Shown in pieces: positions 1-56,119 of a stretch of DNA of 56,119 nt (position 1 is its first letter; each line of letters starts with the position of its first letter). Source of the stretch: Pirellula sp. Lineage in GTDB: Bacteria > Planctomycetota > Planctomycetia > Pirellulales > Pirellulaceae. The stretch lies in assembly GCA_021300155.1 (NCBI GenBank), contig JAJTID010000061.1:1-56119 (forward strand), given 5' to 3'. The notes under the pieces are model-generated. The model was given only the letters and a program-made list of their open reading frames with translations, made no database searches and was not told the origin of the DNA. A program made the position numbers and the translations under genes.

Positions 1-716
1 GCACAAATCAGCTTCGCACATTCACGAAGTTGAATCTCATATTTGGAATGGTCTGCCATTGCGTTCGGAATACTGTGAGCGCAAAACAACACCTTCGTCT
101 TCGATCGACGCTCTTCTGGGATTTGAGCGAGTGCTTTGTTCAAGCAATCGGTCTGTGCCGCAATAAATTTAGGATGATTGAATCCTTTGCGGACCTTTTC
201 CACCAATGGGGCCTTTTCTCCGACGGTCTGTTGGGCAGCGGCGATATCTTCGCGGTATTGGCGGCAACCACTATAGCAGCTAAACATTGAGGTAAAGAAA
301 GCGATCGCGCGTTTGCGACCATCGTCGGCCATTTGTTGCATCGTTCCCGGCAATAGCGGGTGCCAATTCCTATTCCCCCAGTAGATTGGCAAATCGACTC
401 CGCGTCGTTTGCATTCTTGTTGGACGGCATCGATCAGAAGACGGCATTGTTCGTTGATGGGACTGACTCCGCCAAAGCTCTGATAATGTTCGGCCACTTC
501 GAGCATTCGTTCGCGTGGAACGTTCTTGCCTCGTAGCACATTCTCGAGGAATGGAATCACATCGTCAGGACCTTCTGGGCCGCCGAAAGACACGAACAAT
601 ATCGAATCGATCGGCAATTTGCTCAACGGCGGCAGCGGAGTGGTCGGTGCGGCGGGCTTTGTCGCAACTGCCGGAGGAGTTTGCGGAGTCGGAGATTGTT
701 GGGTTGGATTCGTCAT
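1..716 (-). CDS. hemH: Ferrochelatase (5' part, runs off the left edge)
   Basis: Inserts ferrous iron into protoporphyrin IX, the last step of protohaem synthesis; expected in the cytoplasm or on the inner face of the membrane. I translated the minus strand from the ATG at 716-714: about 22 Pro/Ala/Thr-rich residues, then SILFVSFGGPEGPDDVIPFL and HYQSFGGVSPINEQ, both typical of the ferrochelatase N-terminus. Further on, VLFCAHSIP carries the family histidine that binds the metal. The frame stays open to base 1, so roughly the first 238 residues of a usual 320-380 are present and the C-terminal part is outside the window. The proline-rich leader is not part of the usual fold. It is divergently oriented from the AAA ATPase at 931. 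A protoporphyrinogen oxidase, the preceding pathway step, lies 18 kb away on the same strand. Confidence 0.9.
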   Translation of the reverse strand, partial: MTNPTQQSPTPQTPPAVATKPAAPTTPLPPLSKLPIDSILFVSFGGPEGPDDVIPFLENVLRGKNVPRERMLEVAEHYQSFGGVSPINEQCRLLIDAVQQECKRRGVDLPIYWGNRNWHPLLPGTMQQMADDGRKRAIAFFTSMFSCYSGCRQYREDIAAAQQTVGEKAPLVEKVRKGFNHPKFIAAQTDCLNKALAQIPEERRSKTKVLFCAHSIPNAMADHSKYEIQLRECAKLIC

Positions 717-930
717 GAGTGCTCATGGATTATGGAATGTTTGCCTCGAAAGTCTTAGCTCCAACAATTATCGGTAGTTTGCAACCCCTGCAAAGTTCTC
801 TTGGATCCGAACAGGCCAAGTATCGGATCAAAAAACTGCGAGATGACGCGACAAGCCTCCTGGTTAGAGCATAGAATCAGGCCGCGACGATGGATTTGAG
901 TCAACACCCCCCACTTTTTGTTCAGCCCAT

Positions 931-2727
931 ATGAGTGCCAATACAACCGTTCAACTGCCGACTACCGACCTGCCAGCGGCATCTTATCCGTTTTTTGGAC
1001 AATTGGCCCGAATCATCAATTCAGGGCAGTCGCGGGCCGTGGTATTGAGCGGGAATATTTATGATTTGTATTTTGATGGCAAACAATACGTACCGATCAT
1101 CCCGTTCTTGACCTCCAAGACGCAGGTGCCTGGGCTGATTCAGGTGATTTACGAATTGAACGGGCCCGTTCGATTGAGCGACGAGGACCGTGCGCGTCTT
1201 CGAGAAGCATGGTCTGCGTGGAAGAATGGCGTTTCTGTCGACGCGATCCCGATGCGTGAAGTGTTGAATGACGGAAGCAAATTTGATCTCCGGCGTCGCG
1301 AGTTTGATCAGTATCTGCGAGACGCCATCGGTAATGCGACTCAAGCGTTAGAGTTTCTAAGGCAGTTGACGATTTGTTCGCGAGCTTGTTTGAAAGAAAA
1401 CTTGCTCATCTTCATCGAAGGGACCGACATGTTGTTGCCTTCGGGAGATGGTGACGTTGCAAGAATGAACGATGCTCAATTGCGGCGCATTGCGATTGTC
1501 ACCGATTGGTTCAACGATCCTGCATTCTTTTCTGGCAAGGATGCTGTGATCCTCGTTGCAGAATCGCGCAGTCTCATTCATCCTCGCATTTCTCGATTAC
1601 CACAAGTCTTGTCGGTGGACGTTCCGGCTCCCGATTTGGCAGCTCGCAAACACTTTGTTAGCACGCATGTCGCGACAACACCCACCGGGCAAAAGCACAA
1701 TAGCGACTTGGTAGCCGAAGCGACCGCTGGACTAAGCCTTCACGCGATGCGTCAGTTGTTGCTTTCTTCGGACTATTTGCAACGTCCTGTAGAACGACAA
1801 GATACCACGAAGCAAGTTGAGCTCTTCATTCAAAGTCAGCTTGGTGAGGATGTGATCGAGTTCAAGAAACCGTCACATCAATTGACCGACTGCGTTGGAT
1901 TCGCAAACCTCAAGTCCTTTTTGTATAGCTATTTGATTCCACGCATGAAGTTGCCGGACGATCGTGCTCTTCCAGGGGCTGCGATTGCTGGCCCCATCGG
2001 AGGAGGAAAGACTTATATCTTCGAAGCGGTCGCAGCCGAGTTGGATATGCCCGTTCTCGTTTTGAAGAACATCCGAAGCCAATGGTTTGGTCAAACCGAT
2101 GTGATCTTCGAGCGATTGCGTCGCGTTTTGGAAGCGCTCGAGAAAGTGGTGATCTTCGTTGACGAAGCGGACACACAGTTTGGCAGTGTCGGCGAAGGTG
2201 CCCACGAAACGGAACGACGACTGACAGGCAAGATTCAGGGGATGATGAGCGATCCGAAGCTGAGAGGCAAGGTCGTTTGGTTGCTTATGACGGCTCGTAT
2301 TCACTTGTTATCGCCCGACATCCGACGTCCGGGGCGTGTTGGGGACCTGATTATTCCGATCTTGGATCCGATCGGACAAGATCGCAAAGATTTCATTCGC
2401 TGGATGCTCAAGCCGACGAATTTCATCAATGATGCACTCGTCGATTGGCTTGATGCCGAGGGGCTAGAGCAAGACTATTCGTCGGCTGGTTATGCCGCGT
2501 TGCGTAGCCAATTCAAAGCGATTCCACCCAAGGACGAGGCGGAGTTGAAGGAGATGATCCGCGACTTTATTCAACCCGCGATCAAACAAACGCGACGGTA
2601 CCAAACGCTACAGGCGTTGATCAACTGCACACGTCGTTCTCTTTTACCCGATCCGAACATTACCGACGAGGAACGGGCTAAAATGGAAGATGAAATCCGT
2701 GAGCTGGAAGCTCAAGGGATCCGATAG
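931..2727 (+). CDS. AAA ATPase with degenerate N-terminal AAA-like domain
   Basis: A 598-residue cytoplasmic ATPase. The C-terminal half is a complete AAA module: Walker A GPIGGGKT (G354, K360), Walker B VVIFVDEAD (D411, E412), a sensor-like LLMTARIHL stretch and RRPGR, a probable arginine-finger region. The N-terminal half also looks AAA-like: LLIFIEGTD (about residues 157-165) resembles a Walker B strand and VILVAES a sensor-1 strand, with PHRPRIS-like sequence after it, but there is no Walker A lysine. A dead first module before an active second one recalls Ycf46-like and other tandem AAA proteins; that comparison is inference. The ATG at 931 follows a 214-nt divergent spacer shared with hemH. 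No substrate can be named; the next gene, a membrane permease 92 nt downstream on the same strand, might be co-transcribed. Confidence 0.85.
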   Translation: MSANTTVQLPTTDLPAASYPFFGQLARIINSGQSRAVVLSGNIYDLYFDGKQYVPIIPFLTSKTQVPGLIQVIYELNGPVRLSDEDRARLREAWSAWKNGVSVDAIPMREVLNDGSKFDLRRREFDQYLRDAIGNATQALEFLRQLTICSRACLKENLLIFIEGTDMLLPSGDGDVARMNDAQLRRIAIVTDWFNDPAFFSGKDAVILVAESRSLIHPRISRLPQVLSVDVPAPDLAARKHFVSTHVATTPTGQKHNSDLVAEATAGLSLHAMRQLLLSSDYLQRPVERQDTTKQVELFIQSQLGEDVIEFKKPSHQLTDCVGFANLKSFLYSYLIPRMKLPDDRALPGAAIAGPIGGGKTYIFEAVAAELDMPVLVLKNIRSQWFGQTDVIFERLRRVLEALEKVVIFVDEADTQFGSVGEGAHETERRLTGKIQGMMSDPKLRGKVVWLLMTARIHLLSPDIRRPGRVGDLIIPILDPIGQDRKDFIRWMLKPTNFINDALVDWLDAEGLEQDYSSAGYAALRSQFKAIPPKDEAELKEMIRDFIQPAIKQTRRYQTLQALINCTRRSLLPDPNITDEERAKMEDEIRELEAQGIR

Positions 2728-2747
2728 CGCGCATCGTGCAACACCGC

Positions 2748-2775
2748 TCACCGTCCATTTGATCACCGTCCATTT
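2748..2775. repeat. Two 13-bp direct repeats between genes
   Basis: The 13-mer TCACCGTCCATTT occurs at 2748-2760 and again at 2763-2775, a 15-bp period, in the 92-nt gap between the AAA ATPase and the ABC-2 permease. It could be a binding site for a dimeric regulator of the permease or a simple replication-slippage duplication. Nothing else in the gap is recognisable. Confidence 0.5.
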
Positions 2776-2819
2776 CAGATCACTGAACGCTCACTTCTCA
2801 TCGTATCGATTCGCAACGT

Positions 2820-4463
2820 ATGTTTTTGAACAACAATCCTGTTCTTCAGCGCGAGCTTATAGTTAACCTCCGCACGCCTCGAGCTTTCTTGTTAATGCTC
2901 ATATATCAGATCGCGCTCGCGGCAGTGGTTTTGATCGCTTATCCACGCGACGTCAAAATCGATTTGAGTCGCGAGTCTGCATCAGCGCAGCGTTTGGTCG
3001 ACTTCTTCTTTGTTGGTCAGTTTGCGATCGCTTCGTTGATGGCACCGAGCTTTACGGCTGGCGCTATTAGCGGTGAAAAGGAACGTAAAACGTATGAGAT
3101 GCTACTGGCGAGCCCGTTGCGACCGATCGTCATTGTCTCCGGCAAATTGATCGCGGCACTCGCTCACTTGATCGTGCTGGTATCGGGGTCCTTGCCGATC
3201 ATCATGCTCTGTTTGCCGTTAGGTGGCGTTTCTATTTATGAATTACTGGCGGCGTATGTCGGGTTGTTGTCGTCGATTTTTCTTTTTGGTTCGATCAGCA
3301 TGTATTGCTCGAGCTACTTTAAACGAACGAGTTCGTCGCTAGTTGTTAGCTACGTGTTCATTTTGCCTATTCTGATTCTGGGTGTGATTTTGTGGTTGGC
3401 ACTGTCTAGCCAAGGAGATCTGCGACTCTTTTTGACCATCACGATTGTGCCTGCCATTTGCTTGGTATTCGGGTTTGGGATGCTAGCCATTACTGCCCAT
3501 CGATTGCTTTATCCACCCGATATCGGAAGCCAAGGGAACGAAGTGGTCGATCTCGAGAAGGAACAACGCGAAGCGGTCGGGTTAGTTATCCAACGGGATC
3601 AGTTCCCGGACAGCTTGTTCGCTCCGCCGCGTCGTAAGACGCTTATGGCCGACAATGCCAACCCTGTTTACGACAAAGAGATGCATGCGGAACTCTTTAG
3701 CCAGGGAAGTTTGATGCTTCGTTTGGTCATACAGATCAGTATGTTGCTGGCGATACCGTTGATGGCGGTATTCTTGTTTTTGCGTCCGAGCTTAGCCGCA
3801 TATTATGCGGGCTTTGTGTTGATTTTTAACATTCTCGTGGCACCCGTGTTTATGGCTGGTAGCATTACGAGCGAACGAGAGCGACAAACGATCGATCTGT
3901 TGTTGACGACGACAATCTCTTCATGGCAGATCCTTTGGGGCAAACTGCTGGCGGGATACCGAGTGTCGGCTGTGTTGACCGCTTTCCTAATGTTTCCGAT
4001 GGTATTGGCCCTGCTCCCGTTAACGCCATTGTCGGAGAATTGGCCGTCAATGTTGGCCTACTTTCTGATTTGTTTCGTGGCTTCGGTCTTCAATACGATC
4101 TTGGCGATGTTTTTGTCGACGGTCGTTCGGAAAACGAGCACCGCGATGATGCTAAGCTACGTCGTCTTGTTGGGGCTTTACTGCTTGCCGGTCGCCATCT
4201 ACTTTTTGGTTTGGTCGTTCACCCCTGCCGATCGAGATTTATCGTCTCTCAAGTTCATCGGCGTAACAAGCCCGCTGATGGCAGTCGACAATGCCCCCCT
4301 CACCGCGATGGCCATTGGAACGAGCGAGTCCCCGACCGCGAAGGTTGGATCGTGGCTTTTCATTGGGATTTATGTAGGGATTACAACGATTGCATCAGGT
4401 ATTCTACTGGCGATCAACGTGTTGTTGTTCCAAGCTCGCTGGCGGTTAACCGGGCGAGGTTGA
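2820..4463 (+). CDS. ABC-2 family permease with internal duplication
   Basis: A 547-residue integral membrane protein of the ABC-2 permease type, with about 12 hydrophobic segments. Two related halves are visible: each has an extracytoplasmic strand followed by a conserved loop, GEKERKTYEMLLASPLRP near residue 85 and SERERQTIDLLLTTTISSWQ near residue 350, each followed by a GKL motif and several TM helices. Typical ABC-2 permeases are single-domain proteins of 250-400 residues that dimerise; this one seems to be a covalent dimer. The partner ATPase is not in the window: the upstream gene is an AAA, not an ABC, ATPase. Substrate unknown. The ATG at 2820 gives MFLNNNPVLQRELIVNLRTP, a usual start for planctomycete ABC-2 permeases. 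A 233-residue frame at 3923-4624 overlapping its 3' end is a shadow. Confidence 0.85.
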   Translation: MFLNNNPVLQRELIVNLRTPRAFLLMLIYQIALAAVVLIAYPRDVKIDLSRESASAQRLVDFFFVGQFAIASLMAPSFTAGAISGEKERKTYEMLLASPLRPIVIVSGKLIAALAHLIVLVSGSLPIIMLCLPLGGVSIYELLAAYVGLLSSIFLFGSISMYCSSYFKRTSSSLVVSYVFILPILILGVILWLALSSQGDLRLFLTITIVPAICLVFGFGMLAITAHRLLYPPDIGSQGNEVVDLEKEQREAVGLVIQRDQFPDSLFAPPRRKTLMADNANPVYDKEMHAELFSQGSLMLRLVIQISMLLAIPLMAVFLFLRPSLAAYYAGFVLIFNILVAPVFMAGSITSERERQTIDLLLTTTISSWQILWGKLLAGYRVSAVLTAFLMFPMVLALLPLTPLSENWPSMLAYFLICFVASVFNTILAMFLSTVVRKTSTAMMLSYVVLLGLYCLPVAIYFLVWSFTPADRDLSSLKFIGVTSPLMAVDNAPLTAMAIGTSESPTAKVGSWLFIGIYVGITTIASGILLAINVLLFQARWRLTGRG

Positions 4464-4507
4464 CGGTTTCTCGATTGGCCGGGACAATTCCGACTCGTTG
4501 CGTTGTG

Positions 4508-4564
4508 AAAACCGAGGCTAGCGCCGAGCGGCCCAAGGGCCGGAAGAAAACCGGGCGATCGCCC
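4508..4564. repeat. Dispersed GGCTAGCG repeat with nested palindromes
   Basis: In the gap before glyA, 4508-4531 reads AAAACCGAGGCTAGCGCCGA plus GCGG. A diverged copy in inverse orientation is at 45604-45627 (18 of 24 positions agree). Directly after it come the palindromes CGGCCCAAGGGCCG (4529-4542) and GGGCGATCGCCC (4553-4564). I believe this belongs to a family of short intergenic repeats common in planctomycete genomes; in place it may act as a transcription terminator or processing site after the ABC-2 gene. Confidence 0.55.
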
Positions 4565-4653
4565 AAAGGCTCTCGGGCCGGTGAGGGATTGCTTCCGATA
4601 ATTATATGCGAACAAATTCTCTGAAAATACTTTTTTGAACAAAAGTTACACCT

Positions 4654-5910
4654 ATGTCCATACTACAAACACAAGACCCCGCCATTTGGGCCGCTATCGA
4701 ACAAGAATCTATACGGCAACAAGACGGTCTGGAAATGATCGCGAGCGAGAACTATACGAGCCCTGCGGTCATGCAAGCGGTCGGTAGTGTGCTTACGAAC
4801 AAATATGCGGAAGGCTACCCAGGGCGACGCTATTACGGTGGGTGCGAACATGTCGATACTGTCGAAACGATCGCAATCGAACGAGCGAAGGAATTGTTTG
4901 GTTCAGATCACGCAAACGTCCAACCGCACTCGGGCTCGCAAGCAAACACGGCTGTCTATTTGTCGGCTTTGCAACCTGGCGATGTTGTACTAGGGCTCGA
5001 CTTGGCTCAAGGTGGACACCTGACCCACGGTATGCATCTCAACATCAGCGGCAAGCTGTACAAGTTTTATGCGTACGGTGTTGATCCGGTGAATCATCGA
5101 ATCGATTTTGATCAAGTGGCCAAGTTGGCACGCGAGCATCGTCCCAAGATGATCGTTGCAGGTGCGAGTGCTTACCCACGCGAGATATTCCATGACAAGT
5201 TTGCAGATATCGCCAAGGATGTTGGCGCGAAGCTTTTGGTAGACATGGCTCACTATGCAGGTCTTGTCGCAGCAGGCGTTCACAATTCGCCTGTTCCGTA
5301 TGCTGACTATGTCACCACGACCACTCACAAAACACTGCGTGGACCACGTAGCGGCTTGATCTTGTGCCGTAGCGAGTATGCAAAGTCGATCAACAGCGCG
5401 GTCTTCCCCGGTATTCAGGGTGGACCTCTGATGCACGTCGTTGCAGGTAAAGCAGTCTGCTTCGCAGAAGCTATGTTACCATCGTTCAAGGAGTACGGCA
5501 AACAAGTGGTCGCCAATGCCAAAGTCCTTGCCGACTCATTGATGGCGCATGGATTGCGTCTTATCAGCGGTGGTACTGACAATCACTTGGTCCTCGTCGA
5601 TGTGACCAGTTTCGGTATCGGAGGAAAGATCGCGGAAAAGGCGCTCGACGAATGCGGCATCACGGTGAACATGAACATGATTCCATTTGACACTCGCAAA
5701 CCGATGGACCCCAGCGGTATTCGAATCGGTGCTCCCGCATTAACTACACGCGGTATGGGCACGCACGAGTTCAAGACGATCGCTACCTGGATTGCGACGG
5801 CATTGAAGTCGCACGATGATGCTACCAAGCTTGCACAGATTCGGGAGGACGTACGTCAAATGACAAGCCATTTCCCCGTTCCTGCGGCTGGCCTAGCCGT
5901 GGCCGTTTAA
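4654..5910 (+). CDS. glyA: Serine hydroxymethyltransferase
   Basis: PLP enzyme converting serine and tetrahydrofolate to glycine and 5,10-methylenetetrahydrofolate in the cytoplasm, a main source of one-carbon units. The 418-residue length is normal. Signature sequences are present in order: [15 protein letters not shown] near the N-terminus, [20 protein letters not shown], the HSGSQAN cofactor-phosphate region, [27 protein letters not shown] with the PLP lysine at K226, and [12 protein letters not shown]. The ATG at 4654 matches the family start. There is no obvious Shine-Dalgarno. The response regulator gene starts 13 nt after the stop, so the two are probably one transcript, an association with no obvious biochemical reason. 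Confidence 0.97.
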
Positions 5911-5923
5911 GGGAAAGTTCTAT

Positions 5924-6358
5924 ATGAGTCTTCCGAAGATATTAATCGCTGACGATAACGCTCAGAACCGCGAATTGCTTGAGGCGTTCCTGGCCAGAAT
6001 CGAGTGCGATACGGCATTCGCAGTCGATGGGCAAGACACGCTGAACAAGGTCGAGAGCTTCAGGCCTGACTTAATTTTACTCGATGTGATGATGCCGAAG
6101 CTGAACGGCTTTGAGGTTTGCCGAAAACTAAAGTCGGACAAAACAACATCAAGGATCATGATTCTCATGGTCACCGCCTTGAGCGAATTGGGTGATATCG
6201 AACGAGCCGTCGAAGCGGGGACCGACGATTTTCTATCCAAACCCGTGAACTCGTTCGAATTGCAGAAACGAGTGGAGAACATGCTCAAGTTGAAGGGAAC
6301 GGAAGACGAACTCGAGCGGTTACGCGCCTACATTCGCGAAATGGAAGAGACGAAGTAG
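5924..6358 (+). CDS. Single-domain response regulator
   Basis: A 144-residue stand-alone receiver of the PleD/PilH-like type. Acidic pocket D10-D11, phosphoacceptor D54 in LILLDVMMP, the switch T in MVTAL and the lysine in LSKPVN are all present. After the receiver there is only a short helical tail (GTEDELERLRAYIREMEETK), with no DNA-binding or enzymatic output domain, so it must act by protein contact. No histidine kinase is adjacent; it lies 13 nt after glyA and is probably co-transcribed with it. It is separate from the chemotaxis CheY at 33976. An inverted repeat 23 nt after the stop may end the transcript. Confidence 0.93.
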   Translation: MSLPKILIADDNAQNRELLEAFLARIECDTAFAVDGQDTLNKVESFRPDLILLDVMMPKLNGFEVCRKLKSDKTTSRIMILMVTALSELGDIERAVEAGTDDFLSKPVNSFELQKRVENMLKLKGTEDELERLRAYIREMEETK

Positions 6359-6380
6359 TTCCACCTCGGGAAATCCATGG

Positions 6381-6405
6381 GCTCGGGACGATGGTCCCAA
6401 GCTAC
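6381..6405. repeat. Imperfect palindrome, GGGAC-GTCCC repeat copy 1
   Basis: The 25-mer at 6381-6405 (GCTCGGGACGATGGTCCCAA plus GCTAC) is an imperfect palindrome lying between two convergent genes, so it could serve as a bidirectional terminator although no T-run follows. Its reverse complement recurs at 6975-6999 with 23 of 25 bases identical, on the other side of the gene at 6419-6847. Confidence 0.65.
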
Positions 6406-6418
6406 AAAAAGCGGATGG

Positions 6419-6847
6419 CTATTGAACCATCTTTTGGCTGAGGAAATCATTTACCGTTTTGACTTCGTTGTCTTGTTTCGGTGCGAACCATGACCTTTTG
6501 GGTTCCGCAGAATAGCCCGTGGATTTGGGGAATGGATTCAGTTTACTAAACCACTGCGAAGTCGACTTTGACATTTTTTGGAACGTCGATGGTTCTTTTC
6601 TCGTGTACGAGTTTACGTTGGTTTTCTTGGAGCTGAACATACTAGGCATTTTCCACTCAGGCATCCAAGACTTCTTGTTTGCACTTGAGGTGCTCGTATA
6701 GAGCGGACTAGGTTTGCTTTTGCTTTTACTTTCGCTCTTGGCGAATGGGTTCCAATTCCACTCTTCCGCGTGAGTGGTGGAAGCGAGCGGGCAGCCCATT
6801 GCCAAAACCAACAAAACGAGTGAAATACGCTTGATCGAGTTGGTCAT
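6419..6847 (-). CDS. Secreted Lys/Ser/Trp-rich protein of unknown function
   Basis: A 142-residue exported protein I cannot assign. It begins with a clear Sec signal peptide (MTNSIKRISLVLLVLAMGCP...THAEE, likely cut after THA). The mature part is basic, rich in K, S, P and W and of low complexity, with recurrent short units of the form W(N/M/F)P or KxPSxF: WNWNPFAKS, SWMPEWKMPSMFSSKK, WFSKLNPFPKS, SWFAPKQ. No transmembrane segment follows the signal. It ends with a more ordinary helix, VKTVNDFLSQKMVQ. This style of short exported protein is common in Pirellulaceae. It stands alone on the minus strand, bounded on both sides by the same 25-bp inverted repeat (6381-6405 and 6975-6999). Confidence 0.75.
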   Translation of the reverse strand: MTNSIKRISLVLLVLAMGCPLASTTHAEEWNWNPFAKSESKSKSKPSPLYTSTSSANKKSWMPEWKMPSMFSSKKTNVNSYTRKEPSTFQKMSKSTSQWFSKLNPFPKSTGYSAEPKRSWFAPKQDNEVKTVNDFLSQKMVQ

Positions 6848-6974
6848 TTTTTAGTTCCCGATATCAGGCCATGAATACTGTGGACACCGGATTTCTAAAT
6901 AGCCAATTTGCCTTGGCGAGTCTAGACGACTAACAGCGGTTCCGAACACAGACGACAAAAGTCGTGTTTTGACT

Positions 6975-6999
6975 GTAGCTTGGGACTATTGTCCCGAGC
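6975..6999. repeat. GGGAC-GTCCC repeat copy 2 (inverted)
   Basis: GTAGCTTGGGACTATTGTCC plus CGAGC at 6975-6999 is the reverse complement of the element at 6381-6405 with two mismatches. It lies between two minus-strand genes, about 130 nt upstream of the start of the secreted Lys-rich protein gene, so it is more likely a dispersed repeat than a dedicated terminator. Confidence 0.65.
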
Positions 7000-7028
7000 G
7001 GATGGATTTTCTAAGGAGTTATTGACGG

Positions 7029-7046
7029 CCGAGACACTAGTCCCAG
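7029..7046. repeat. Degenerate GGGAC-GTCCC repeat copy 3
   Basis: CCGAGACACTAGTCCCAG resembles the core of the previous two elements (CGGGACAATAGTCCCA, about 15 of 17 positions), in the same orientation as copy 1. It is 28 nt from the stop of the minus-strand gene ending at 7075. Confidence 0.4.
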
Positions 7047-7074
7047 TCCACTTTGACTTTAGTCGGTTTTGTCT

Positions 7075-8223
7075 TCATGGCTCTTCCGAGATATGAATCT
7101 CATAGCGATCCATCGAAGTTTTGCGGAACTCGATCCCCCCAGCCTTGCCTATCTCCCGCAACATGACATCGACGGTCGCGTCCTTGACGTCGATCATCAC
7201 TTCGCGTTTGCCAATTTTCTCTGGCAAAGGAAGTGGTGAGATGTCGAGCTTTAGTTTCATTGCTAGCTCCGGAAGCATTCTCTCCAGGCTACCTTGAAGC
7301 TTGAGGGAGTACAAAGGTACGTTTGATTTCGGTTTCACCCACTTCTTTTTAGGGATGAGCGGGCGGACCAATGCACGGTGCGCCTCTGGGGACGCATTTA
7401 TCAGCCACTCATCTCCTTCCTTTTGGAAAGTTGCCATTGGGTTCTCGGATTTCCAACTGTTCCAATACTCCCTACCGATTTGAGTCATTTGCGACGGAGT
7501 ATATGTCCAAGACACTGATTGCGGCTGGTCTCCCTCGACAAGGAGAGGAACAACGCTAGCTTTGCCATCTGCAATGCGGAGCTTCTTTCCAAAGCTGCCC
7601 AATACACTTGTGGCGACTGCTAGTCGAGACACTTTTGAAAACGAGTGCTCAGACCAATGATCATGTTCGACACTCGATGTCCAAGCGTTATCGAATTTGA
7701 AGAACTGGCAAAAAGCATTGGAAACTTCAATTGAACTTGCTCCATGGCTCCAACTCAAGCCTGGGGTATCGACTTTGTTCCATTCCGCCGGAATCTTCGA
7801 AGCCTTGAGTTCCCAGTACGCCATCGATAGCGAATCTGCAATGGATTTTGGAGCGATATACACCAGGTTATCTAGAATAATGACTTGCCCATCCACTTGA
7901 TCAGACAGTCGCTTTAGCCAAAACTCAAGCGATTCTTTGTTGGGCACTACCGCAACCATTTCATCTTTGGCGATATGGCGATCGACCCACATGGGCAGAT
8001 CATAAAGTCGAGAAAGAGTATCCACAGCATATCCAAATGCCCCGTCCACTTGATCGTTCAATGCATTCTGTAGACGTTGCTGAGTGGCGACCGTGGCACT
8101 CGATAAATAAGGATGCTCCTGGGACAAACACGGATCGCATCGGTGCATGTTGAGAAACAAAATCAACGCAGCGATGATCCACCGCCACGTGAAAGTCAAG
8201 CAAGAACTCTCGATTCGATTCAT
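7075..8223 (-). CDS. Exported protein with STN/secretin N-domain-like C-terminus
   Basis: A 382-residue protein with an N-terminal hydrophobic segment (about residues 13-26) that can be a signal peptide or anchor. Its last 90 residues, SLERMLPELAMKLKLDIS followed by EVMIDVKDATVDVMLREIGK, have the beta-alpha pattern of STN/secretin short N-domains. The first third (YAVDTLSRLYDLPMWVDRHI with ESLEFWLKRLSDQVDGQVII) appears to be a second copy of the same fold. Such proteins in planctomycetes usually carry no other domain and no function is known. It lacks the beta-barrel of a secretin. The start is divergent from the HEAT/TPR gene at 8389, leaving 165 nt for both promoters. Confidence 0.75.
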   Translation of the reverse strand: MNRIESSCLTFTWRWIIAALILFLNMHRCDPCLSQEHPYLSSATVATQQRLQNALNDQVDGAFGYAVDTLSRLYDLPMWVDRHIAKDEMVAVVPNKESLEFWLKRLSDQVDGQVIILDNLVYIAPKSIADSLSMAYWELKASKIPAEWNKVDTPGLSWSHGASSIEVSNAFCQFFKFDNAWTSSVEHDHWSEHSFSKVSRLAVATSVLGSFGKKLRIADGKASVVPLLVEGDQPQSVSWTYTPSQMTQIGREYWNSWKSENPMATFQKEGDEWLINASPEAHRALVRPLIPKKKWVKPKSNVPLYSLKLQGSLERMLPELAMKLKLDISPLPLPEKIGKREVMIDVKDATVDVMLREIGKAGGIEFRKTSMDRYEIHISEEP

Positions 8224-8388
8224 AATCTTTTTTGAGGAAACCTATACATTGCGAAATCGGATTTACCCAACTACAGTGGGATTGTGGATTCGTTGAATCG
8301 TTCGTCTACACGGCTCACGATCCTCACGCACGATTACTGTCCTCTCCACGAGTGACGGTACCAAAATCCGAACACTCGGCTGAATGGT

Positions 8389-9066
8389 ATGACCAAGCTA
8401 GTTCAATTTTACGAAAACTATCTGTCACACACCTATGGTGATATTCATTCTATTGTAATTTCTAGCGTCGACTGCAAGAATCCGATGATCTGGATTGATG
8501 AAGTTCGGCGTTATTATTCATCGTCGACCTTGACGCGATTGCTCAAGTCGTCGGATGTGGAAACGCGGCGAGCAGCAACCTGGGCGCTTTGTTTTTTGGG
8601 GGACGAAACGCATTATTTCCCACTCGGTGCATTGCTACGCGACGATTCTCGAACCGTTCGAACCAGCGCGGACGAAGCGAGACGAGCCATTGCCGCGCGA
8701 ACACAAAGTCCCTGGCATCGTCAAACAGCATACGCCGTCGAACAATATCTAGCGGATGGTGATTATCGGCGAGCCGATGAGTTGGCGAGCCATTTGATTG
8801 ACGAAACCGATGGACGCAGTGACGTTTTTTATCTACGCGCATGGATTCGATTCTCGAGTGGAATGATCGAGCAGGCTGCAAATGATTGTAAACGAGCCTT
8901 AAAACTAGATCGCTATTCCTATCAATCGTGTGTTGCCCTAGGGCAGTGTTACTGGCACCTTGGAAATGACAACGCTGCACTGGAATGTTACCTGGAAGCA
9001 GCCCGCGTCTATCCAGATTGGGAACCGGCCCGATCTGCGATCGCAATTCTTGTCGACAGCCAATAA
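8389..9066 (+). CDS. Small HEAT/TPR-repeat protein
   Basis: A 225-residue protein without signal peptide or membrane segment. Residues about 50-95 read as one or two HEAT repeats (LLKSSDVETRRAATWALCFLGD, LLRDDSRTVRTSADEARRAI). Residues about 115-220 are TPRs (GDYRRADELASHLIDE, FYLRAWIRFSSGMIEQAANDCKRALKLD, CVALGQCYWHLGNDNAALECYLEAARVYPDW). It is presumably a protein-interaction scaffold; partner unknown. The ATG at 8389 is the first in frame after the divergent spacer. An opposing frame at 8543-9082 is a shadow. The gene is followed by the convergent putA. Confidence 0.8.
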   Translation: MTKLVQFYENYLSHTYGDIHSIVISSVDCKNPMIWIDEVRRYYSSSTLTRLLKSSDVETRRAATWALCFLGDETHYFPLGALLRDDSRTVRTSADEARRAIAARTQSPWHRQTAYAVEQYLADGDYRRADELASHLIDETDGRSDVFYLRAWIRFSSGMIEQAANDCKRALKLDRYSYQSCVALGQCYWHLGNDNAALECYLEAARVYPDWEPARSAIAILVDSQ

Positions 9067-9179
9067 AGTCGAGGCATCGCATCCGAGTTACCGGAGAGCG
9101 ACGGGGTGCTTTCTTGTCGCGAAGCCCGCGCCGGTGAACTCGCAGGCAAAGTATTTGTCCAACAAAGCCTGGACAAGTT

Positions 9180-12100
9180 CTAAAGCGTGTCTGCTCGCAA
9201 TTCGCTCGCTCTCGGGCCTAAGTTCCCGTATCGATGATAGTCAAACGAAATGCTTTGTTCCATTACATACAAAAGCAATTCTACGCAACCATGGACCGAA
9301 ACAGGTCTAGTTGCAATATAGACTTGTTGTGCGTTTGCTTCCCGTCGAATAGCCTCAGGAATGTCGTCCGTACCGAGGTATCGCAATCGCTTAACAAAGC
9401 CATGCTTGATCGCATCCACCAATTCTTCATCGGACTCCGGTAAGAATTCTACTTTTCCAGCCCAATCTAGTGTAAGGTTTTCGAGGACATCGATCGTTTT
9501 GTCTGGCATCTCTTCCGAATAACTCACGATGCATCTACACCCAACACTGATGGCGGCCAGTGTACTCGCCACGATACTAAAGATCGAATCGCTTGGTGAG
9601 ATTCGCACCCGCATAGGACTCGCTGGCAAATACCGGCGGTGGTTGTCTTGGCCAATCAACCGAAAATTGTCATGCTCCTGCAGAATTTCGTCCTTTGCGA
9701 ACAAATCATACGAGTGCATCGCGAATCGCAATCGTTGAATATCGTGAGCATCATACCCCGGTAGTTCCATCAGTAATCGACTCGAACGATCTAGTCGATC
9801 TGCAAACCGTTGCAGTTCCGCTGCATGGAGTTTTCCTGCAGATGGTTCTAGCGAGATTTGCTCTACCTCTTCGAAATCTACGAGTGTCGCAACATAGTTC
9901 GGTCCGCCGGCTTTGGCTCCGGGGCCAAACGCACTCTTGCCCATACCACCAAATGGTTGTCGAAGAACAATGGCTCCCGTTGTCGGGCGATTGATATAAA
10001 GATTGCCTGCTTGGATCGCTTCACGCCACTGCAATTGCTCTCGATCGTCGAGTGACTCAAGACCACTCGTCAGCCCATATCCTGTCGAGTTCACCAACTG
10101 AATCGCCTCAGGCAATCGTTTGTACTTCATTACTCCCAGCACGGGACCAAACAATTCTGTCATGTGAGTAAAACTACCAGGCTGGGTATTCCACTTTACT
10201 GCAGGTGTATACAAGCATGGATTGTCACCTATCTGGTTGGGCATGACGGCCCATGTTTCGCCATGCTCTAGTTCCTTTAGCCCTCGCAGCAAGTCACCAG
10301 AGGGTGGTCGAATGACCGGCCCCATCTTCGTGGATAAATCCCATGCGGAGCCAACTCGCAGGCTTTGCACAGCATCTATCAATTGCTCTTTAAACTCGCG
10401 GCTCTCGAATATTTCCTCTTCTAACAACAACAGGGATGTCGCGCTGCATTTCTGCCCCGCGTGCGAGAATGCACTGTGAAGGATGTTCTTTATAGCCAAG
10501 TCGCGATCGCTCAATCCGCTAACGATCGTTGCATTCTTACCACCTGTCTCAGCAAGCAATTGCAGCGCTGGGCGTTGCTCCAAAATTCGCAGGGCCGTTT
10601 CTGTTCCTCCGGTCAAGATGACTCGTGACACTTCGGGACGCATGAGTAGGTGTTCACTGGCCATCGAGCCAGAACAGGGGATAAACTGCAATGCCTCGCG
10701 AGGGACTCCACCTTTCCAAAAACACTTGCAAAGAATGTACGCTGGCAAAACGGTATCCGAAGCAGGTTTGAGCATCACAGTATTCCCTGCAGCTAATGCA
10801 GCGGCAATGCCTCCGCATGGAATCGCAATTGGGAAGTTCCACGGACTGATCACCACGACAACTCCTGCAGGCTTGGACGCATAACGGCGATCGTTCGCCA
10901 TATCCAAAGCGTTGCGGGCATAGAACTCGACAAAGTCGACCGCTTCACTGACTTCTGGATCGCTTTCGAGAATGGTCTTTCCCCCATCGGCCATTGCAGC
11001 TCCCATCAAATCGCCCCGGGCCACTCGTAACTCCTGTGCTACTTGTCTAAGAATTCGATAGCGATCGCTCGGTGCCAACGTTCGCCAGCCTGACGGATCA
11101 CTTGCCGAGCAGGCCATTGCGGTGCGAAGCTGCTGTGCGCTGGCTTGGTTGTATCGAGCTACCACAACGCCAGGTCGCGATGGATCGAATGACTCGATGA
11201 TTGGGCCGCCACCAGTAACCTCGTCGTTCGCTAACGACAATGGGATCGTCGTCGCATTCGAATCGCAACGAGGCTCCCATTGTTGAGTCACGGACTTTGC
11301 CCAATCCGCATTCTGAACGAGTGAAAAATCGGTGTCCGGTTCGTTCTCGAATTCCTGCCAGCATGTTGGTTTGCGCGGCTGCGGTGGAGGAAGATGGCGG
11401 TTCTGTTGTCGTCGCGGTTGAACAGAGACTGTATCGGCTCTTTGTACAGCCTCTAAGAATCCGTTCTCTAGTCTTTGCCAAGTCGATCCACCTGCAGAGA
11501 TCTTGAATGCATGACGTAAGAAATTGTCGGGCCCTGTGTTTTCATCGAGTCTTCGAACCAAATATCCGATCGCATTGATAAATTCTTCTCGTTGGCATGC
11601 CGGTGCGTAGAGCAATACACTTTGCGATAATTCAAACATGGCACGGCGCTGATGATTCGCCATACCTTCCAACATTTCGAACTGGACTCGCGACAACGCG
11701 TCCTGTGACGCCGCCAAGATCATTCCGTAGGCCAAGTCGAATAGATTATGCGATGCAATACCCAAGTAGACCGCTTTACTATTCTCCTCGATCAGACCAT
11801 AGCGAAGCATACGTTTGTAGTTTGCATCGGTCTCAATCTTTGATCGATAGGGGGCTTGCGGCCAGCCTCGCAAAGAGGCTTCCATTCGTTCCATTTCCAT
11901 GTTGGCCCCTTTGACAATCCGAATCGTGACGGGCGAATGTCCTTTGTGTACTCGTTCTCGTGCCCACTGAGTGATCGTCTCTTGAACTAACGAGGAATCG
12001 GGAACGTACGCTTGCAGTGCGATGCCCCCTCGAACATTCTCCATACCAGGCCGCGATAGAGTAGCCATGAAGATGTCCGAAGTAAGATACAGGTCCCGAT

Positions 12101-12890
12101 ACTCTTCCATATCGAGATAAACGAACTTCGGCACGAGAGTGCCATCGCGACGTTTGAACTTTTCCTTCGCGGCTGCTCGATAGAGCAATTCCAACCGGTC
12201 TGAAACCGTTCGAATCGTATGCTTGCGAGCCAAGGGCGAAATCTGCGAGTAAAGAGTAGAAATCTTGACCGATACACACTCGATCTCAGGCAATTGCAGG
12301 GCAGCCAGATAACGATCGAGACGGCGGCGCGATTCGGCTTCACCTAAGATGGCTTCACCGAGGAAGTTCACATTCATCCGCAATCCTTCGGCGGATCGTT
12401 CTCGCAAATGCCCAGCTAGCTTGTCATGCTCTGCAGGCAAGATAACGTTTGCAGTCTCCTTCCTCATCTTGTCTTTCACCATCGGAACTGCCACGCCTGG
12501 CAAGTATTCACCGAACGATTGAAACCCCTTCAGCAACGCTTGATCAAAAACGCTGAAGAATCGCGGCACACCTTGTACATCGAGAATGTGGACCATCTGA
12601 TCCACGACCCGGCCAGGTGAAGAGCTTCGAAAGCTCTGATCGGTGATCTGTGTCAACGTCGACTTGTCCTCCGGATGTTGCAGCATCCGGTCCAACTCTG
12701 CTTGTTGTCGCTTTTCTTGCGGTGTTTGCAAGACTGCGGCTCGTTGCTGAAGCAGAGTCGCTAAGGCTAGGGCTGCATGAACCAAACGTGGATCCTCGAT
12801 CTCCGCGCGTTCATTCGAAACAATTCCAACTTTCTGAATTGCGGATAGGGCATCATTCGCGCGTAGAGGATTTTCCAATATATAAGACAT
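9180..12890 (-). CDS. putA: Bifunctional proline dehydrogenase / L-glutamate gamma-semialdehyde dehydrogenase
   Basis: Oxidises proline to glutamate in two steps: FAD-dependent proline dehydrogenase, passing electrons to quinone at the membrane, then NAD-dependent P5C dehydrogenase. Residues about 100-470 form the PRODH barrel (VSVKISTLYSQISPLA, FVYLDMEEYRDLYLT, GIALQAYVPDS, IRIVKGANMEMER). Residues about 550-1030 form the aldehyde dehydrogenase (VVVISPWNFPIAIPCGGIAA, LLAETGGKNATIVS, catalytic C815 in AGQKCSATS, GAIVLRQPFGGMGKSAFG). About 200 further residues resemble the inactive ALDH-superfamily C-terminal domain of type B PutAs. There is no N-terminal ribbon-helix-helix domain, so it does not repress its own gene. 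The 1236-residue length fits type B. The ATG at 12890 gives a normal start. Confidence 0.96.
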   Translation of the reverse strand: MSYILENPLRANDALSAIQKVGIVSNERAEIEDPRLVHAALALATLLQQRAAVLQTPQEKRQQAELDRMLQHPEDKSTLTQITDQSFRSSSPGRVVDQMVHILDVQGVPRFFSVFDQALLKGFQSFGEYLPGVAVPMVKDKMRKETANVILPAEHDKLAGHLRERSAEGLRMNVNFLGEAILGEAESRRRLDRYLAALQLPEIECVSVKISTLYSQISPLARKHTIRTVSDRLELLYRAAAKEKFKRRDGTLVPKFVYLDMEEYRDLYLTSDIFMATLSRPGMENVRGGIALQAYVPDSSLVQETITQWARERVHKGHSPVTIRIVKGANMEMERMEASLRGWPQAPYRSKIETDANYKRMLRYGLIEENSKAVYLGIASHNLFDLAYGMILAASQDALSRVQFEMLEGMANHQRRAMFELSQSVLLYAPACQREEFINAIGYLVRRLDENTGPDNFLRHAFKISAGGSTWQRLENGFLEAVQRADTVSVQPRRQQNRHLPPPQPRKPTCWQEFENEPDTDFSLVQNADWAKSVTQQWEPRCDSNATTIPLSLANDEVTGGGPIIESFDPSRPGVVVARYNQASAQQLRTAMACSASDPSGWRTLAPSDRYRILRQVAQELRVARGDLMGAAMADGGKTILESDPEVSEAVDFVEFYARNALDMANDRRYASKPAGVVVVISPWNFPIAIPCGGIAAALAAGNTVMLKPASDTVLPAYILCKCFWKGGVPREALQFIPCSGSMASEHLLMRPEVSRVILTGGTETALRILEQRPALQLLAETGGKNATIVSGLSDRDLAIKNILHSAFSHAGQKCSATSLLLLEEEIFESREFKEQLIDAVQSLRVGSAWDLSTKMGPVIRPPSGDLLRGLKELEHGETWAVMPNQIGDNPCLYTPAVKWNTQPGSFTHMTELFGPVLGVMKYKRLPEAIQLVNSTGYGLTSGLESLDDREQLQWREAIQAGNLYINRPTTGAIVLRQPFGGMGKSAFGPGAKAGGPNYVATLVDFEEVEQISLEPSAGKLHAAELQRFADRLDRSSRLLMELPGYDAHDIQRLRFAMHSYDLFAKDEILQEHDNFRLIGQDNHRRYLPASPMRVRISPSDSIFSIVASTLAAISVGCRCIVSYSEEMPDKTIDVLENLTLDWAGKVEFLPESDEELVDAIKHGFVKRLRYLGTDDIPEAIRREANAQQVYIATRPVSVHGCVELLLYVMEQSISFDYHRYGNLGPRASELRADTL

Positions 12891-13344
12891 AGCTTGGTTT
12901 TTAGAAATGCGTAAAGACTGGAGCTACAACGATGTGTGTTGTCCGGCACTTGGAAAAGAGAATTGACTAAATTGTGGTCGAAGGATTTCGCCATGGAAAC
13001 CCCAAGAAGAGAGCATGAATCATAAAGAATTGGAAGTTCTTCTTGAATTCGGAAATAGCGGTAACGTTCAGCTTTGTTCCTTTCGTGGACGGTCAGCCAA
13101 AAACTGATAACGAGCTTCTTAGGGCTCGTTCTAGACGACAGACGGTATTCTTTGTGCTTCGCATTCAGCCCGTGTTAAAACTGCGGTGATTTAACGCATT
13201 TGCTGGAATTTTACGTCATGACTAGATGGACTGGAGAGTCAATACGTTACCATAGGGAGGGGTGAGGGTACGGATGCTTTTGAAGTCTCCCTCGCTAATT
13301 TGTTTCCGGTTTGCTTGTGGTTTGGAGAAGCGGCTGTGTTGGCT
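12891..13344. other. Divergent intergenic region, putA / haem-binding protein
   Basis: About 450 nt without a convincing gene. It should hold the promoters of putA (leftward) and of the gene at 13345 (rightward). A small perfect inverted repeat, AACGAGC at 13109-13115 with GCTCGTT at 13124-13130, is the only structure I noticed. A 29-codon frame starting at the ATG at 13014 has no clear ribosome site. Confidence 0.5.
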
Positions 13345-16300
13345 ATGGCTCGATGTTTGTTTGTGTTCCGCATTTGCTTAATCTCCATTTCTGCTTGGAG
13401 CATGGTTTCCACGTCGCCGAGTTGCGGGATGCAATCGGAGGCATCGAAACTGCCATTTGAAGTTCCTGACGGTTTCGTTGTTACGAAAGCGGCGGATGAC
13501 AGTCTCACTCACGACTGCTTTTCGATGACCATTGATGCTTTGGGACGTCCCGTTGTTTCTGGGCCGAATTACATTAAGACGCTAATCGACGACAACCAAG
13601 ACGGTATTTATGACCGTGGCGTTCTGTGGACTTCCATGCCAAAGCAGGGGGCGCAAGGACTTTGGGCTGAGGGCAGGACCATCTATTTTGTAAGCGACGG
13701 AGGTCTTTGGCAGAGTGAAGACAATAACGGCGACTTAGTTGCTGACACTCCGATGAAAAAATTGTTGGAGCTTCCGACTGGACGCGAACATGGTACGCAT
13801 GCGTTGCGTCGCGGGCCGGATGGTTATTGGTACTTTATTGCTGGCAACTTTGCAGGCAATATAGCCGAGCTACAAAACGATCCAAACGCCCCTGTATCCA
13901 CGCCAAGGGCGGGGACCATATGGAGAGTAAGTCCGGATTTCAAAACGAGAGCTGTTTGGGCTCACGGAATGCGCAACTGCTACGATTTCGATTTCTTGCC
14001 CGATGGCCAGATTGTGACCTTTGATAGTGACTGCGAACGTGAAGCTTCGTTGCCATGGTATCGCCCGACCCGCGTGTTTGTGTTGGGGCCTGGTTCCGAC
14101 GCTGGATGGTGTGGACAAACGTGGAAGGATCATGACTATTCGATCGCGATGCCGCAAACCATTGCTTCCCTCGGTCGAGGTTCACCAACCGGTGTTGCCG
14201 TCTATCAACACAACCATTTTCCCTCGAAGTATTCGGGGGCGGTTTTCGTTCTCGATTGGACGTTTGGAAAAGTGATCGCTGTCTATCCTGCGAAGAATCT
14301 TCCTATCGATAAGCGTGCAGTCGGTAGAATTCCCGCGGAAGTCTTTATGCAAGCGACGGGTATCGCGGGGTTCGCACCGACGGACATCTGCGTCGCTTCT
14401 GATGGTAGCCTTTTGGTTTGCGTCGGTGGCCGAGGGACTGAAGGAGCGATTTACCGCATCGCGTACAGCGCGAAAGATCTTGCTTCAACTGAATTTGAAT
14501 CTACGAGCGGTTTTGGAAAAAAGTCAGGAATTAGCTTGTTCCAAAGTGCCATCGAGTCCGAGTTCATTGGCCAATCAACAGCGAGCTACTTAGCCTTCGC
14601 CTTGCAATCTACGCAACCTTTTGAGTCCTGGTCTGAGTACCGTTGGAGGGCAAATGTTGACAAAAGCGTCTTAGATGGCCTGCTCCGTGTGATTACTGGA
14701 GAGATCCCCTTCGATCCTGATTTTATTGACAATGGCGAAACAAGACTTCGGGCTGCACAACTGATCACTCGCCTCGGTGCGTCTGTTCCTGCCGTCGCAA
14801 TCCAACGCGCGTTGAATAGCACATTGCCTGGAGCCGATGCTGCAGCATGGTGGTTGATGGGACGAGGCGTGGTTATCTCGAACCCACGAGAGCTTCAGCA
14901 ATTACTCCAGAAGAAACAGCCATGGAATGAGCTGTCGCAAACCGCGTGGGGAGAACACTTGGGGAACGAAGCCACGCGACTTAGAGATGAAGCTTTCGGA
15001 TTAAGACGATGGCGTATCGATGCAACTGGAACGGAATCCTGGCCCGACTCCGGTATTGGCCGCGTAGAACGAAGGAATTGGTTATGGGCACTTTCGCGAT
15101 CGTCTGCGACTGCTCCAAACAATGCTGCTCCCAATAAATCCGAAATCGCTAGGGCTGATGTTCTATTCGCCAAAAGGCTTTTTTCGACAACGCAAGCCTC
15201 GCTCGATACCCCACTCATCGATCTGCTCGCGACCATCGTTCCGAAAAACGAGCAGACTTGGAACACGCGCCAACGCCACGAGTTCCTTGATATGCTTCAA
15301 GTGGCCTTAGGGGATCGAAAGTTGACCCTTCCCCAACAGTCAGACCCTCCATCTGCTGATGTCATGGACGGTTATCGAGCAATCAGCGTTCAGCAATTAC
15401 CGATGAACGTTCGAATGGCCTGGGTCGACTGGTTACTGTACTTAGCCCAACGGGCAGCAACCGACTCGAATGAAGGCTTAGAGTCTGAATGTTTGCGGAC
15501 GCTTGCTATGTTCGAACCTACCGACAGAAAATCACTTTCCTTCCTTCTTGGTTTGTCGAAACCCTCGACACATCCCACATTCGATTTGCAGTTGCTGTGT
15601 TGCATTGCTGCTTGTTCCGCCGCTCGAACGGAGTCTGATTCGATTCGAACTGCCGAGATACTTAGCGGAATTGTGCGCAAGACAAAAGACTATGGAGCCT
15701 ACACAGATACCCAATGGCCCAAACGCATTCAGCAATTAATCAATGCGCTGCAATCAACAGACTCCAACTTAGGTGCTTCTTTCTTGTCGCTTCCGATACT
15801 CTGCATCCCAGAGGAAATCGTGTTGTGGAACGCGTTCTCGGTAGAAATCCAGGACAAAGCGAAATCGAAAATGCGAGAGCAACTTCTTGCCATTCCACCA
15901 ACTCTATGGACCTCGGCAGTCGTGAAGCATTGCCTGCAATCGCAACCGCTCTCGGATCCCTTGCGCGCGTCGCTACGTGAGGCAGCTAAATTACCGGCTA
16001 TGCGAAACACAGCCATCGAACTGCTTTCGTCGAAGTCTAGTGAAAAAGACTACTCCGTCTATCTGGATGCGCTGAATGGGGACGATAGAAATATTTGGTC
16101 AGCAGCTTGGCGGGGAATCCAATCGCTCGACATCGAAACACCAGAGAAAGAGTTTATTGTCTTGTCCAAACTAGTCTCTCATGTCTTGAACTCGGCTTCG
16201 AGTCTGCAAGCGAATGCAGTACTTGCCCGTTGCCGAAAAGCTGCGAATGCTGCTGGAATGAACGGTGTTCCTGTTTCAGACAAATGGACTGATTGGGAGC

Positions 16301-16803
16301 CTTTCTTGAAGGCGAACGTTCCCAGCGAGATTTCCTCCAGCTTTTCGCAATCCATCGAAAAGTTGGATTGGCGTGCGATGATTCCGAAATGGAGCAGATT
16401 GGTAACAGATGAAGCGAGAGGAAAGGCACTGTACGAACAAAAATGTCTCAACTGCCATGGCGGCCAGTCGGCGCTCGGTCCAAGTTTGTCTGGTGTTGCT
16501 CGCCGATTTTCAAGAGAAGATCTAGCCAAGGCAATCTATGAGCCGAGTCGTGATATCTCCGACAGATTTCGTTCGATGAAGATTTTAACGACGGACGGAG
16601 AGATTCTCACCGGAATCGTCGTGTACACGGCAGCAGATGGGACGACTCTTTATACTGCCAAAGGCGAAATGATTCGCGTTAATAAATCACAAATCGAAGA
16701 GCAAGCTTACTCGACAGAATCGCTAATGCCATCCGGTTTGTTGGACGACTGCGATGCACAACAATTGGCCGATCTCTTCAGTTACTTGGGGACTTTGAAC
16801 TGA
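13345..16803 (+). CDS. PVC-type beta-propeller / HEAT / cytochrome c haem-binding protein
   Basis: A 1152-residue exported protein of the planctomycete/verrucomicrobial 'membrane-bound dehydrogenase' class. After a signal peptide, residues about 30-380 form a PQQ-sugar-dehydrogenase-like six-bladed propeller (GPDGYWYFIAGN, HGMRNCYDFDFLPDGQIVTFDSD, GVAVYQHNHFP, APTDICVASDGSLLVCVGGRG). A long helical middle of HEAT-like repeats follows. The last 130 residues are the haem-binding domain typical of this phylum, with CLNCH at C1034, C1037 and H1038 and LGPSLSGVARRFSREDLAKA after it. It probably oxidises a sugar or similar substrate outside the cytoplasm and transfers electrons to its own haem. I start at the ATG at 13345 (GGAGAAG 14 nt upstream, good signal peptide); a TTG 45 nt earlier is less likely. 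The ABC permease starts 4 nt after the stop. Confidence 0.88.
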   Translation: MARCLFVFRICLISISAWSMVSTSPSCGMQSEASKLPFEVPDGFVVTKAADDSLTHDCFSMTIDALGRPVVSGPNYIKTLIDDNQDGIYDRGVLWTSMPKQGAQGLWAEGRTIYFVSDGGLWQSEDNNGDLVADTPMKKLLELPTGREHGTHALRRGPDGYWYFIAGNFAGNIAELQNDPNAPVSTPRAGTIWRVSPDFKTRAVWAHGMRNCYDFDFLPDGQIVTFDSDCEREASLPWYRPTRVFVLGPGSDAGWCGQTWKDHDYSIAMPQTIASLGRGSPTGVAVYQHNHFPSKYSGAVFVLDWTFGKVIAVYPAKNLPIDKRAVGRIPAEVFMQATGIAGFAPTDICVASDGSLLVCVGGRGTEGAIYRIAYSAKDLASTEFESTSGFGKKSGISLFQSAIESEFIGQSTASYLAFALQSTQPFESWSEYRWRANVDKSVLDGLLRVITGEIPFDPDFIDNGETRLRAAQLITRLGASVPAVAIQRALNSTLPGADAAAWWLMGRGVVISNPRELQQLLQKKQPWNELSQTAWGEHLGNEATRLRDEAFGLRRWRIDATGTESWPDSGIGRVERRNWLWALSRSSATAPNNAAPNKSEIARADVLFAKRLFSTTQASLDTPLIDLLATIVPKNEQTWNTRQRHEFLDMLQVALGDRKLTLPQQSDPPSADVMDGYRAISVQQLPMNVRMAWVDWLLYLAQRAATDSNEGLESECLRTLAMFEPTDRKSLSFLLGLSKPSTHPTFDLQLLCCIAACSAARTESDSIRTAEILSGIVRKTKDYGAYTDTQWPKRIQQLINALQSTDSNLGASFLSLPILCIPEEIVLWNAFSVEIQDKAKSKMREQLLAIPPTLWTSAVVKHCLQSQPLSDPLRASLREAAKLPAMRNTAIELLSSKSSEKDYSVYLDALNGDDRNIWSAAWRGIQSLDIETPEKEFIVLSKLVSHVLNSASSLQANAVLARCRKAANAAGMNGVPVSDKWTDWEPFLKANVPSEISSSFSQSIEKLDWRAMIPKWSRLVTDEARGKALYEQKCLNCHGGQSALGPSLSGVARRFSREDLAKAIYEPSRDISDRFRSMKILTTDGEILTGIVVYTAADGTTLYTAKGEMIRVNKSQIEEQAYSTESLMPSGLLDDCDAQQLADLFSYLGTLN

Positions 16804-16806
16804 TCG

Positions 16807-18285
16807 ATGCTTTGGGACACGCGACTCGAACGAGCTATTCTCAATTCTCTCTTAGTGGGAGGTGGAACAGCGGCCCTCGCTACATTGCTCGGTTTAGTTG
16901 TTGCACTCAGTGTTGTTTTGCGTGTTCCCGGCTATCGATTTCTTTCGTCGGGCGCGCTATCTCTGGTGGTCGTACCACTCTACGTGCAAGCTACTGCTTG
17001 GAGCGCAGGTTTCGGTAGTCAAGGTTGGTTTCGATGGAACCAAGTAACTGCTGTCTTGAATTCCAACTATGCAGTGCTCGCCTGTATATGGATCCAAGCG
17101 GCGTCGTGTTTTTCGATCGCATATCTCCTTATATCTATCGGACTTCGCCGCTCTCTCAACGATCCAACGAAGCTATCGCTACTGGATCGCTCGGTCGTAG
17201 CAACACTTCTGGTCTGTGTGTTGCGAAATGCCATGCCATGGTTGGTCGCGACATTTTGTTTCGTATTCGTTTGGACAAGTTCTGATATGGTCGTTACCAA
17301 TCTGTTCCAAGTGCCGACGCTAACTGAAGCCTTTTACCAACAAGTTCAGTTCGGAAAGTTGAATACATTCACAACCTTGACCGCGGTCCTTTATTCCATG
17401 ATGGTGGGTTGCGTAGTCGGCGGTGCAGTCTTCTATGCAGGCGACAGTAGACTCGGGCGTGAAGTGGAGAATCTCGCGATGGATGGTGCATTCGCGGCAT
17501 ATCGACAATCCCGTTGGATGGTGAGTGGATGCGCTTGGAGCATTCTGATCGTATTCTGTTTGGTTCCAATACTAAATCTGGTGGTCAAAGCGGGTTGGAC
17601 GGTCACCATGACAAATCAACTCATTGTGCGTTTTTGGAGCATCAAAACATTCACGCAATCCCTTGCAGGAATAGGCTCATTCCAGAACGAGTTCGCCTGG
17701 AGTATCGCCATCAGTATTTATGCCACCGGAATGGCTTTGATCGCAAGTGTCGGATTGGTTTATTTTTTTTCGAAGCGTTGGCAATTCGCGATTGTATTTG
17801 CGGTCTTAGGATTCGGATTAGTGTTGCCTGGCCCTGCGATCAATTTGCTTTTCCATTGGCTTTCTTATTCTGCAACGGAATTCATTGTCCAATTGCGAGA
17901 CGATTCGTTGTTGTTTGTGGTGCTCGCGTTACAATTCCGGTGCCTTCCCGTTGTGTATGTGATTCATTGGATTTCGACACGTCGATTCCTTGAAAGTTAT
18001 CGAGAGCCAATGGCGTTGGATGCATCGACTCTTTGGATGCATAAACTGGCGTGGATGCGTCCCCTGGCGGTGGCCTGCGCAGCCTCGTTCTTTATTGCTT
18101 TTTCCAATCTGGAAACATACCTGCTCATCCTGCCGCCGGGCGTAACAACCATATCGATGCGGTCCTTTGAGCTTCTGCATTATGGAGTTCAGAACAAAGA
18201 AGCGGGGCTGTCGGTTTGCTTGATTCTAGGCAGCATCTCCAGTGCGATTGTGCTTCAATGGTTGAGCCCAGACAGGCGATCCTGA
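16807..18285 (+). CDS. Two-domain ABC transporter permease, FbpB-like
   Basis: A 492-residue polytopic protein with about 12 TM helices resembling the fused permeases of iron/thiamine/2-aminoethylphosphonate importers (FbpB, ThiP). Evidence is the overall pattern of two six-helix halves and an EAA-like loop near the end of the second half: REPMALDASTLWMHKLAWMRPLA. The matching loop in the first half (RSLNDPTKLSLLDRSVVATLL) is poorly conserved. Neither the ATP-binding subunit nor a solute-binding protein is in the window. The ATG at 16807 is 4 nt after the stop of the haem-binding protein, so the two are almost certainly translated from one message; whether they work together is inference. It converges on the protoporphyrinogen oxidase fusion with only 30 nt between stops. 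Confidence 0.8.
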   Translation: MLWDTRLERAILNSLLVGGGTAALATLLGLVVALSVVLRVPGYRFLSSGALSLVVVPLYVQATAWSAGFGSQGWFRWNQVTAVLNSNYAVLACIWIQAASCFSIAYLLISIGLRRSLNDPTKLSLLDRSVVATLLVCVLRNAMPWLVATFCFVFVWTSSDMVVTNLFQVPTLTEAFYQQVQFGKLNTFTTLTAVLYSMMVGCVVGGAVFYAGDSRLGREVENLAMDGAFAAYRQSRWMVSGCAWSILIVFCLVPILNLVVKAGWTVTMTNQLIVRFWSIKTFTQSLAGIGSFQNEFAWSIAISIYATGMALIASVGLVYFFSKRWQFAIVFAVLGFGLVLPGPAINLLFHWLSYSATEFIVQLRDDSLLFVVLALQFRCLPVVYVIHWISTRRFLESYREPMALDASTLWMHKLAWMRPLAVACAASFFIAFSNLETYLLILPPGVTTISMRSFELLHYGVQNKEAGLSVCLILGSISSAIVLQWLSPDRRS

Positions 18286-18315
18286 GCGATGGACTGACGC
18301 AGTCCCGGTAGGCCT

Positions 18316-20622
18316 TTATGGAGCGAGATTAAGTCGCGGTTTTCGGGACCGGATCAACTCACTTTCGTAGGCTTCACGGGCCGTGGTCGAAAGCGCTGGT
18401 GAACCGGGCCCAAAAACGTGCATCTCCAGCGTAATTCGATCCAGGTCTTGCTCTCCAAGATACTTGGCGAGCGATTTGCGATCCGATCCCGAAAGATGCT
18501 TGGTCAGTCTTGTTCGCAGATTGTTCGATTGACCAATGTACAAGTAACCAGTGCTATCACGAAAAATATAGACTCCGGGTTGCTCAGAGATGCTATCCAG
18601 ATTCTCCAAGACTTCTCCGATCGGCATTTCGTGAATTGTGGCGTGCCAATCAGTTACGCGTTGTAGAAGCTCTGGTTTTAGCGCACGTGACTTTCGCAAT
18701 TTCAATGCCGCTTTCCGAAGGGAGTAAGCGTCATTCGAATTAGCGATCGCGAGTCCAATCGAATCGAACTCTTTGAGCAGTTCAGGATCCACGAACCACT
18801 GATCTGATGCAATGGAGTAGCGATCGTGCATCAACCTGCTAGCTATTTCTGCAGCGACCAAGAATTCATCGACGTCAGAATCGCTCCGCCGCGTGGATTT
18901 CACATCGAGTTTGTCCGATTTTCGCAATTGAACCAATCGTTGCAGCAACTCTTTGTCCGAGCGTTTAGATGTCCCCGCCCCACCTAGTTCTCTACAGGCA
19001 TTCAGGAAACTGGCGCGACGTTCATCGTGGATCAAGACTTCGTCCACACTCCATCCATCATGGGATCGTTCAAACGCTTGGCGCAGCTTGGCATCTTCTT
19101 CCGCACTGAACTTGACGGACTCCGAAGAGGAAAGTCTTGCTTCTTGCATAGCCTGCAATGAGTGGCTGCACACAATACCGATAACGCAAGCAAGCAGTAG
19201 GACAGACAATGCGCTGGACGTTGCGATCTTTTCCGCCGTCATTCTTGCAAGTCGAATGCACTGAGGAATCCCGACCCCGTCGAATGCATTGCCGATGATA
19301 CTTAAGTTCTTCGTCGATTCTAAATGATTGCGAATGTCTTGGACGACATTGCAATGGCCGATCAAATACTGAGGCATAGCACTATTCCAGCGAACCAATT
19401 TCTGCCACATCGGAGGGCTCGTTACTCCCAATAAAGACTTCGACTCCTTGATCGCAATCGCGAGCAACGATTCGTCTGACTGGTCCATCAGTTCCGGCCG
19501 GACCGCACCGCCCATGAAGACTCGCGCGAGGACTGTATCGGCAGGGCAACGCTCCGCATACTTCTCGCTCGATAGGCTAATCGCTAAGGTATCTCGATTC
19601 TCCACCTTGGGAATCACGATTCCAAAGCACATGGACTCCGGGCGGATCTCACTTTTTCGAATTGCCAGTATCGCAACTGCGGAAGATGCATACGGAATTC
19701 GATCAAGCAACGCGGAAGTGTCTGGGTTGACACCTTCAATTAACTTAGAAGCGACCCAACTGGGAGTCGCTACGCAAACATGATCGTATTCCTTATCGAT
19801 CAAAGCTGAGTTGTTCGACGCGATTTTTAGTTTGCCGTTGGATGTATAGGCTAGATTATCGACTTTCGTGCTCAGATGAAGTTGGCTTTTGAGTTGTGCG
19901 CGAATCGTGTTCATCCACCATGACATTCCAAGCTTCGGTGCCATGAACTGATCGTACCGTGCTCCAGTCGCTTTCCTTGCCATCGTGTCACTGCGTTGTT
20001 CGCTTTTTCTCTTGGCGAAGGCGGCACGTATCAGTCCTCCATGGCTCTTTTCCATCTCGACAAACTGCGCCATCGTCGCTTTCATGCTGAGCGTCTCTGA
20101 TCTCGCAGTAAAGATGCCTCCGACGATCGGCTCCACAAGACGATCAAAGCACTCGCGTCCAAGGCGTCTCACAGCAAACGACTCAACACTCTCGTCTTCG
20201 TCGAGACGTCGAGCCTTGACGAAATACTCGCCCAGTATGCGAAGGCGCCCAGGCAACGATAGGATTGGCGACATAAGAATTGCGGCCATTTGGGTAGGTT
20301 GCATGAGCGAGAAGCCGTTAGGTATCGGATAGACTCGCCCTGCTTGGACAACTTGCGCGAAGCGGTACTTGGGATTAGGAGAGACAAACTCGTTCCGAAT
20401 CCCCATCCCTTCGATAAGCTTGAGTCCATCGGGTGCGAGTGTCGCGATATTGTCTGCTCCCAACTCGGCCAAAAATGGCGACTCCGTATGAGTTTGAATA
20501 ACACCGCCGACTCGGTCCGTTGCTTCGATCAAATCGATATGGGCGTTGGGAAGGAGTCGTTCCAAGTACCAGGCACAGGACAAACCGCTGACACCCGCAC
20601 CGATTATTGCAATTTTCGCCAC
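18316..20622 (-). CDS. hemY: Protoporphyrinogen oxidase fused to TM segment and GIY-YIG nuclease domain
   Basis: A 768-residue fusion. Residues 1-467 are an oxygen-dependent protoporphyrinogen oxidase (protoporphyrinogen IX to protoporphyrin IX): FAD-binding IAIIGAGVSGLSCAWYLE, LIEATDRVGGVIQT, ELGADNI, LVEPIVGGIFTARSETLSM and the usual end, NAFDGVGIPQCIRLARMTAEKI. Right after comes a hydrophobic stretch that looks like a signal peptide or TM helix (SALSVLLLACVIGIVCSHSLQA), then about 190 unassigned residues, and from residue 681 a complete GIY-YIG domain: PGVYIF, YLYIGQ, the arginine in NLRTRL, the glutamate in REAYESELI and RKPRLN. The ORF is continuous with no stop at the junction; an in-frame ATG at 19242 (M461) would start a signal-peptide GIY-YIG protein. 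I use the GTG at 20622, which gives VAKIAIIGAG; an upstream TTG at 20703 adds 27 unlikely residues. Not known to me in this arrangement. Confidence 0.85.
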   Translation of the reverse strand: MAKIAIIGAGVSGLSCAWYLERLLPNAHIDLIEATDRVGGVIQTHTESPFLAELGADNIATLAPDGLKLIEGMGIRNEFVSPNPKYRFAQVVQAGRVYPIPNGFSLMQPTQMAAILMSPILSLPGRLRILGEYFVKARRLDEDESVESFAVRRLGRECFDRLVEPIVGGIFTARSETLSMKATMAQFVEMEKSHGGLIRAAFAKRKSEQRSDTMARKATGARYDQFMAPKLGMSWWMNTIRAQLKSQLHLSTKVDNLAYTSNGKLKIASNNSALIDKEYDHVCVATPSWVASKLIEGVNPDTSALLDRIPYASSAVAILAIRKSEIRPESMCFGIVIPKVENRDTLAISLSSEKYAERCPADTVLARVFMGGAVRPELMDQSDESLLAIAIKESKSLLGVTSPPMWQKLVRWNSAMPQYLIGHCNVVQDIRNHLESTKNLSIIGNAFDGVGIPQCIRLARMTAEKIATSSALSVLLLACVIGIVCSHSLQAMQEARLSSSESVKFSAEEDAKLRQAFERSHDGWSVDEVLIHDERRASFLNACRELGGAGTSKRSDKELLQRLVQLRKSDKLDVKSTRRSDSDVDEFLVAAEIASRLMHDRYSIASDQWFVDPELLKEFDSIGLAIANSNDAYSLRKAALKLRKSRALKPELLQRVTDWHATIHEMPIGEVLENLDSISEQPGVYIFRDSTGYLYIGQSNNLRTRLTKHLSGSDRKSLAKYLGEQDLDRITLEMHVFGPGSPALSTTAREAYESELIRSRKPRLNLAP

Positions 20623-20732
20623 GCCATCGTTCTCAAACTCGTGTATGAAGTGGCAGATCGACAGATAGGATACTGAGGACCGGATAGACCGAGCGAGTAT
20701 CAACTGATGTCGAATGCCAAAACGCCAGCTAG

Positions 20733-20764
20733 CTAGTATACTAGAAACATACCATTTGAAATGG
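20733..20764. promoter_or_regulatory. Two adjacent palindromes in a divergent promoter region
   Basis: CTAGTATACTAG (20733-20744) is a perfect 12-bp palindrome containing TATACT on both strands, usable as a -10 element in either direction. Eight bases on, CCATTTGAAATGG (20752-20764) is a perfect 6-bp inverted repeat with one central base. They sit between the leftward hemY fusion and the rightward gene at 20806. Promoter/operator function is inference. Confidence 0.35.
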
Positions 20765-20805
20765 ATTCCGCTCGCCCTTCATAACAGAAAACAAGGGCTG
20801 ATACG

Positions 20806-21036
20806 GTGAGAGTTCTGTTTTTGTTTTCGATTGGTTTGGTTTGTTGCGTGCCCATAACCATCCGAGCGGTTTGGATCTCCCACTACGATTATTCCCGCTA
20901 CGATTATTATGGGAAGCCGGAAAGCAAGATGTATGGTTTCGTTTACCCACTTTTTGTGTGCGGCTCTATTTCGACTATTGCTGCTTTTTATTTTCTGATT
21001 CGAGAAGAACGACGTAAGCAATCTGCAAGAGCTTAA
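20806..21036 (+). CDS. Small two-TM membrane protein, unknown
   Basis: A 76-residue frame starting at a GTG. It encodes a hydrophobic N-terminus (VLFLFSIGLVCCVPITIRAVW), a polar Tyr-rich loop (SHYDYSRYDYYGKPESKMYG), a second hydrophobic helix (FVYPLFVCGSISTIAAFYFLI) and a basic tail (REERRKQSARA), the layout of a genuine small membrane protein with both ends in the cytoplasm. I know no family. No strong Shine-Dalgarno precedes the GTG. It lies just downstream of a palindromic putative promoter. Confidence 0.5.
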   Translation: MRVLFLFSIGLVCCVPITIRAVWISHYDYSRYDYYGKPESKMYGFVYPLFVCGSISTIAAFYFLIREERRKQSARA

Positions 21037-21377
21037 GAATCGCGATGTTTACTCGAAAGCCGGATTCGAACGCGAGCACCGTCGTCGACTGAGCAAGACT
21101 AAGAGCACGGAAAACCTGAAAACGGAACATTTCGAAGCCACAAACACGCAACTTCAAAACCGACGCTTCGGGGGCATGTGTCAATCCATAAAATCAACAA
21201 GCCGAAACGCTAGGAAAATCCATAATGATCGGAACAAATGGTACAGGTCTTAAACGCATGTACGGAGAAATCCAATCGGTTAGGTCGAAAGGAGTTGTTG
21301 ATTCTGGGTACAATAAAGATGTTCGTTTTGGATAGGATCGTGTAGTTTTTTCTATGAAGCAACAAGGAAACAGACAA
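21037..21377. other. Intergenic region, no gene recognised
   Basis: About 340 nt between the small membrane protein and the coiled-coil protein. A GTTCGAATCC string on the minus strand near 21060 looks like a tRNA T-loop, but its flanks do not pair and no tRNA can be built. A minus-strand frame at 21194-21709 is antisense to the coiled-coil gene and serine-rich by composition. Nothing else seen. Confidence 0.4.
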
Positions 21378-22115
21378 ATGAAGCGGGCAGCACTTCCAAT
21401 TGTCATGCTGGGACTTTTACTCTCCAGTAATATTGGCTCGGCCGTTGCATCGGACGCAGATGAACTTCGCGACCGGGCGAAAGCGATGCGTGCTAAGGCC
21501 GCTGCACTAGCGGAACAAGGAAACAAAGACCACGCTCGGCGAATTGAATTGGAGGCCGAAGAACTGCTTGAAATTGCGGAGCGGCTTGAGGCATCCAACA
21601 ACGGCAAGTTTGGAAAAGATGTCGGTCCCAGCATCGATCGAGAAGCATTCCAACTCAAGGATCGTCTGCAAGATTTGCTCCACAAAGAGCGAAGCATGCG
21701 AGACGGCAATGCCGCTGGATCAGATTTGCAACGAGTGCGCGAAGAGATCTCTGAGATCGAACGATCGCTTCAAAAGATTCATCGCCATCACCCAGACAAA
21801 GCCGAGAATCGACCCGAATTCCGAGCCCAAATTGCAAAGCTTGAGAAAGCGGGGCATCGTATACACCAACTTCGCGTAGCAGCAGAACACCTTAAGCTCG
21901 CTGAAGAGCACGATCTCGCGCACAAAGTAATGGAGAAAGCAGAGATTATCGAACGCGACGTGCATGAAGCCAAACGGCGATTGGCTGCCGAAATGCACCC
22001 TGAGCTGGATCAGATCAAAGGGAAGCCAGATGTCGTAGAACAACTCAAGGAAGAGAATGAACGATTGAAGAACGAACTTCGAGAGCTTAAGCAAAACTTC
22101 GACAAGCGTCGTTAA
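21378..22115 (+). CDS. Secreted coiled-coil protein, unknown
   Basis: A 245-residue exported protein. The signal peptide MKRAALPIVMLGLLLSSNIG...AVASD is followed by almost uninterrupted charged helix with heptad-like spacing (RAKAMRAKAAALAEQGNKDH, LEAEELLEIAERLE, VREEISEIERSLQKI) and a classic coiled coil at the end (VEQLKEENERLKNELRELKQ). I choose the ATG at 21378 because AAGGAAA lies 9 nt before it and it gives a clean signal peptide; an ATG at 21354 adds only MKQQGNRQ and has no ribosome site. Function unknown; a periplasmic or envelope structural or adaptor role would fit. Confidence 0.75.
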   Translation: MKRAALPIVMLGLLLSSNIGSAVASDADELRDRAKAMRAKAAALAEQGNKDHARRIELEAEELLEIAERLEASNNGKFGKDVGPSIDREAFQLKDRLQDLLHKERSMRDGNAAGSDLQRVREEISEIERSLQKIHRHHPDKAENRPEFRAQIAKLEKAGHRIHQLRVAAEHLKLAEEHDLAHKVMEKAEIIERDVHEAKRRLAAEMHPELDQIKGKPDVVEQLKEENERLKNELRELKQNFDKRR

Positions 22116-22214
22116 GTTCCCACATCTCGGAGCTTGTTGCGTGAGGACCGTTGATCGGATTTTTGATTGTTTGTTGATTTAATGGTTTTGCCGTATAGCG
22201 AAGAGTTCATCACA

Positions 22215-22362
22215 ACCCAACGCGTGAGCGAGGGGCGTATAATCCCACGGAATCCCTCGCTTACGCGTCGGGTTGGGATTAATGCAACAAGCCCTTACGC
22301 GTCGGGTTGGGATTAAAGCAACATGCCGTTACGCGTCGGGTTGGGATTAAAGCGATAGCCGT
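22215..22362. repeat. Hairpin plus three tandem 34-bp repeats
   Basis: Left arm 22215-22235 (AACCCAACGCGTGAGCGAGGG) pairs with 22255-22275 in 19 of 21 positions. The right arm belongs to a unit TTACGCGTCGGGTTGGGATT plus AA, repeated at 22262, 22296 and 22330 with a 34-bp period; the 11-12 nt between units are also similar (TGCAACAAGCCC, AGCAACATGCCG). The array lies between the coiled-coil gene and the small membrane protein on the opposite strand. The arm GCGTGAGCGA also forms the hairpin at 23604-23648. It reads as a REP/BIME-like element; no transposase is nearby. Confidence 0.75.
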
Positions 22363-22403
22363 ATAAGTTAAGGGCTGGGCAATGAATGGATCGCGTTCTC
22401 AAC

Positions 22404-22589
22404 CTACGCTCCGATGAAATCGCCGTCCTCGTTGTAGCGGACCAAAGCAAAGTAGAAAAAGTTTACGATCATCATCGGAATGACCACGAAGAATACCGGG
22501 CTGACGAAGAAAATCAGCAGCCCAGTGACGATCGTATAGGCCAACCACAACCACCAGGTCTGCTTCAGGAACTTTGTGTAACGTTTCAT
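22404..22589 (-). CDS. Small conserved-looking membrane protein
   Basis: A 61-residue protein: basic N-terminus (MKRYTKFLKQTWWLWL), two overlapping hydrophobic helices (YTIVTGLLIFFVSPVFFVVI, MMIVNFFYFALV) and an acidic tail RYNEDGDFIGA. The ATG at 22589 is preceded by GATCGAAAG; the frame is open upstream to 22685 but those 32 residues are less plausible. I recall similar short proteins in other Pirellulaceae but cannot name a family. It lies downstream of the tRNA-Asp terminator. Confidence 0.55.
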   Translation of the reverse strand: MKRYTKFLKQTWWLWLAYTIVTGLLIFFVSPVFFVVIPMMIVNFFYFALVRYNEDGDFIGA

Positions 22590-22691
22590 CTTTCGATCCA
22601 AGTTCGAGTGTTTGGCGTATCCACAAAAATGGCGACCAGACCATCTGGTCGGCCAAGCCCGCAAAAAACCAAGTTGAAAAAACAAGCGAAA

Positions 22692-22725
22692 TAAAAAAAC
22701 CCCAGACGAGACGTCCAGGGTTTTT
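22692..22725 (-). terminator. Rho-independent terminator after tRNA-Asp
   Basis: On the minus strand, 7 nt after the tRNA, CCCTGGACG and CGTCTGGGG form a 9-bp stem (with two G-T pairs) over a 3-nt loop, followed by a run of Ts (A-run at 22692-22699 on the plus strand). Short distance to the tRNA end makes it the likely terminator of that transcript. Confidence 0.8.
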
Positions 22726-22732
22726 GATGAGG

Positions 22733-22806
22733 CGAGGTCGACGGGGCTCGAACCCGCAACCTCCGGATCGACAGTCCGGTGCTCTAACCAATTGAGCTAC
22801 GACCCC
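22733..22806 (-). tRNA. tRNA-Asp (GTC)
   Basis: The minus strand folds as a full cloverleaf: acceptor GGGGTCG with CGACCTC (one G-T pair), D arm GCTCAATTGGTTAGAGC, anticodon arm with loop CTGTCGA giving anticodon GTC, T arm GCGGG-TTCGAGC-CCCGT, and discriminator G as expected for tRNA-Asp. The 3' CCA is not encoded (CCT follows). It is 74 nt long. A protein frame across this region (22399-22791) is a shadow. Confidence 0.96.
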
Positions 22807-22970
22807 TCATGTGCAACGGATTATAGCCCCACGAACTTGCCCCGCAAGCGTTGTTTGGTCTGCCAAGCGAGCTTTTTTAATCGGCCAAGTGTCGCTTGTA
22901 ACGTCTTTTCCTTAGAACACCGGATTGACCGTCGTTCCTGTTTTCGTAAGCCCACTATTTTGCCGGACCA

Positions 22971-23522
22971 TTATTTTGCGGGCTTGTCCGGCGCTTTGTT
23001 TTCTTTGCGATAATCCCACGGAGCCGTTGGCGAACTATTTTTCCACAGTCCTTTCTTAGCTTCTTTCGCTTCCGTTTCCAATTTCGCCAAGGCTTCGGAT
23101 TTGTTGTAGCGTTTAAAATGCCAAGCCATTCCCGACTTTAGCATTTCCGAATTGATGTGTGTTTCGCCAACGTAAACTTGGGCTAGCAGTCGCTCAAAGT
23201 TATCCTTGGCTTTCCAGCTAATCCATAGTTCCTTTTTCTCGATCATTTTCGCCAGCGCCTCGGACGATTCTTTTCCGAACTCCTGCTTCAATTCTGGAGC
23301 GTCGAGCCCCTCAAGCTGGACTTCGTACTCTTTGTTGTCCTTGGGATCCAAGACAAGAACGGAATCGCCATCGATCACCCGCTTAACCGTCACCTGTAGG
23401 GTCGTCTCAGGCTTCGGTCCGTCGGTCTTTTCTTGAGATTTCCCTGGAACAGGAAGCATGAGAGGACATCCCAAACTTAGTGCTGTAACAATGCTGTGAA
23501 ACAGCCTGAAAAACCCGTTCAT
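22971..23522 (-). CDS. Exported thermonuclease (SNase)-like protein
   Basis: A 183-residue staphylococcal-nuclease-fold protein with a likely signal peptide (FHSIVTALSLGCPLMLPVPG) and a K/P-rich tail. Matching to SNase: VIDGDSVLV (D51, D53) holds the Ca2+-binding aspartates, LDAPE has D74 and E77 (SNase D40 and E43), and FERLLAQVY gives R111 (SNase R87). However, the residue equal to SNase R35 is Q69 in VQLEGLDAPE, so one catalytic arginine is missing. It may be a weak nuclease, or bind nucleic acids or protein without cutting. The ATG at 23522 is the only sensible start. It is leftward, ahead of tRNA-Asp but 160 nt away. Confidence 0.85.
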   Translation of the reverse strand: MNGFFRLFHSIVTALSLGCPLMLPVPGKSQEKTDGPKPETTLQVTVKRVIDGDSVLVLDPKDNKEYEVQLEGLDAPELKQEFGKESSEALAKMIEKKELWISWKAKDNFERLLAQVYVGETHINSEMLKSGMAWHFKRYNKSEALAKLETEAKEAKKGLWKNSSPTAPWDYRKENKAPDKPAK

Positions 23523-23881
23523 ACCTGGTTCCTTTATGACAAACGAATGACAATTGACGACATCGAAGTACCATGATGGCGAGACCGTTGCTACTATCTC
23601 ACTCCGCAGCGTGAGCGAAGCATTCTGCGTCCCTCGCTCACGCTGCGGGTTAGGAAAGAGGCCTCCGGCAATTCCACTAGAACAAATAGTTCAACACGCT
23701 CTTTCGATTTGGATTCCGCCCTCGGCTAACCTTACTACGATTTCGCATCCTTAGTATAACGATCGATCGTGAGACGATTTGCGGTTCTATGTTGTAGATG
23801 TGCGAATTTTCGATGAAGTCGCTATAATCTCGAATACCCGCGTCCTATCATCCGCCACGATTCATCTCGAACACGCTAGAC
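23523..23881. other. Intergenic region with hairpin repeat and -10 box
   Basis: About 360 nt between divergent genes. It contains the perfect hairpin at 23604-23648, a TATAAT at 23823-23828 that is probably the -10 of the acylphosphatase/oxidoreductase transcript (no good -35 at the right distance), and the first half of a tandem 15-bp duplication described separately. No protein gene seen. Confidence 0.5.
23604..23648. repeat. Perfect 15-bp stem hairpin repeat (GCGTGAGCGA family)
   Basis: CCGCAGCGTGAGCGA at 23604-23618 and its exact reverse complement at 23634-23648 enclose a 15-nt loop. The arm sequence GCGTGAGCGA is shared with the element at 22215-22275, so these are two members of one dispersed family 1.4 kb apart, flanking the 22404 gene, tRNA-Asp and the SNase gene. 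Confidence 0.75.
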
Positions 23882-23898
23882 ATGAACACGCTAGACAT
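23869..23898 (+). repeat. Tandem 15-bp duplication carrying two start codons
   Basis: GAACACGCTAGACAT occurs twice in a row (23869-23883 and 23884-23898). Each copy is followed by G, making ATGs at 23882 and 23897, both in the acylphosphatase frame. The 15-bp period keeps the frame, so either ATG gives a working protein. Confidence 0.85.
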
Positions 23899-24181
23899 GA
23901 ACTCCGCCATCCAACGAAGAGTAACAAGCTTTGTGAGCGGCCGCGTCCAGGGGGTCGGATTCCGTTTTCACACAAAGGAAGTAGCCAAGAAATTCGCGGT
24001 CATGGGAACGGTAGAGAACCTTGCGGACGGACGAGTCATGATTGTTGCCGAAGGAATTCTAGATGAGGTCCATCGGTTTTTGGATGCGGTTGAAAATCCA
24101 ATGGCAGGCAACGTCCACAAAATGGAGCGTTTCGAAAGCGAAGCGTCTCTCGAATTCTCGAGTTTCACTCCCCTCTGGTAA
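23882..24181 (+). CDS. acyP: Acylphosphatase
   Basis: Hydrolyses acyl phosphates such as 1,3-bisphosphoglycerate or carbamoyl phosphate in the cytoplasm. The 99 residues (94 from the second ATG) cover the family. The signature GRVQGVGFRFHT carries the phosphate-binding arginine R28, and GTVENLADGRVMIVAEG carries the catalytic asparagine N46. The C-terminus (FSSFTPLW) is less like the usual FxIR/Y ending. The start is ambiguous because a 15-bp duplication provides ATGs at 23882 and 23897. The molybdopterin oxidoreductase starts 26 nt downstream; co-transcription is likely. Confidence 0.93.
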   Translation: MNTLDMNSAIQRRVTSFVSGRVQGVGFRFHTKEVAKKFAVMGTVENLADGRVMIVAEGILDEVHRFLDAVENPMAGNVHKMERFESEASLEFSSFTPLW

Positions 24182-24207
24182 GTACTCACGTCTTCAAAGT
24201 AGTCGCT

Positions 24208-26400
24208 ATGAAAAAACTAAATGCAGGCGGAGGATGGCAAGCCATTCGCTACACCTTCAAAAAAGGGTTCGAATCGGGTGGTTTGTGGAAAATGTATCGA
24301 GCTCTTCGCTCTCGAAATGCTTGCAAGACATGCGCTCTCGGAATGGGTGGACAGCATGGCGGCATGGTGAACGAACACGGTTCATTCCCCGAAGTCTGCA
24401 AGAAGTCGATTCAAGCAATGGCGGCAGATATGCAGCCTGCCATTACTGCGGATTTCTGGGCGAAACACCCGATACGTCAGATGAAACATTACTCGCCGCG
24501 ACAAATGGAAACCAGCGGTCGTTTGATTCAACCGATTCTTTATGAACAAGGAGCCGAGTCTTATCGGACGATCACTTGGACTGAAGCTCTCGATCGAATT
24601 GCAAAGCAGCTCAGGTCAATTACTCCAGAAGAATCGTTCTGGTACTTTAGCGGTCGAAGCAGCAATGAGGCTGGATTTTTGCTACAGCTTCTTGCGCGGC
24701 TTTATGGCACCAACAACGTAAACAATTGCAGTTATTACTGTCATCAAGCTTCGGGGGTTGGGCTTTCATCGACGCTCGGGACAAGTACCGGAACTCTCGT
24801 GCTCGATGACTTGGACGAATGCGATACGATTTTTGTTATCGGTGGAAACCCACCGAGCAACCACCCTCGATTGATGACGACGCTGATGCACCTGCGGCGG
24901 CGCGGTGGGAAGATTGTGGTCATCAACCCGATCAAAGAACTTGGGCTCGTTCGGTTCAAAGTTCCCAGCGATCCAGTGAGCATGCTCTTTGGCACCAAGA
25001 TTGCGACTCATTATGTCCAGCCCCATATCGGTGGCGATCTCGCTCTGCTATCTGGAATTGCAAAAGCTGTTGTGGAACAGGGGCGCCACGATTTCGTTTT
25101 CATGCAGAATCACTGCGAAAATCACGAATCGTATTTAGCAAAGATCGAGTCGACGAGTTGGGATGAGATCACTCGCAAATCAGGTGTCGACGAGAAGACA
25201 ATCCGAGAACTCGGTGATGTCTATGCGGCCAGCAACGGAACTGTCTTCTCATGGACCATGGGGATCACTCACCACACGAATGGAGTGGAAAACGTCCAAG
25301 GGATCGTTAACTTGGCATTGTTGCGTGGGATGATCGGACGCAAAGGGGCTGGTCTCATGCCGATCCGAGGGCACTCCAACGTTCAAGGGATCGGCTCTGT
25401 TGGTGTAACTCCAAAACTAAAGGACGAGATCTTCAAGAATCTGCAAAACAAGTTCGGAGTCGTACTACCCACCACTCCAGGTCGCGACACGCTTGACTGC
25501 ATGGAAGCCGCAAAGCGTGGTGCTCTCAAGTTCGGATTGTGTTTAGGTGGCAATCTCTATGGTTCGAATCCGGATGCAACCTTTGCCAATGAAGCCCTTA
25601 GCAATCTCGATATGCTAGTGATGTTAAGCACGACCTTGAACACCGGGCATGCCAATGGGCTAGCCAAAACAACGATCGTTTTGCCCGTACTGGCTCGCGA
25701 TGAAGAACCCGAACCGACAACGCAAGAGTCGATGTTCAATTACGTTCGACTGAGTGACGGTGGTCCGAAACGATTGCCTGGTCCTCGGAGCGAAATTCAT
25801 GTCATTGCCGAGATTGGAAAACGGTTGTTCGAGTTGAAGAAGCCAGTCGATTGGTCGCAAATGGAAAAAGCGGACACCATCCGACAGTGGATATCCAAAG
25901 TTGTTCCAGGCTACGAAGCGATCGAATCTATCGCTGAAACAAAGAAGGAATTCCAAGTCGGCGAAAGAACTTTCCACACGCCGAAGTTCAAAACATCTAC
26001 TGGCAAAGCAAAGATGGTCGCTCATGAATTGCCCGAGTTGTCACCTCTTGGGCCCAACCAACTTCGACTGATGACCGTGCGAAGTGAAGGTCAATTCAAC
26101 ACGGTGGTTTATGAAGAAACAGATCTCTATCGAAACCAAGAGCGTCGCGATGTCATCTTGATGCATCCCAATGATCTGCAACGATTGGGACTAGAGCATG
26201 ACGAGAGCGTCACGGTCTTCAACGAAACTGGCTCCATGTCGAACATTTTAGCCAGGGGCTACGAAGACATTCGAGAGGGATGTGCGATGATGTACTATCC
26301 CGAATCCAATGTGCTGGTTCCAAGAGCGGTTGATCCTCAATCGCGGACACCGACCTTCAAGAATATACCTGTCACAATTCAACGAGCGACGAACATATAG
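24208..26400 (+). CDS. YdeP/FdhF-type molybdopterin oxidoreductase
   Basis: A 730-residue cytoplasmic enzyme of the DMSO-reductase family, closest in pattern to the FdhF/YdeP subgroup. N-terminal cysteines C39, C42 and C64 (ACKTCALG ... PEVCKKS) would hold an iron-sulfur cluster, fewer than the four of classic formate dehydrogenases. Molybdopterin-binding stretches are FWYFSGRSSNEAGFLLQLLA, TIFVIGGNPPSNHPRL, GGKIVVINPIKE, TMGITHHTNGVENVQGIVNL and, at the C-terminus, LMTVRSEGQFNTVVYEETD with VILMHPNDLQRLGLEHDESV. SYYCHQASGVGL contains a cysteine that may ligate Mo. No twin-arginine signal. The substrate is unknown; YdeP relatives are linked to acid resistance in enterics. No mo-cofactor or electron-transfer subunits are adjacent. 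Confidence 0.9.
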   Translation: MKKLNAGGGWQAIRYTFKKGFESGGLWKMYRALRSRNACKTCALGMGGQHGGMVNEHGSFPEVCKKSIQAMAADMQPAITADFWAKHPIRQMKHYSPRQMETSGRLIQPILYEQGAESYRTITWTEALDRIAKQLRSITPEESFWYFSGRSSNEAGFLLQLLARLYGTNNVNNCSYYCHQASGVGLSSTLGTSTGTLVLDDLDECDTIFVIGGNPPSNHPRLMTTLMHLRRRGGKIVVINPIKELGLVRFKVPSDPVSMLFGTKIATHYVQPHIGGDLALLSGIAKAVVEQGRHDFVFMQNHCENHESYLAKIESTSWDEITRKSGVDEKTIRELGDVYAASNGTVFSWTMGITHHTNGVENVQGIVNLALLRGMIGRKGAGLMPIRGHSNVQGIGSVGVTPKLKDEIFKNLQNKFGVVLPTTPGRDTLDCMEAAKRGALKFGLCLGGNLYGSNPDATFANEALSNLDMLVMLSTTLNTGHANGLAKTTIVLPVLARDEEPEPTTQESMFNYVRLSDGGPKRLPGPRSEIHVIAEIGKRLFELKKPVDWSQMEKADTIRQWISKVVPGYEAIESIAETKKEFQVGERTFHTPKFKTSTGKAKMVAHELPELSPLGPNQLRLMTVRSEGQFNTVVYEETDLYRNQERRDVILMHPNDLQRLGLEHDESVTVFNETGSMSNILARGYEDIREGCAMMYYPESNVLVPRAVDPQSRTPTFKNIPVTIQRATNI

Positions 26401-26413
26401 AATCACCAAACAG

Positions 26414-26440
26414 AAAAAGCGAATGCAATTACATTCGCTT
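26414..26440 (-). terminator. Terminator overlapping the rsmG stop codon
   Basis: AAGCGAATG (26417-26425) and CATTCGCTT (26432-26440) form a perfect 9-bp stem with a 6-nt loop, and on the minus strand a T-run follows (A-run 26414-26418). The rsmG stop TAA (26431-26429) lies in the loop, so the last three codons form one arm. It sits 16 nt beyond the stop of the convergent oxidoreductase and probably ends both transcripts. Confidence 0.75.
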
Positions 26441-27130
26441 CAATTGCAGGATTGAGCTTTCAGAATTTGTATCGGGCATCGGATACGAGACTAAGCGTCG
26501 AAGTTCCACTTTTTTCAGCAACCCTCGGTGTCTAGCCTCGCCACGTTCCTCAGGCCACTTCGGACCTTTGATGGCCAACATGCGTCCAAATGTGTGCCAA
26601 TAGGGATCGAGCCAATTGCAAAGTCTAACCAGTGGACCTACAGCGCGCGAGGTCAACGTATCGTATCGAAAGTCATCCAGTACCTTTTGTACACTCTGAC
26701 CGTAGACGGGAATCTTGAGCTTGAGCTTGTTGGCTATTTGCTCAACGACCTTTGCTTTTTTGGCAACACTGTCACACAACGTCACTTGGGTATCGGGTCG
26801 AAGAATTGCGATCAAAATCCCCGGCACGCCACTCCCTGTTCCGACATCGAGGACTTCCTCGTTTTGTTCCAGCAGTTTGCATACATGCCATGAATCGAGC
26901 AAGTCACGCTTGACGAACAACTCAGGGGTCGTGTGACGGGTAAGGTTGACACGCGTATTCCAGTCCCAAAGCTCGCTACAGTAGTCCGCAATCGGTTCCC
27001 AGCATTCGTTGGGAACATCGATTTGCAATGCAATCGCTGTCTCACGAAGTCTTTGGTCCAGCTCCAATCGGTTGCCAGTAAAAACAGGCAAGGAAACGGC
27101 TTTGTCTCCTTCCTCGTCAATATTGCTCAT
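26429..27130 (-). CDS. rsmG: 16S rRNA (guanine527-N7)-methyltransferase
   Basis: SAM-dependent methylase of G527 in the 16S rRNA 530 loop (old name GidB). The 233-residue length is normal. NTRVNLTRHTTPELFVKRDL matches the conserved N-terminal NLT...RH(I/L)xDS block with LLDSWHV, and residues 93-104 give SAM motif I, VLDVGTGSGVPG. VTLCDSVAKKAKVV is the motif II acidic loop and LTSRAVGPL the conserved SRA(V) motif. The ATG at 27130 is the natural start. It is not next to gidA/mnmG or parAB here, unlike in many bacteria. Its 3' end forms a terminator hairpin. Confidence 0.96.
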   Translation of the reverse strand: MSNIDEEGDKAVSLPVFTGNRLELDQRLRETAIALQIDVPNECWEPIADYCSELWDWNTRVNLTRHTTPELFVKRDLLDSWHVCKLLEQNEEVLDVGTGSGVPGILIAILRPDTQVTLCDSVAKKAKVVEQIANKLKLKIPVYGQSVQKVLDDFRYDTLTSRAVGPLVRLCNWLDPYWHTFGRMLAIKGPKWPEERGEARHRGLLKKVELRRLVSYPMPDTNSESSILQLKRM

Positions 27131-27235
27131 TCATTCTTTCCATTGGGATGCGCCTGGTAGCGATGCGAATCAAACGTTTTGGATACCCCAGTATCTTAGC
27201 CAACAGGTTTCGAAGCCAAACCGACGTCGGCTGGT

Positions 27236-30019
27236 TTAATGCGTGCTTTTCTCTTTTTCCTGAATCGCACGACCGAAGCGGCGAATTTGCTTTCGATGTT
27301 GATCGTCGCGCGGGTCCATTTCTCGGCCGAGAAGCGAGAGCTCTAGTGCCTTTACTTGGTTCCCCAAGCGAAACTCTACTTCGGCGAGAGTATCTATGTA
27401 AGTCGGAGATCCTTCTTTTTCAACCGCTAAGGTGGCAAGTTCCTTGGCTTTGTCTAAACTTCGGTTGCAACATGCACATAGCCAAGCGGTATTGTTGAGA
27501 TTGGTGGCGTCGTCAGGGTTTTCTGCGATCTTGGCGAGCATTTTGTTCAGGAATAGTTCAAACCATGCATCAACAACTTCCTTCGGGAATTTCTTGTCTG
27601 CAGCTGGTAATACATCGATCGGATAATCGATATTCATGGGGTTCAATCGGAAAGCCATGCGGATCCAAAAGTCAGCGCTCTCTTGATCCCCGTCTGCGAT
27701 CGCCTGGAGCGCGAATATTCCAGCGTTTTGATAGAATACGCTCCAGGCGACATTCTCGCCAAGTTTGAATAAATTCATGGATCGAGAAACGAAATCGATA
27801 GAACCATCTCGAAACGCTTTGTCCAGTTGGGTTGGATCGGTTTTGCATCGGGAGTATCTAAGGAAGGCGACCGCTTGCGCATAGTTGGTCCCGAAAACTC
27901 GGCTGATACGATCCAACAACTGATCTACTTCAGCCCTGGCTTCATAAGGTTCGGTTTGCTTTGTGGAATAGGACGTAAAGTAAGTTGCACCCACTAGAAC
28001 AGACGAAAGAACTCGAGATCGCAACGTATCGAGCTCATCCACCATTCCTGCTCGTTCGAGGAGTTCCGCGGTCTCCAGAAATACAGTTACATCATGTGTG
28101 CTATTCGATGCTAACTCCTTCATCATACTCGCGGCTTTTTCGATGGCCTCACTCGGACTGCTCGCGAGTCTTCCCGCGATTCGCCCTGACTTCACCAGCA
28201 AACGGGCGAGCAATCGAGTTGCATTCGGATCGTTCTTGTTTTGCTCCATGAAGCCGACGAGTAGCTCCATTGCATCTTGTGTTTGTCCCGACATGTCCAG
28301 GATCTCGGCAATGTTAACCACAAATTCGGATTCACCTCGACCTAGTTCCTTCAACCTTTCGCGGACAGCTTCGACCATTCTGTTAACATCGGCTTTGCTA
28401 TTCCATTGCGTTGGTTTGCGGCTCGAAAACAGTGCAAACATCGATTCAAGTGATTGTTCTACCGCTTGAGTTGGGCTGGGTTTCTCTTCCGCTCGAAGTG
28501 CATCTCTCACGAAGCACTCAAAGATTACAAATGGTTCTACGACCATGCGACCAAAGGCGCTGGTAAAGAGCACCTCCTCCCGAGCAAACTGTCCTTCTGA
28601 AATCTTGGACGACAAGAAAATCGATCTAGGATATTGCTTCTCGATTGATACCTCTCTCAAGAAACGCTTCACTTTATCCAATTCAGAGGCAGAGCTCCAG
28701 TAATCTAGTATCTTCTGCGAGTACCAAGCGTTGTCGTTTGCCTTCATTTCTTTGAATAGGAACTCATCAATTAGCTTTTCCGTCTCGGAATCCGCAATCT
28801 GGTAAACGACCAAAAGTTGCCGTCGAAAGTCTGCACTACTTCGATCTGTTTCTCCGTTTCGAATAGATGTCTTTAATAGTTTGATTAGATTGGTTGCGTT
28901 GATCTCTGGGACCCCCATTTTTCTAAGCGCCCCTCGATGGTCACCTGAACGTAGCAAGTGGGAAAACGCTTGTTCTCGATCCAAGCGTTGCAGTTGCTCC
29001 TGATGCATTTGCATGTCATCCATGGCCAGCGCACAAACCACCATCGCTGGTGAGTACTGAGATCCATGAAGCTCCTTAATCTCGGACCAAGCATTCTGCG
29101 CTTCTGTCCTTTGATTCTGGATTAAGTGAATGGCGAGTCGCTGAAATGCCAGCTCCGACCTGCTATGTAGTTTGAATGACTTTTGGAGATCTAACCAGCG
29201 ATTCCAGTCGGCTGCCCGGATGCAAACGGCTTCTGCTGCCCGTGGACCAAGCTCTGTTTTCAGAGCATAACGAACCGCGTCATCGATTCGTCCATCTGCT
29301 TCCAATTGGAACAGTTGAACGATTGGTAGAGGTGGCTCCTTTAACTGCCAATCATCTGGCATCCCGATGTCTTTCCACCAGCGATTGATCGCAACCCGTT
29401 GATCATTCGAAACATAAAGATCCAGTATCCGTGGCACCGCCCATGAATTGCGAGATGCCCACGCTTGTTCCTGAAACATTTCCAACTCGCCCTTGTCCGC
29501 CAAACTGCGAAGCACAGGTCGCGGAAGAATCTGCAATATCTCAACAACCTGTTTCCATTCGTTTCGGAACACCATGCCGAGCAACGGTACATTGTCTCCA
29601 GCGATCACACTGCGATACGCAGAAACAGTCTCCAATTGTTCCGCAATGGGGCCATCCGATTTTCGAAGCTGAATCAACCATTTCGCTAAGGAAGACCGAT
29701 GGGGATCCTCTTGATTCGCCTCTTTGGCCAATTGCTCGTCGATAGGTAGTGAACGATCGCGAAGTTTCAAGAAAGCTTCTCGACGAACTCGGTAGCTCGG
29801 ATCGTCCAGTTGCTTGAGGAGCACGGAAGTCTGCTCCGAATCCAGAATTGACTTCGCTTGTTCGTCGCCGAAAGACTCAACGCTCAGAGTCATGCTCCAA
29901 GCAAGTCCAAGAAACAGGAACGCAACGACTCTTTGGATGTACGATCTCAAGCAGAGCCGGTACATATCGCTAGCCGACCTTTCGCTGGACGATTGTCTTG
30001 ACTGACGGTTGCAATCCAT
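27236..30019 (-). CDS. Large secreted helical-repeat (HEAT/TPR-like) protein
   Basis: A 927-residue exported protein. The ATG at 30019 has AAAGGA six nucleotides upstream and gives a long basic n-region before the hydrophobic core VVAFLFLGLAWSMTLSVESF, a layout seen in planctomycete signal peptides; an ATG at 29965 is a possible shorter start and a start at 30097 is less likely. An early HEAT-like repeat (LLKQLDDPSYRVRREAFLKLRDR) is followed by a helical solenoid. Near the C-terminus TPR-like units appear (LNNTAWLCACCNRSLDKAKELATLAVE, YIDTLAEVEFRLGNQVKALELSLL). Mature protein would lie in the periplasm or on the surface; no catalytic motif is visible. Same protein type, large and repeat-rich, occurs widely in Pirellulaceae. 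A role in holding other envelope proteins together is only a guess. Confidence 0.82.
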   Translation of the reverse strand: MDCNRQSRQSSSERSASDMYRLCLRSYIQRVVAFLFLGLAWSMTLSVESFGDEQAKSILDSEQTSVLLKQLDDPSYRVRREAFLKLRDRSLPIDEQLAKEANQEDPHRSSLAKWLIQLRKSDGPIAEQLETVSAYRSVIAGDNVPLLGMVFRNEWKQVVEILQILPRPVLRSLADKGELEMFQEQAWASRNSWAVPRILDLYVSNDQRVAINRWWKDIGMPDDWQLKEPPLPIVQLFQLEADGRIDDAVRYALKTELGPRAAEAVCIRAADWNRWLDLQKSFKLHSRSELAFQRLAIHLIQNQRTEAQNAWSEIKELHGSQYSPAMVVCALAMDDMQMHQEQLQRLDREQAFSHLLRSGDHRGALRKMGVPEINATNLIKLLKTSIRNGETDRSSADFRRQLLVVYQIADSETEKLIDEFLFKEMKANDNAWYSQKILDYWSSASELDKVKRFLREVSIEKQYPRSIFLSSKISEGQFAREEVLFTSAFGRMVVEPFVIFECFVRDALRAEEKPSPTQAVEQSLESMFALFSSRKPTQWNSKADVNRMVEAVRERLKELGRGESEFVVNIAEILDMSGQTQDAMELLVGFMEQNKNDPNATRLLARLLVKSGRIAGRLASSPSEAIEKAASMMKELASNSTHDVTVFLETAELLERAGMVDELDTLRSRVLSSVLVGATYFTSYSTKQTEPYEARAEVDQLLDRISRVFGTNYAQAVAFLRYSRCKTDPTQLDKAFRDGSIDFVSRSMNLFKLGENVAWSVFYQNAGIFALQAIADGDQESADFWIRMAFRLNPMNIDYPIDVLPAADKKFPKEVVDAWFELFLNKMLAKIAENPDDATNLNNTAWLCACCNRSLDKAKELATLAVEKEGSPTYIDTLAEVEFRLGNQVKALELSLLGREMDPRDDQHRKQIRRFGRAIQEKEKSTH

Positions 30020-30211
30020 CTCGAGTCCTTTTGCTTGCGCCCATAATCCGCTTCCTCGTCCTATTTCACCAAAAACCCACTGGATGAGGCAGTCCAATTC
30101 GAGGCGCCCGGGAAGTTAGTTCAGTTCTCACCATTGTAGCTTAGAGGAAAATCAGGAGAATCAGTAGAAGTCGTTGATTTGGCGACTTCCATTTTTCCTT
30201 TGAAAGCGACC

Positions 30212-31663
30212 ATGCGAATTCCTCCGAATCTTCGAGAGATGTTCCCATTTCCAGTTGAGACCATCAAGCAATTGGCTCATATAGTCGGGCAACCTCAACT
30301 GGTCTCCGCCCTAAAAGAGGCAGCAGAAAAGGTAGGGATCAAGGAGCCGTTTGGGCCAGGTGGAGTTCAGCAAATTCTCCAACAGGCCGGTCGATGGGTC
30401 GATGCGGTCGCCGAGGGCTTTGCTTTGCGATCGGGTTCACAGTCCGGCATTGCCGGTGTGAATGCGACTGGCGAGATGTTCTCTCACCGATGGAGCAACA
30501 TGCCAACTTCCCCGGTGAATTCACAGGCATGGTTGGAACTCATGGCTTGCTATTCCGATTCGAATGCCTCACATGCCGGTCTTAAATCGCTCATTCTCAA
30601 ACTCACGGGTGCGGAAGAAGTATTGATTCTGTCCAATACCACGGCAGCCCTTCATGGGTTGGCCGCAGCGAATCGAGATGCAATATGGGTCGTTCCGCGT
30701 GTCGACTGTATCAAGATTCCACGTTTCGGGATTACTGGACCGAGCAGCATTCGCGATACACTCGAATTTGCAGGCGTTGAGGTTCGAGAGGTTGGGTCTA
30801 ATCAAGAATGCAATCGCGAGGATATCCAATTCGCGGTTGCTCCATGTGCTTCTGCCTCATCCACATCGGCGATCGGGCAAACAACGATCGGCCAATCCTC
30901 GACTACCTTGATCGCAACCTCACCCAACTCTCTGGTAGAGGATTTTCGAGAGTCGCATATCAAGAATTTAACCGATATTGCAACCCAATCAGGAGCTCTC
31001 TTGGTTCGGTTGTTGTTCAATGCCCACTTGCAAAAGATCTCAAGGCTAACGATTTCCACCTCGGTTGTTTCCGAGCAGTGGACATCAGCTAATGACATTC
31101 TTTTGGTTCCATGCGATGGCTTCCTCGGTGGAACGGAAGCGTGCCTCGTTCTTGTCCAAAAGAAACTTCCTTTTTGGCAGGCTTTGCAACGCATCGTCCA
31201 AGTGGCTGGCCTGGAAGCGAGTAGCCAGCAGCAAGCGTTTTTGCTGCGATCGCTTCGAATGTGCGAGACTGCAGACCAATGGGAGAAAACACTCCTAGGG
31301 CAGTGCCTGACCAACAATGTCGAGAACCTCAAGAGTCGTGCAGATCGATTGGCGATTCAACTCTCAGGGACCAGCAAAATCGAGAGAGCTGTCGTAGTGT
31401 CAAAGCCATGTCGCATTGGCACGGGCGTTTGGATGAATGAAAAGCTCGAGAGCAGCGTCTTGCAGTTGTTCCCAAGGTCTTCGTCGGTCGGTTCGCTACG
31501 ATCGTACCTTGAGTCAACGGAACGTCCGATTTGGGCGAATGCTTATGCGGATCACATCGAGTTAGTACTGCGTACTATGGATCCAGACGAGGATCGTTAC
31601 GTTGCTCAGCGTCTTAGCGATGAGCCGACTGATTCTGATGCACGGACCGATAGCGAATCGTGA
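30212..31663 (+). CDS. SelA-like fold-type-I PLP protein lacking the cofactor lysine
   Basis: A 483-residue cytoplasmic protein resembling L-seryl-tRNA(Sec) selenium transferase (SelA) in order and spacing of motifs: SGIAGVNATGEMFSHRWSN (SelA has INATGxxLHTNLGRA), LILKLTGAEEVLILSNTTAA (SelA LxxLTGAExAxVVNNNAAA) and DILLVPCDGFLGGTEACLVL (SelA DxVxFSGDKLLGGPQAGxIV). In the last one the PLP-binding lysine of GDKLLGG is replaced by glycine (CDGFLGG). So the protein probably cannot form the internal aldimine; it may be a pseudoenzyme or have a new role. I prefer the ATG at 30212; a TTG at 30179 adds 11 residues. No selB, selD or tRNA-Sec is visible. The last 58 bp overlap the convergent gene at 31606. 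Confidence 0.75.
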   Translation: MRIPPNLREMFPFPVETIKQLAHIVGQPQLVSALKEAAEKVGIKEPFGPGGVQQILQQAGRWVDAVAEGFALRSGSQSGIAGVNATGEMFSHRWSNMPTSPVNSQAWLELMACYSDSNASHAGLKSLILKLTGAEEVLILSNTTAALHGLAAANRDAIWVVPRVDCIKIPRFGITGPSSIRDTLEFAGVEVREVGSNQECNREDIQFAVAPCASASSTSAIGQTTIGQSSTTLIATSPNSLVEDFRESHIKNLTDIATQSGALLVRLLFNAHLQKISRLTISTSVVSEQWTSANDILLVPCDGFLGGTEACLVLVQKKLPFWQALQRIVQVAGLEASSQQQAFLLRSLRMCETADQWEKTLLGQCLTNNVENLKSRADRLAIQLSGTSKIERAVVVSKPCRIGTGVWMNEKLESSVLQLFPRSSSVGSLRSYLESTERPIWANAYADHIELVLRTMDPDEDRYVAQRLSDEPTDSDARTDSES

Positions 31664-33174
31664 ACAAAGACGGCAAAGACTTTGTCTTCATAAACCAAAT
31701 GGTAATGATCTGAGTTGGTTTCCTTTTTCCCCAAAAGTTGTCGAATCGGGGAGTTCTGCTGTACAAGAATCCCATCGGCTGGAAACTCTGTAAGGAAACT
31801 CTGCCAGCCAGGTGCAGCTGAATAGAACTGATCATGCTTCGGTAGAACTTCGGGTTGATATGCGACTTCATATCTGCCATCCATGCTAACGAGAATGTTC
31901 GGATAGCAATTCCACGAAACATAGGCGCCCGCGGCAAAAGGCGTTACCAGTTTGCCTCGGAACTCGTTTTCCTTTAAATACGAAACGGCTCCTGCGGGGT
32001 ACACCATCAATCCATTCGGATCATCGCTCGGCAAGGATGCGAGCCATACTTGCTGACGCACTACAAAGCTGGAAAATGCAATGCACATGACCCACGCTGT
32101 CGCGATCAATGGAATCCGATGTTCATTAATCCGCGAGATCAACGAGCGACCCAAGGGCGTCGGAGTTAGCCACCCTGGTAGCATCGCCATCCAGTATATG
32201 CCAAACAAAGATCCGTGACGAATATGCTTGATCGCCATGTAGGCAGCCAGGCAACAGAAGACCCAGCCTCGCAACCGAGTCCAGTGACGATTCTTGGCTA
32301 CATAGCCTAACGACAGAGCCATTCCTGCAAATGCCACCATAGTTGTCACTGCATCGGGTGTCATCCAAAGAGGCTGCCACTCAAAAATGGTTGGTCTTGG
32401 CATCCGAATCGCATGAAACACATACGCTGGGTAGGATAAGCCCCAGGGATTCATGCAAACACCGATGGCGAGTAGTGGTAACAATGCAAAGTGATGCCAG
32501 AAGCGTGACGCAAACTCCGTCCGCCATCGAACATACCCAAGCTCGTGGATTGCTACTATCCAACGTTCCAATACATGCAATCCTAGCATCGCAACGCCTA
32601 CTACAAATCCGGCATGCGCGTTCAGCCATACGATGTATAGCAAGAACCAAGAGGCTACCCAGTGTTTGCGTCCACGCCAATCGGTCTGTTGCAATAGTGC
32701 TTGTACGGTCATGAAGACCAGCGTTAGCAATTGTGCACGCAAGGTTGCAAACCCAACCCATGCTAATGGAAAAGCAATCGGAACGCAGATCGCGATCATC
32801 AACGGATGGGCTCCATTGTTCCTCGCTACACGGTAGATTGTTAAAGCCAATAGTGTGATGAGCAATAGTCGAGCCACGGCCATCCCATGCAATCCCATCG
32901 GATTAGCCCCTGCAACCATGTACAGGAACAGCCCAGTTCCCCACTCGTGATGAACCGCGGGTGAGTTAGTCGGAGTGAATGCAAAAATATCATTGAGAGG
33001 GAAACGGCCTGACTCGAACAGGGCTCGCACCAAAGCCATTTCGTGGAATGCATCATGGGTCACGTTGCTCAAACGTGAGACATACGCCACAAATCCTAGA
33101 AATGCGGCAAGACATGCAGCCAAGATCAACCGGCCGTCGCGGTATACCCCTATGCGTAAGTTTCGATTCCACAT
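31606..33174 (-). CDS. Polytopic membrane protein, GT-C glycosyltransferase-like
   Basis: A 522-residue protein with about 11-12 TM helices over residues 15-400 and a soluble C-terminal domain of about 120 residues. The N-terminal layout, with a first TM helix, a short loop containing THDAFHEMALVRALFESGRF and HHEWGTGLFLYMV, then many helices, resembles GT-C glycosyltransferases that use polyprenyl-phosphate sugars; the acidic residues in the first loop fit a catalytic Asp/His/Glu. The tail contains VSMDGRYEVAYQPEVLPKHDQF, which I recall from planctomycete proteins of this kind. Function inferred only. The start gives MWNRNLRIGVYRDGRLILAA. The gene's 3' end overlaps the SelA-like gene by 58 bp tail to tail. 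Confidence 0.75.
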   Translation of the reverse strand: MWNRNLRIGVYRDGRLILAACLAAFLGFVAYVSRLSNVTHDAFHEMALVRALFESGRFPLNDIFAFTPTNSPAVHHEWGTGLFLYMVAGANPMGLHGMAVARLLLITLLALTIYRVARNNGAHPLMIAICVPIAFPLAWVGFATLRAQLLTLVFMTVQALLQQTDWRGRKHWVASWFLLYIVWLNAHAGFVVGVAMLGLHVLERWIVAIHELGYVRWRTEFASRFWHHFALLPLLAIGVCMNPWGLSYPAYVFHAIRMPRPTIFEWQPLWMTPDAVTTMVAFAGMALSLGYVAKNRHWTRLRGWVFCCLAAYMAIKHIRHGSLFGIYWMAMLPGWLTPTPLGRSLISRINEHRIPLIATAWVMCIAFSSFVVRQQVWLASLPSDDPNGLMVYPAGAVSYLKENEFRGKLVTPFAAGAYVSWNCYPNILVSMDGRYEVAYQPEVLPKHDQFYSAAPGWQSFLTEFPADGILVQQNSPIRQLLGKKETNSDHYHLVYEDKVFAVFVHDSLSVRASESVGSSLRR

Positions 33175-33299
33175 GGGAATGCTTATCGAAGCCGAAACCG
33201 ATTGTTCATCGTTCTATTGTGAGTGGAATCCGCAGAGTTCTTTGTTTCGTTAGCATATGGTAAGGAAAGCAACGATTAAAACGGCTGTTTTCTCAACGC

Positions 33300-33357
33300 A
33301 GAAAAACAAAATCAGCTCGGCCGCTAGAAAGAGGGGAAATCTAGCAACCGAGCTGAT
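33300..33357 (-). terminator. Long two-step hairpin terminator after cheX
   Basis: ATCAGCTCGG (33311-33320) pairs perfectly with CCGAGCTGAT (33348-33357); inside, GCTAGA (33323-33328) pairs with TCTAGC (33340-33345), leaving an 11-nt loop. On the minus strand this 47-nt hairpin is followed by TTTTGTTTTT. It lies 50 nt after the cheX stop and should end the cheY-cheX transcript. A plus-strand T-run (about 33369-33374) also follows, so it may work both ways. Confidence 0.8.
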
Positions 33358-33407
33358 CCGTGGGTGTGTTTTTTCAGTGGGAGAGCGTTCGTGCGGATCT
33401 GCGTGCG

Positions 33408-33914
33408 TTATAGCACCAAACCGACCACAGCGATTTCAACGGTGAGTGGACCATGCGGTGAAGAGAACTGGAGCATTTCGACATGAGCGCCTGGCTCGAA
33501 GGAAACGCGGTGATCTTTCCCAGTTACCACGGTTGGTAGACCAACTGAAATACCGGAAATGCCCATCTTGTCCTTGCTTGCGCCTCCGATCATATTCGCA
33601 AGTTCGCCGACGGTATCAATAACATCGGAATTGATCGAATCGGGGCGTTCACCGATGAAGGAACCTGCCGCGCTGATTGCGACTTCTTGATCGACACTGA
33701 TCACTACGGACCCGCGAATGGCGCCGGACAATCCGACAATACCGCTGCAGTCGTGGCGTGACGCTGAAGAGTCATTTGTTAATACCCCGATAAGATCAAC
33801 TTGCCAGCCGAGCATCATCGAGAAAACATCTTTGGTCATTTTAACAAAAGGAGCAATGAACTTCTTTTGAGAGTCTGAAAGCTCCGTCCGTTTTTCTTGT
33901 GTGCTAGTGCTCAT
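33408..33914 (-). CDS. cheX: CheX-type CheY-phosphate phosphatase
   Basis: Dephosphorylates CheY-P to end the chemotaxis signal. The 168-residue protein has the CheC/CheX/FliY fold with one active-site motif: ELANMIGG gives the pair E104 and N107, the E-x2-N signature that places the attacking water. A first motif like that of CheC is absent, which agrees with CheX rather than CheC. The N-terminal helix (QKKFIAPFVKMTKDVFSMMLG) is typical. The gene is 61 nt downstream of cheY on the same strand; the enzyme and its substrate are thus made together. cheD and cheC are not in the window. A strong terminator follows. Confidence 0.93.
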   Translation of the reverse strand: MSTSTQEKRTELSDSQKKFIAPFVKMTKDVFSMMLGWQVDLIGVLTNDSSASRHDCSGIVGLSGAIRGSVVISVDQEVAISAAGSFIGERPDSINSDVIDTVGELANMIGGASKDKMGISGISVGLPTVVTGKDHRVSFEPGAHVEMLQFSSPHGPLTVEIAVVGLVL

Positions 33915-33975
33915 ATTTGGCCCTTTAAACTAGAGTGTTAGTTGTGATTGGTGGCTATGAATGAAGTGGACAGAG

Positions 33976-34335
33976 TTATGCAGCAACAAATTTGTCCAGC
34001 TTCGCTCGAAGATCATCTGCTTCAAATGGCTTGGTCAGGTAGTCGCTCACTCCAGCCTGAATCGCCGCAATAACTTGGCTCTTCTGGGCTTCTGTCGTCA
34101 CCATAATGATTGGAACGGTAGATCCCAAAGCGCGGATCTCCGTAACGACGTCGAGACCTGATTTATTAGGCATGTTCCAATCTGTGAGAATCAAATCGAC
34201 TGGTTCTGCCTTGTATGCGTCAATGGCTTCTTGTCCATCTGCAGCCTCAACAATATCGGAAACTCCGACCGCATTGAGCGATCGAATAATGATCTTTCGC
34301 ATGATGCCTGAATCGTCCGCCACTAAAACTTTCAT
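33976..34335 (-). CDS. cheY: Chemotaxis response regulator CheY
   Basis: A 119-residue single receiver: D7-D8 acidic pocket, phosphoacceptor D52 in LILTDWNMPNKSGLD, switch threonine in IMVTTEAQ, and K in LTKPFEADDL. This is the diffusible output of CheA that acts on the flagellar motor. The gene heads the leftward cheY-cheX unit, divergent from cheA, and shares a 400-nt control region with it. In place and sequence it is the CheY of this cluster, in contrast to the orphan receiver at 5924. Confidence 0.95.
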   Translation of the reverse strand: MKVLVADDSGIMRKIIIRSLNAVGVSDIVEAADGQEAIDAYKAEPVDLILTDWNMPNKSGLDVVTEIRALGSTVPIIMVTTEAQKSQVIAAIQAGVSDYLTKPFEADDLRAKLDKFVAA

Positions 34336-34741
34336 GATCTCATCCCTCTAAGTTTCTATTTGTCTTGATAGGTAATCAGGGAATAGGAAACATTCCCAAA
34401 TTTCACCGAACAACAAGACTGTTGGTCACCACAGTGGTTTGTCAAACAGACTAGATAGACATTTCAGATTTATGGCAGTACTTGCGGTTGACGTTAAAAC
34501 CGTAACAAACTCCCTGGGGCAATTCATCCCTACAAACGGCTTGGCAAATTGAATGGATTAGAGAAAAAAAAGGATTCCGATGACCTGCCACCCAGCAAGA
34601 GCTATTCTTCGAGAGCTGACCTCTCTGATGCTAATCGTGCATAGCAGAGACGTTGCACTTTCGAGTGCTGAGGCCCGCAGCATGGATGCCAACAGCGAAC
34701 TACAGTTTTTGTTTCTCCGCTTTTGCCTTACGGATAAAGAC
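34336..34741. promoter_or_regulatory. Divergent cheY/cheA control region with inverted repeat
   Basis: About 400 nt. GGGAAT (34379-34384) and ATTCCC (34392-34397) form a 6-bp inverted repeat with a 7-nt spacer, 44 nt upstream of cheY, a candidate operator. At 34568-34574 AAAAGGA stands in front of an ATG at 34580 that is in frame with cheA; it may mark a longer cheA start or a leader peptide (see findings). No sigma-28 or sigma-54 promoter was recognised with confidence. Confidence 0.45.
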
Positions 34742-37525
34742 ATGTTTCAGGACGATGAATTGGTACAGGAATTTGTTGTGGAAAGCGCCGCGCACTTGGC
34801 GCAAGTGGAAGGTCAGTTGCTCGAGATCGAGTCGGCTGGCGAAAACTACGACATCGAAATTGTGAATACGGTGTTCCGCGCCGTGCACTCAGTAAAGGGT
34901 GCGGCTGGATTTCTGAGCTTGACGGTGATCAATTCGCTCGCCCATAGCTTGGAAAATGTTTTGAACATGATCCGCAATCGAGAATTGTCGGTGACCAAGT
35001 CGATCGTGAATACGCTCTTACGATCTGCTGACCAACTGCGAATTCTCGTAGACAACGTGGAAAGCAGCAACGAAGTCGATGTCTCGGAGCTCGTTTCCCA
35101 ATTGGATGCAATCTACTCGGGACAGCCAGAGCAGCCAGAGCAGCCAGAGCAGGCTGCGTACGAAGAGAAATTAGAAACTCAATTAGATCACGCTCTGGAA
35201 CAAGCAGAACAAAACGTGGCCGCGATGGAAAGCGAAGTGCCGCCATATTCGTTCGGTGATGAGATGCAATCTTCACCGATGCAGTCGTCGGGTGATGTGC
35301 ACGAGCAGTTTGGTCAGGAATCGACTTCCGATTCGCCGGAGGTAGCTGAATCTGTGGTTCCTCATCCGACAGCCCCTACCCCCAAAATCAATCCAGTAAA
35401 AATCATGGAAAAAACGCCTGCTAAGAATGCGGAAAGTACTCATGTGAGCGGCAAGAACAAGGCAACGGATTCGATTGTTCGCGTCAATGTTGCCATCCTC
35501 GACCGACTAATGAATCTAGCGGGTGAACTCGTCCTAAGTCGAAACCAGCTCATTTTGGCCGTTTCGAATGGTACGCGCGAAGGACTGGAAGCAATCGCAT
35601 CGCGCGTCGATCAAGTTACGAGTGAACTGCAAGAGACGATCATGCAAACTCGCATGCAGCAGATCGGGACCGTATTCGGTCGCTTCCCTCGCGTTGTCCG
35701 TGACTTGAGCAACAAACTTGGCAAAGAATGTGTTCTCGATATCGAAGGAGACGAAGTCGAGGTTGATAAGACCATTGTGGAAGCCATGGGTGACCCCTTA
35801 ACCCACTTGGTTCGTAACAGCGTTGATCACGGAATCGAATCACCAGAAAAACGCAAGGCAGCCGGAAAGTCCGCCGTCGGACGCGTTCGACTCCGAGCCT
35901 TCCATCAAGCGGGCAAGGTCTGTATTCGAATTGAAGATGATGGTGCTGGGATGGACCCGATACGCCTCAAGACAAAGGCTTTGGAGAAAGGGATCATTAC
36001 GGTAGACCAAGCCGGCACTATGTCCGACAACGAAGCCTTGCGATTGATCTTCGCACCCGGTTTCTCAACCGCTGCCCAAGTTACCGATGTTTCGGGGCGA
36101 GGTGTGGGGATGGATGTTGTCAAAACCAATATCGAGCAACTGGGTGGCACCGTCGATTTGGAAAGCAACCTAGGTCGAGGGTCCGCAGTGCACATTACCC
36201 TGCCACTGACGCTGGCCATCGTTCCTTCGATGATCGTGGGGTGCTCCGGCGAACGTTATGCCGTTCCTCAAGCCAATATCGTCGAACTCGTCCGAGTGCC
36301 CGAAGCCGAAATGAGTTCGAAGATTGGAACCGTTCACGGCGCAGAAGTTTTGCGTCTGCGTGGCCAACTGCTACCGCTGGTTCGACTGGATAAGGCTCTA
36401 ATGCTGCGAGAAGAATCTGACGCAGGTGATCGCCCAAAAAGTGCGAATATTCTCGTGCTCGAAACGGGGCAAATGCGTTATGGATTGGTTGTCGATTCGT
36501 TGTACGACAATGAAGAGATCGTTGTGAAACCGCTGGGCAAGCATGTTCGAGATCTCGGATACCTTGCAGGTGCAACGATTCTAGGGGATGGGTACGTCGC
36601 ATTGATCCTTGACATCGTGGGATTGGCGATGCACAGCAATCTTCGAAATATCGATCTGGTGGAAAGTGACGATCACGCAGAGTTTCGCAATGGCGATGAG
36701 GTCCATCGGTTGTTGTTGTTCACCAATCACAGTTGCGAACAGTTCGCTATTCCGATGGCCATGGTCGCGAGAATCGAACGAATCAAATCCTCAGATATTC
36801 GGTTCATCGGATGTCAGAATATCCTCATCTATCGCGGACAATCGTTACCAATTATCCGACTAGAACAGAGTATTGCCGCACTTCCACCGGATTATGAACC
36901 AGAGAACTTGTTTGTGATCGTCTTCCGAGTCGGAGATCGGGAGATTGGCCTCGTGGCGCCAGCGCTCAAAGATATCCGCGACGTGCAGATGGTGATTGAT
37001 GCGAAGACACTGAGGGAGCCAGGCGTACTCGGAGCAGTCATCGTAGACAACGCAACCACGCGCATCCTGGATTTGATGGAATTGGTGCGCCTAAAGTATG
37101 CGGACTGGTTCGTGGAGGAAAACCCCGTATATTCCGAAAAAGTTGTAGAAACGCCAACAGTTCTGTTGGCTGAAGATTCCGACTTCTTCAGGAACCATGT
37201 TACGAGAACTTTGGAATCAGAAGGATTTAAGGTGATCGGGGCTGTCGATGGACGAGATGCGTGGGACCATCTTCAAGCGATCTTCGATGAAATCGATGTC
37301 ATTGTCACCGATATCGAAATGCCTCGAATGAACGGCTTGGAGTTCGCGAAAGCTGTCCGATCTAGAGAGAATACTGCGGGTCTTCCCATCATCGCCCTGA
37401 CGAGTTTGGCAGGCGATGAGGATAAGGAGCGTGGGGCTTTGGCGGGAATCAATGAATATCAGATCAAGATGGATCCAGTACGACTGGTGGACGCTGTCCG
37501 CAGGCTTGCTGGAACGACGGTCTAA
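34742..37525 (+). CDS. cheA: Hybrid chemotaxis histidine kinase CheA with receiver
   Basis: From the ATG at 34742 the protein has 927 residues: HPt domain with H49 (FRAVHSVKGAAGF), a Pro/Gln/Glu-rich linker including PEQPEQPEQ, P3 dimerisation helices (LDRLMNLAGELVLSRNQL), HATPase (THLVRNSVDHGIESPEKR, DDGAGMD, FAPGFST, GRGVGMDVVK), then two CheW-like domains (VPSMIVGCSGERYAVPQANI, LLLFTNHSCEQFAIPMAMVA) and a C-terminal receiver with phosphoacceptor D857 (VIVTDIEMPRMNG). The canonical CheA has one CheW-like domain and no receiver, so this is a hybrid type; the receiver may act as phosphate sink. It autophosphorylates under MCP control and feeds CheY and CheB. I set the start by homology (DDELVQEFVVES); an ATG at 34580 has a better Shine-Dalgarno but adds 54 unrelated residues. 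Confidence 0.93.
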   Translation: MFQDDELVQEFVVESAAHLAQVEGQLLEIESAGENYDIEIVNTVFRAVHSVKGAAGFLSLTVINSLAHSLENVLNMIRNRELSVTKSIVNTLLRSADQLRILVDNVESSNEVDVSELVSQLDAIYSGQPEQPEQPEQAAYEEKLETQLDHALEQAEQNVAAMESEVPPYSFGDEMQSSPMQSSGDVHEQFGQESTSDSPEVAESVVPHPTAPTPKINPVKIMEKTPAKNAESTHVSGKNKATDSIVRVNVAILDRLMNLAGELVLSRNQLILAVSNGTREGLEAIASRVDQVTSELQETIMQTRMQQIGTVFGRFPRVVRDLSNKLGKECVLDIEGDEVEVDKTIVEAMGDPLTHLVRNSVDHGIESPEKRKAAGKSAVGRVRLRAFHQAGKVCIRIEDDGAGMDPIRLKTKALEKGIITVDQAGTMSDNEALRLIFAPGFSTAAQVTDVSGRGVGMDVVKTNIEQLGGTVDLESNLGRGSAVHITLPLTLAIVPSMIVGCSGERYAVPQANIVELVRVPEAEMSSKIGTVHGAEVLRLRGQLLPLVRLDKALMLREESDAGDRPKSANILVLETGQMRYGLVVDSLYDNEEIVVKPLGKHVRDLGYLAGATILGDGYVALILDIVGLAMHSNLRNIDLVESDDHAEFRNGDEVHRLLLFTNHSCEQFAIPMAMVARIERIKSSDIRFIGCQNILIYRGQSLPIIRLEQSIAALPPDYEPENLFVIVFRVGDREIGLVAPALKDIRDVQMVIDAKTLREPGVLGAVIVDNATTRILDLMELVRLKYADWFVEENPVYSEKVVETPTVLLAEDSDFFRNHVTRTLESEGFKVIGAVDGRDAWDHLQAIFDEIDVIVTDIEMPRMNGLEFAKAVRSRENTAGLPIIALTSLAGDEDKERGALAGINEYQIKMDPVRLVDAVRRLAGTTV
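35123..35149 (+). repeat. Three 9-bp tandem repeats in cheA
   Basis: CAGCCAGAG occurs three times in succession, encoding the PEQPEQPEQ stretch in the linker after the HPt domain. Multiples of 9 bp keep the frame, so copy number could vary without inactivating the gene. Confidence 0.85.
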
Positions 37526-37561
37526 ACGAGTGTCGTATCCAATAAAGAGAAAGTAAAAATC

Positions 37562-38041
37562 ATGAATAGCAAACACCATTCAAATTCGCCTTCCAAAGTA
37601 GCTCAGTACGCGACATTCTATTGCGACAAGTCTCTTTTGGGTCTAGACATTAGTTACGTTCAAGAAATCAATCGAAGCTTTGACCTTACTCAAGTCCCCT
37701 TGAGTTCCAAGTGCGTTCGAGGTGTCATGAATCTTCGAGGTGAAGTTGTGACCATGCTTGATCTACGCACGTTGATGGGCCTGCCCGCAGGAAAAAGCGG
37801 TCCTCGCAATCGAAATCTGATTCTAAAATGCGACGGCGACATCTTCGGTCTTTCGGTCGACGGTGTTGCTGACATCTTGACAATCGATTCTTCAGCCATC
37901 ACTCAGCCCCCATCGAACCTTTCGATTGCCGAGTCTCGTCTGATTCGTGGCGTTTACCAAGCAGACAAGTCGTTAGTGATGCTCGTCGAACCTAGGGAGG
38001 TTTTGTCCGCTTCCCTAAACTTGATGCGCAACGCAGCCTAA
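37562..38041 (+). CDS. cheW: Chemotaxis coupling protein CheW
   Basis: A 159-residue scaffold linking MCP tips to CheA. The CheW/SH3-like fold is recognised by [42 protein letters not shown], which holds the NLRG motif and the receptor-contact region, and by [11 protein letters not shown]. The 12 N-terminal residues before [16 protein letters not shown] are disordered. It starts 36 nt after cheA and is followed 56 nt later by the receptor gene, so the three form a signalling-unit operon. Confidence 0.95.
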
Positions 38042-38097
38042 ACCTCGTACCTTATCTCCAGATCCGATTCCTTCAAAACTTCTCACTTAATCTAACC

Positions 38098-40482
38098 ATG
38101 AAAATTCGAACCAAACTATTTGTTTCTATTTTGGCATGTGGCCTTGTACCAATGGGAGTACTCGGCGCAATCAATTACTTCAATGCGCAGACTGCGTTTC
38201 GTGACATCACACAGGAATCCGTCCATGGAATGACGGAATTGGCCAATTCGAAATTGACGGCTGTCGCCGAAGTGAAAAAGGCGCAGATTAAAGACTATTT
38301 TGAGAATGCTTCTCGGCAAATCACATCAATTGCACGCAGCAATCAATCAGCCTTGGCAGTCAAAACCTTCTCTCAAGGATTCAAGAGCTTCACGAGCGAT
38401 CGCAAACTCATCAATGAGAACGAGATTGTCGATCTTCCACAGGTGAAGCAATATTATCAAACCATATTCTCGGCGGAGTACATCAAGAATAATCCTGGGA
38501 AGTCGTCAGAATCCGACATCCGTGTCTCGCAATTGTCTCCAGCCGGTTTAGCTCTGCAAAATGCATACATTGTTCAGAACGCAAATCCCTTGGGAAATAA
38601 ACAACAACTGGTCGAATCTCCATACAAATCCAAGTACGATGCTGCCCACAAGGCAAACCATCCATTCTTTAAGTATGTTTTGGAACAATACGGCTACTAC
38701 GATATCTTCTTGATTGACTCGGAAACGGGTGACATCGTTTACTCGGTGTTCAAAGAAGTTGATTTCGCAACGAATCTCAACGACGGTCCATACGCGAGAA
38801 CGGCGCTCGGCGATGCTTTCCGCAAAGCGAATAACCTAAGCGCCACAGACGCTCCTGCCCTGGTGGACTTTGCTCGATACTACCCTTCGTACGAGTCGCC
38901 TGCTAGCTTTATCGCAGCACCCGTTTTTGATGGAGATAAGAGAATCGGAGTCGTGGCAATTCAAATGCCAATCGACAAAGTGAACAGCGTCATGAACGTT
39001 GGGTCGTACCTGGGTGAAAATGGCGAAGCTTACCTTGTCGCAAAAGACCTCTTACCACGTTCGGACAGCAAACTCGATGCAGCAAATCGCACAATTGTGC
39101 AAGCGTTCCGAGATCCATCCAAAGGCCAAATCAAGACTGAGGCAGTCGAAAAAGCATTGCGCGGTGAAACAGGTTTGTTAAAAACGACTAACTACCTAGG
39201 ACAAGAAACACTTACTGGATTTAGCCCACTCAATGTTCTTGGATTGGAATGGGCCATCATCACAGACGAACCTGTATCGACGGCTTTGGCTTCTGCGGAA
39301 GAAATCGCTGCGGATTCGAGTACAGCACAGTCCTCTTTGCTCTTCTGGTTCATAGGGCTCTCCGTCGGATCGGTTGCCGCAATTCTACCATTCTCCCTTT
39401 TGATGGTTCGGAATCTGATGACGCCGATTCGTGCGACGATCAATACCCTCCGCGATATCGCGGAAGGCGAAGGGGACTTGACAAGGCGGTTGGACGCATC
39501 GCGTGCAGACGAGTTGGGCGAGTTGTCGAAATGGTTCAATGCCTTTGCACAAAGAATCCACGATGTCGTTTGCACTGTTTCGGACAACTCGACGTCGCTC
39601 AGTGCTAGTTCGACGCAATTGTCTCAAACTGCAGAATCCTTGTCGGCGGGGGTTTCGTCCAGTAAACAACAATCTGCGAGCGTTAGCGCCGCAGCGGAAC
39701 AAATGTCTGTAAACATGCGTCAGGTTGCCGACAGCACCGACGGCATGAGTCAAACCATCCGAGCCGTCGCTGCGAGCGTAGGAGAAATGAATCAAACGAT
39801 TCGTGAAATCGCCCGCAATGCAGAGAAGAGTGCGACCGTCGCTGGCCAAGCGGCAACACTCGTCGAAGTAAGCAATGAAAAGATCTCCACACTCGGAAAT
39901 TCCGCGAATGAAATCGGACGAGTCATTGAGGTGATCCAAGATATTGCAGAGCAGACCAATCTACTGGCTCTCAACGCGACGATCGAAGCCGCACGGGCAG
40001 GTGAAGCAGGGAAAGGTTTCGCCGTGGTAGCAACCGAGGTGAAAGAGCTTGCTAAACAAACTGCTGCTGCAACCGATGATATTCGATCTAGAATCGAGGC
40101 CATCCAAGCATCGACATCGGATGCTGTGGAATCGATACGAGAAATCAGCGAAGTGATCAATAACGTCAACGAAGTTTCTAGGACGATAGCTTCCGCCGTC
40201 GAAGAGCAAAGCATCACGACACGGCAAATTTCGGATAACGTCTCGACCACGGCGAATGCGGCAGAAACCGTTGCACGCGGTGTTTCGGAAACAGCTCTCG
40301 CTAGCCGTGAAATCACAGAAAACATTACCAAAGTGGACGGAGTGCTTCTGCAAACAGCACAGGGAGCAGATGAATCTCGAAATGCTGGAATTCGTCTAAG
40401 CGAGCTGGCCAGCGAAATGACAGAAATGATCGGCAAGTTCCGAACCGATCGAACCAAGTCTTCTAACTTGGTTCGACGATAG
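38098..40482 (+). CDS. Methyl-accepting chemotaxis protein with periplasmic sensor
   Basis: A 794-residue transmembrane receptor. TM1 is residues about 7-27 ([19 protein letters not shown]); residues 30-410 form a large extracytoplasmic sensor, Cache-like in layout ([49 protein letters not shown]) with a second PAS-like lobe ([21 protein letters not shown]); TM2 is about 414-438 ([21 protein letters not shown]). A HAMP domain ([20 protein letters not shown]) and the MA signalling coil follow, with the hairpin tip [20 protein letters not shown] near 618-640. No C-terminal CheR-docking pentapeptide is present. The ligand is unknown. It is the only MCP in the window and is located between cheW and cheB. 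A terminator follows. Confidence 0.95.
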
Positions 40483-40518
40483 TTCGATCGGACGAAGACA
40501 TCACTTTGTTAAATTCCT

Positions 40519-40552
40519 AGGCCTATGTTCTATGGAGCATGGGCCTTTTTTA
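40519..40552 (+). terminator. Rho-independent terminator between mcp and cheB
   Basis: AGGCCTATG (40519-40527) pairs with CATGGGCCT (40538-40546; one T-G pair), loop of 10 nt, then TTTTTT. It stands 37 nt after the MCP stop and 48 nt before the cheB ATG. This splits the cluster into a signalling unit and an adaptation unit, or attenuates expression of cheB-cheR. Confidence 0.85.
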
Positions 40553-40599
40553 TTCCTTCATGCATTCAGCCCCCTGATACTCAACAACATTTTTGTCTT

Positions 40600-41706
40600 A
40601 TGTCCACAGTGGTCCCATCTTCCATTCGTGTCCTCGTTACTGACGACACGGCTCTCTACCGCCGAATGCTCAGCGATGTTCTGTCGAGCATTCCAGGCGT
40701 AGAGGTTGCGGGGACATCCTTTGATGGCGAGGATTGTTTGGTGCAACTGGAGAAGCTGCGCCCTGACTTCGTTACCCTTGACATCAACATGCCGCGCAGG
40801 GACGGCCTGTCAACTCTAGCAGAGATTCGCAAACGCGGAATAAAGACGCAAGTGGTGATGGTCAGTTCGCCCACCGCAGAAAGCGCGGAACAGACACTCT
40901 TGGCACTGCGAAGCGGTGCTCTCGATATGATTCTCAAGCCTGCCGGAAGCAGTATCCAAGAGAATCGTCGCAGCCTCGAAGAGCAATTGCTCAATCAAGT
41001 AGAAACAGTTCGAGGCCTTCTGCGAAACACCTTCCGCTCGAGTGCGACTCGAACTAGGCCTCCAACCCCTGTGCAGCCCCGAGGCAAACCGCAGGTGCCG
41101 TTACCTACCGTGAATCGAGTTGGTTCGTTTCAAAGTCTTTGCATTGGCGTTTCGACTGGCGGACCGGCTGCGCTTGGAAACATTATTCCCTTGCTACCAC
41201 TGGGGCTTCCTGTGCCGATCTTCATTGTCCAGCACATGCCACCTGTCTTTACCAAGAGTATGGCAAATCATTTGGCCTCGACCTCCAAAGTGCCTGTGGT
41301 CGAAGCAACTCATGGTGAAATTGCTAAACCAGGGCATGTCTATATCGCTCCCGGTGGCAAACAAATGAAGATGGCAAGAAAAGGGACTACGTTCGAAATC
41401 ATTATTAATGATGATCCGGCTTTGGGAGCATGCAAACCCAGCGTGGACTATATGCTGAATGCTGCTGCAGAAGTAACGGGCGGCAATACGCTGGCCATGA
41501 TACTGACCGGCATGGGCAGCGATGGTTTAGCGGGATGCAGAAGACTCAACGCATTGGGCGCGCATATATTGGCCCAATCCGGCGAAACATGTGTCGTTTA
41601 TGGTATGCCACGGCAGATCGTTGATAACGGACTTGCAAACGAGATCATTCCACTTCAGGGCATAGCATCGCGCCTAGTCGAGCTCCTCAAGGGAGGGATA
41701 AGATGA
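40600..41706 (+). CDS. cheB: Chemotaxis methylesterase/glutamine deamidase CheB
   Basis: Removes methyl groups from, and deamidates, MCP glutamates when activated by phosphorylation. 368 residues: N-terminal receiver with D15-D16 and phosphoacceptor D61 (FVTLDINMP), a Pro/Arg-rich linker (TRTRPPTPVQPRGKPQVPLP), and the methylesterase with catalytic triad S185 (GVSTGGPAAL), H212 (IVQHMPP) and D308 (LTGMGSDG). The ATG at 40600 gives the family start. The frame is open to 40525 but that part holds the terminator at 40519-40552. The stop overlaps the cheR start by ATGA, so the two are translationally coupled. Confidence 0.96.
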   Translation: MSTVVPSSIRVLVTDDTALYRRMLSDVLSSIPGVEVAGTSFDGEDCLVQLEKLRPDFVTLDINMPRRDGLSTLAEIRKRGIKTQVVMVSSPTAESAEQTLLALRSGALDMILKPAGSSIQENRRSLEEQLLNQVETVRGLLRNTFRSSATRTRPPTPVQPRGKPQVPLPTVNRVGSFQSLCIGVSTGGPAALGNIIPLLPLGLPVPIFIVQHMPPVFTKSMANHLASTSKVPVVEATHGEIAKPGHVYIAPGGKQMKMARKGTTFEIIINDDPALGACKPSVDYMLNAAAEVTGGNTLAMILTGMGSDGLAGCRRLNALGAHILAQSGETCVVYGMPRQIVDNGLANEIIPLQGIASRLVELLKGGIR

Positions 41707-42662
41707 GCCAAATTACCAGCCAATCGGTTACATTTATTTTCGACTATATCGAAGAACTCTGTGGTATCGCTCTAGACGATTCCAAGAGCTACTTGATTGA
41801 CGCTCGGTTATCAACGCTTGTAAAACAGTTTCAAGTCAAGTCGCCAGTCGAATTGGTTGAGAAAGCAAAAACGCCAATCGGCGATCCGATTCGACGAGCT
41901 CTTATCGAAGCTATGACGACGCGCGAGACATTTTTCTTTAGGGATAATAGCCCGTTTGATGCGTTGCAATTCAAAGCGTTACCAGAAACACTTGACGTCA
42001 AACTGAAGCAAAAGACTAACAAGCTGCGGATCTGGTCCGCCGCTGCGAGCACTGGCCAAGAAGCTTGTTCCATCGGCATGATCATCAGCGAAATGGTTCC
42101 CGATCTACAACGCTGGGATATTCAGGTTCTCGCAACAGATATTTCAGAAGATGCGCTGGCTAAAGCGCGTCGCGGAGTCTATACGAAGATGGAGGTCGAA
42201 AGAGGGCTTCCCCCTCAATACGTGCGCAAGTACATGTCTCCTCATCCTGATGGCTACAAAGTCAATGACTCGGTGATGAGACTGATTCGATTCCAACAAC
42301 TTAATCTGCTCGAACCTTTTCGATTTCCACACCAGTTCGACATTATCTTTTGCCGAAATGTCGCAATCTACTTCGAGAAGAAAGTCAAGATCGACTTGTT
42401 CCGAAGGATGTTGCCATTATTACCTCCAACGGGATATCTGTTTGTCGGTGTCTCGGAATCCCTCTTCGATTGCGGTCCTGAGTTCAAAGCCCAAGCGCAT
42501 TGCAAGGGAACCTACTACCAACCCAATCTATCAAAAATAACTTCGACCCAAATCGCGTCAATGGCGCAAGCTACTATGGCGCAAGCCATTGTTCCGCCTG
42601 TTGTTCCGACGCAACTTCCAAGCCAACTAAAGCAGCAGTCGGTCTTGGTAAAGGGGCGATGA
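41703..42662 (+). CDS. cheR: Chemotaxis receptor methyltransferase CheR
   Basis: SAM-dependent methylation of MCP glutamates, the counterpart of CheB. 319 residues: N-terminal helical domain (FIFDYIEELCGIALDDSKSY, RLSTLVKQF), the family mark TTRETFFFRDNSPFDAL, SAM-binding IWSAAASTGQEACSIGM, ATDISEDALAKARRGVYTKMEVERGLP, the FDIIFCRNVAIYF motif, and a beta-subdomain. A 45-residue C-terminal tail (STQIASMAQATMAQAIVPPV and following, Ala/Gln/Pro-rich) is not part of the usual enzyme. Start by ATGA overlap with cheB. The stop overlaps the following small secreted-protein gene. Confidence 0.95.
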   Translation: MSQITSQSVTFIFDYIEELCGIALDDSKSYLIDARLSTLVKQFQVKSPVELVEKAKTPIGDPIRRALIEAMTTRETFFFRDNSPFDALQFKALPETLDVKLKQKTNKLRIWSAAASTGQEACSIGMIISEMVPDLQRWDIQVLATDISEDALAKARRGVYTKMEVERGLPPQYVRKYMSPHPDGYKVNDSVMRLIRFQQLNLLEPFRFPHQFDIIFCRNVAIYFEKKVKIDLFRRMLPLLPPTGYLFVGVSESLFDCGPEFKAQAHCKGTYYQPNLSKITSTQIASMAQATMAQAIVPPVVPTQLPSQLKQQSVLVKGR

Positions 42663-42979
42663 TGAATAGTTTTTTTTCTCGCTTTTTGGGGACATCGTTG
42701 TTTGCACTGGTGACCACGATTTTCTTCTTCGGAGGCACTAGTGTAATAGTTGCAGACTCAGGTCGTGACGCTCTGTGGGGTATCCCCCAAGCCAACCATT
42801 ATCTCACGATTCGCCCACCATCGAACAAACTACACACCAAGAGCGGATCGCCTTCCTTTACCGTAACTCCGCAATCACCACGGCCGTATGCCTATGGTTG
42901 GTTTGGTCAGAATGCGTCCCCAAGTTTTTACCGAAATTTCGGCCATCAACAAAACTATACGCAGTGGACAGTACGATAG
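42662..42979 (+). CDS. Small exported protein with YGWFG...NYTQWT C-terminus
   Basis: A 105-residue exported protein. Signal-type N-terminus: MNSFFSRFLGTSLFALVTTI followed by FFFGGTSVIVADS, with a probable cut after VIVA. The remainder is Pro/Ser/Tyr-rich and ends PYAYGWFGQNASPSFYRNFG then QNYTQWTVR, an aromatic motif that I recall at the end of many small planctomycete proteins of unknown function. Two adjacent ATGs (42659 and 42662) overlap the cheR stop (ATGATGA); AAGGGG lies just upstream. It is thus coupled to cheBR, surprising for an exported protein. The frame extends upstream to 42500 inside cheR but that is a shadow. Confidence 0.75.
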   Translation: MNSFFSRFLGTSLFALVTTIFFFGGTSVIVADSGRDALWGIPQANHYLTIRPPSNKLHTKSGSPSFTVTPQSPRPYAYGWFGQNASPSFYRNFGHQQNYTQWTVR

Positions 42980-43083
42980 ACGCTGCGACAATTCCTAATT
43001 GCTGCTATCGGTATTGATAAGGTACCAGAACCATCTGCTTTCTGAATTTCAACGTTAGGAGTGAATTCGATGACGGCATTCGT

Positions 43084-43458
43084 CTAGCCGATCGCTGCGA
43101 TTTTGTAATCGTTCTCTTGCAGTACAGACTCTTGACGCTTCACGGACTTCCTTAGAAAAAAGCCTGTTACGACAGCGACGATGACGACAGCCAAACCGTC
43201 TACGACAAGAAAAACAATAATCGTGAGAATCGCTTCGATACGATAGTGTAGTTCTGCTTGTTGCTCACGCTCTCTGTTCGATGCGTCACGTGCAATTCGG
43301 TGTTCATCACCAATCGTTGCACAGTTCACCTGATCTGCTCCCAACGCAACTCGTATTCTATCCGCTGTTGTTGAGAAAGATTGTGATAGCCGGGCCTGTG
43401 AACGCTTTGCGAGTTTGGGGAAACTGTACTGATTATGCCGGATGTATCTTGCGGCCAT
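43084..43458 (-). CDS. Possible single-TM protein, unknown
   Basis: A 124-residue frame from the ATG at 43458: soluble N-terminus (AARYIRHNQYSFPKLAKRSQ, then a charged helix ASNREREQQAELHYRIEAIL), one strong TM helix (TIIVFLVVDGLAVVIVAVVTGFFL) and a basic cytoplasmic tail (RKSVKRQESVLQENDYKIAAIG). The composition looks real, with a positive-inside tail, but I know no family and no ribosome site is convincing. The frame is open to 43584, which would overlap the porin start. It could instead be a chance frame. Confidence 0.4.
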   Translation of the reverse strand: MAARYIRHNQYSFPKLAKRSQARLSQSFSTTADRIRVALGADQVNCATIGDEHRIARDASNREREQQAELHYRIEAILTIIVFLVVDGLAVVIVAVVTGFFLRKSVKRQESVLQENDYKIAAIG

Positions 43459-43549
43459 TTGAGGATTAAGTTCAGTGCGGAATAAGCAAGCTTCGATAGT
43501 TGTTAAGAGCGAAAAATCAACCGGTTTGTGAGTTTTCCAGAGGAATGTG

Positions 43550-45100
43550 ATGGCACTGCAATTGCGAACGAAAAGAATTGCCAAATCACTGACAGCGGTA
43601 AGCTTCTACATCTGGTTCTTATCGATTCCTGTAGACCTTTTCGGGCAGTCCTCCGCCGTGGACCCTGAGGGCTTAGTGTATTCTCTTGGGGACGACCCAT
43701 CGTTGGCTTTGCCAGAACATCCCGGTCGAAAACCACCAAATCCTGATTACACGATTCCAAAGCAATCTCAGCCTGGACGCGATTCGCTTCGGACTAATTC
43801 CAATCCGACTTTCTTTCGCAACGCTGACAAAGTGATTCCCGGGCGTCCATCTCGAAATCTCGAGCCCCCCAGTTCTATCGAAGATGCAAAGTCGATCGAA
43901 TTTTATGAAAGGGAAACCAAGGAAGAAGTCGAACCCATTCTTTGGGTTCTGCCACGAGAATTACGAGGCGGCGGCCTCACCTTTGAATGTATTTATACGG
44001 GGGAAACATTCACTAAAGCAAAAGGCGGTATTCGTCCGGGCCGTCCAACCAATTACCGTAGTAACCTCGACCTAGTTGCAATTGCAGACACCGGTAAACT
44101 AGGATGGTGGGACAGGGGTCGCCTCTTCGTTTACGGACAAAATCTGAGCGGACGACCACTTTCGGAAAGTGAAGTCGGAGATATCCAGCTCTTCAGTAAC
44201 CTCGACTCGACCATCGGTCCTGGGCAAAGACCTCACTTCACTGCGATCTCAGAGTATTGGTACGATCAATTCTTTGTGGATGATTTGATTAGCTTCCGCA
44301 TCGGAAAACAAGATACCAACGCGATCTTTGCATTTACCGATTTAGGTGGCGAGTTTGTGCATTCCTCGTTTGAAGCTCCACCTGTCATCCCGATGCCAAC
44401 CTTCCCGAGCAACGCTCTAGGTTTATCAATGTTCTTCAAACTCCTAGATACCACGACTCTTGGGTTAGGTGTCTACGATGGAACGCTGTCCGATGGTCCT
44501 CAAGGTGTGCGATGGGGCTTTGATACGCTTGGTCACAACGGCGCATACTCTATCGGTCAATTGGAATTCAAGCCACAATTGGGTGAAGATGGAGAGCTTC
44601 CAACGACATTGCGAGTCGGCATGTGGCATCATTCGGATGATACGGTTTGGACACCATTCACGACCGCACCGGATCCGTTGGCGTTTAGCCAAAACTATGG
44701 GTTCTTCTTGACCGCAGACCAGATGCTCTGGAAGGAGAACGGGACCGAGGACGACCAAGGCTTAGGCGTGTTCGTTCAGTACTTTTCTGCCCCATCGGAC
44801 AGGAATGTCATCAGTGACTATATTGGCGGTGGAGTTGTGCTCAAAGGCTTTCTACCGCGTCGCGACAATGATTACCTGGGGGGCGGTGTCGCTAAATCGA
44901 TATTTAGTCAAGACTTCCGCGATGTTGAAGCAGCAGGTGGATCGTTTGTTGATAACTCAGAGACAGCAGTTGAAACATTTTACAAATGGATGGTGTGTCC
45001 GAATTTCTCGCTTCAACCTGACTTCCAGTACATCGCAAAGCCGCGCGGAATTTACAGCGACGCAATCGTCGTAGGGCTACGCTTCGAAGCCGTGTTCTAA
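43550..45100 (+). CDS. OprB-family carbohydrate-selective porin
   Basis: A 517-residue outer-membrane protein: signal peptide (KSLTAVSFYIWFLSIPVDLF), about 110 residues of unstructured Pro/Asp-rich region, and a C-terminal beta-barrel of about 380 residues with the alternating pattern of OprB porins (GWWDRGRLFVYGQNLSGRPL, FRIGKQDTNAIFAFTDLGGEFVHSSFE, GVYDGTLSDGPQGVRWGFDTLGHNG, LRVGMWHHSDDTVWT, DYIGGGVVLKGFLPRRDNDYLGGGVAKSIFS, CPNFSLQPDFQYIAKPRG). It ends in a C-terminal phenylalanine as barrel proteins do. The ATG at 43550 has AGAGGA 8 nt upstream. It probably allows diffusion of sugars. Consistent with a true outer membrane in this planctomycete. Confidence 0.9.
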   Translation: MALQLRTKRIAKSLTAVSFYIWFLSIPVDLFGQSSAVDPEGLVYSLGDDPSLALPEHPGRKPPNPDYTIPKQSQPGRDSLRTNSNPTFFRNADKVIPGRPSRNLEPPSSIEDAKSIEFYERETKEEVEPILWVLPRELRGGGLTFECIYTGETFTKAKGGIRPGRPTNYRSNLDLVAIADTGKLGWWDRGRLFVYGQNLSGRPLSESEVGDIQLFSNLDSTIGPGQRPHFTAISEYWYDQFFVDDLISFRIGKQDTNAIFAFTDLGGEFVHSSFEAPPVIPMPTFPSNALGLSMFFKLLDTTTLGLGVYDGTLSDGPQGVRWGFDTLGHNGAYSIGQLEFKPQLGEDGELPTTLRVGMWHHSDDTVWTPFTTAPDPLAFSQNYGFFLTADQMLWKENGTEDDQGLGVFVQYFSAPSDRNVISDYIGGGVVLKGFLPRRDNDYLGGGVAKSIFSQDFRDVEAAGGSFVDNSETAVETFYKWMVCPNFSLQPDFQYIAKPRGIYSDAIVVGLRFEAVF

Positions 45101-45252
45101 GCCCCACGGCTTAGCATGGACCAACAAGTCGGGCCTAATTCACCACCCTCTAGACGCATGACCGAGACACCGAACGCCGACATTGTGCGTTCGGTGGATT
45201 CCTAGTTTGAACTCCCAAGTCTCAAAGTTTAACGCAGTTCAACTCGGGCAGT

Positions 45253-45459
45253 TTATCTGTCGGGTTTGGTCGCTTTGGATGGAACCGAACGAGCAAAAAA
45301 TCCGGGAGTCCTGGCACGCATAGGATATCGCGAAGCAACCTGCATTTCTTGACCCTTGCCAATCGAGTTATTCGTCGAAATCGTTTCGATCAATACAACC
45401 GTTGCGATCAATGCGATCATACCTGTCCAAATGATACTGCATCGAATAGTCAGAGTCAT
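45253..45459 (-). CDS. Possible small single-TM protein
   Basis: A 68-residue frame from the ATG at 45459: CSIIWTGMIALIATVVLIET forms one TM helix, followed by an Asn/Ser region and a basic tail (RYPMRARTPGFFARSVPSKA). The gene would stand alone. No family recognised; start ambiguous (open to 45528). Included because of the clear membrane helix with positive tail, but coding status is uncertain. Confidence 0.3.
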   Translation of the reverse strand: MTLTIRCSIIWTGMIALIATVVLIETISTNNSIGKGQEMQVASRYPMRARTPGFFARSVPSKATKPDR

Positions 45460-45603
45460 ACATGGCTCCAATTGGAAGATTGCTGTTCGTTCTCGATTGG
45501 ATTTGCTATAGAGCATCCGGCATTCCATGCGCCTGTCGTTTGATCTCTTTTCCTTGAATACTTTCGTCCCCCGTCCTTTTAAAGAGACTTCTGATCTAGT
45601 GAG

Positions 45604-45640
45604 CCATTGGACGCTAGCCCCGGTTTAGTGGCTTCGCCAC
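45604..45640. repeat. GGCTAGCG dispersed repeat, inverted copy, with GC hairpin
   Basis: CCATTGGACGCTAGCCCCGG plus TTTA (45604-45627) is the inverse of the element at 4508-4531 with 18 of 24 positions matching. GTGGCTTCGCCAC (45628-45640) next to it is a tight hairpin with a 3-nt loop. Confidence 0.55.
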
Positions 45641-45827
45641 AGGCTGCTCCCTAGTGATGAGTTCTCTGCAAAAAATTCTAGAAAAACTCTGATGTTCCAA
45701 ATGGTGACCTACTTTTCTCAATTACTGGTGTGAAATCCATGTTCCCGTGTAGCAACATGTTTATCAAAAACAACGTTTCACATTGCGTAATCGCAACCAA
45801 TCTGTTTTTGTATCGAGAAAAAGATTC

Positions 45828-47627
45828 ATGAAATTGTTGTCGCTATTTCTTGGATTTATGTTGGTAGGTTCGCATGCTTGCGCAAATGAAATACACGTTT
45901 CCACTCAAGGAAACGATGCTGCCACTGGAAATGCGTCGAATCCTGTTGCGACACTATCAACAGCCCGCGACAAAGCTCGTATCTACCGTAGCGAACGACC
46001 GGATGAACCGATCGAGATCATCGTTCATGACGGCACCTATATCCTTCGCGAGGCTTTGAATCTCACGACCGAAGATTCTGGTTCCGTTTCCGCACCGACG
46101 ACCTATCGTGCCGCGATGGGCGAACATGTGATTTTGACAGGGGCAACTAGCCTCACACCAATCTCGGGAACCCAAGTTGCCTCGCTGGACTTGTTGCCGG
46201 TGTCGACTCGCGAGAATGTTCTGGTCTTCCAATTGGACGATACAATTGCGCTATCCTCCCTTTTGGCACCGAACCGATCCCAGGATGTTCCGATGTCACC
46301 TGACGGGGCGTCTTTAATCTATCGAGGTTCCGCACAACCACGGGCATCAACGCCCAACAATGTTTGGGCTTCATTCCATAGCGAAGATTCTACTGAGAAT
46401 TTGCAAACCTCAGTACCTGGCTTCCAAGGAATGATGCATGCCTTCTCGACGCGCAACGATCAAGATCGCTATGAGTCTCTATCCAATGCCCTTGCCTCAA
46501 TGGAGGAAGGTGCCAGATACAAGATTGAGAATCGCGTCGAAGACTTAGATCGTCCAGGCGAGTGGGTAATCGATGTTGATAACCGCCAACTATTGTGGTG
46601 GCCGCCGAACACAGGCAAGTTGGAAACACCTGAGTTATCAACCACGGAATGCCTGATCTCTCTTTACGGCGTTAAAAATGTTTCCATCGACGGATTTGTA
46701 ATCGAGGGCGCTCGTGATCAAGCGATCGAGATAGCTGGAGGCTCGAACTGTACCGTGCGCAATTGCGTTGTTAGATGCATCGGCAATACCGGGGCAAGTG
46801 TCTTTCATGGCATCGGACATTCAATTACTGGATGTGAATTTTACGATACAGGTGCCAGTGCGATCCGCATCGAGGGCGGTGATGCTGCCGATGAGAAAGA
46901 AGCAGGTCATTCGTGTAGTTTCAATCGAATCCACGCATGCTGCAGTCACTATCAGGCAAGAAGAGGTGCGATCGAAGTTTATGGCTATGGAGTCTCCGTG
47001 AACAATAACCGAATTGAGAATCTTCCTGACTGGGCTATCTATGTAGATGGAAGCAAGAACCAAATCCAGGAAAATGAATTACATCACGTATGCCTTGAGA
47101 CGGAAGATACCGGCGCTATCTATATGACCTTAGATACAAAGCAGACGGGTAACTTGGTTTCAAGCAACTTTATTCATGATATCGGGAAATTAGACGGCAA
47201 GAATACCTTTGCCATCTATTTAGACGACTACACCAGCAATACTGTCGTATCGAATAATATCATTCAGAATTCTCCACGTGGTATTGTCATTCGAAATGGT
47301 AGCTACAACTCCATCTCGAACAATGCGATCCTTCAGGGAGTTGTCGGTATCCAGATCGGATCGAACGCGGGTGTTGAGAACAAAATAACTTCGAATGCAA
47401 TCACAGCCGATAATCCAATTGTTTTGGCTAATGAAATCAGCAAAATCAAGGTAGTGAACAACACAAAACGAATCGATGAATTATTCGTAGATCCCATGCA
47501 TGGCGATTTTCGAATTGCGAATCAGGAGCTTGCGTCGCTACTATCTATTCGAGCAATCTCGACGAACTACATCGGTGCAACTCCAAGTATGGAAAAAGAA
47601 GTCTACGTTACTTCAACGGCTGAATAG
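45828..47627 (+). CDS. Secreted right-handed parallel beta-helix protein
   Basis: A 599-residue exported protein. The signal peptide MKLLSLFLGFMLVGSHACAN is cut probably after ACA. EIHVSTQGNDAATGNASNPV then TLSTARDKAR is the common start of pectate-lyase-like/DUF1565 beta-helix proteins. From about residue 280, coils of a right-handed beta-helix are plain by repeating patterns (NVSIDGFVIEGARDQAIEIA, NCTVRNCVVRCIGNTGASV, HSITGCEFYDTGASAIRIEG, YNSISNNAILQGVVGIQIGS). It probably binds or degrades a polysaccharide; catalytic residues cannot be assigned. I use the ATG at 45828 (GAGAAAAAG upstream) since it begins the signal peptide; the frame is open 15 codons further. It lies after an OprB porin, which fits polysaccharide use. 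Confidence 0.87.
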   Translation: MKLLSLFLGFMLVGSHACANEIHVSTQGNDAATGNASNPVATLSTARDKARIYRSERPDEPIEIIVHDGTYILREALNLTTEDSGSVSAPTTYRAAMGEHVILTGATSLTPISGTQVASLDLLPVSTRENVLVFQLDDTIALSSLLAPNRSQDVPMSPDGASLIYRGSAQPRASTPNNVWASFHSEDSTENLQTSVPGFQGMMHAFSTRNDQDRYESLSNALASMEEGARYKIENRVEDLDRPGEWVIDVDNRQLLWWPPNTGKLETPELSTTECLISLYGVKNVSIDGFVIEGARDQAIEIAGGSNCTVRNCVVRCIGNTGASVFHGIGHSITGCEFYDTGASAIRIEGGDAADEKEAGHSCSFNRIHACCSHYQARRGAIEVYGYGVSVNNNRIENLPDWAIYVDGSKNQIQENELHHVCLETEDTGAIYMTLDTKQTGNLVSSNFIHDIGKLDGKNTFAIYLDDYTSNTVVSNNIIQNSPRGIVIRNGSYNSISNNAILQGVVGIQIGSNAGVENKITSNAITADNPIVLANEISKIKVVNNTKRIDELFVDPMHGDFRIANQELASLLSIRAISTNYIGATPSMEKEVYVTSTAE

Positions 47628-48119
47628 ATGTGTTCACTCTGGTTATGTTGACCCTTTTCTCAGCCGTCCTGCAAATGCAGTGACGGGATCCAAAAGGTTG
47701 GCGACTTCGGTATTCAGTGAGTTGAAAAGAGAAAGCATGGTTTCGGATCGCTTTCCTCAGTCGCTTGGGATGTCGCAACTAGTCTTAGGAATCAATTCGA
47801 GGCGATCGATAGCCGTCTTTGTAGCCGTTCTAGGCAGACCAAGCAATCCAAGTCTCTCCTGAGTTGTCGTTATTCGTTCCCTCGGATTTACTTTTTTGCC
47901 TTTGTGAAGTAGGAATTATTGGCGTTTGCTGCCACTCTAGCGTGCGTATATCAGCATAGTGCACTGGCTCTAAGTCCACACTTTTTCTAAGTCCACACTT
48001 TATCGAATCGAACGACGGCAAAACAGTAGGCCTACGGGTGACAAATAGAATACAATTGCGAAACTCTCTGTCGGATCGCTGCGAGCGGAGTGAATTCGCC
48101 TACGGAAGGATGATTTAGG
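47628..48119. other. Intergenic region with short tandem repeat
   Basis: About 490 nt without a supported gene. CTAAGTCCACACTTT occurs at 47970 and again at 47987, a 17-bp period, about 120 nt before the radical SAM fusion gene, a possible regulatory site or slippage product. A 63-residue minus-strand frame at 47830-48021 crosses this repeat and looks like chance. Confidence 0.4.
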
Positions 48120-51100
48120 ATGCGTGGAAAATGGTGGCATGTTGATACCGAAACGCACACGGACGGTCCACAACGCATCGTATGTGATTTGTGCCCTCGC
48201 CAATGTCGGATGAAGGAAGGCGATCGTGGCTTCTGTTTCGTTCGCAAGATCGAGAACCATCGTATGGTTCTAGACACCTATGGCAAAAGCACCGGCTTCT
48301 GTATCGATCCCATTGAGAAAAAGCCACTCAATCATTTTTATCCTGGATCAAGCGTACTTTCGTTCGGTACCGCTGGCTGTAACCTCGGTTGCCAGTTTTG
48401 TCAGAATTGGGACATTTCCAAATCTCGTGAGGTAGCCAAACTCAGCGCTATCGCGGAACCCGAGACTATCGCCAATGCTGCTTGTGAACTCGACTGCCGA
48501 AGCGTAGCGTTCACCTACAATGATCCCGTCATTTGGGCAGAGTATGCCATCGATACTGCAATCGCGTGCCATGATCGTGGGATCATGACGGTCGCGGTGA
48601 CGGCTGGCTACATGATGCCTGAAGCCCGCCGCGAGTTCTATCAGCATATCGATGCAGCCAACGTAGACCTCAAAGCGTTCTCAGAACAGTTCTATGAAAA
48701 AATCACTTACTCTCAGTTGCAGCCTGTCTTGGAAACACTCCAGTTTCTTAAGCAGGAAACGAATGTCTGGTTTGAAATTACCAACTTGGTCATTCCCGGC
48801 GCCAATGATAGTGCCGATGAGTTAAATCGCATGTGCGATTGGATCGTAAAGCACCTCGGCGTCGATGTTCCCATTCACTTTTCCGCATTCCATCCAGACT
48901 TCAGGATGATGGATCGACCACGAACGACTCACGAGAAACTACTCGAAGCCTACGCGATCGCCAAGCAATCGGGGATCCGCTATCCGTACGTCGGAAATGT
49001 AAACGACGTCAAGCACGGTTCTACGTACTGTTATGGCTGTAGCAGATTGCTCATTGAGCGGGATTGGTATGAACTGGGTAATTATAACCTGAAGGGAAAA
49101 CTTTGCGGTTCATGCGGAGCAGAGCAGTCGGGACGATTTGCAGAGCGACCAGGTACGTGGGGACGCAAACGTCAATCAGTAAACCTGAATTCTTTCCAAA
49201 CTATGTCCAACAATGCCAGAAACCATCGGCTATCTTTGCCTGTATTGGAACAGCAGACGAAATCAGATTCGTATCAATCTACAAGAACTCAAACTAACCA
49301 CTCCACGGAGGATGCCATGGCTATCTCGCCCCCAGTAAAGTTGTCGATGTTAAAACTCAGCGACCTGTCGGAGCAACAACAGTCTGCAATCCAGAGAGCG
49401 GCTCAGTCTGTCGTGATTCACGCCGTGATCGGACGCAAACTCCCTGCGGATTGGAGCGACGGGCTCGGGGAATTGGGGGATCAGAACGTTTTCGGCTTCT
49501 TCACAACGCTGAAAAGAAAAAAACAACTTCGCGGTTGCTGTGGATTTCTCGGCAAACCGACTACACTGCGCGAAGCAATCTTGAGCTCCGCACAACGCAC
49601 CGCGAAAGATGACAATCGAATGGTTGCTATCTCGCCAACAGAACTTCCTTACTTGTCGTTGAGTGTCTCACTGCTGGCCGCACCGATTGTTACCTCTGTT
49701 TCTGCAACAGAAAGAGAAAACGCATTTCAGATCGGAAAACATGGATTGAGAATCACCCGTGGCAATCAGTCGGGCCTCCTCCTACCGAGCGTATCGCTCG
49801 AACAAAACTGGACCCCAAATCAATTTCTAGAAGGTGTTTGCCGCAAAGCAGGCTTACCAGAGTCCGCTTGGACTGACCCCTCCAATCAATTGGAAACGTT
49901 CGAGGGGCTGGTGATCGACGGAGGTATCGACGCGGACGCGCTTCCTGAAACGATGCCAACACCAAAACTCCCAGGAACCATGCAGAGTCTCCTGAAACTG
50001 AAACAGGTAGCCACCAGCAACATCATCGCCATGTCCAAAGGGGGAACTCCCACTTACGTCGCGATGGACGCCATGGACGGTACCGTCAATGGAATCGTTT
50101 TAACGGTCCGTGATGTCAAGGCCGATAAGGTGATCGCCAACTGGATTCAAACCTCACTCCGCCCCGGGGCCGCACTTCAAGCCAGCCTTTTTGACCTATG
50201 CAAAGCTGCCGCTGACACTCTTTCCAAAACACGCTTTTCAGAAGAAGTTAGTATCGAGATCGAGCTCACTGTACTATTCGACCCCGTTCATCATGGCTCG
50301 ATAAACTACGATGATTGGGATGGTGATGTCGTCCGCGAAGCGATGTCGCATTGCGAAATGTCCGAGGTTCAACCAGCGAATCGTGCTGTGATCGCACTCT
50401 GCAGCGATCGTTGCTCGATTGCCTTTGATGCAAATAAGTCGGTGCAGCAATTGACAAACGAGGCGGTGCTGCCTCTGCGGACTCGAAGAAATCCAGTCGC
50501 GGTTTTCTCGATGACATGTATGTCTACGATCAACTCACTCATGGCAAGCAACGCGCCACAACCTTTCCCCGAAAGCAAAGAAAGATTGCCCGCTGTTGCG
50601 GATCGATTCTACCCAGCATCCGGTTCGATTCGACAAACTCTCTTGAGCAAGTTCAAAGCCAAGACGGGGGATTCCGAAAAAGTACACGCGTATGCGATCA
50701 TGACACCGCACGCGGGTTTAAACTTCAGCGGTCAAGTTGCGACAGACGTTTGGAACCGCGTGCAATTGCCGCAAACTCTCTTGATCATCGGTCCAAAGCA
50801 TACGGCGCATGGTTGTGACTGGGCTGTGTCTCCTGCCAGCTCTTGGACGATACCAGAGGGTGGCAGTTGGAAGGCGAATCTCAAGCTAGCCTCTGAGATT
50901 GCGAAAGAGGTCGAAGGTATGCAACTCGATCTCGGTGCGCATGCAACAGAACACGGAATTGAAGTCCAGCTTCCAATCCTAGAAAGCTTAACTTCCATCG
51001 AAGAACGCCCATCTCTTACTGCCGTGGTAGTGCGCGGAGCTACCTGGGAAGAAATCGAACGGGTGAGCAGTCAATTGGCCAAGATTTTGGAAAAGCAAGA

Positions 51101-51407
51101 GAAATTGCCTTTGCTCGTTATCTCTAGCGACATGAACCATTACGAAGCGGAAGCAGAAAATCGTCGTCGAGATGAATTGGCAATGGAAGCGATGCTAACC
51201 GGTGACCCAAGGCATTTGACTGAAGTTTGCCAAAAAAATTCTATCAGTATGTGCGGACTCGTCCCTGCTGCCATCGTTATGCAGACCTTGATTTCTCTAG
51301 GGAAGAAGTTCCGTGTCGAGCGTGTAAGTTATGAAAATAGCGCGATGCGTGGTGGCGATAAAGAACGCGTTGTCGGTTATGCTGGAATGCTGATCGTCCC
51401 TGTCTAG
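48120..51407 (+). CDS. AmmeMemoRadiSam triple fusion: radical SAM + AMMECR1 + Memo
   Basis: A 1095-residue cytoplasmic protein joining the three parts of the AmmeMemoRadiSam system, normally separate genes. Residues 1-360: radical SAM enzyme with C87-x3-C91-x2-C94 (TAGCNLGCQFCQNW), an N-terminal Cys cluster (C22, C25, C29, C39) and a C-terminal pair of CxxC motifs (YCYGCSRL, LCGSCG). Residues about 362-400: Q/T/S-rich linker. Residues about 405-600: AMMECR1 domain (VFGFFTTLKRKKQLRGCCGF, AILSSAQRTAKDD, ELPYLSLSVSLL, TRGNQSGLLLPSV). Residues about 640-810: a less clear domain. From about 820: Memo domain (LPAVADRFYPASG, MTPHAGLNFSGQVA, IGPKHT, AHATEHGIEVQLP, ISSDMNHYE, SMCGLVP, GYAGMLI). The known system has no settled function. 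An internal GGAGG before M400 may give a separate AMMECR1-Memo protein. Confidence 0.92.
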   Translation: MRGKWWHVDTETHTDGPQRIVCDLCPRQCRMKEGDRGFCFVRKIENHRMVLDTYGKSTGFCIDPIEKKPLNHFYPGSSVLSFGTAGCNLGCQFCQNWDISKSREVAKLSAIAEPETIANAACELDCRSVAFTYNDPVIWAEYAIDTAIACHDRGIMTVAVTAGYMMPEARREFYQHIDAANVDLKAFSEQFYEKITYSQLQPVLETLQFLKQETNVWFEITNLVIPGANDSADELNRMCDWIVKHLGVDVPIHFSAFHPDFRMMDRPRTTHEKLLEAYAIAKQSGIRYPYVGNVNDVKHGSTYCYGCSRLLIERDWYELGNYNLKGKLCGSCGAEQSGRFAERPGTWGRKRQSVNLNSFQTMSNNARNHRLSLPVLEQQTKSDSYQSTRTQTNHSTEDAMAISPPVKLSMLKLSDLSEQQQSAIQRAAQSVVIHAVIGRKLPADWSDGLGELGDQNVFGFFTTLKRKKQLRGCCGFLGKPTTLREAILSSAQRTAKDDNRMVAISPTELPYLSLSVSLLAAPIVTSVSATERENAFQIGKHGLRITRGNQSGLLLPSVSLEQNWTPNQFLEGVCRKAGLPESAWTDPSNQLETFEGLVIDGGIDADALPETMPTPKLPGTMQSLLKLKQVATSNIIAMSKGGTPTYVAMDAMDGTVNGIVLTVRDVKADKVIANWIQTSLRPGAALQASLFDLCKAAADTLSKTRFSEEVSIEIELTVLFDPVHHGSINYDDWDGDVVREAMSHCEMSEVQPANRAVIALCSDRCSIAFDANKSVQQLTNEAVLPLRTRRNPVAVFSMTCMSTINSLMASNAPQPFPESKERLPAVADRFYPASGSIRQTLLSKFKAKTGDSEKVHAYAIMTPHAGLNFSGQVATDVWNRVQLPQTLLIIGPKHTAHGCDWAVSPASSWTIPEGGSWKANLKLASEIAKEVEGMQLDLGAHATEHGIEVQLPILESLTSIEERPSLTAVVVRGATWEEIERVSSQLAKILEKQEKLPLLVISSDMNHYEAEAENRRRDELAMEAMLTGDPRHLTEVCQKNSISMCGLVPAAIVMQTLISLGKKFRVERVSYENSAMRGGDKERVVGYAGMLIVPV
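49307..49319 (+). promoter_or_regulatory. Internal Shine-Dalgarno before the AMMECR1 domain
   Basis: GGAGG at 49307-49311, 5 nt, then ATG at 49317-49319, in frame with the fusion gene (M400, sequence MAISPPVKLSM). It is one of the strongest ribosome sites in the window and lies exactly at the end of the linker. Initiation here would yield a 696-residue AMMECR1-Memo protein lacking the radical SAM part. Confidence 0.55.
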
Positions 51408-51448
51408 TCTTGCATTCTGGTTTTTTCACCTCTCCAAGTCTCATCATC

Positions 51449-52729
51449 ATGAAGCATTTCTTCGCGAGAATCTATTTGGTCATTGCCCTTCTCGGCGTTA
51501 ACTGTCCGGCAACTTACTCGTCCGTGTTGGCACAAAATGAAACCGAGAAGAAAACGATAGAATCAATTCAATCTCTTCTGCCAGGAATTGAGTTGAAGCC
51601 TGGAAAAGACGGAAGCATTGCAAGCGCAGATTTCTCAAAGTGCACAAAAGATTGGTCCGCCGCAATTTCTGCTCTGAGCGAACTGCCAACCCTCACAAGT
51701 ATCACTGCCAGCGGACCGAACGCGACGCATGATAAGATTGCCTCGCTAAAGCGGTTGCCATCGCTAAAGATATTGAAAATCGATCAATCCTTGGCGTCTG
51801 ATGAAACAATCGAAATCATATCGCAGTTTGCAGTATTGGAAGAGCTGACGGCTGATCGTTGCCAGCTGAGCAATGCATCACTGAAGAGTCTGGCAAACGT
51901 AAAGACACTCAAACGCATACGCCTACCCCGGACCGCCATAAGCGATGAAGGACTAGGCTATCTAGAAAAGATGTCGCAGCTAGAGCTGTTAGATCTGGCG
52001 GAATGCCAGCTCAGCGATGCGGGCATTTTACACTTGCAAGCTCTCACTCGTGTCCGCAATCTGAGCCTATCCGGCAAAGGGATTTCAAACAGCGGATTTG
52101 CTAAGCTTACGTCCATGAACGGGTTGGCGGCTCTTTCACTGCAAGACTGTAACATCACTGGTGAAGAGGCAGCCAAAACGTTGCAACAATTCAGCAAGCT
52201 GAAGGAGCTGAGCCTGGTTCGCGTCCCAATCGGCGATGAGGTTTTCATTGGTATCAAAAATGCAAAAGAGCTGACGAAACTGCGTCTTCGCGGAACCAAC
52301 GTGACCTCTTCAGGTGTCGCGAGCCTTTTGGTAGCATACCGAAGCTTAACTTCACTTGAGTTAAGTGAATCAACTGTTGGAGATGAGGCGCTGGTCGGGA
52401 TCGGCAAACTGCCCAAACTAGAAGATCTCAATCTCCTGCGAACAAAAATTACACCATCAGGCATTGGATCTCTTGCCAAGCTCCCGCTGAAGAAGTTGAA
52501 CTTGGACGATATCGCTGCCATGGATGATTCCGCGATCGAGTCGATAAAGAATTTTGATGGACTTGAATTCCTCCATCTCGGCAAAACGAAAGTGACGGAT
52601 CACGGGGTTTTGAAGCTTCAAACAATGACCAAGTTGAAGGACTTGATTCTGAACGATACCTCCGTTTCTGAAGCGGCTATCACGGAACTTAACAAGAAAC
52701 TACCTGGCCTCAAGGTGCGTTTAAAGTAG
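51449..52729 (+). CDS. Secreted leucine-rich repeat protein
   Basis: A 426-residue exported protein: signal peptide (MKHFFARIYLVIALLGVNCP, cut probably after VLA), then about 14 LRRs of the bacterial 'GALA/cysteine-containing' style, of the form LxxLxLxxTxITxxGLxxLxxL (LEELTADRCQLSNASLKSLA, LKRIRLPRTAISDEGLGYLE, LELLDLAECQLSDAGILHLQ, LEDLNLLRTKITPSGIGSLA, LEFLHLGKTKVTDHGVLKLQ). No catalytic or anchor part. LRR proteins of this kind are frequent in Pirellulaceae; a binding role is likely but unknown. The ATG at 51449 begins the signal; a TTG at 51410 is also open. It follows the AmmeMemoRadiSam gene by 41 nt and could be on the same message. Confidence 0.85.
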   Translation: MKHFFARIYLVIALLGVNCPATYSSVLAQNETEKKTIESIQSLLPGIELKPGKDGSIASADFSKCTKDWSAAISALSELPTLTSITASGPNATHDKIASLKRLPSLKILKIDQSLASDETIEIISQFAVLEELTADRCQLSNASLKSLANVKTLKRIRLPRTAISDEGLGYLEKMSQLELLDLAECQLSDAGILHLQALTRVRNLSLSGKGISNSGFAKLTSMNGLAALSLQDCNITGEEAAKTLQQFSKLKELSLVRVPIGDEVFIGIKNAKELTKLRLRGTNVTSSGVASLLVAYRSLTSLELSESTVGDEALVGIGKLPKLEDLNLLRTKITPSGIGSLAKLPLKKLNLDDIAAMDDSAIESIKNFDGLEFLHLGKTKVTDHGVLKLQTMTKLKDLILNDTSVSEAAITELNKKLPGLKVRLK

Positions 52730-52740
52730 AAACCATAGGT

Positions 52741-53259
52741 TCATCGACTTTCATCTTCCCATATCTCGTTAGATTTGGATTGCCGATTCAAAACTTTTCG
52801 TCGAAGCACGTCGGAGACAAGAAAGACTCCCCCGACCGTTGCGCCCGCAAGGTAGCCGATGGGAACGCCCATAATGCATGAGCAGAGTGCACCCCATGCC
52901 AAATCGTCTGGAGCAACCATGGGGTCCGAAAGTCTGACGACAAACATCAATAACCAACACGCAACTGCGGTTATGCCGGCGACCATCGAAGCTAAACGTG
53001 GAGATTGTCCTTTGAAAAGAAACAGCTGCGCAACGGCGACATAGGCTAAAAAGAGGCCAATAGAGGTGGAAATCCAAACGGGCAAGTTCTTGTCGATTGT
53101 CCCTAACGCGCTCGTCAGCATAAAGAGAAAAGCGTAAGCAAAGGTGACTACCAGTAATGTAAAGATGTCGAATCGCCGAGGAGCCGAATAAACTTCTGGA
53201 TGCGTTGATTCGGCGCTCGACGAAGTGTTTACAATCGGCGAAGGAATATCATTTTGCAT
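52741..53259 (-). CDS. Four-TM membrane protein, unknown
   Basis: A 172-residue protein with a polar N-terminal 30 residues and four hydrophobic helices: FTLLVVTFAYAFLFMLTSAL, VWISTSIGLFLAYVAVAQLF, LASMVAGITAVACWLLMFVV and CIMGVPIGYLAGATVGGVFL. The tail is charged. It resembles small planctomycete membrane proteins without named family. The ATG at 53259 overlaps the stop of the S9 peptidase gene (stop at 53251-53249) by 11 nt, so it is translationally coupled to that gene. Stop is 11 nt from the convergent LRR gene's stop. Confidence 0.7.
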   Translation of the reverse strand: MQNDIPSPIVNTSSSAESTHPEVYSAPRRFDIFTLLVVTFAYAFLFMLTSALGTIDKNLPVWISTSIGLFLAYVAVAQLFLFKGQSPRLASMVAGITAVACWLLMFVVRLSDPMVAPDDLAWGALCSCIMGVPIGYLAGATVGGVFLVSDVLRRKVLNRQSKSNEIWEDESR

Positions 53260-55660
53260 CGCGCACAAACCGGTTGAACCAATTCACCATCTCAGCTTGC
53301 GTGTGCAGAACGGATTGCCGAGCGCGATAGCCATGGCTTTCGTGTGGCAACATCACTAGGCGAGCATCACCGCCGTTGCCCTTCACTGCTTGGTACATCC
53401 GTTGGGACTGAATTGGAAAGGTGCCTGGGTTGTCATCCTTTTCACCATGAATGAAAAGTATGGGTGTCTTGATCTTGTCCGCATACATAAAGGGAGACAC
53501 ATTGGCATAAACTTCTTTTGCTTCCCAAATCGGTCGACGCTCCGCTTGAAAACCAAACGGTGTCAACGTTCGATTGTAAGCCCCACTACGTGCGACTCCA
53601 GCTTTGAATAACTGACTATGCGCCAATAGATTCGCGGTCATGAATGCTCCGTAACTATGTCCGCCGACTCCCACTCGGTTGCGATCTGCAACGCCGAGAG
53701 ATACTGCATGATCGATTGCCGCTTGTGCCGCGCCGACGATCTGCTCTACAAAAGTATCGTTCATCGTATCTGGATCACCAATCACCGGCATCGTCGCATC
53801 ATCCATCACTGCATAGCCTTGGGTTACCAACGCCAAATGGCTGATACCGCTGATGCGTGTGAATGCGGATGGATTCGCGGACACTTGGCCTGCTGTACTC
53901 GCGTCGCTAAACTCCAGTGGGTAGGCCCAAACGATGAGCGGCAACTTCGTACCCTCTTTGTAGTCTGCAGGTAAGTAAAGTGTCGCTGACAAAGGGACTC
54001 CGTCTGCTCGATTGTATTTGACGATCCGCTTCTTAATTCCTCTTAGTTGCGGAGTTGGATCCTTAAAACTCGTGATCGCCGTTTCTTTGTTTGATTCGAG
54101 ATCGCGCAAGAAGTAGTTTGCAGGTTCCGTTGGCGATTCACGACGCGTAATGAACTGTGGTTTACTATTCACTGTTGATGCCAACACCGTAGCGACGCTT
54201 TCCAACGTTCCTGCAGTACATCGCCAAAGCCTCTCTGTCTCCAGGGTCTTCAGATTCTTTCGGTCCAAAAAAGGGAGATTGCCTTCGGGTGTCGCGCCCT
54301 GCCCAACGAGCCATACCCATTCGCCGGACTGTTGCACAATTGGGTAACCAGTTGCATCCGCCTTGGCAAGCATTCGGCCAGGATCTCCATATCGATCCCG
54401 AGAACTGCGATCGACGATTACTTTTGGTGCTTCGTTAGGCTTCGACAATTCGTAAAGAAGCGATCGAATCCAACGTCGGTCTCGATCGATCTCGGATGTC
54501 ATCACTTGATTCGGATCTGCAAAGTAGGACAAACCGCTGAACCGATGCTCTACTTTAATCAAGTCGCGAGGAGCATCACGAAAGGGGGCATCCAACGTCT
54601 TGATCTGGTCCCGATGTGGTACTTTGTTCTTTGGATCTCCACCATCGAGCGCCTCAACCCAAAGCAAGGTTGCCGGTCGTCCCGCATGCCATTGCAACGA
54701 ACGCCTACCTAATCGAACTCCTTCGATCGGGATATTCTCTTCCAATGGTATATCGGCAGCCAAATACACGAGAGCCCCGCTAGTATCCATCACTTCGATC
54801 GATTTCGGAAAAGAGCCTACCGTTTGAAGATAACTAAAAGGACGCTTGATCTTCGTGACGAGCAAGTGCTTGCCATCCGGTGCAGGCATCGCTGACGCCC
54901 ATAACGCCGGCTTCCCTAAGAGCCTAGGCTGCTGATTTGGCTCGAGAATCGCTAACTGTGTTGTGCCAAAGTACTCGAACAGTGCTTCGTCATGGGGGCT
55001 TGCGAGCAAGTCTTGAAAAGTTCGTGTAGGTGATTTGTTGCCATACGACTCTTGAATGTTCGGTCCAAGTGGCGCTGCAGGAGCTGCTGGTTCGGGGCCA
55101 CGATTCTCGGGAACTAGCGCGCACAAGATTCGTTTGCCATCAGGCATCCAGTCGAATCCGAATAAAACGCCAGAGAGCCTGTCCGTAAGCTTGATCGGTT
55201 GATTTGGTGCCTCAATCGATGCCCACCATAACTCCATCCCCTTAGTCGTCTCGAGTGTATAGGCAAAGGACTTCGAGTCATGCGACCAGCTAATGCCGGA
55301 TAACTTTACCGGGGCTGCGATTGGAATCGGAACGAGAGGAGAATCTGCACTCCGAAGCCGAAACGATAGACCGCGGTAGAAATCCGTTTGGAAATCGGAA
55401 TTCGTAATAGGGTCGATTCTCATACCTGCCAACGGAACAATTCGACGGGCAAAGTCTGCTATGTCTGGCATCGAGTCTCTATCGGCGAACAGCATGCAGG
55501 ATGCGTCGGGACTCATCGAAATCGAAGGCTCCGGCTTCACATCGATGATGTCGACAATCTCTTTCGGAGGAAGCTGATATCCGGTTTCTGCAAAAAGTGG
55601 CGCAACGGTCATGAGCGGAATGAGTAATACATGTGTTGGAGACATAATTCTTCGAAGCAT
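53249..55660 (-). CDS. Exported prolyl oligopeptidase-family peptidase, S9D (glutamyl endopeptidase)-like
   Basis: An 803-residue serine peptidase. The signal peptide MLRRIMSPTHVLLIPLMTVA, cut probably after LFA, is followed by a seven-bladed propeller-like region (ISWSHDSKSFAYTLETTKGM, FDWMPDGKRILCALVPENRG, MPAPDGKHLLVTKIKRPFSY) and a C-terminal alpha/beta hydrolase with triad S669 (GVGGHSYGAFM), D742 (HGEKDDNPGTFP) and H776 (LPHESHGY). ARSGAYNRTLTPFGFQAERR and the SPF.YADKIKTPILFIHGE block are typical of subfamily S9D, the plastid/bacterial glutamyl endopeptidases, so cleavage after Glu is inferred. It would act on peptides in the periplasm. Overlaps the 4-TM gene downstream. The ATG at 55660 is used; an ATG at 55645 is an alternative. 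Confidence 0.92.
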   Translation of the reverse strand: MLRRIMSPTHVLLIPLMTVAPLFAETGYQLPPKEIVDIIDVKPEPSISMSPDASCMLFADRDSMPDIADFARRIVPLAGMRIDPITNSDFQTDFYRGLSFRLRSADSPLVPIPIAAPVKLSGISWSHDSKSFAYTLETTKGMELWWASIEAPNQPIKLTDRLSGVLFGFDWMPDGKRILCALVPENRGPEPAAPAAPLGPNIQESYGNKSPTRTFQDLLASPHDEALFEYFGTTQLAILEPNQQPRLLGKPALWASAMPAPDGKHLLVTKIKRPFSYLQTVGSFPKSIEVMDTSGALVYLAADIPLEENIPIEGVRLGRRSLQWHAGRPATLLWVEALDGGDPKNKVPHRDQIKTLDAPFRDAPRDLIKVEHRFSGLSYFADPNQVMTSEIDRDRRWIRSLLYELSKPNEAPKVIVDRSSRDRYGDPGRMLAKADATGYPIVQQSGEWVWLVGQGATPEGNLPFLDRKNLKTLETERLWRCTAGTLESVATVLASTVNSKPQFITRRESPTEPANYFLRDLESNKETAITSFKDPTPQLRGIKKRIVKYNRADGVPLSATLYLPADYKEGTKLPLIVWAYPLEFSDASTAGQVSANPSAFTRISGISHLALVTQGYAVMDDATMPVIGDPDTMNDTFVEQIVGAAQAAIDHAVSLGVADRNRVGVGGHSYGAFMTANLLAHSQLFKAGVARSGAYNRTLTPFGFQAERRPIWEAKEVYANVSPFMYADKIKTPILFIHGEKDDNPGTFPIQSQRMYQAVKGNGGDARLVMLPHESHGYRARQSVLHTQAEMVNWFNRFVRDAK

Positions 55661-55961
55661 TATTTGACTCTCGGTTGATTGGCCGAAGCCGAGACTGGGT
55701 AATCACAGTGATGGCAATGACGCACAAATGAACAACGCCATTATCCCACGAAAAGCGAATGGTAGCTCGACCAATGCTGAGCCGTAAGGATTATACATTA
55801 GTCTAGTCCCATACCCACTCGTTTTGCCTTAATCGAAATGCTCTTCATAACTCGCCACCCTCATCCAAAAGCGAACGATCGAAAGCGGAATCGCAGGTCG
55901 CTACAAAAATGTAAGGTATAGGCCGATATTAGATCGACCTACGAATGCCGGTACCAAAAAA
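55661..55961. other. Intergenic region, nothing recognised
   Basis: About 300 nt upstream of the S9 peptidase gene. It should contain that gene's promoter. No repeat, RNA or protein gene is convincing. Confidence 0.4.
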
Positions 55962-56117
55962 TCAAACAAAGCAATCACGCACTTTCTTCTGTCCTGGCTG
56001 AAACTTGCGTAAGCCCAAGATGGCGTCTTCTCGCATCCTATCCGGCGAACCAGGCCCGCGACTCCTGCCAAAGTATCGCTTGAAGTTCCACACCAAGTCG
56101 CACCACATACTCTCAGC
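55962..56117 (-). CDS. Possible C-terminal fragment of a protein gene at the right edge
   Basis: On the minus strand, a frame enters from beyond the window and ends with TGA at 55964-55962 after 51 codons: AESMWCDLVWNFKRYFGRSR, then a charged C-terminus including DAILGLRKFQPGQKKVRDCF. Its composition is more protein-like than the alternative frame at 55901-56119 in the same place. No family recognised. Coding status can only be decided from the sequence to the right. Confidence 0.35.
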   Translation of the reverse strand, partial: AESMWCDLVWNFKRYFGRSRGPGSPDRMREDAILGLRKFQPGQKKVRDCFV

Positions 56118-56119
56118 AA

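Follow-up and report, generated by a model that had tools for sequence, protein, structure and literature searches.

The question raised by this locus is whether an open reading frame that joins a haem-pathway oxidase of the HemY type to a GIY-YIG nuclease domain is one real gene and, if it is, how such a pair could have come together and where in the cell its second half would act. The window, that is, the whole stretch of DNA analysed, comprises 56,119 nucleotides of Pirellula sp., whose genome is referred to here as G000. The single frame of 18316-20622 described in the original prediction was borne out, with zero stop codons between the parts and both Pfam cut-offs passed. Residue numbers are counted from the GTG at 20622; the same frame stays open further upstream to a TTG at 20703 (795 aa if counted from the TTG). 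The features of the gene are the following:

18316..20622, minus strand: fusion gene, GTG start at 20622, 768 aa plus stop, stop codon 18316-18318
19225..20622, minus strand: HemY-type protoporphyrinogen or coproporphyrinogen oxidase part (predicted), residues 1-466, Amino_oxidase and TIGR00562 above cut-off
19144..19242, minus strand: junction, residues 461-493, end of HemY and hydrophobic, signal-peptide-like segment
18655..19104, minus strand: all-helical domain of two tandem repeats, compared as residues 504-576 and 580-652
18337..18579, minus strand: GIY-YIG nuclease domain (predicted), residues 682-762, by Pfam, alignment and Foldseek

The N-terminal part scored 138.7 bits with the Pfam model Amino_oxidase (cut-off 19.8) and 246.9 bits with the NCBIfam model TIGR00562 proto_IX_ox (cut-off 97.85), covering positions 3-465 of the 470 in the model; PRK11883 and PRK12416 have far higher cut-offs, which were not attained (e.g., 258.5 versus 560 bits). 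The likeness to TIGR00562 extends over the entire N-terminal part and, by this curated cut-off, it is assigned to the HemY-type oxidases, with oxidation of protoporphyrinogen or coproporphyrinogen as the predicted reaction. The motif CIRLARMTAEKI, at which the enzyme had been said to end, is present, but it occupies residues 455-466 and does not reach residue 467. Identity to the HemY of HemY-only genomes of the genus was 53-66% for the longer matches and 46-72% for short fragments; the HemY-only rows (n=26) stop between 0 and about 21 residues beyond the junction, whereas the fusion frame continues for 302 residues more. Ferrochelatase was present in the four genomes searched and HemJ was found in none of them, G012 being just 76% complete among these four. 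No second HemY-like match was seen in G000 except a partial one at 32%, and HemY is probably the sole enzyme for its haem step in this cell.

The loss of one stop codon by sequencing error had been offered as one origin of the frame. More generally, the fusion could be an artefact or a read-through free of function, with a stop missed in sequencing or a chance joining to a dead second half. The assemblies are drafts, and positions 1-447 of the window, within a ferrochelatase gene, are 96.6% identical to the terminus of another contig, C225, in this assembly; therefore, close strains seem to be mixed in it. Against this explanation stands a separate genome, G012 (probably "Pirellula sp. isolate Prado161", JALOQS010000055.1), with the same unbroken fusion of 764 aa, 63% identical, with no internal stop and with a GTG start at the aligned position equal to that of G000. 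Between both genomes the HemY parts showed 68% identity (pS 0.83, pN 0.23), residues 501-768 showed 60% (pS 0.83, pN 0.27), and residues 676-768 showed 70%. Synonymous sites are saturated, so dN/dS between the two fusions is not computable; the saturated pS set against the low pN points to purifying selection on both halves, and the catalytic positions were all kept. In the 13 kb gene neighbourhood of G012, no other frame matched the window frames of 8-32 kb; therefore, the fused gene persisted through a change of neighbourhood. Sequencing error is refuted by the G012 fusion together with a fused remnant in a third genome, G024, since two assemblies so far apart cannot share one error, and we consider an artefact or a function-free read-through extremely improbable. 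The continuous frame, the second species, and the low pN of both halves thus support a true fusion as far as DNA and constraint are concerned.

Among the 27 genomes of the genus, 25 matched the protein and 24 had HemY, some only in pieces (rows judged by reading); HemY was not found in G003, G005, and G015. The unbroken fusion was seen in G000 and G012 only, and the 30 rows of the HemY tree comprise 26 HemY-only proteins, the 2 fusions, the broken G024 form, and G016, which is cut by the contig end. A scan of contigs with the alignment of the C-terminal part located at least 63 loci (with two short patterns, the window's own genome being possibly left out). Relatives with a stop codon and two adjacent genes were looked for and not found in these 63 loci, some of them short or with incomplete flanks; the module is adjacent to hemY at 2 of the 63, the G012 fusion and the broken G024 form. 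By the searches made, the architecture is new and its enzyme parts are of known kinds; in the literature, covered in part, no work was found joining protoporphyrinogen oxidase and GIY-YIG.

The nearest relative found is G024 (probably "uncultured Pirellula sp. ErkenSummer_bin-0307", CAIOHR010000279.1), whose HemY is about 92-93% identical to that of G000. Its frame retains part of the hydrophobic segment, after which about 600 bases are missing with respect to G000; it then enters the GIY-YIG part out of register and stops, so that the remnant spans two different frames. HemY is intact here (dN/dS of 0.076 versus G000) and the nuclease is broken by the deletion and the frameshift; therefore, HemY was kept without the nuclease in that lineage, and the nuclease half can be lost. 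This broken version in a close relative serves as a comparison for the intact gene.

The catalytic motif of GIY-YIG nucleases is formed by Tyr, Tyr-x-Gly, Arg, His or Tyr, Glu, and Asn. The complete set that had been claimed for the fusion holds, with Y685, Y695, G697, R705, H709, E753, and N765 unchanged throughout an alignment of 72 sequences. The Pfam model GIY-YIG gave 32.6 bits on the fusion (cut-off 22.6) and matched all 72 family members. An AlphaFold2 model of the C-terminal part, built from 72 sequences, had a mean pLDDT of 91.8, and its best Foldseek match was the GIY-YIG domain of UvrC (TM-score 0.77 on the target, E 1.0e-03, probability 1.00), followed by plant GRXS16 (2lwf, TM-score 0.47 on the target) and then by R.Eco29kI; no match fell below E 0.001, and the structural assignment rests on the reported probability and the TM-score. 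Taking into account the Pfam cut-off, the fold, and the catalytic positions, the C-terminal domain is assigned as a GIY-YIG nuclease, which would be expected to cut nucleic acid. The GIY-YIG domain of UvrC/Cho is the closest in solved fold and in sequence, but membership in these excinucleases was rejected, as the fusion scores 20-30 bits with the curated UvrC/Cho models, whose cut-offs are 285-818. Models of defence systems were rejected as well, with weak matches alone and these over the GIY-YIG part (PDC-S14 E 4e-4, UzuA E 6e-4). The GIY-YIG literature, among the matches listed, includes polymorphic toxins and type VI effectors.

The region between the hydrophobic segment and the nuclease had been described as 190 unassigned residues. 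This description did not stand: within the stretch lies a conserved helical domain built from two repeats that resemble each other, each terminating in an LRK motif, and hhalign aligned repeat 1 with repeat 2 at a probability of 95.6, compared with 0.6 when repeat 1 was set against the GIY part as a control. By sequence comparison, this region is a tandem duplication, and it may bind DNA. Besides the two GIY-YIG models, no Pfam family appeared in more than 4 of the 72 members at E<=0.01 (DUF7508 in 4, CANIN in 2, DUF3811 in 1), and the search for solved relatives of the repeat domain returned six UvrC sequences, which match the GIY part, and otherwise just a marginal match to the telomerase subunit Teb2 (E 0.017).

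The closest likeness of the whole C-terminal part is to a family of free-standing proteins of Pirellulaceae (L034 and nearly 70 relatives), which share the repeat domain, the GIY-YIG domain, and the position of the hydrophobic segment. Unlike the fusion, most of them are encoded by frames of 195-432 aa, some truncated where the contig stops; their signal-like stretch is N-terminal, and hemY is not adjacent to them in the 63-locus survey. At E<=1e-30 the family matched in 72 of 241 genomes of the window's own family, apparently Pirellulaceae, from 27 of 68 genera; in four of these 72 no hit was as strong as 1e-50, and in three of the four the hits fall within frames of 627-684 aa. By record name, 62 of the 63 scanned loci are planctomycete. 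In the tree of the C-terminal part (77 rows), G000 and G012 form a pair (97/75) placed beside G002 (99/94), which belongs to the same genus and has a free-standing copy, its hemY being on another contig. In the HemY tree (30 rows), G000 groups with G024 (100/100) and G012 joins them (86/57) within a clade of 100/99. Both trees were drawn by midpoint with long-branch warnings, the SH-aLRT of the C-part pair is 75, and the placement of G012 in the HemY tree is weak; a single capture fits both. On these sequence comparisons, the second half was captured from a Pirellulaceae family whose other members mostly stand alone. Composition gave no sign of foreign origin (GC of 0.517 in HemY and 0.506 in the C-part), and a conserved neighbourhood of the free-standing gene was rejected, since the top neighbour besides the family itself was seen at 8 of 63 loci, which resembles synteny shared by related species. 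Neither on the free-standing exported family, among the matches listed, nor on the family under Planctomycetes and GIY-YIG was any title found in the literature, which was partially covered. The comparison thus reveals in Pirellulaceae a family of GIY-YIG proteins that appear to be exported and whose repeat domain has no convincing Pfam model. The module of this family is carried as well by a DNA methyltransferase, a HicB-domain protein, and a GH16 enzyme.

These recurrences were seen as follows. At L154:1525-3966 (plus strand; G155, same contig as L094), the module is on the C-terminus of a GH16 enzyme of 813 aa with a signal-like start, whose GH16 part gave 69.5 bits with a kappa-carrageenase model, below that model's cut-off. 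In L042 and L054 (scanned) and in L046 and L056 (by eye), the repeat domain and a GIY-YIG-like end come after an N6/N4 DNA methyltransferase, this end scoring above the Pfam cut-off in L042 and below it in L054; frames of 557-652 aa matching the repeat region were present in 11 genomes of the genus, and the methyltransferase-module proteins are possibly single-chain modification-nuclease proteins. In L040 (scanned) and L041 (by eye), a HicB domain precedes the repeat domain and a GIY-YIG-like end; Pfam at E<=0.01 reported HicB alone in L040, with no GIY-YIG match.

The key aspect is then the hydrophobic segment that joins both halves, IATSSALSVLLLACVIGIVCS in G000 and TLLLLCCFGLLLLS in G012, with possible cleavage motifs downstream in both. 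Residues 468-500 are only 19% identical between the two genomes, yet they are in frame and hydrophobic in both, as would be expected of a signal peptide or an anchor. We evaluated the equivalent place in those 59 of 70 references whose start was acceptable and whose length was 275 residues or more. In 55 of the 59 there was an uncharged hydrophobic stretch of >=9 residues, in 54 a core with a loose -3/-1 motif, and in 51 a Lys or Arg ahead of the core; the rule is simple, starts were chosen near the most hydrophobic stretch, and the loose motif rule has no chance control, all of which makes these counts lean upward. As a control, a mature stretch of each of these proteins was put to the hydrophobicity test, which was positive in 0 of 59. 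The relatives without such a stretch are L080, L083, L109, and L124; L102, L113, L117, and L148 begin too far into the frame or at the contig end, and in L101 and L146 the stretch is present and a start by the rule is absent. Because most of the relatives begin with a signal-peptide-like stretch, the segment of the fusion is most likely an inherited signal peptide, now internal. The proposal that the nuclease lies across the membrane from HemY receives indirect support from the same relatives.

Another possibility is that the chain is an uncleaved two-sided membrane protein, in which the segment would hold the chain in the membrane as a transmembrane anchor, HemY being on the inner side and the nuclease tethered on the outer one. 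By the rule used, the hydrophobic stretch of G000 has 21 residues, long enough for an uncleaved anchor, which counts against the reading as a cleaved signal; in addition, the full-length AlphaFold2 model extends the last helix of HemY into the segment as a single helix of residues 452-493, with confidence below 50 from residue 485. This model was built from 23 rows, two of which cover the C-part, and the pLDDT of the latter was about 34-66 in blocks. The stretch of G012, on the contrary, spans 14 residues, with a THA-SG motif after it, and the nearest relatives of the fused module have the segment as an N-terminal signal-like stretch. Considering these data, a permanent anchor seems unlikely, although it is the least unlikely of the alternatives. 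Cutting at the segment, also proposed originally, fits the possible -3/-1 motifs VCS, SHS, and LQA at the junction of G000, and cleavage may occur there as predicted.

The ATG at 19242, pointed out in the original prediction as a start for a separate exported protein, exists just ahead of the hydrophobic segment in G000, and initiation at an internal ATG might give a free nuclease besides the fusion; as no stop divides the parts, it could only add to the fused product. Its role as an independent start is weakened by the alignment: the codon is Thr in G012 and G024, the ATG of G012 comes five codons later, G024 has neither, and by eye there is no Shine-Dalgarno-like motif directly upstream. Two products from this gene are accordingly rather doubtful.

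A third alternative places the nuclease inside the cell, in a cytoplasmic bifunctional protein whose segment is merely seated in the membrane, and perhaps ties it to haem or redox state, in the manner of plant GRXS16. Like the fusion, GRXS16 unites a GIY-YIG nuclease with a redox protein, and its two domains are reported to restrain each other (PMC5890173); unlike the HemY fusion, it has the GIY-YIG domain at the N-terminus and a glutaredoxin as partner. The proteins with the module after a DNA methyltransferase (L042, L054) or HicB (L040) are presumably intracellular, which speaks in favour of this option, but the fused module groups with relatives having signal-like starts, and G024 kept HemY without the nuclease. 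We regard a cytoplasmic protein as improbable, and a functional link between haem and nuclease is not supported.

The explanation that we propose, for which we would give an even chance, is that of a captured exported nuclease behind hemY. A free-standing exported GIY-YIG gene would have landed in frame behind hemY, with no stop, in an ancestor within the Pirellula-like genus; that the module is also fused to the GH16 enzyme of L154, with its signal-like start, supports capture. Against it, just two intact fusions are known (G000 and G012), and G024 lost the nuclease. Since no stop separates the parts, finishing HemY would always give the fused chain, and the nuclease part would be made by every ribosome that completes HemY. 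HemY would remain on the cytoplasmic side, while the old signal peptide, now internal, would carry the repeat and GIY-YIG part over the membrane; signal peptidase would then probably free this part, which could cut nucleic acid. The two activities need not cooperate, and we infer that they do not: the gene would provide an accessory exported nuclease tied to the expression of the probable sole enzyme of a haem step.

The fbcH precursor of cytochromes b and c1 in Bradyrhizobium is one bacterial chain split at an internal signal sequence. Both products of fbcH belong to one complex, whereas HemY and the nuclease are partners without known link; no useful title on the internal signal peptide or on the fbcH precedent was found among the literature matches listed. 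That the locus encodes a cellular bacterial polyprotein, in which a cytoplasmic haem enzyme and an exported nuclease form one chain that signal peptidase splits at an internal signal peptide, is a tentative reading that we hold with somewhat less than even confidence. If it is true, nuclease export would be locked one-to-one to the synthesis of the haem enzyme; and if capture is right, a bacterium can capture a secreted enzyme downstream of a housekeeping gene and yet export it through an internal signal peptide.

Other genes of the window were also observed. An SNase-family protein with a signal-like start is located at 22971-23522 (minus strand), 2.3 kb upstream of the fusion, and a relative, 66% identical over 145 aa, adjoins hemY in G017 (L161:4452-4964). 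A SelA-family protein is encoded at 30179-31663 (plus strand), and the frame at 48120-51407 (plus strand) encodes a protein of 1095 aa with all three AmmeMemoRadiSam parts, radical SAM, AMMECR1, and Memo.
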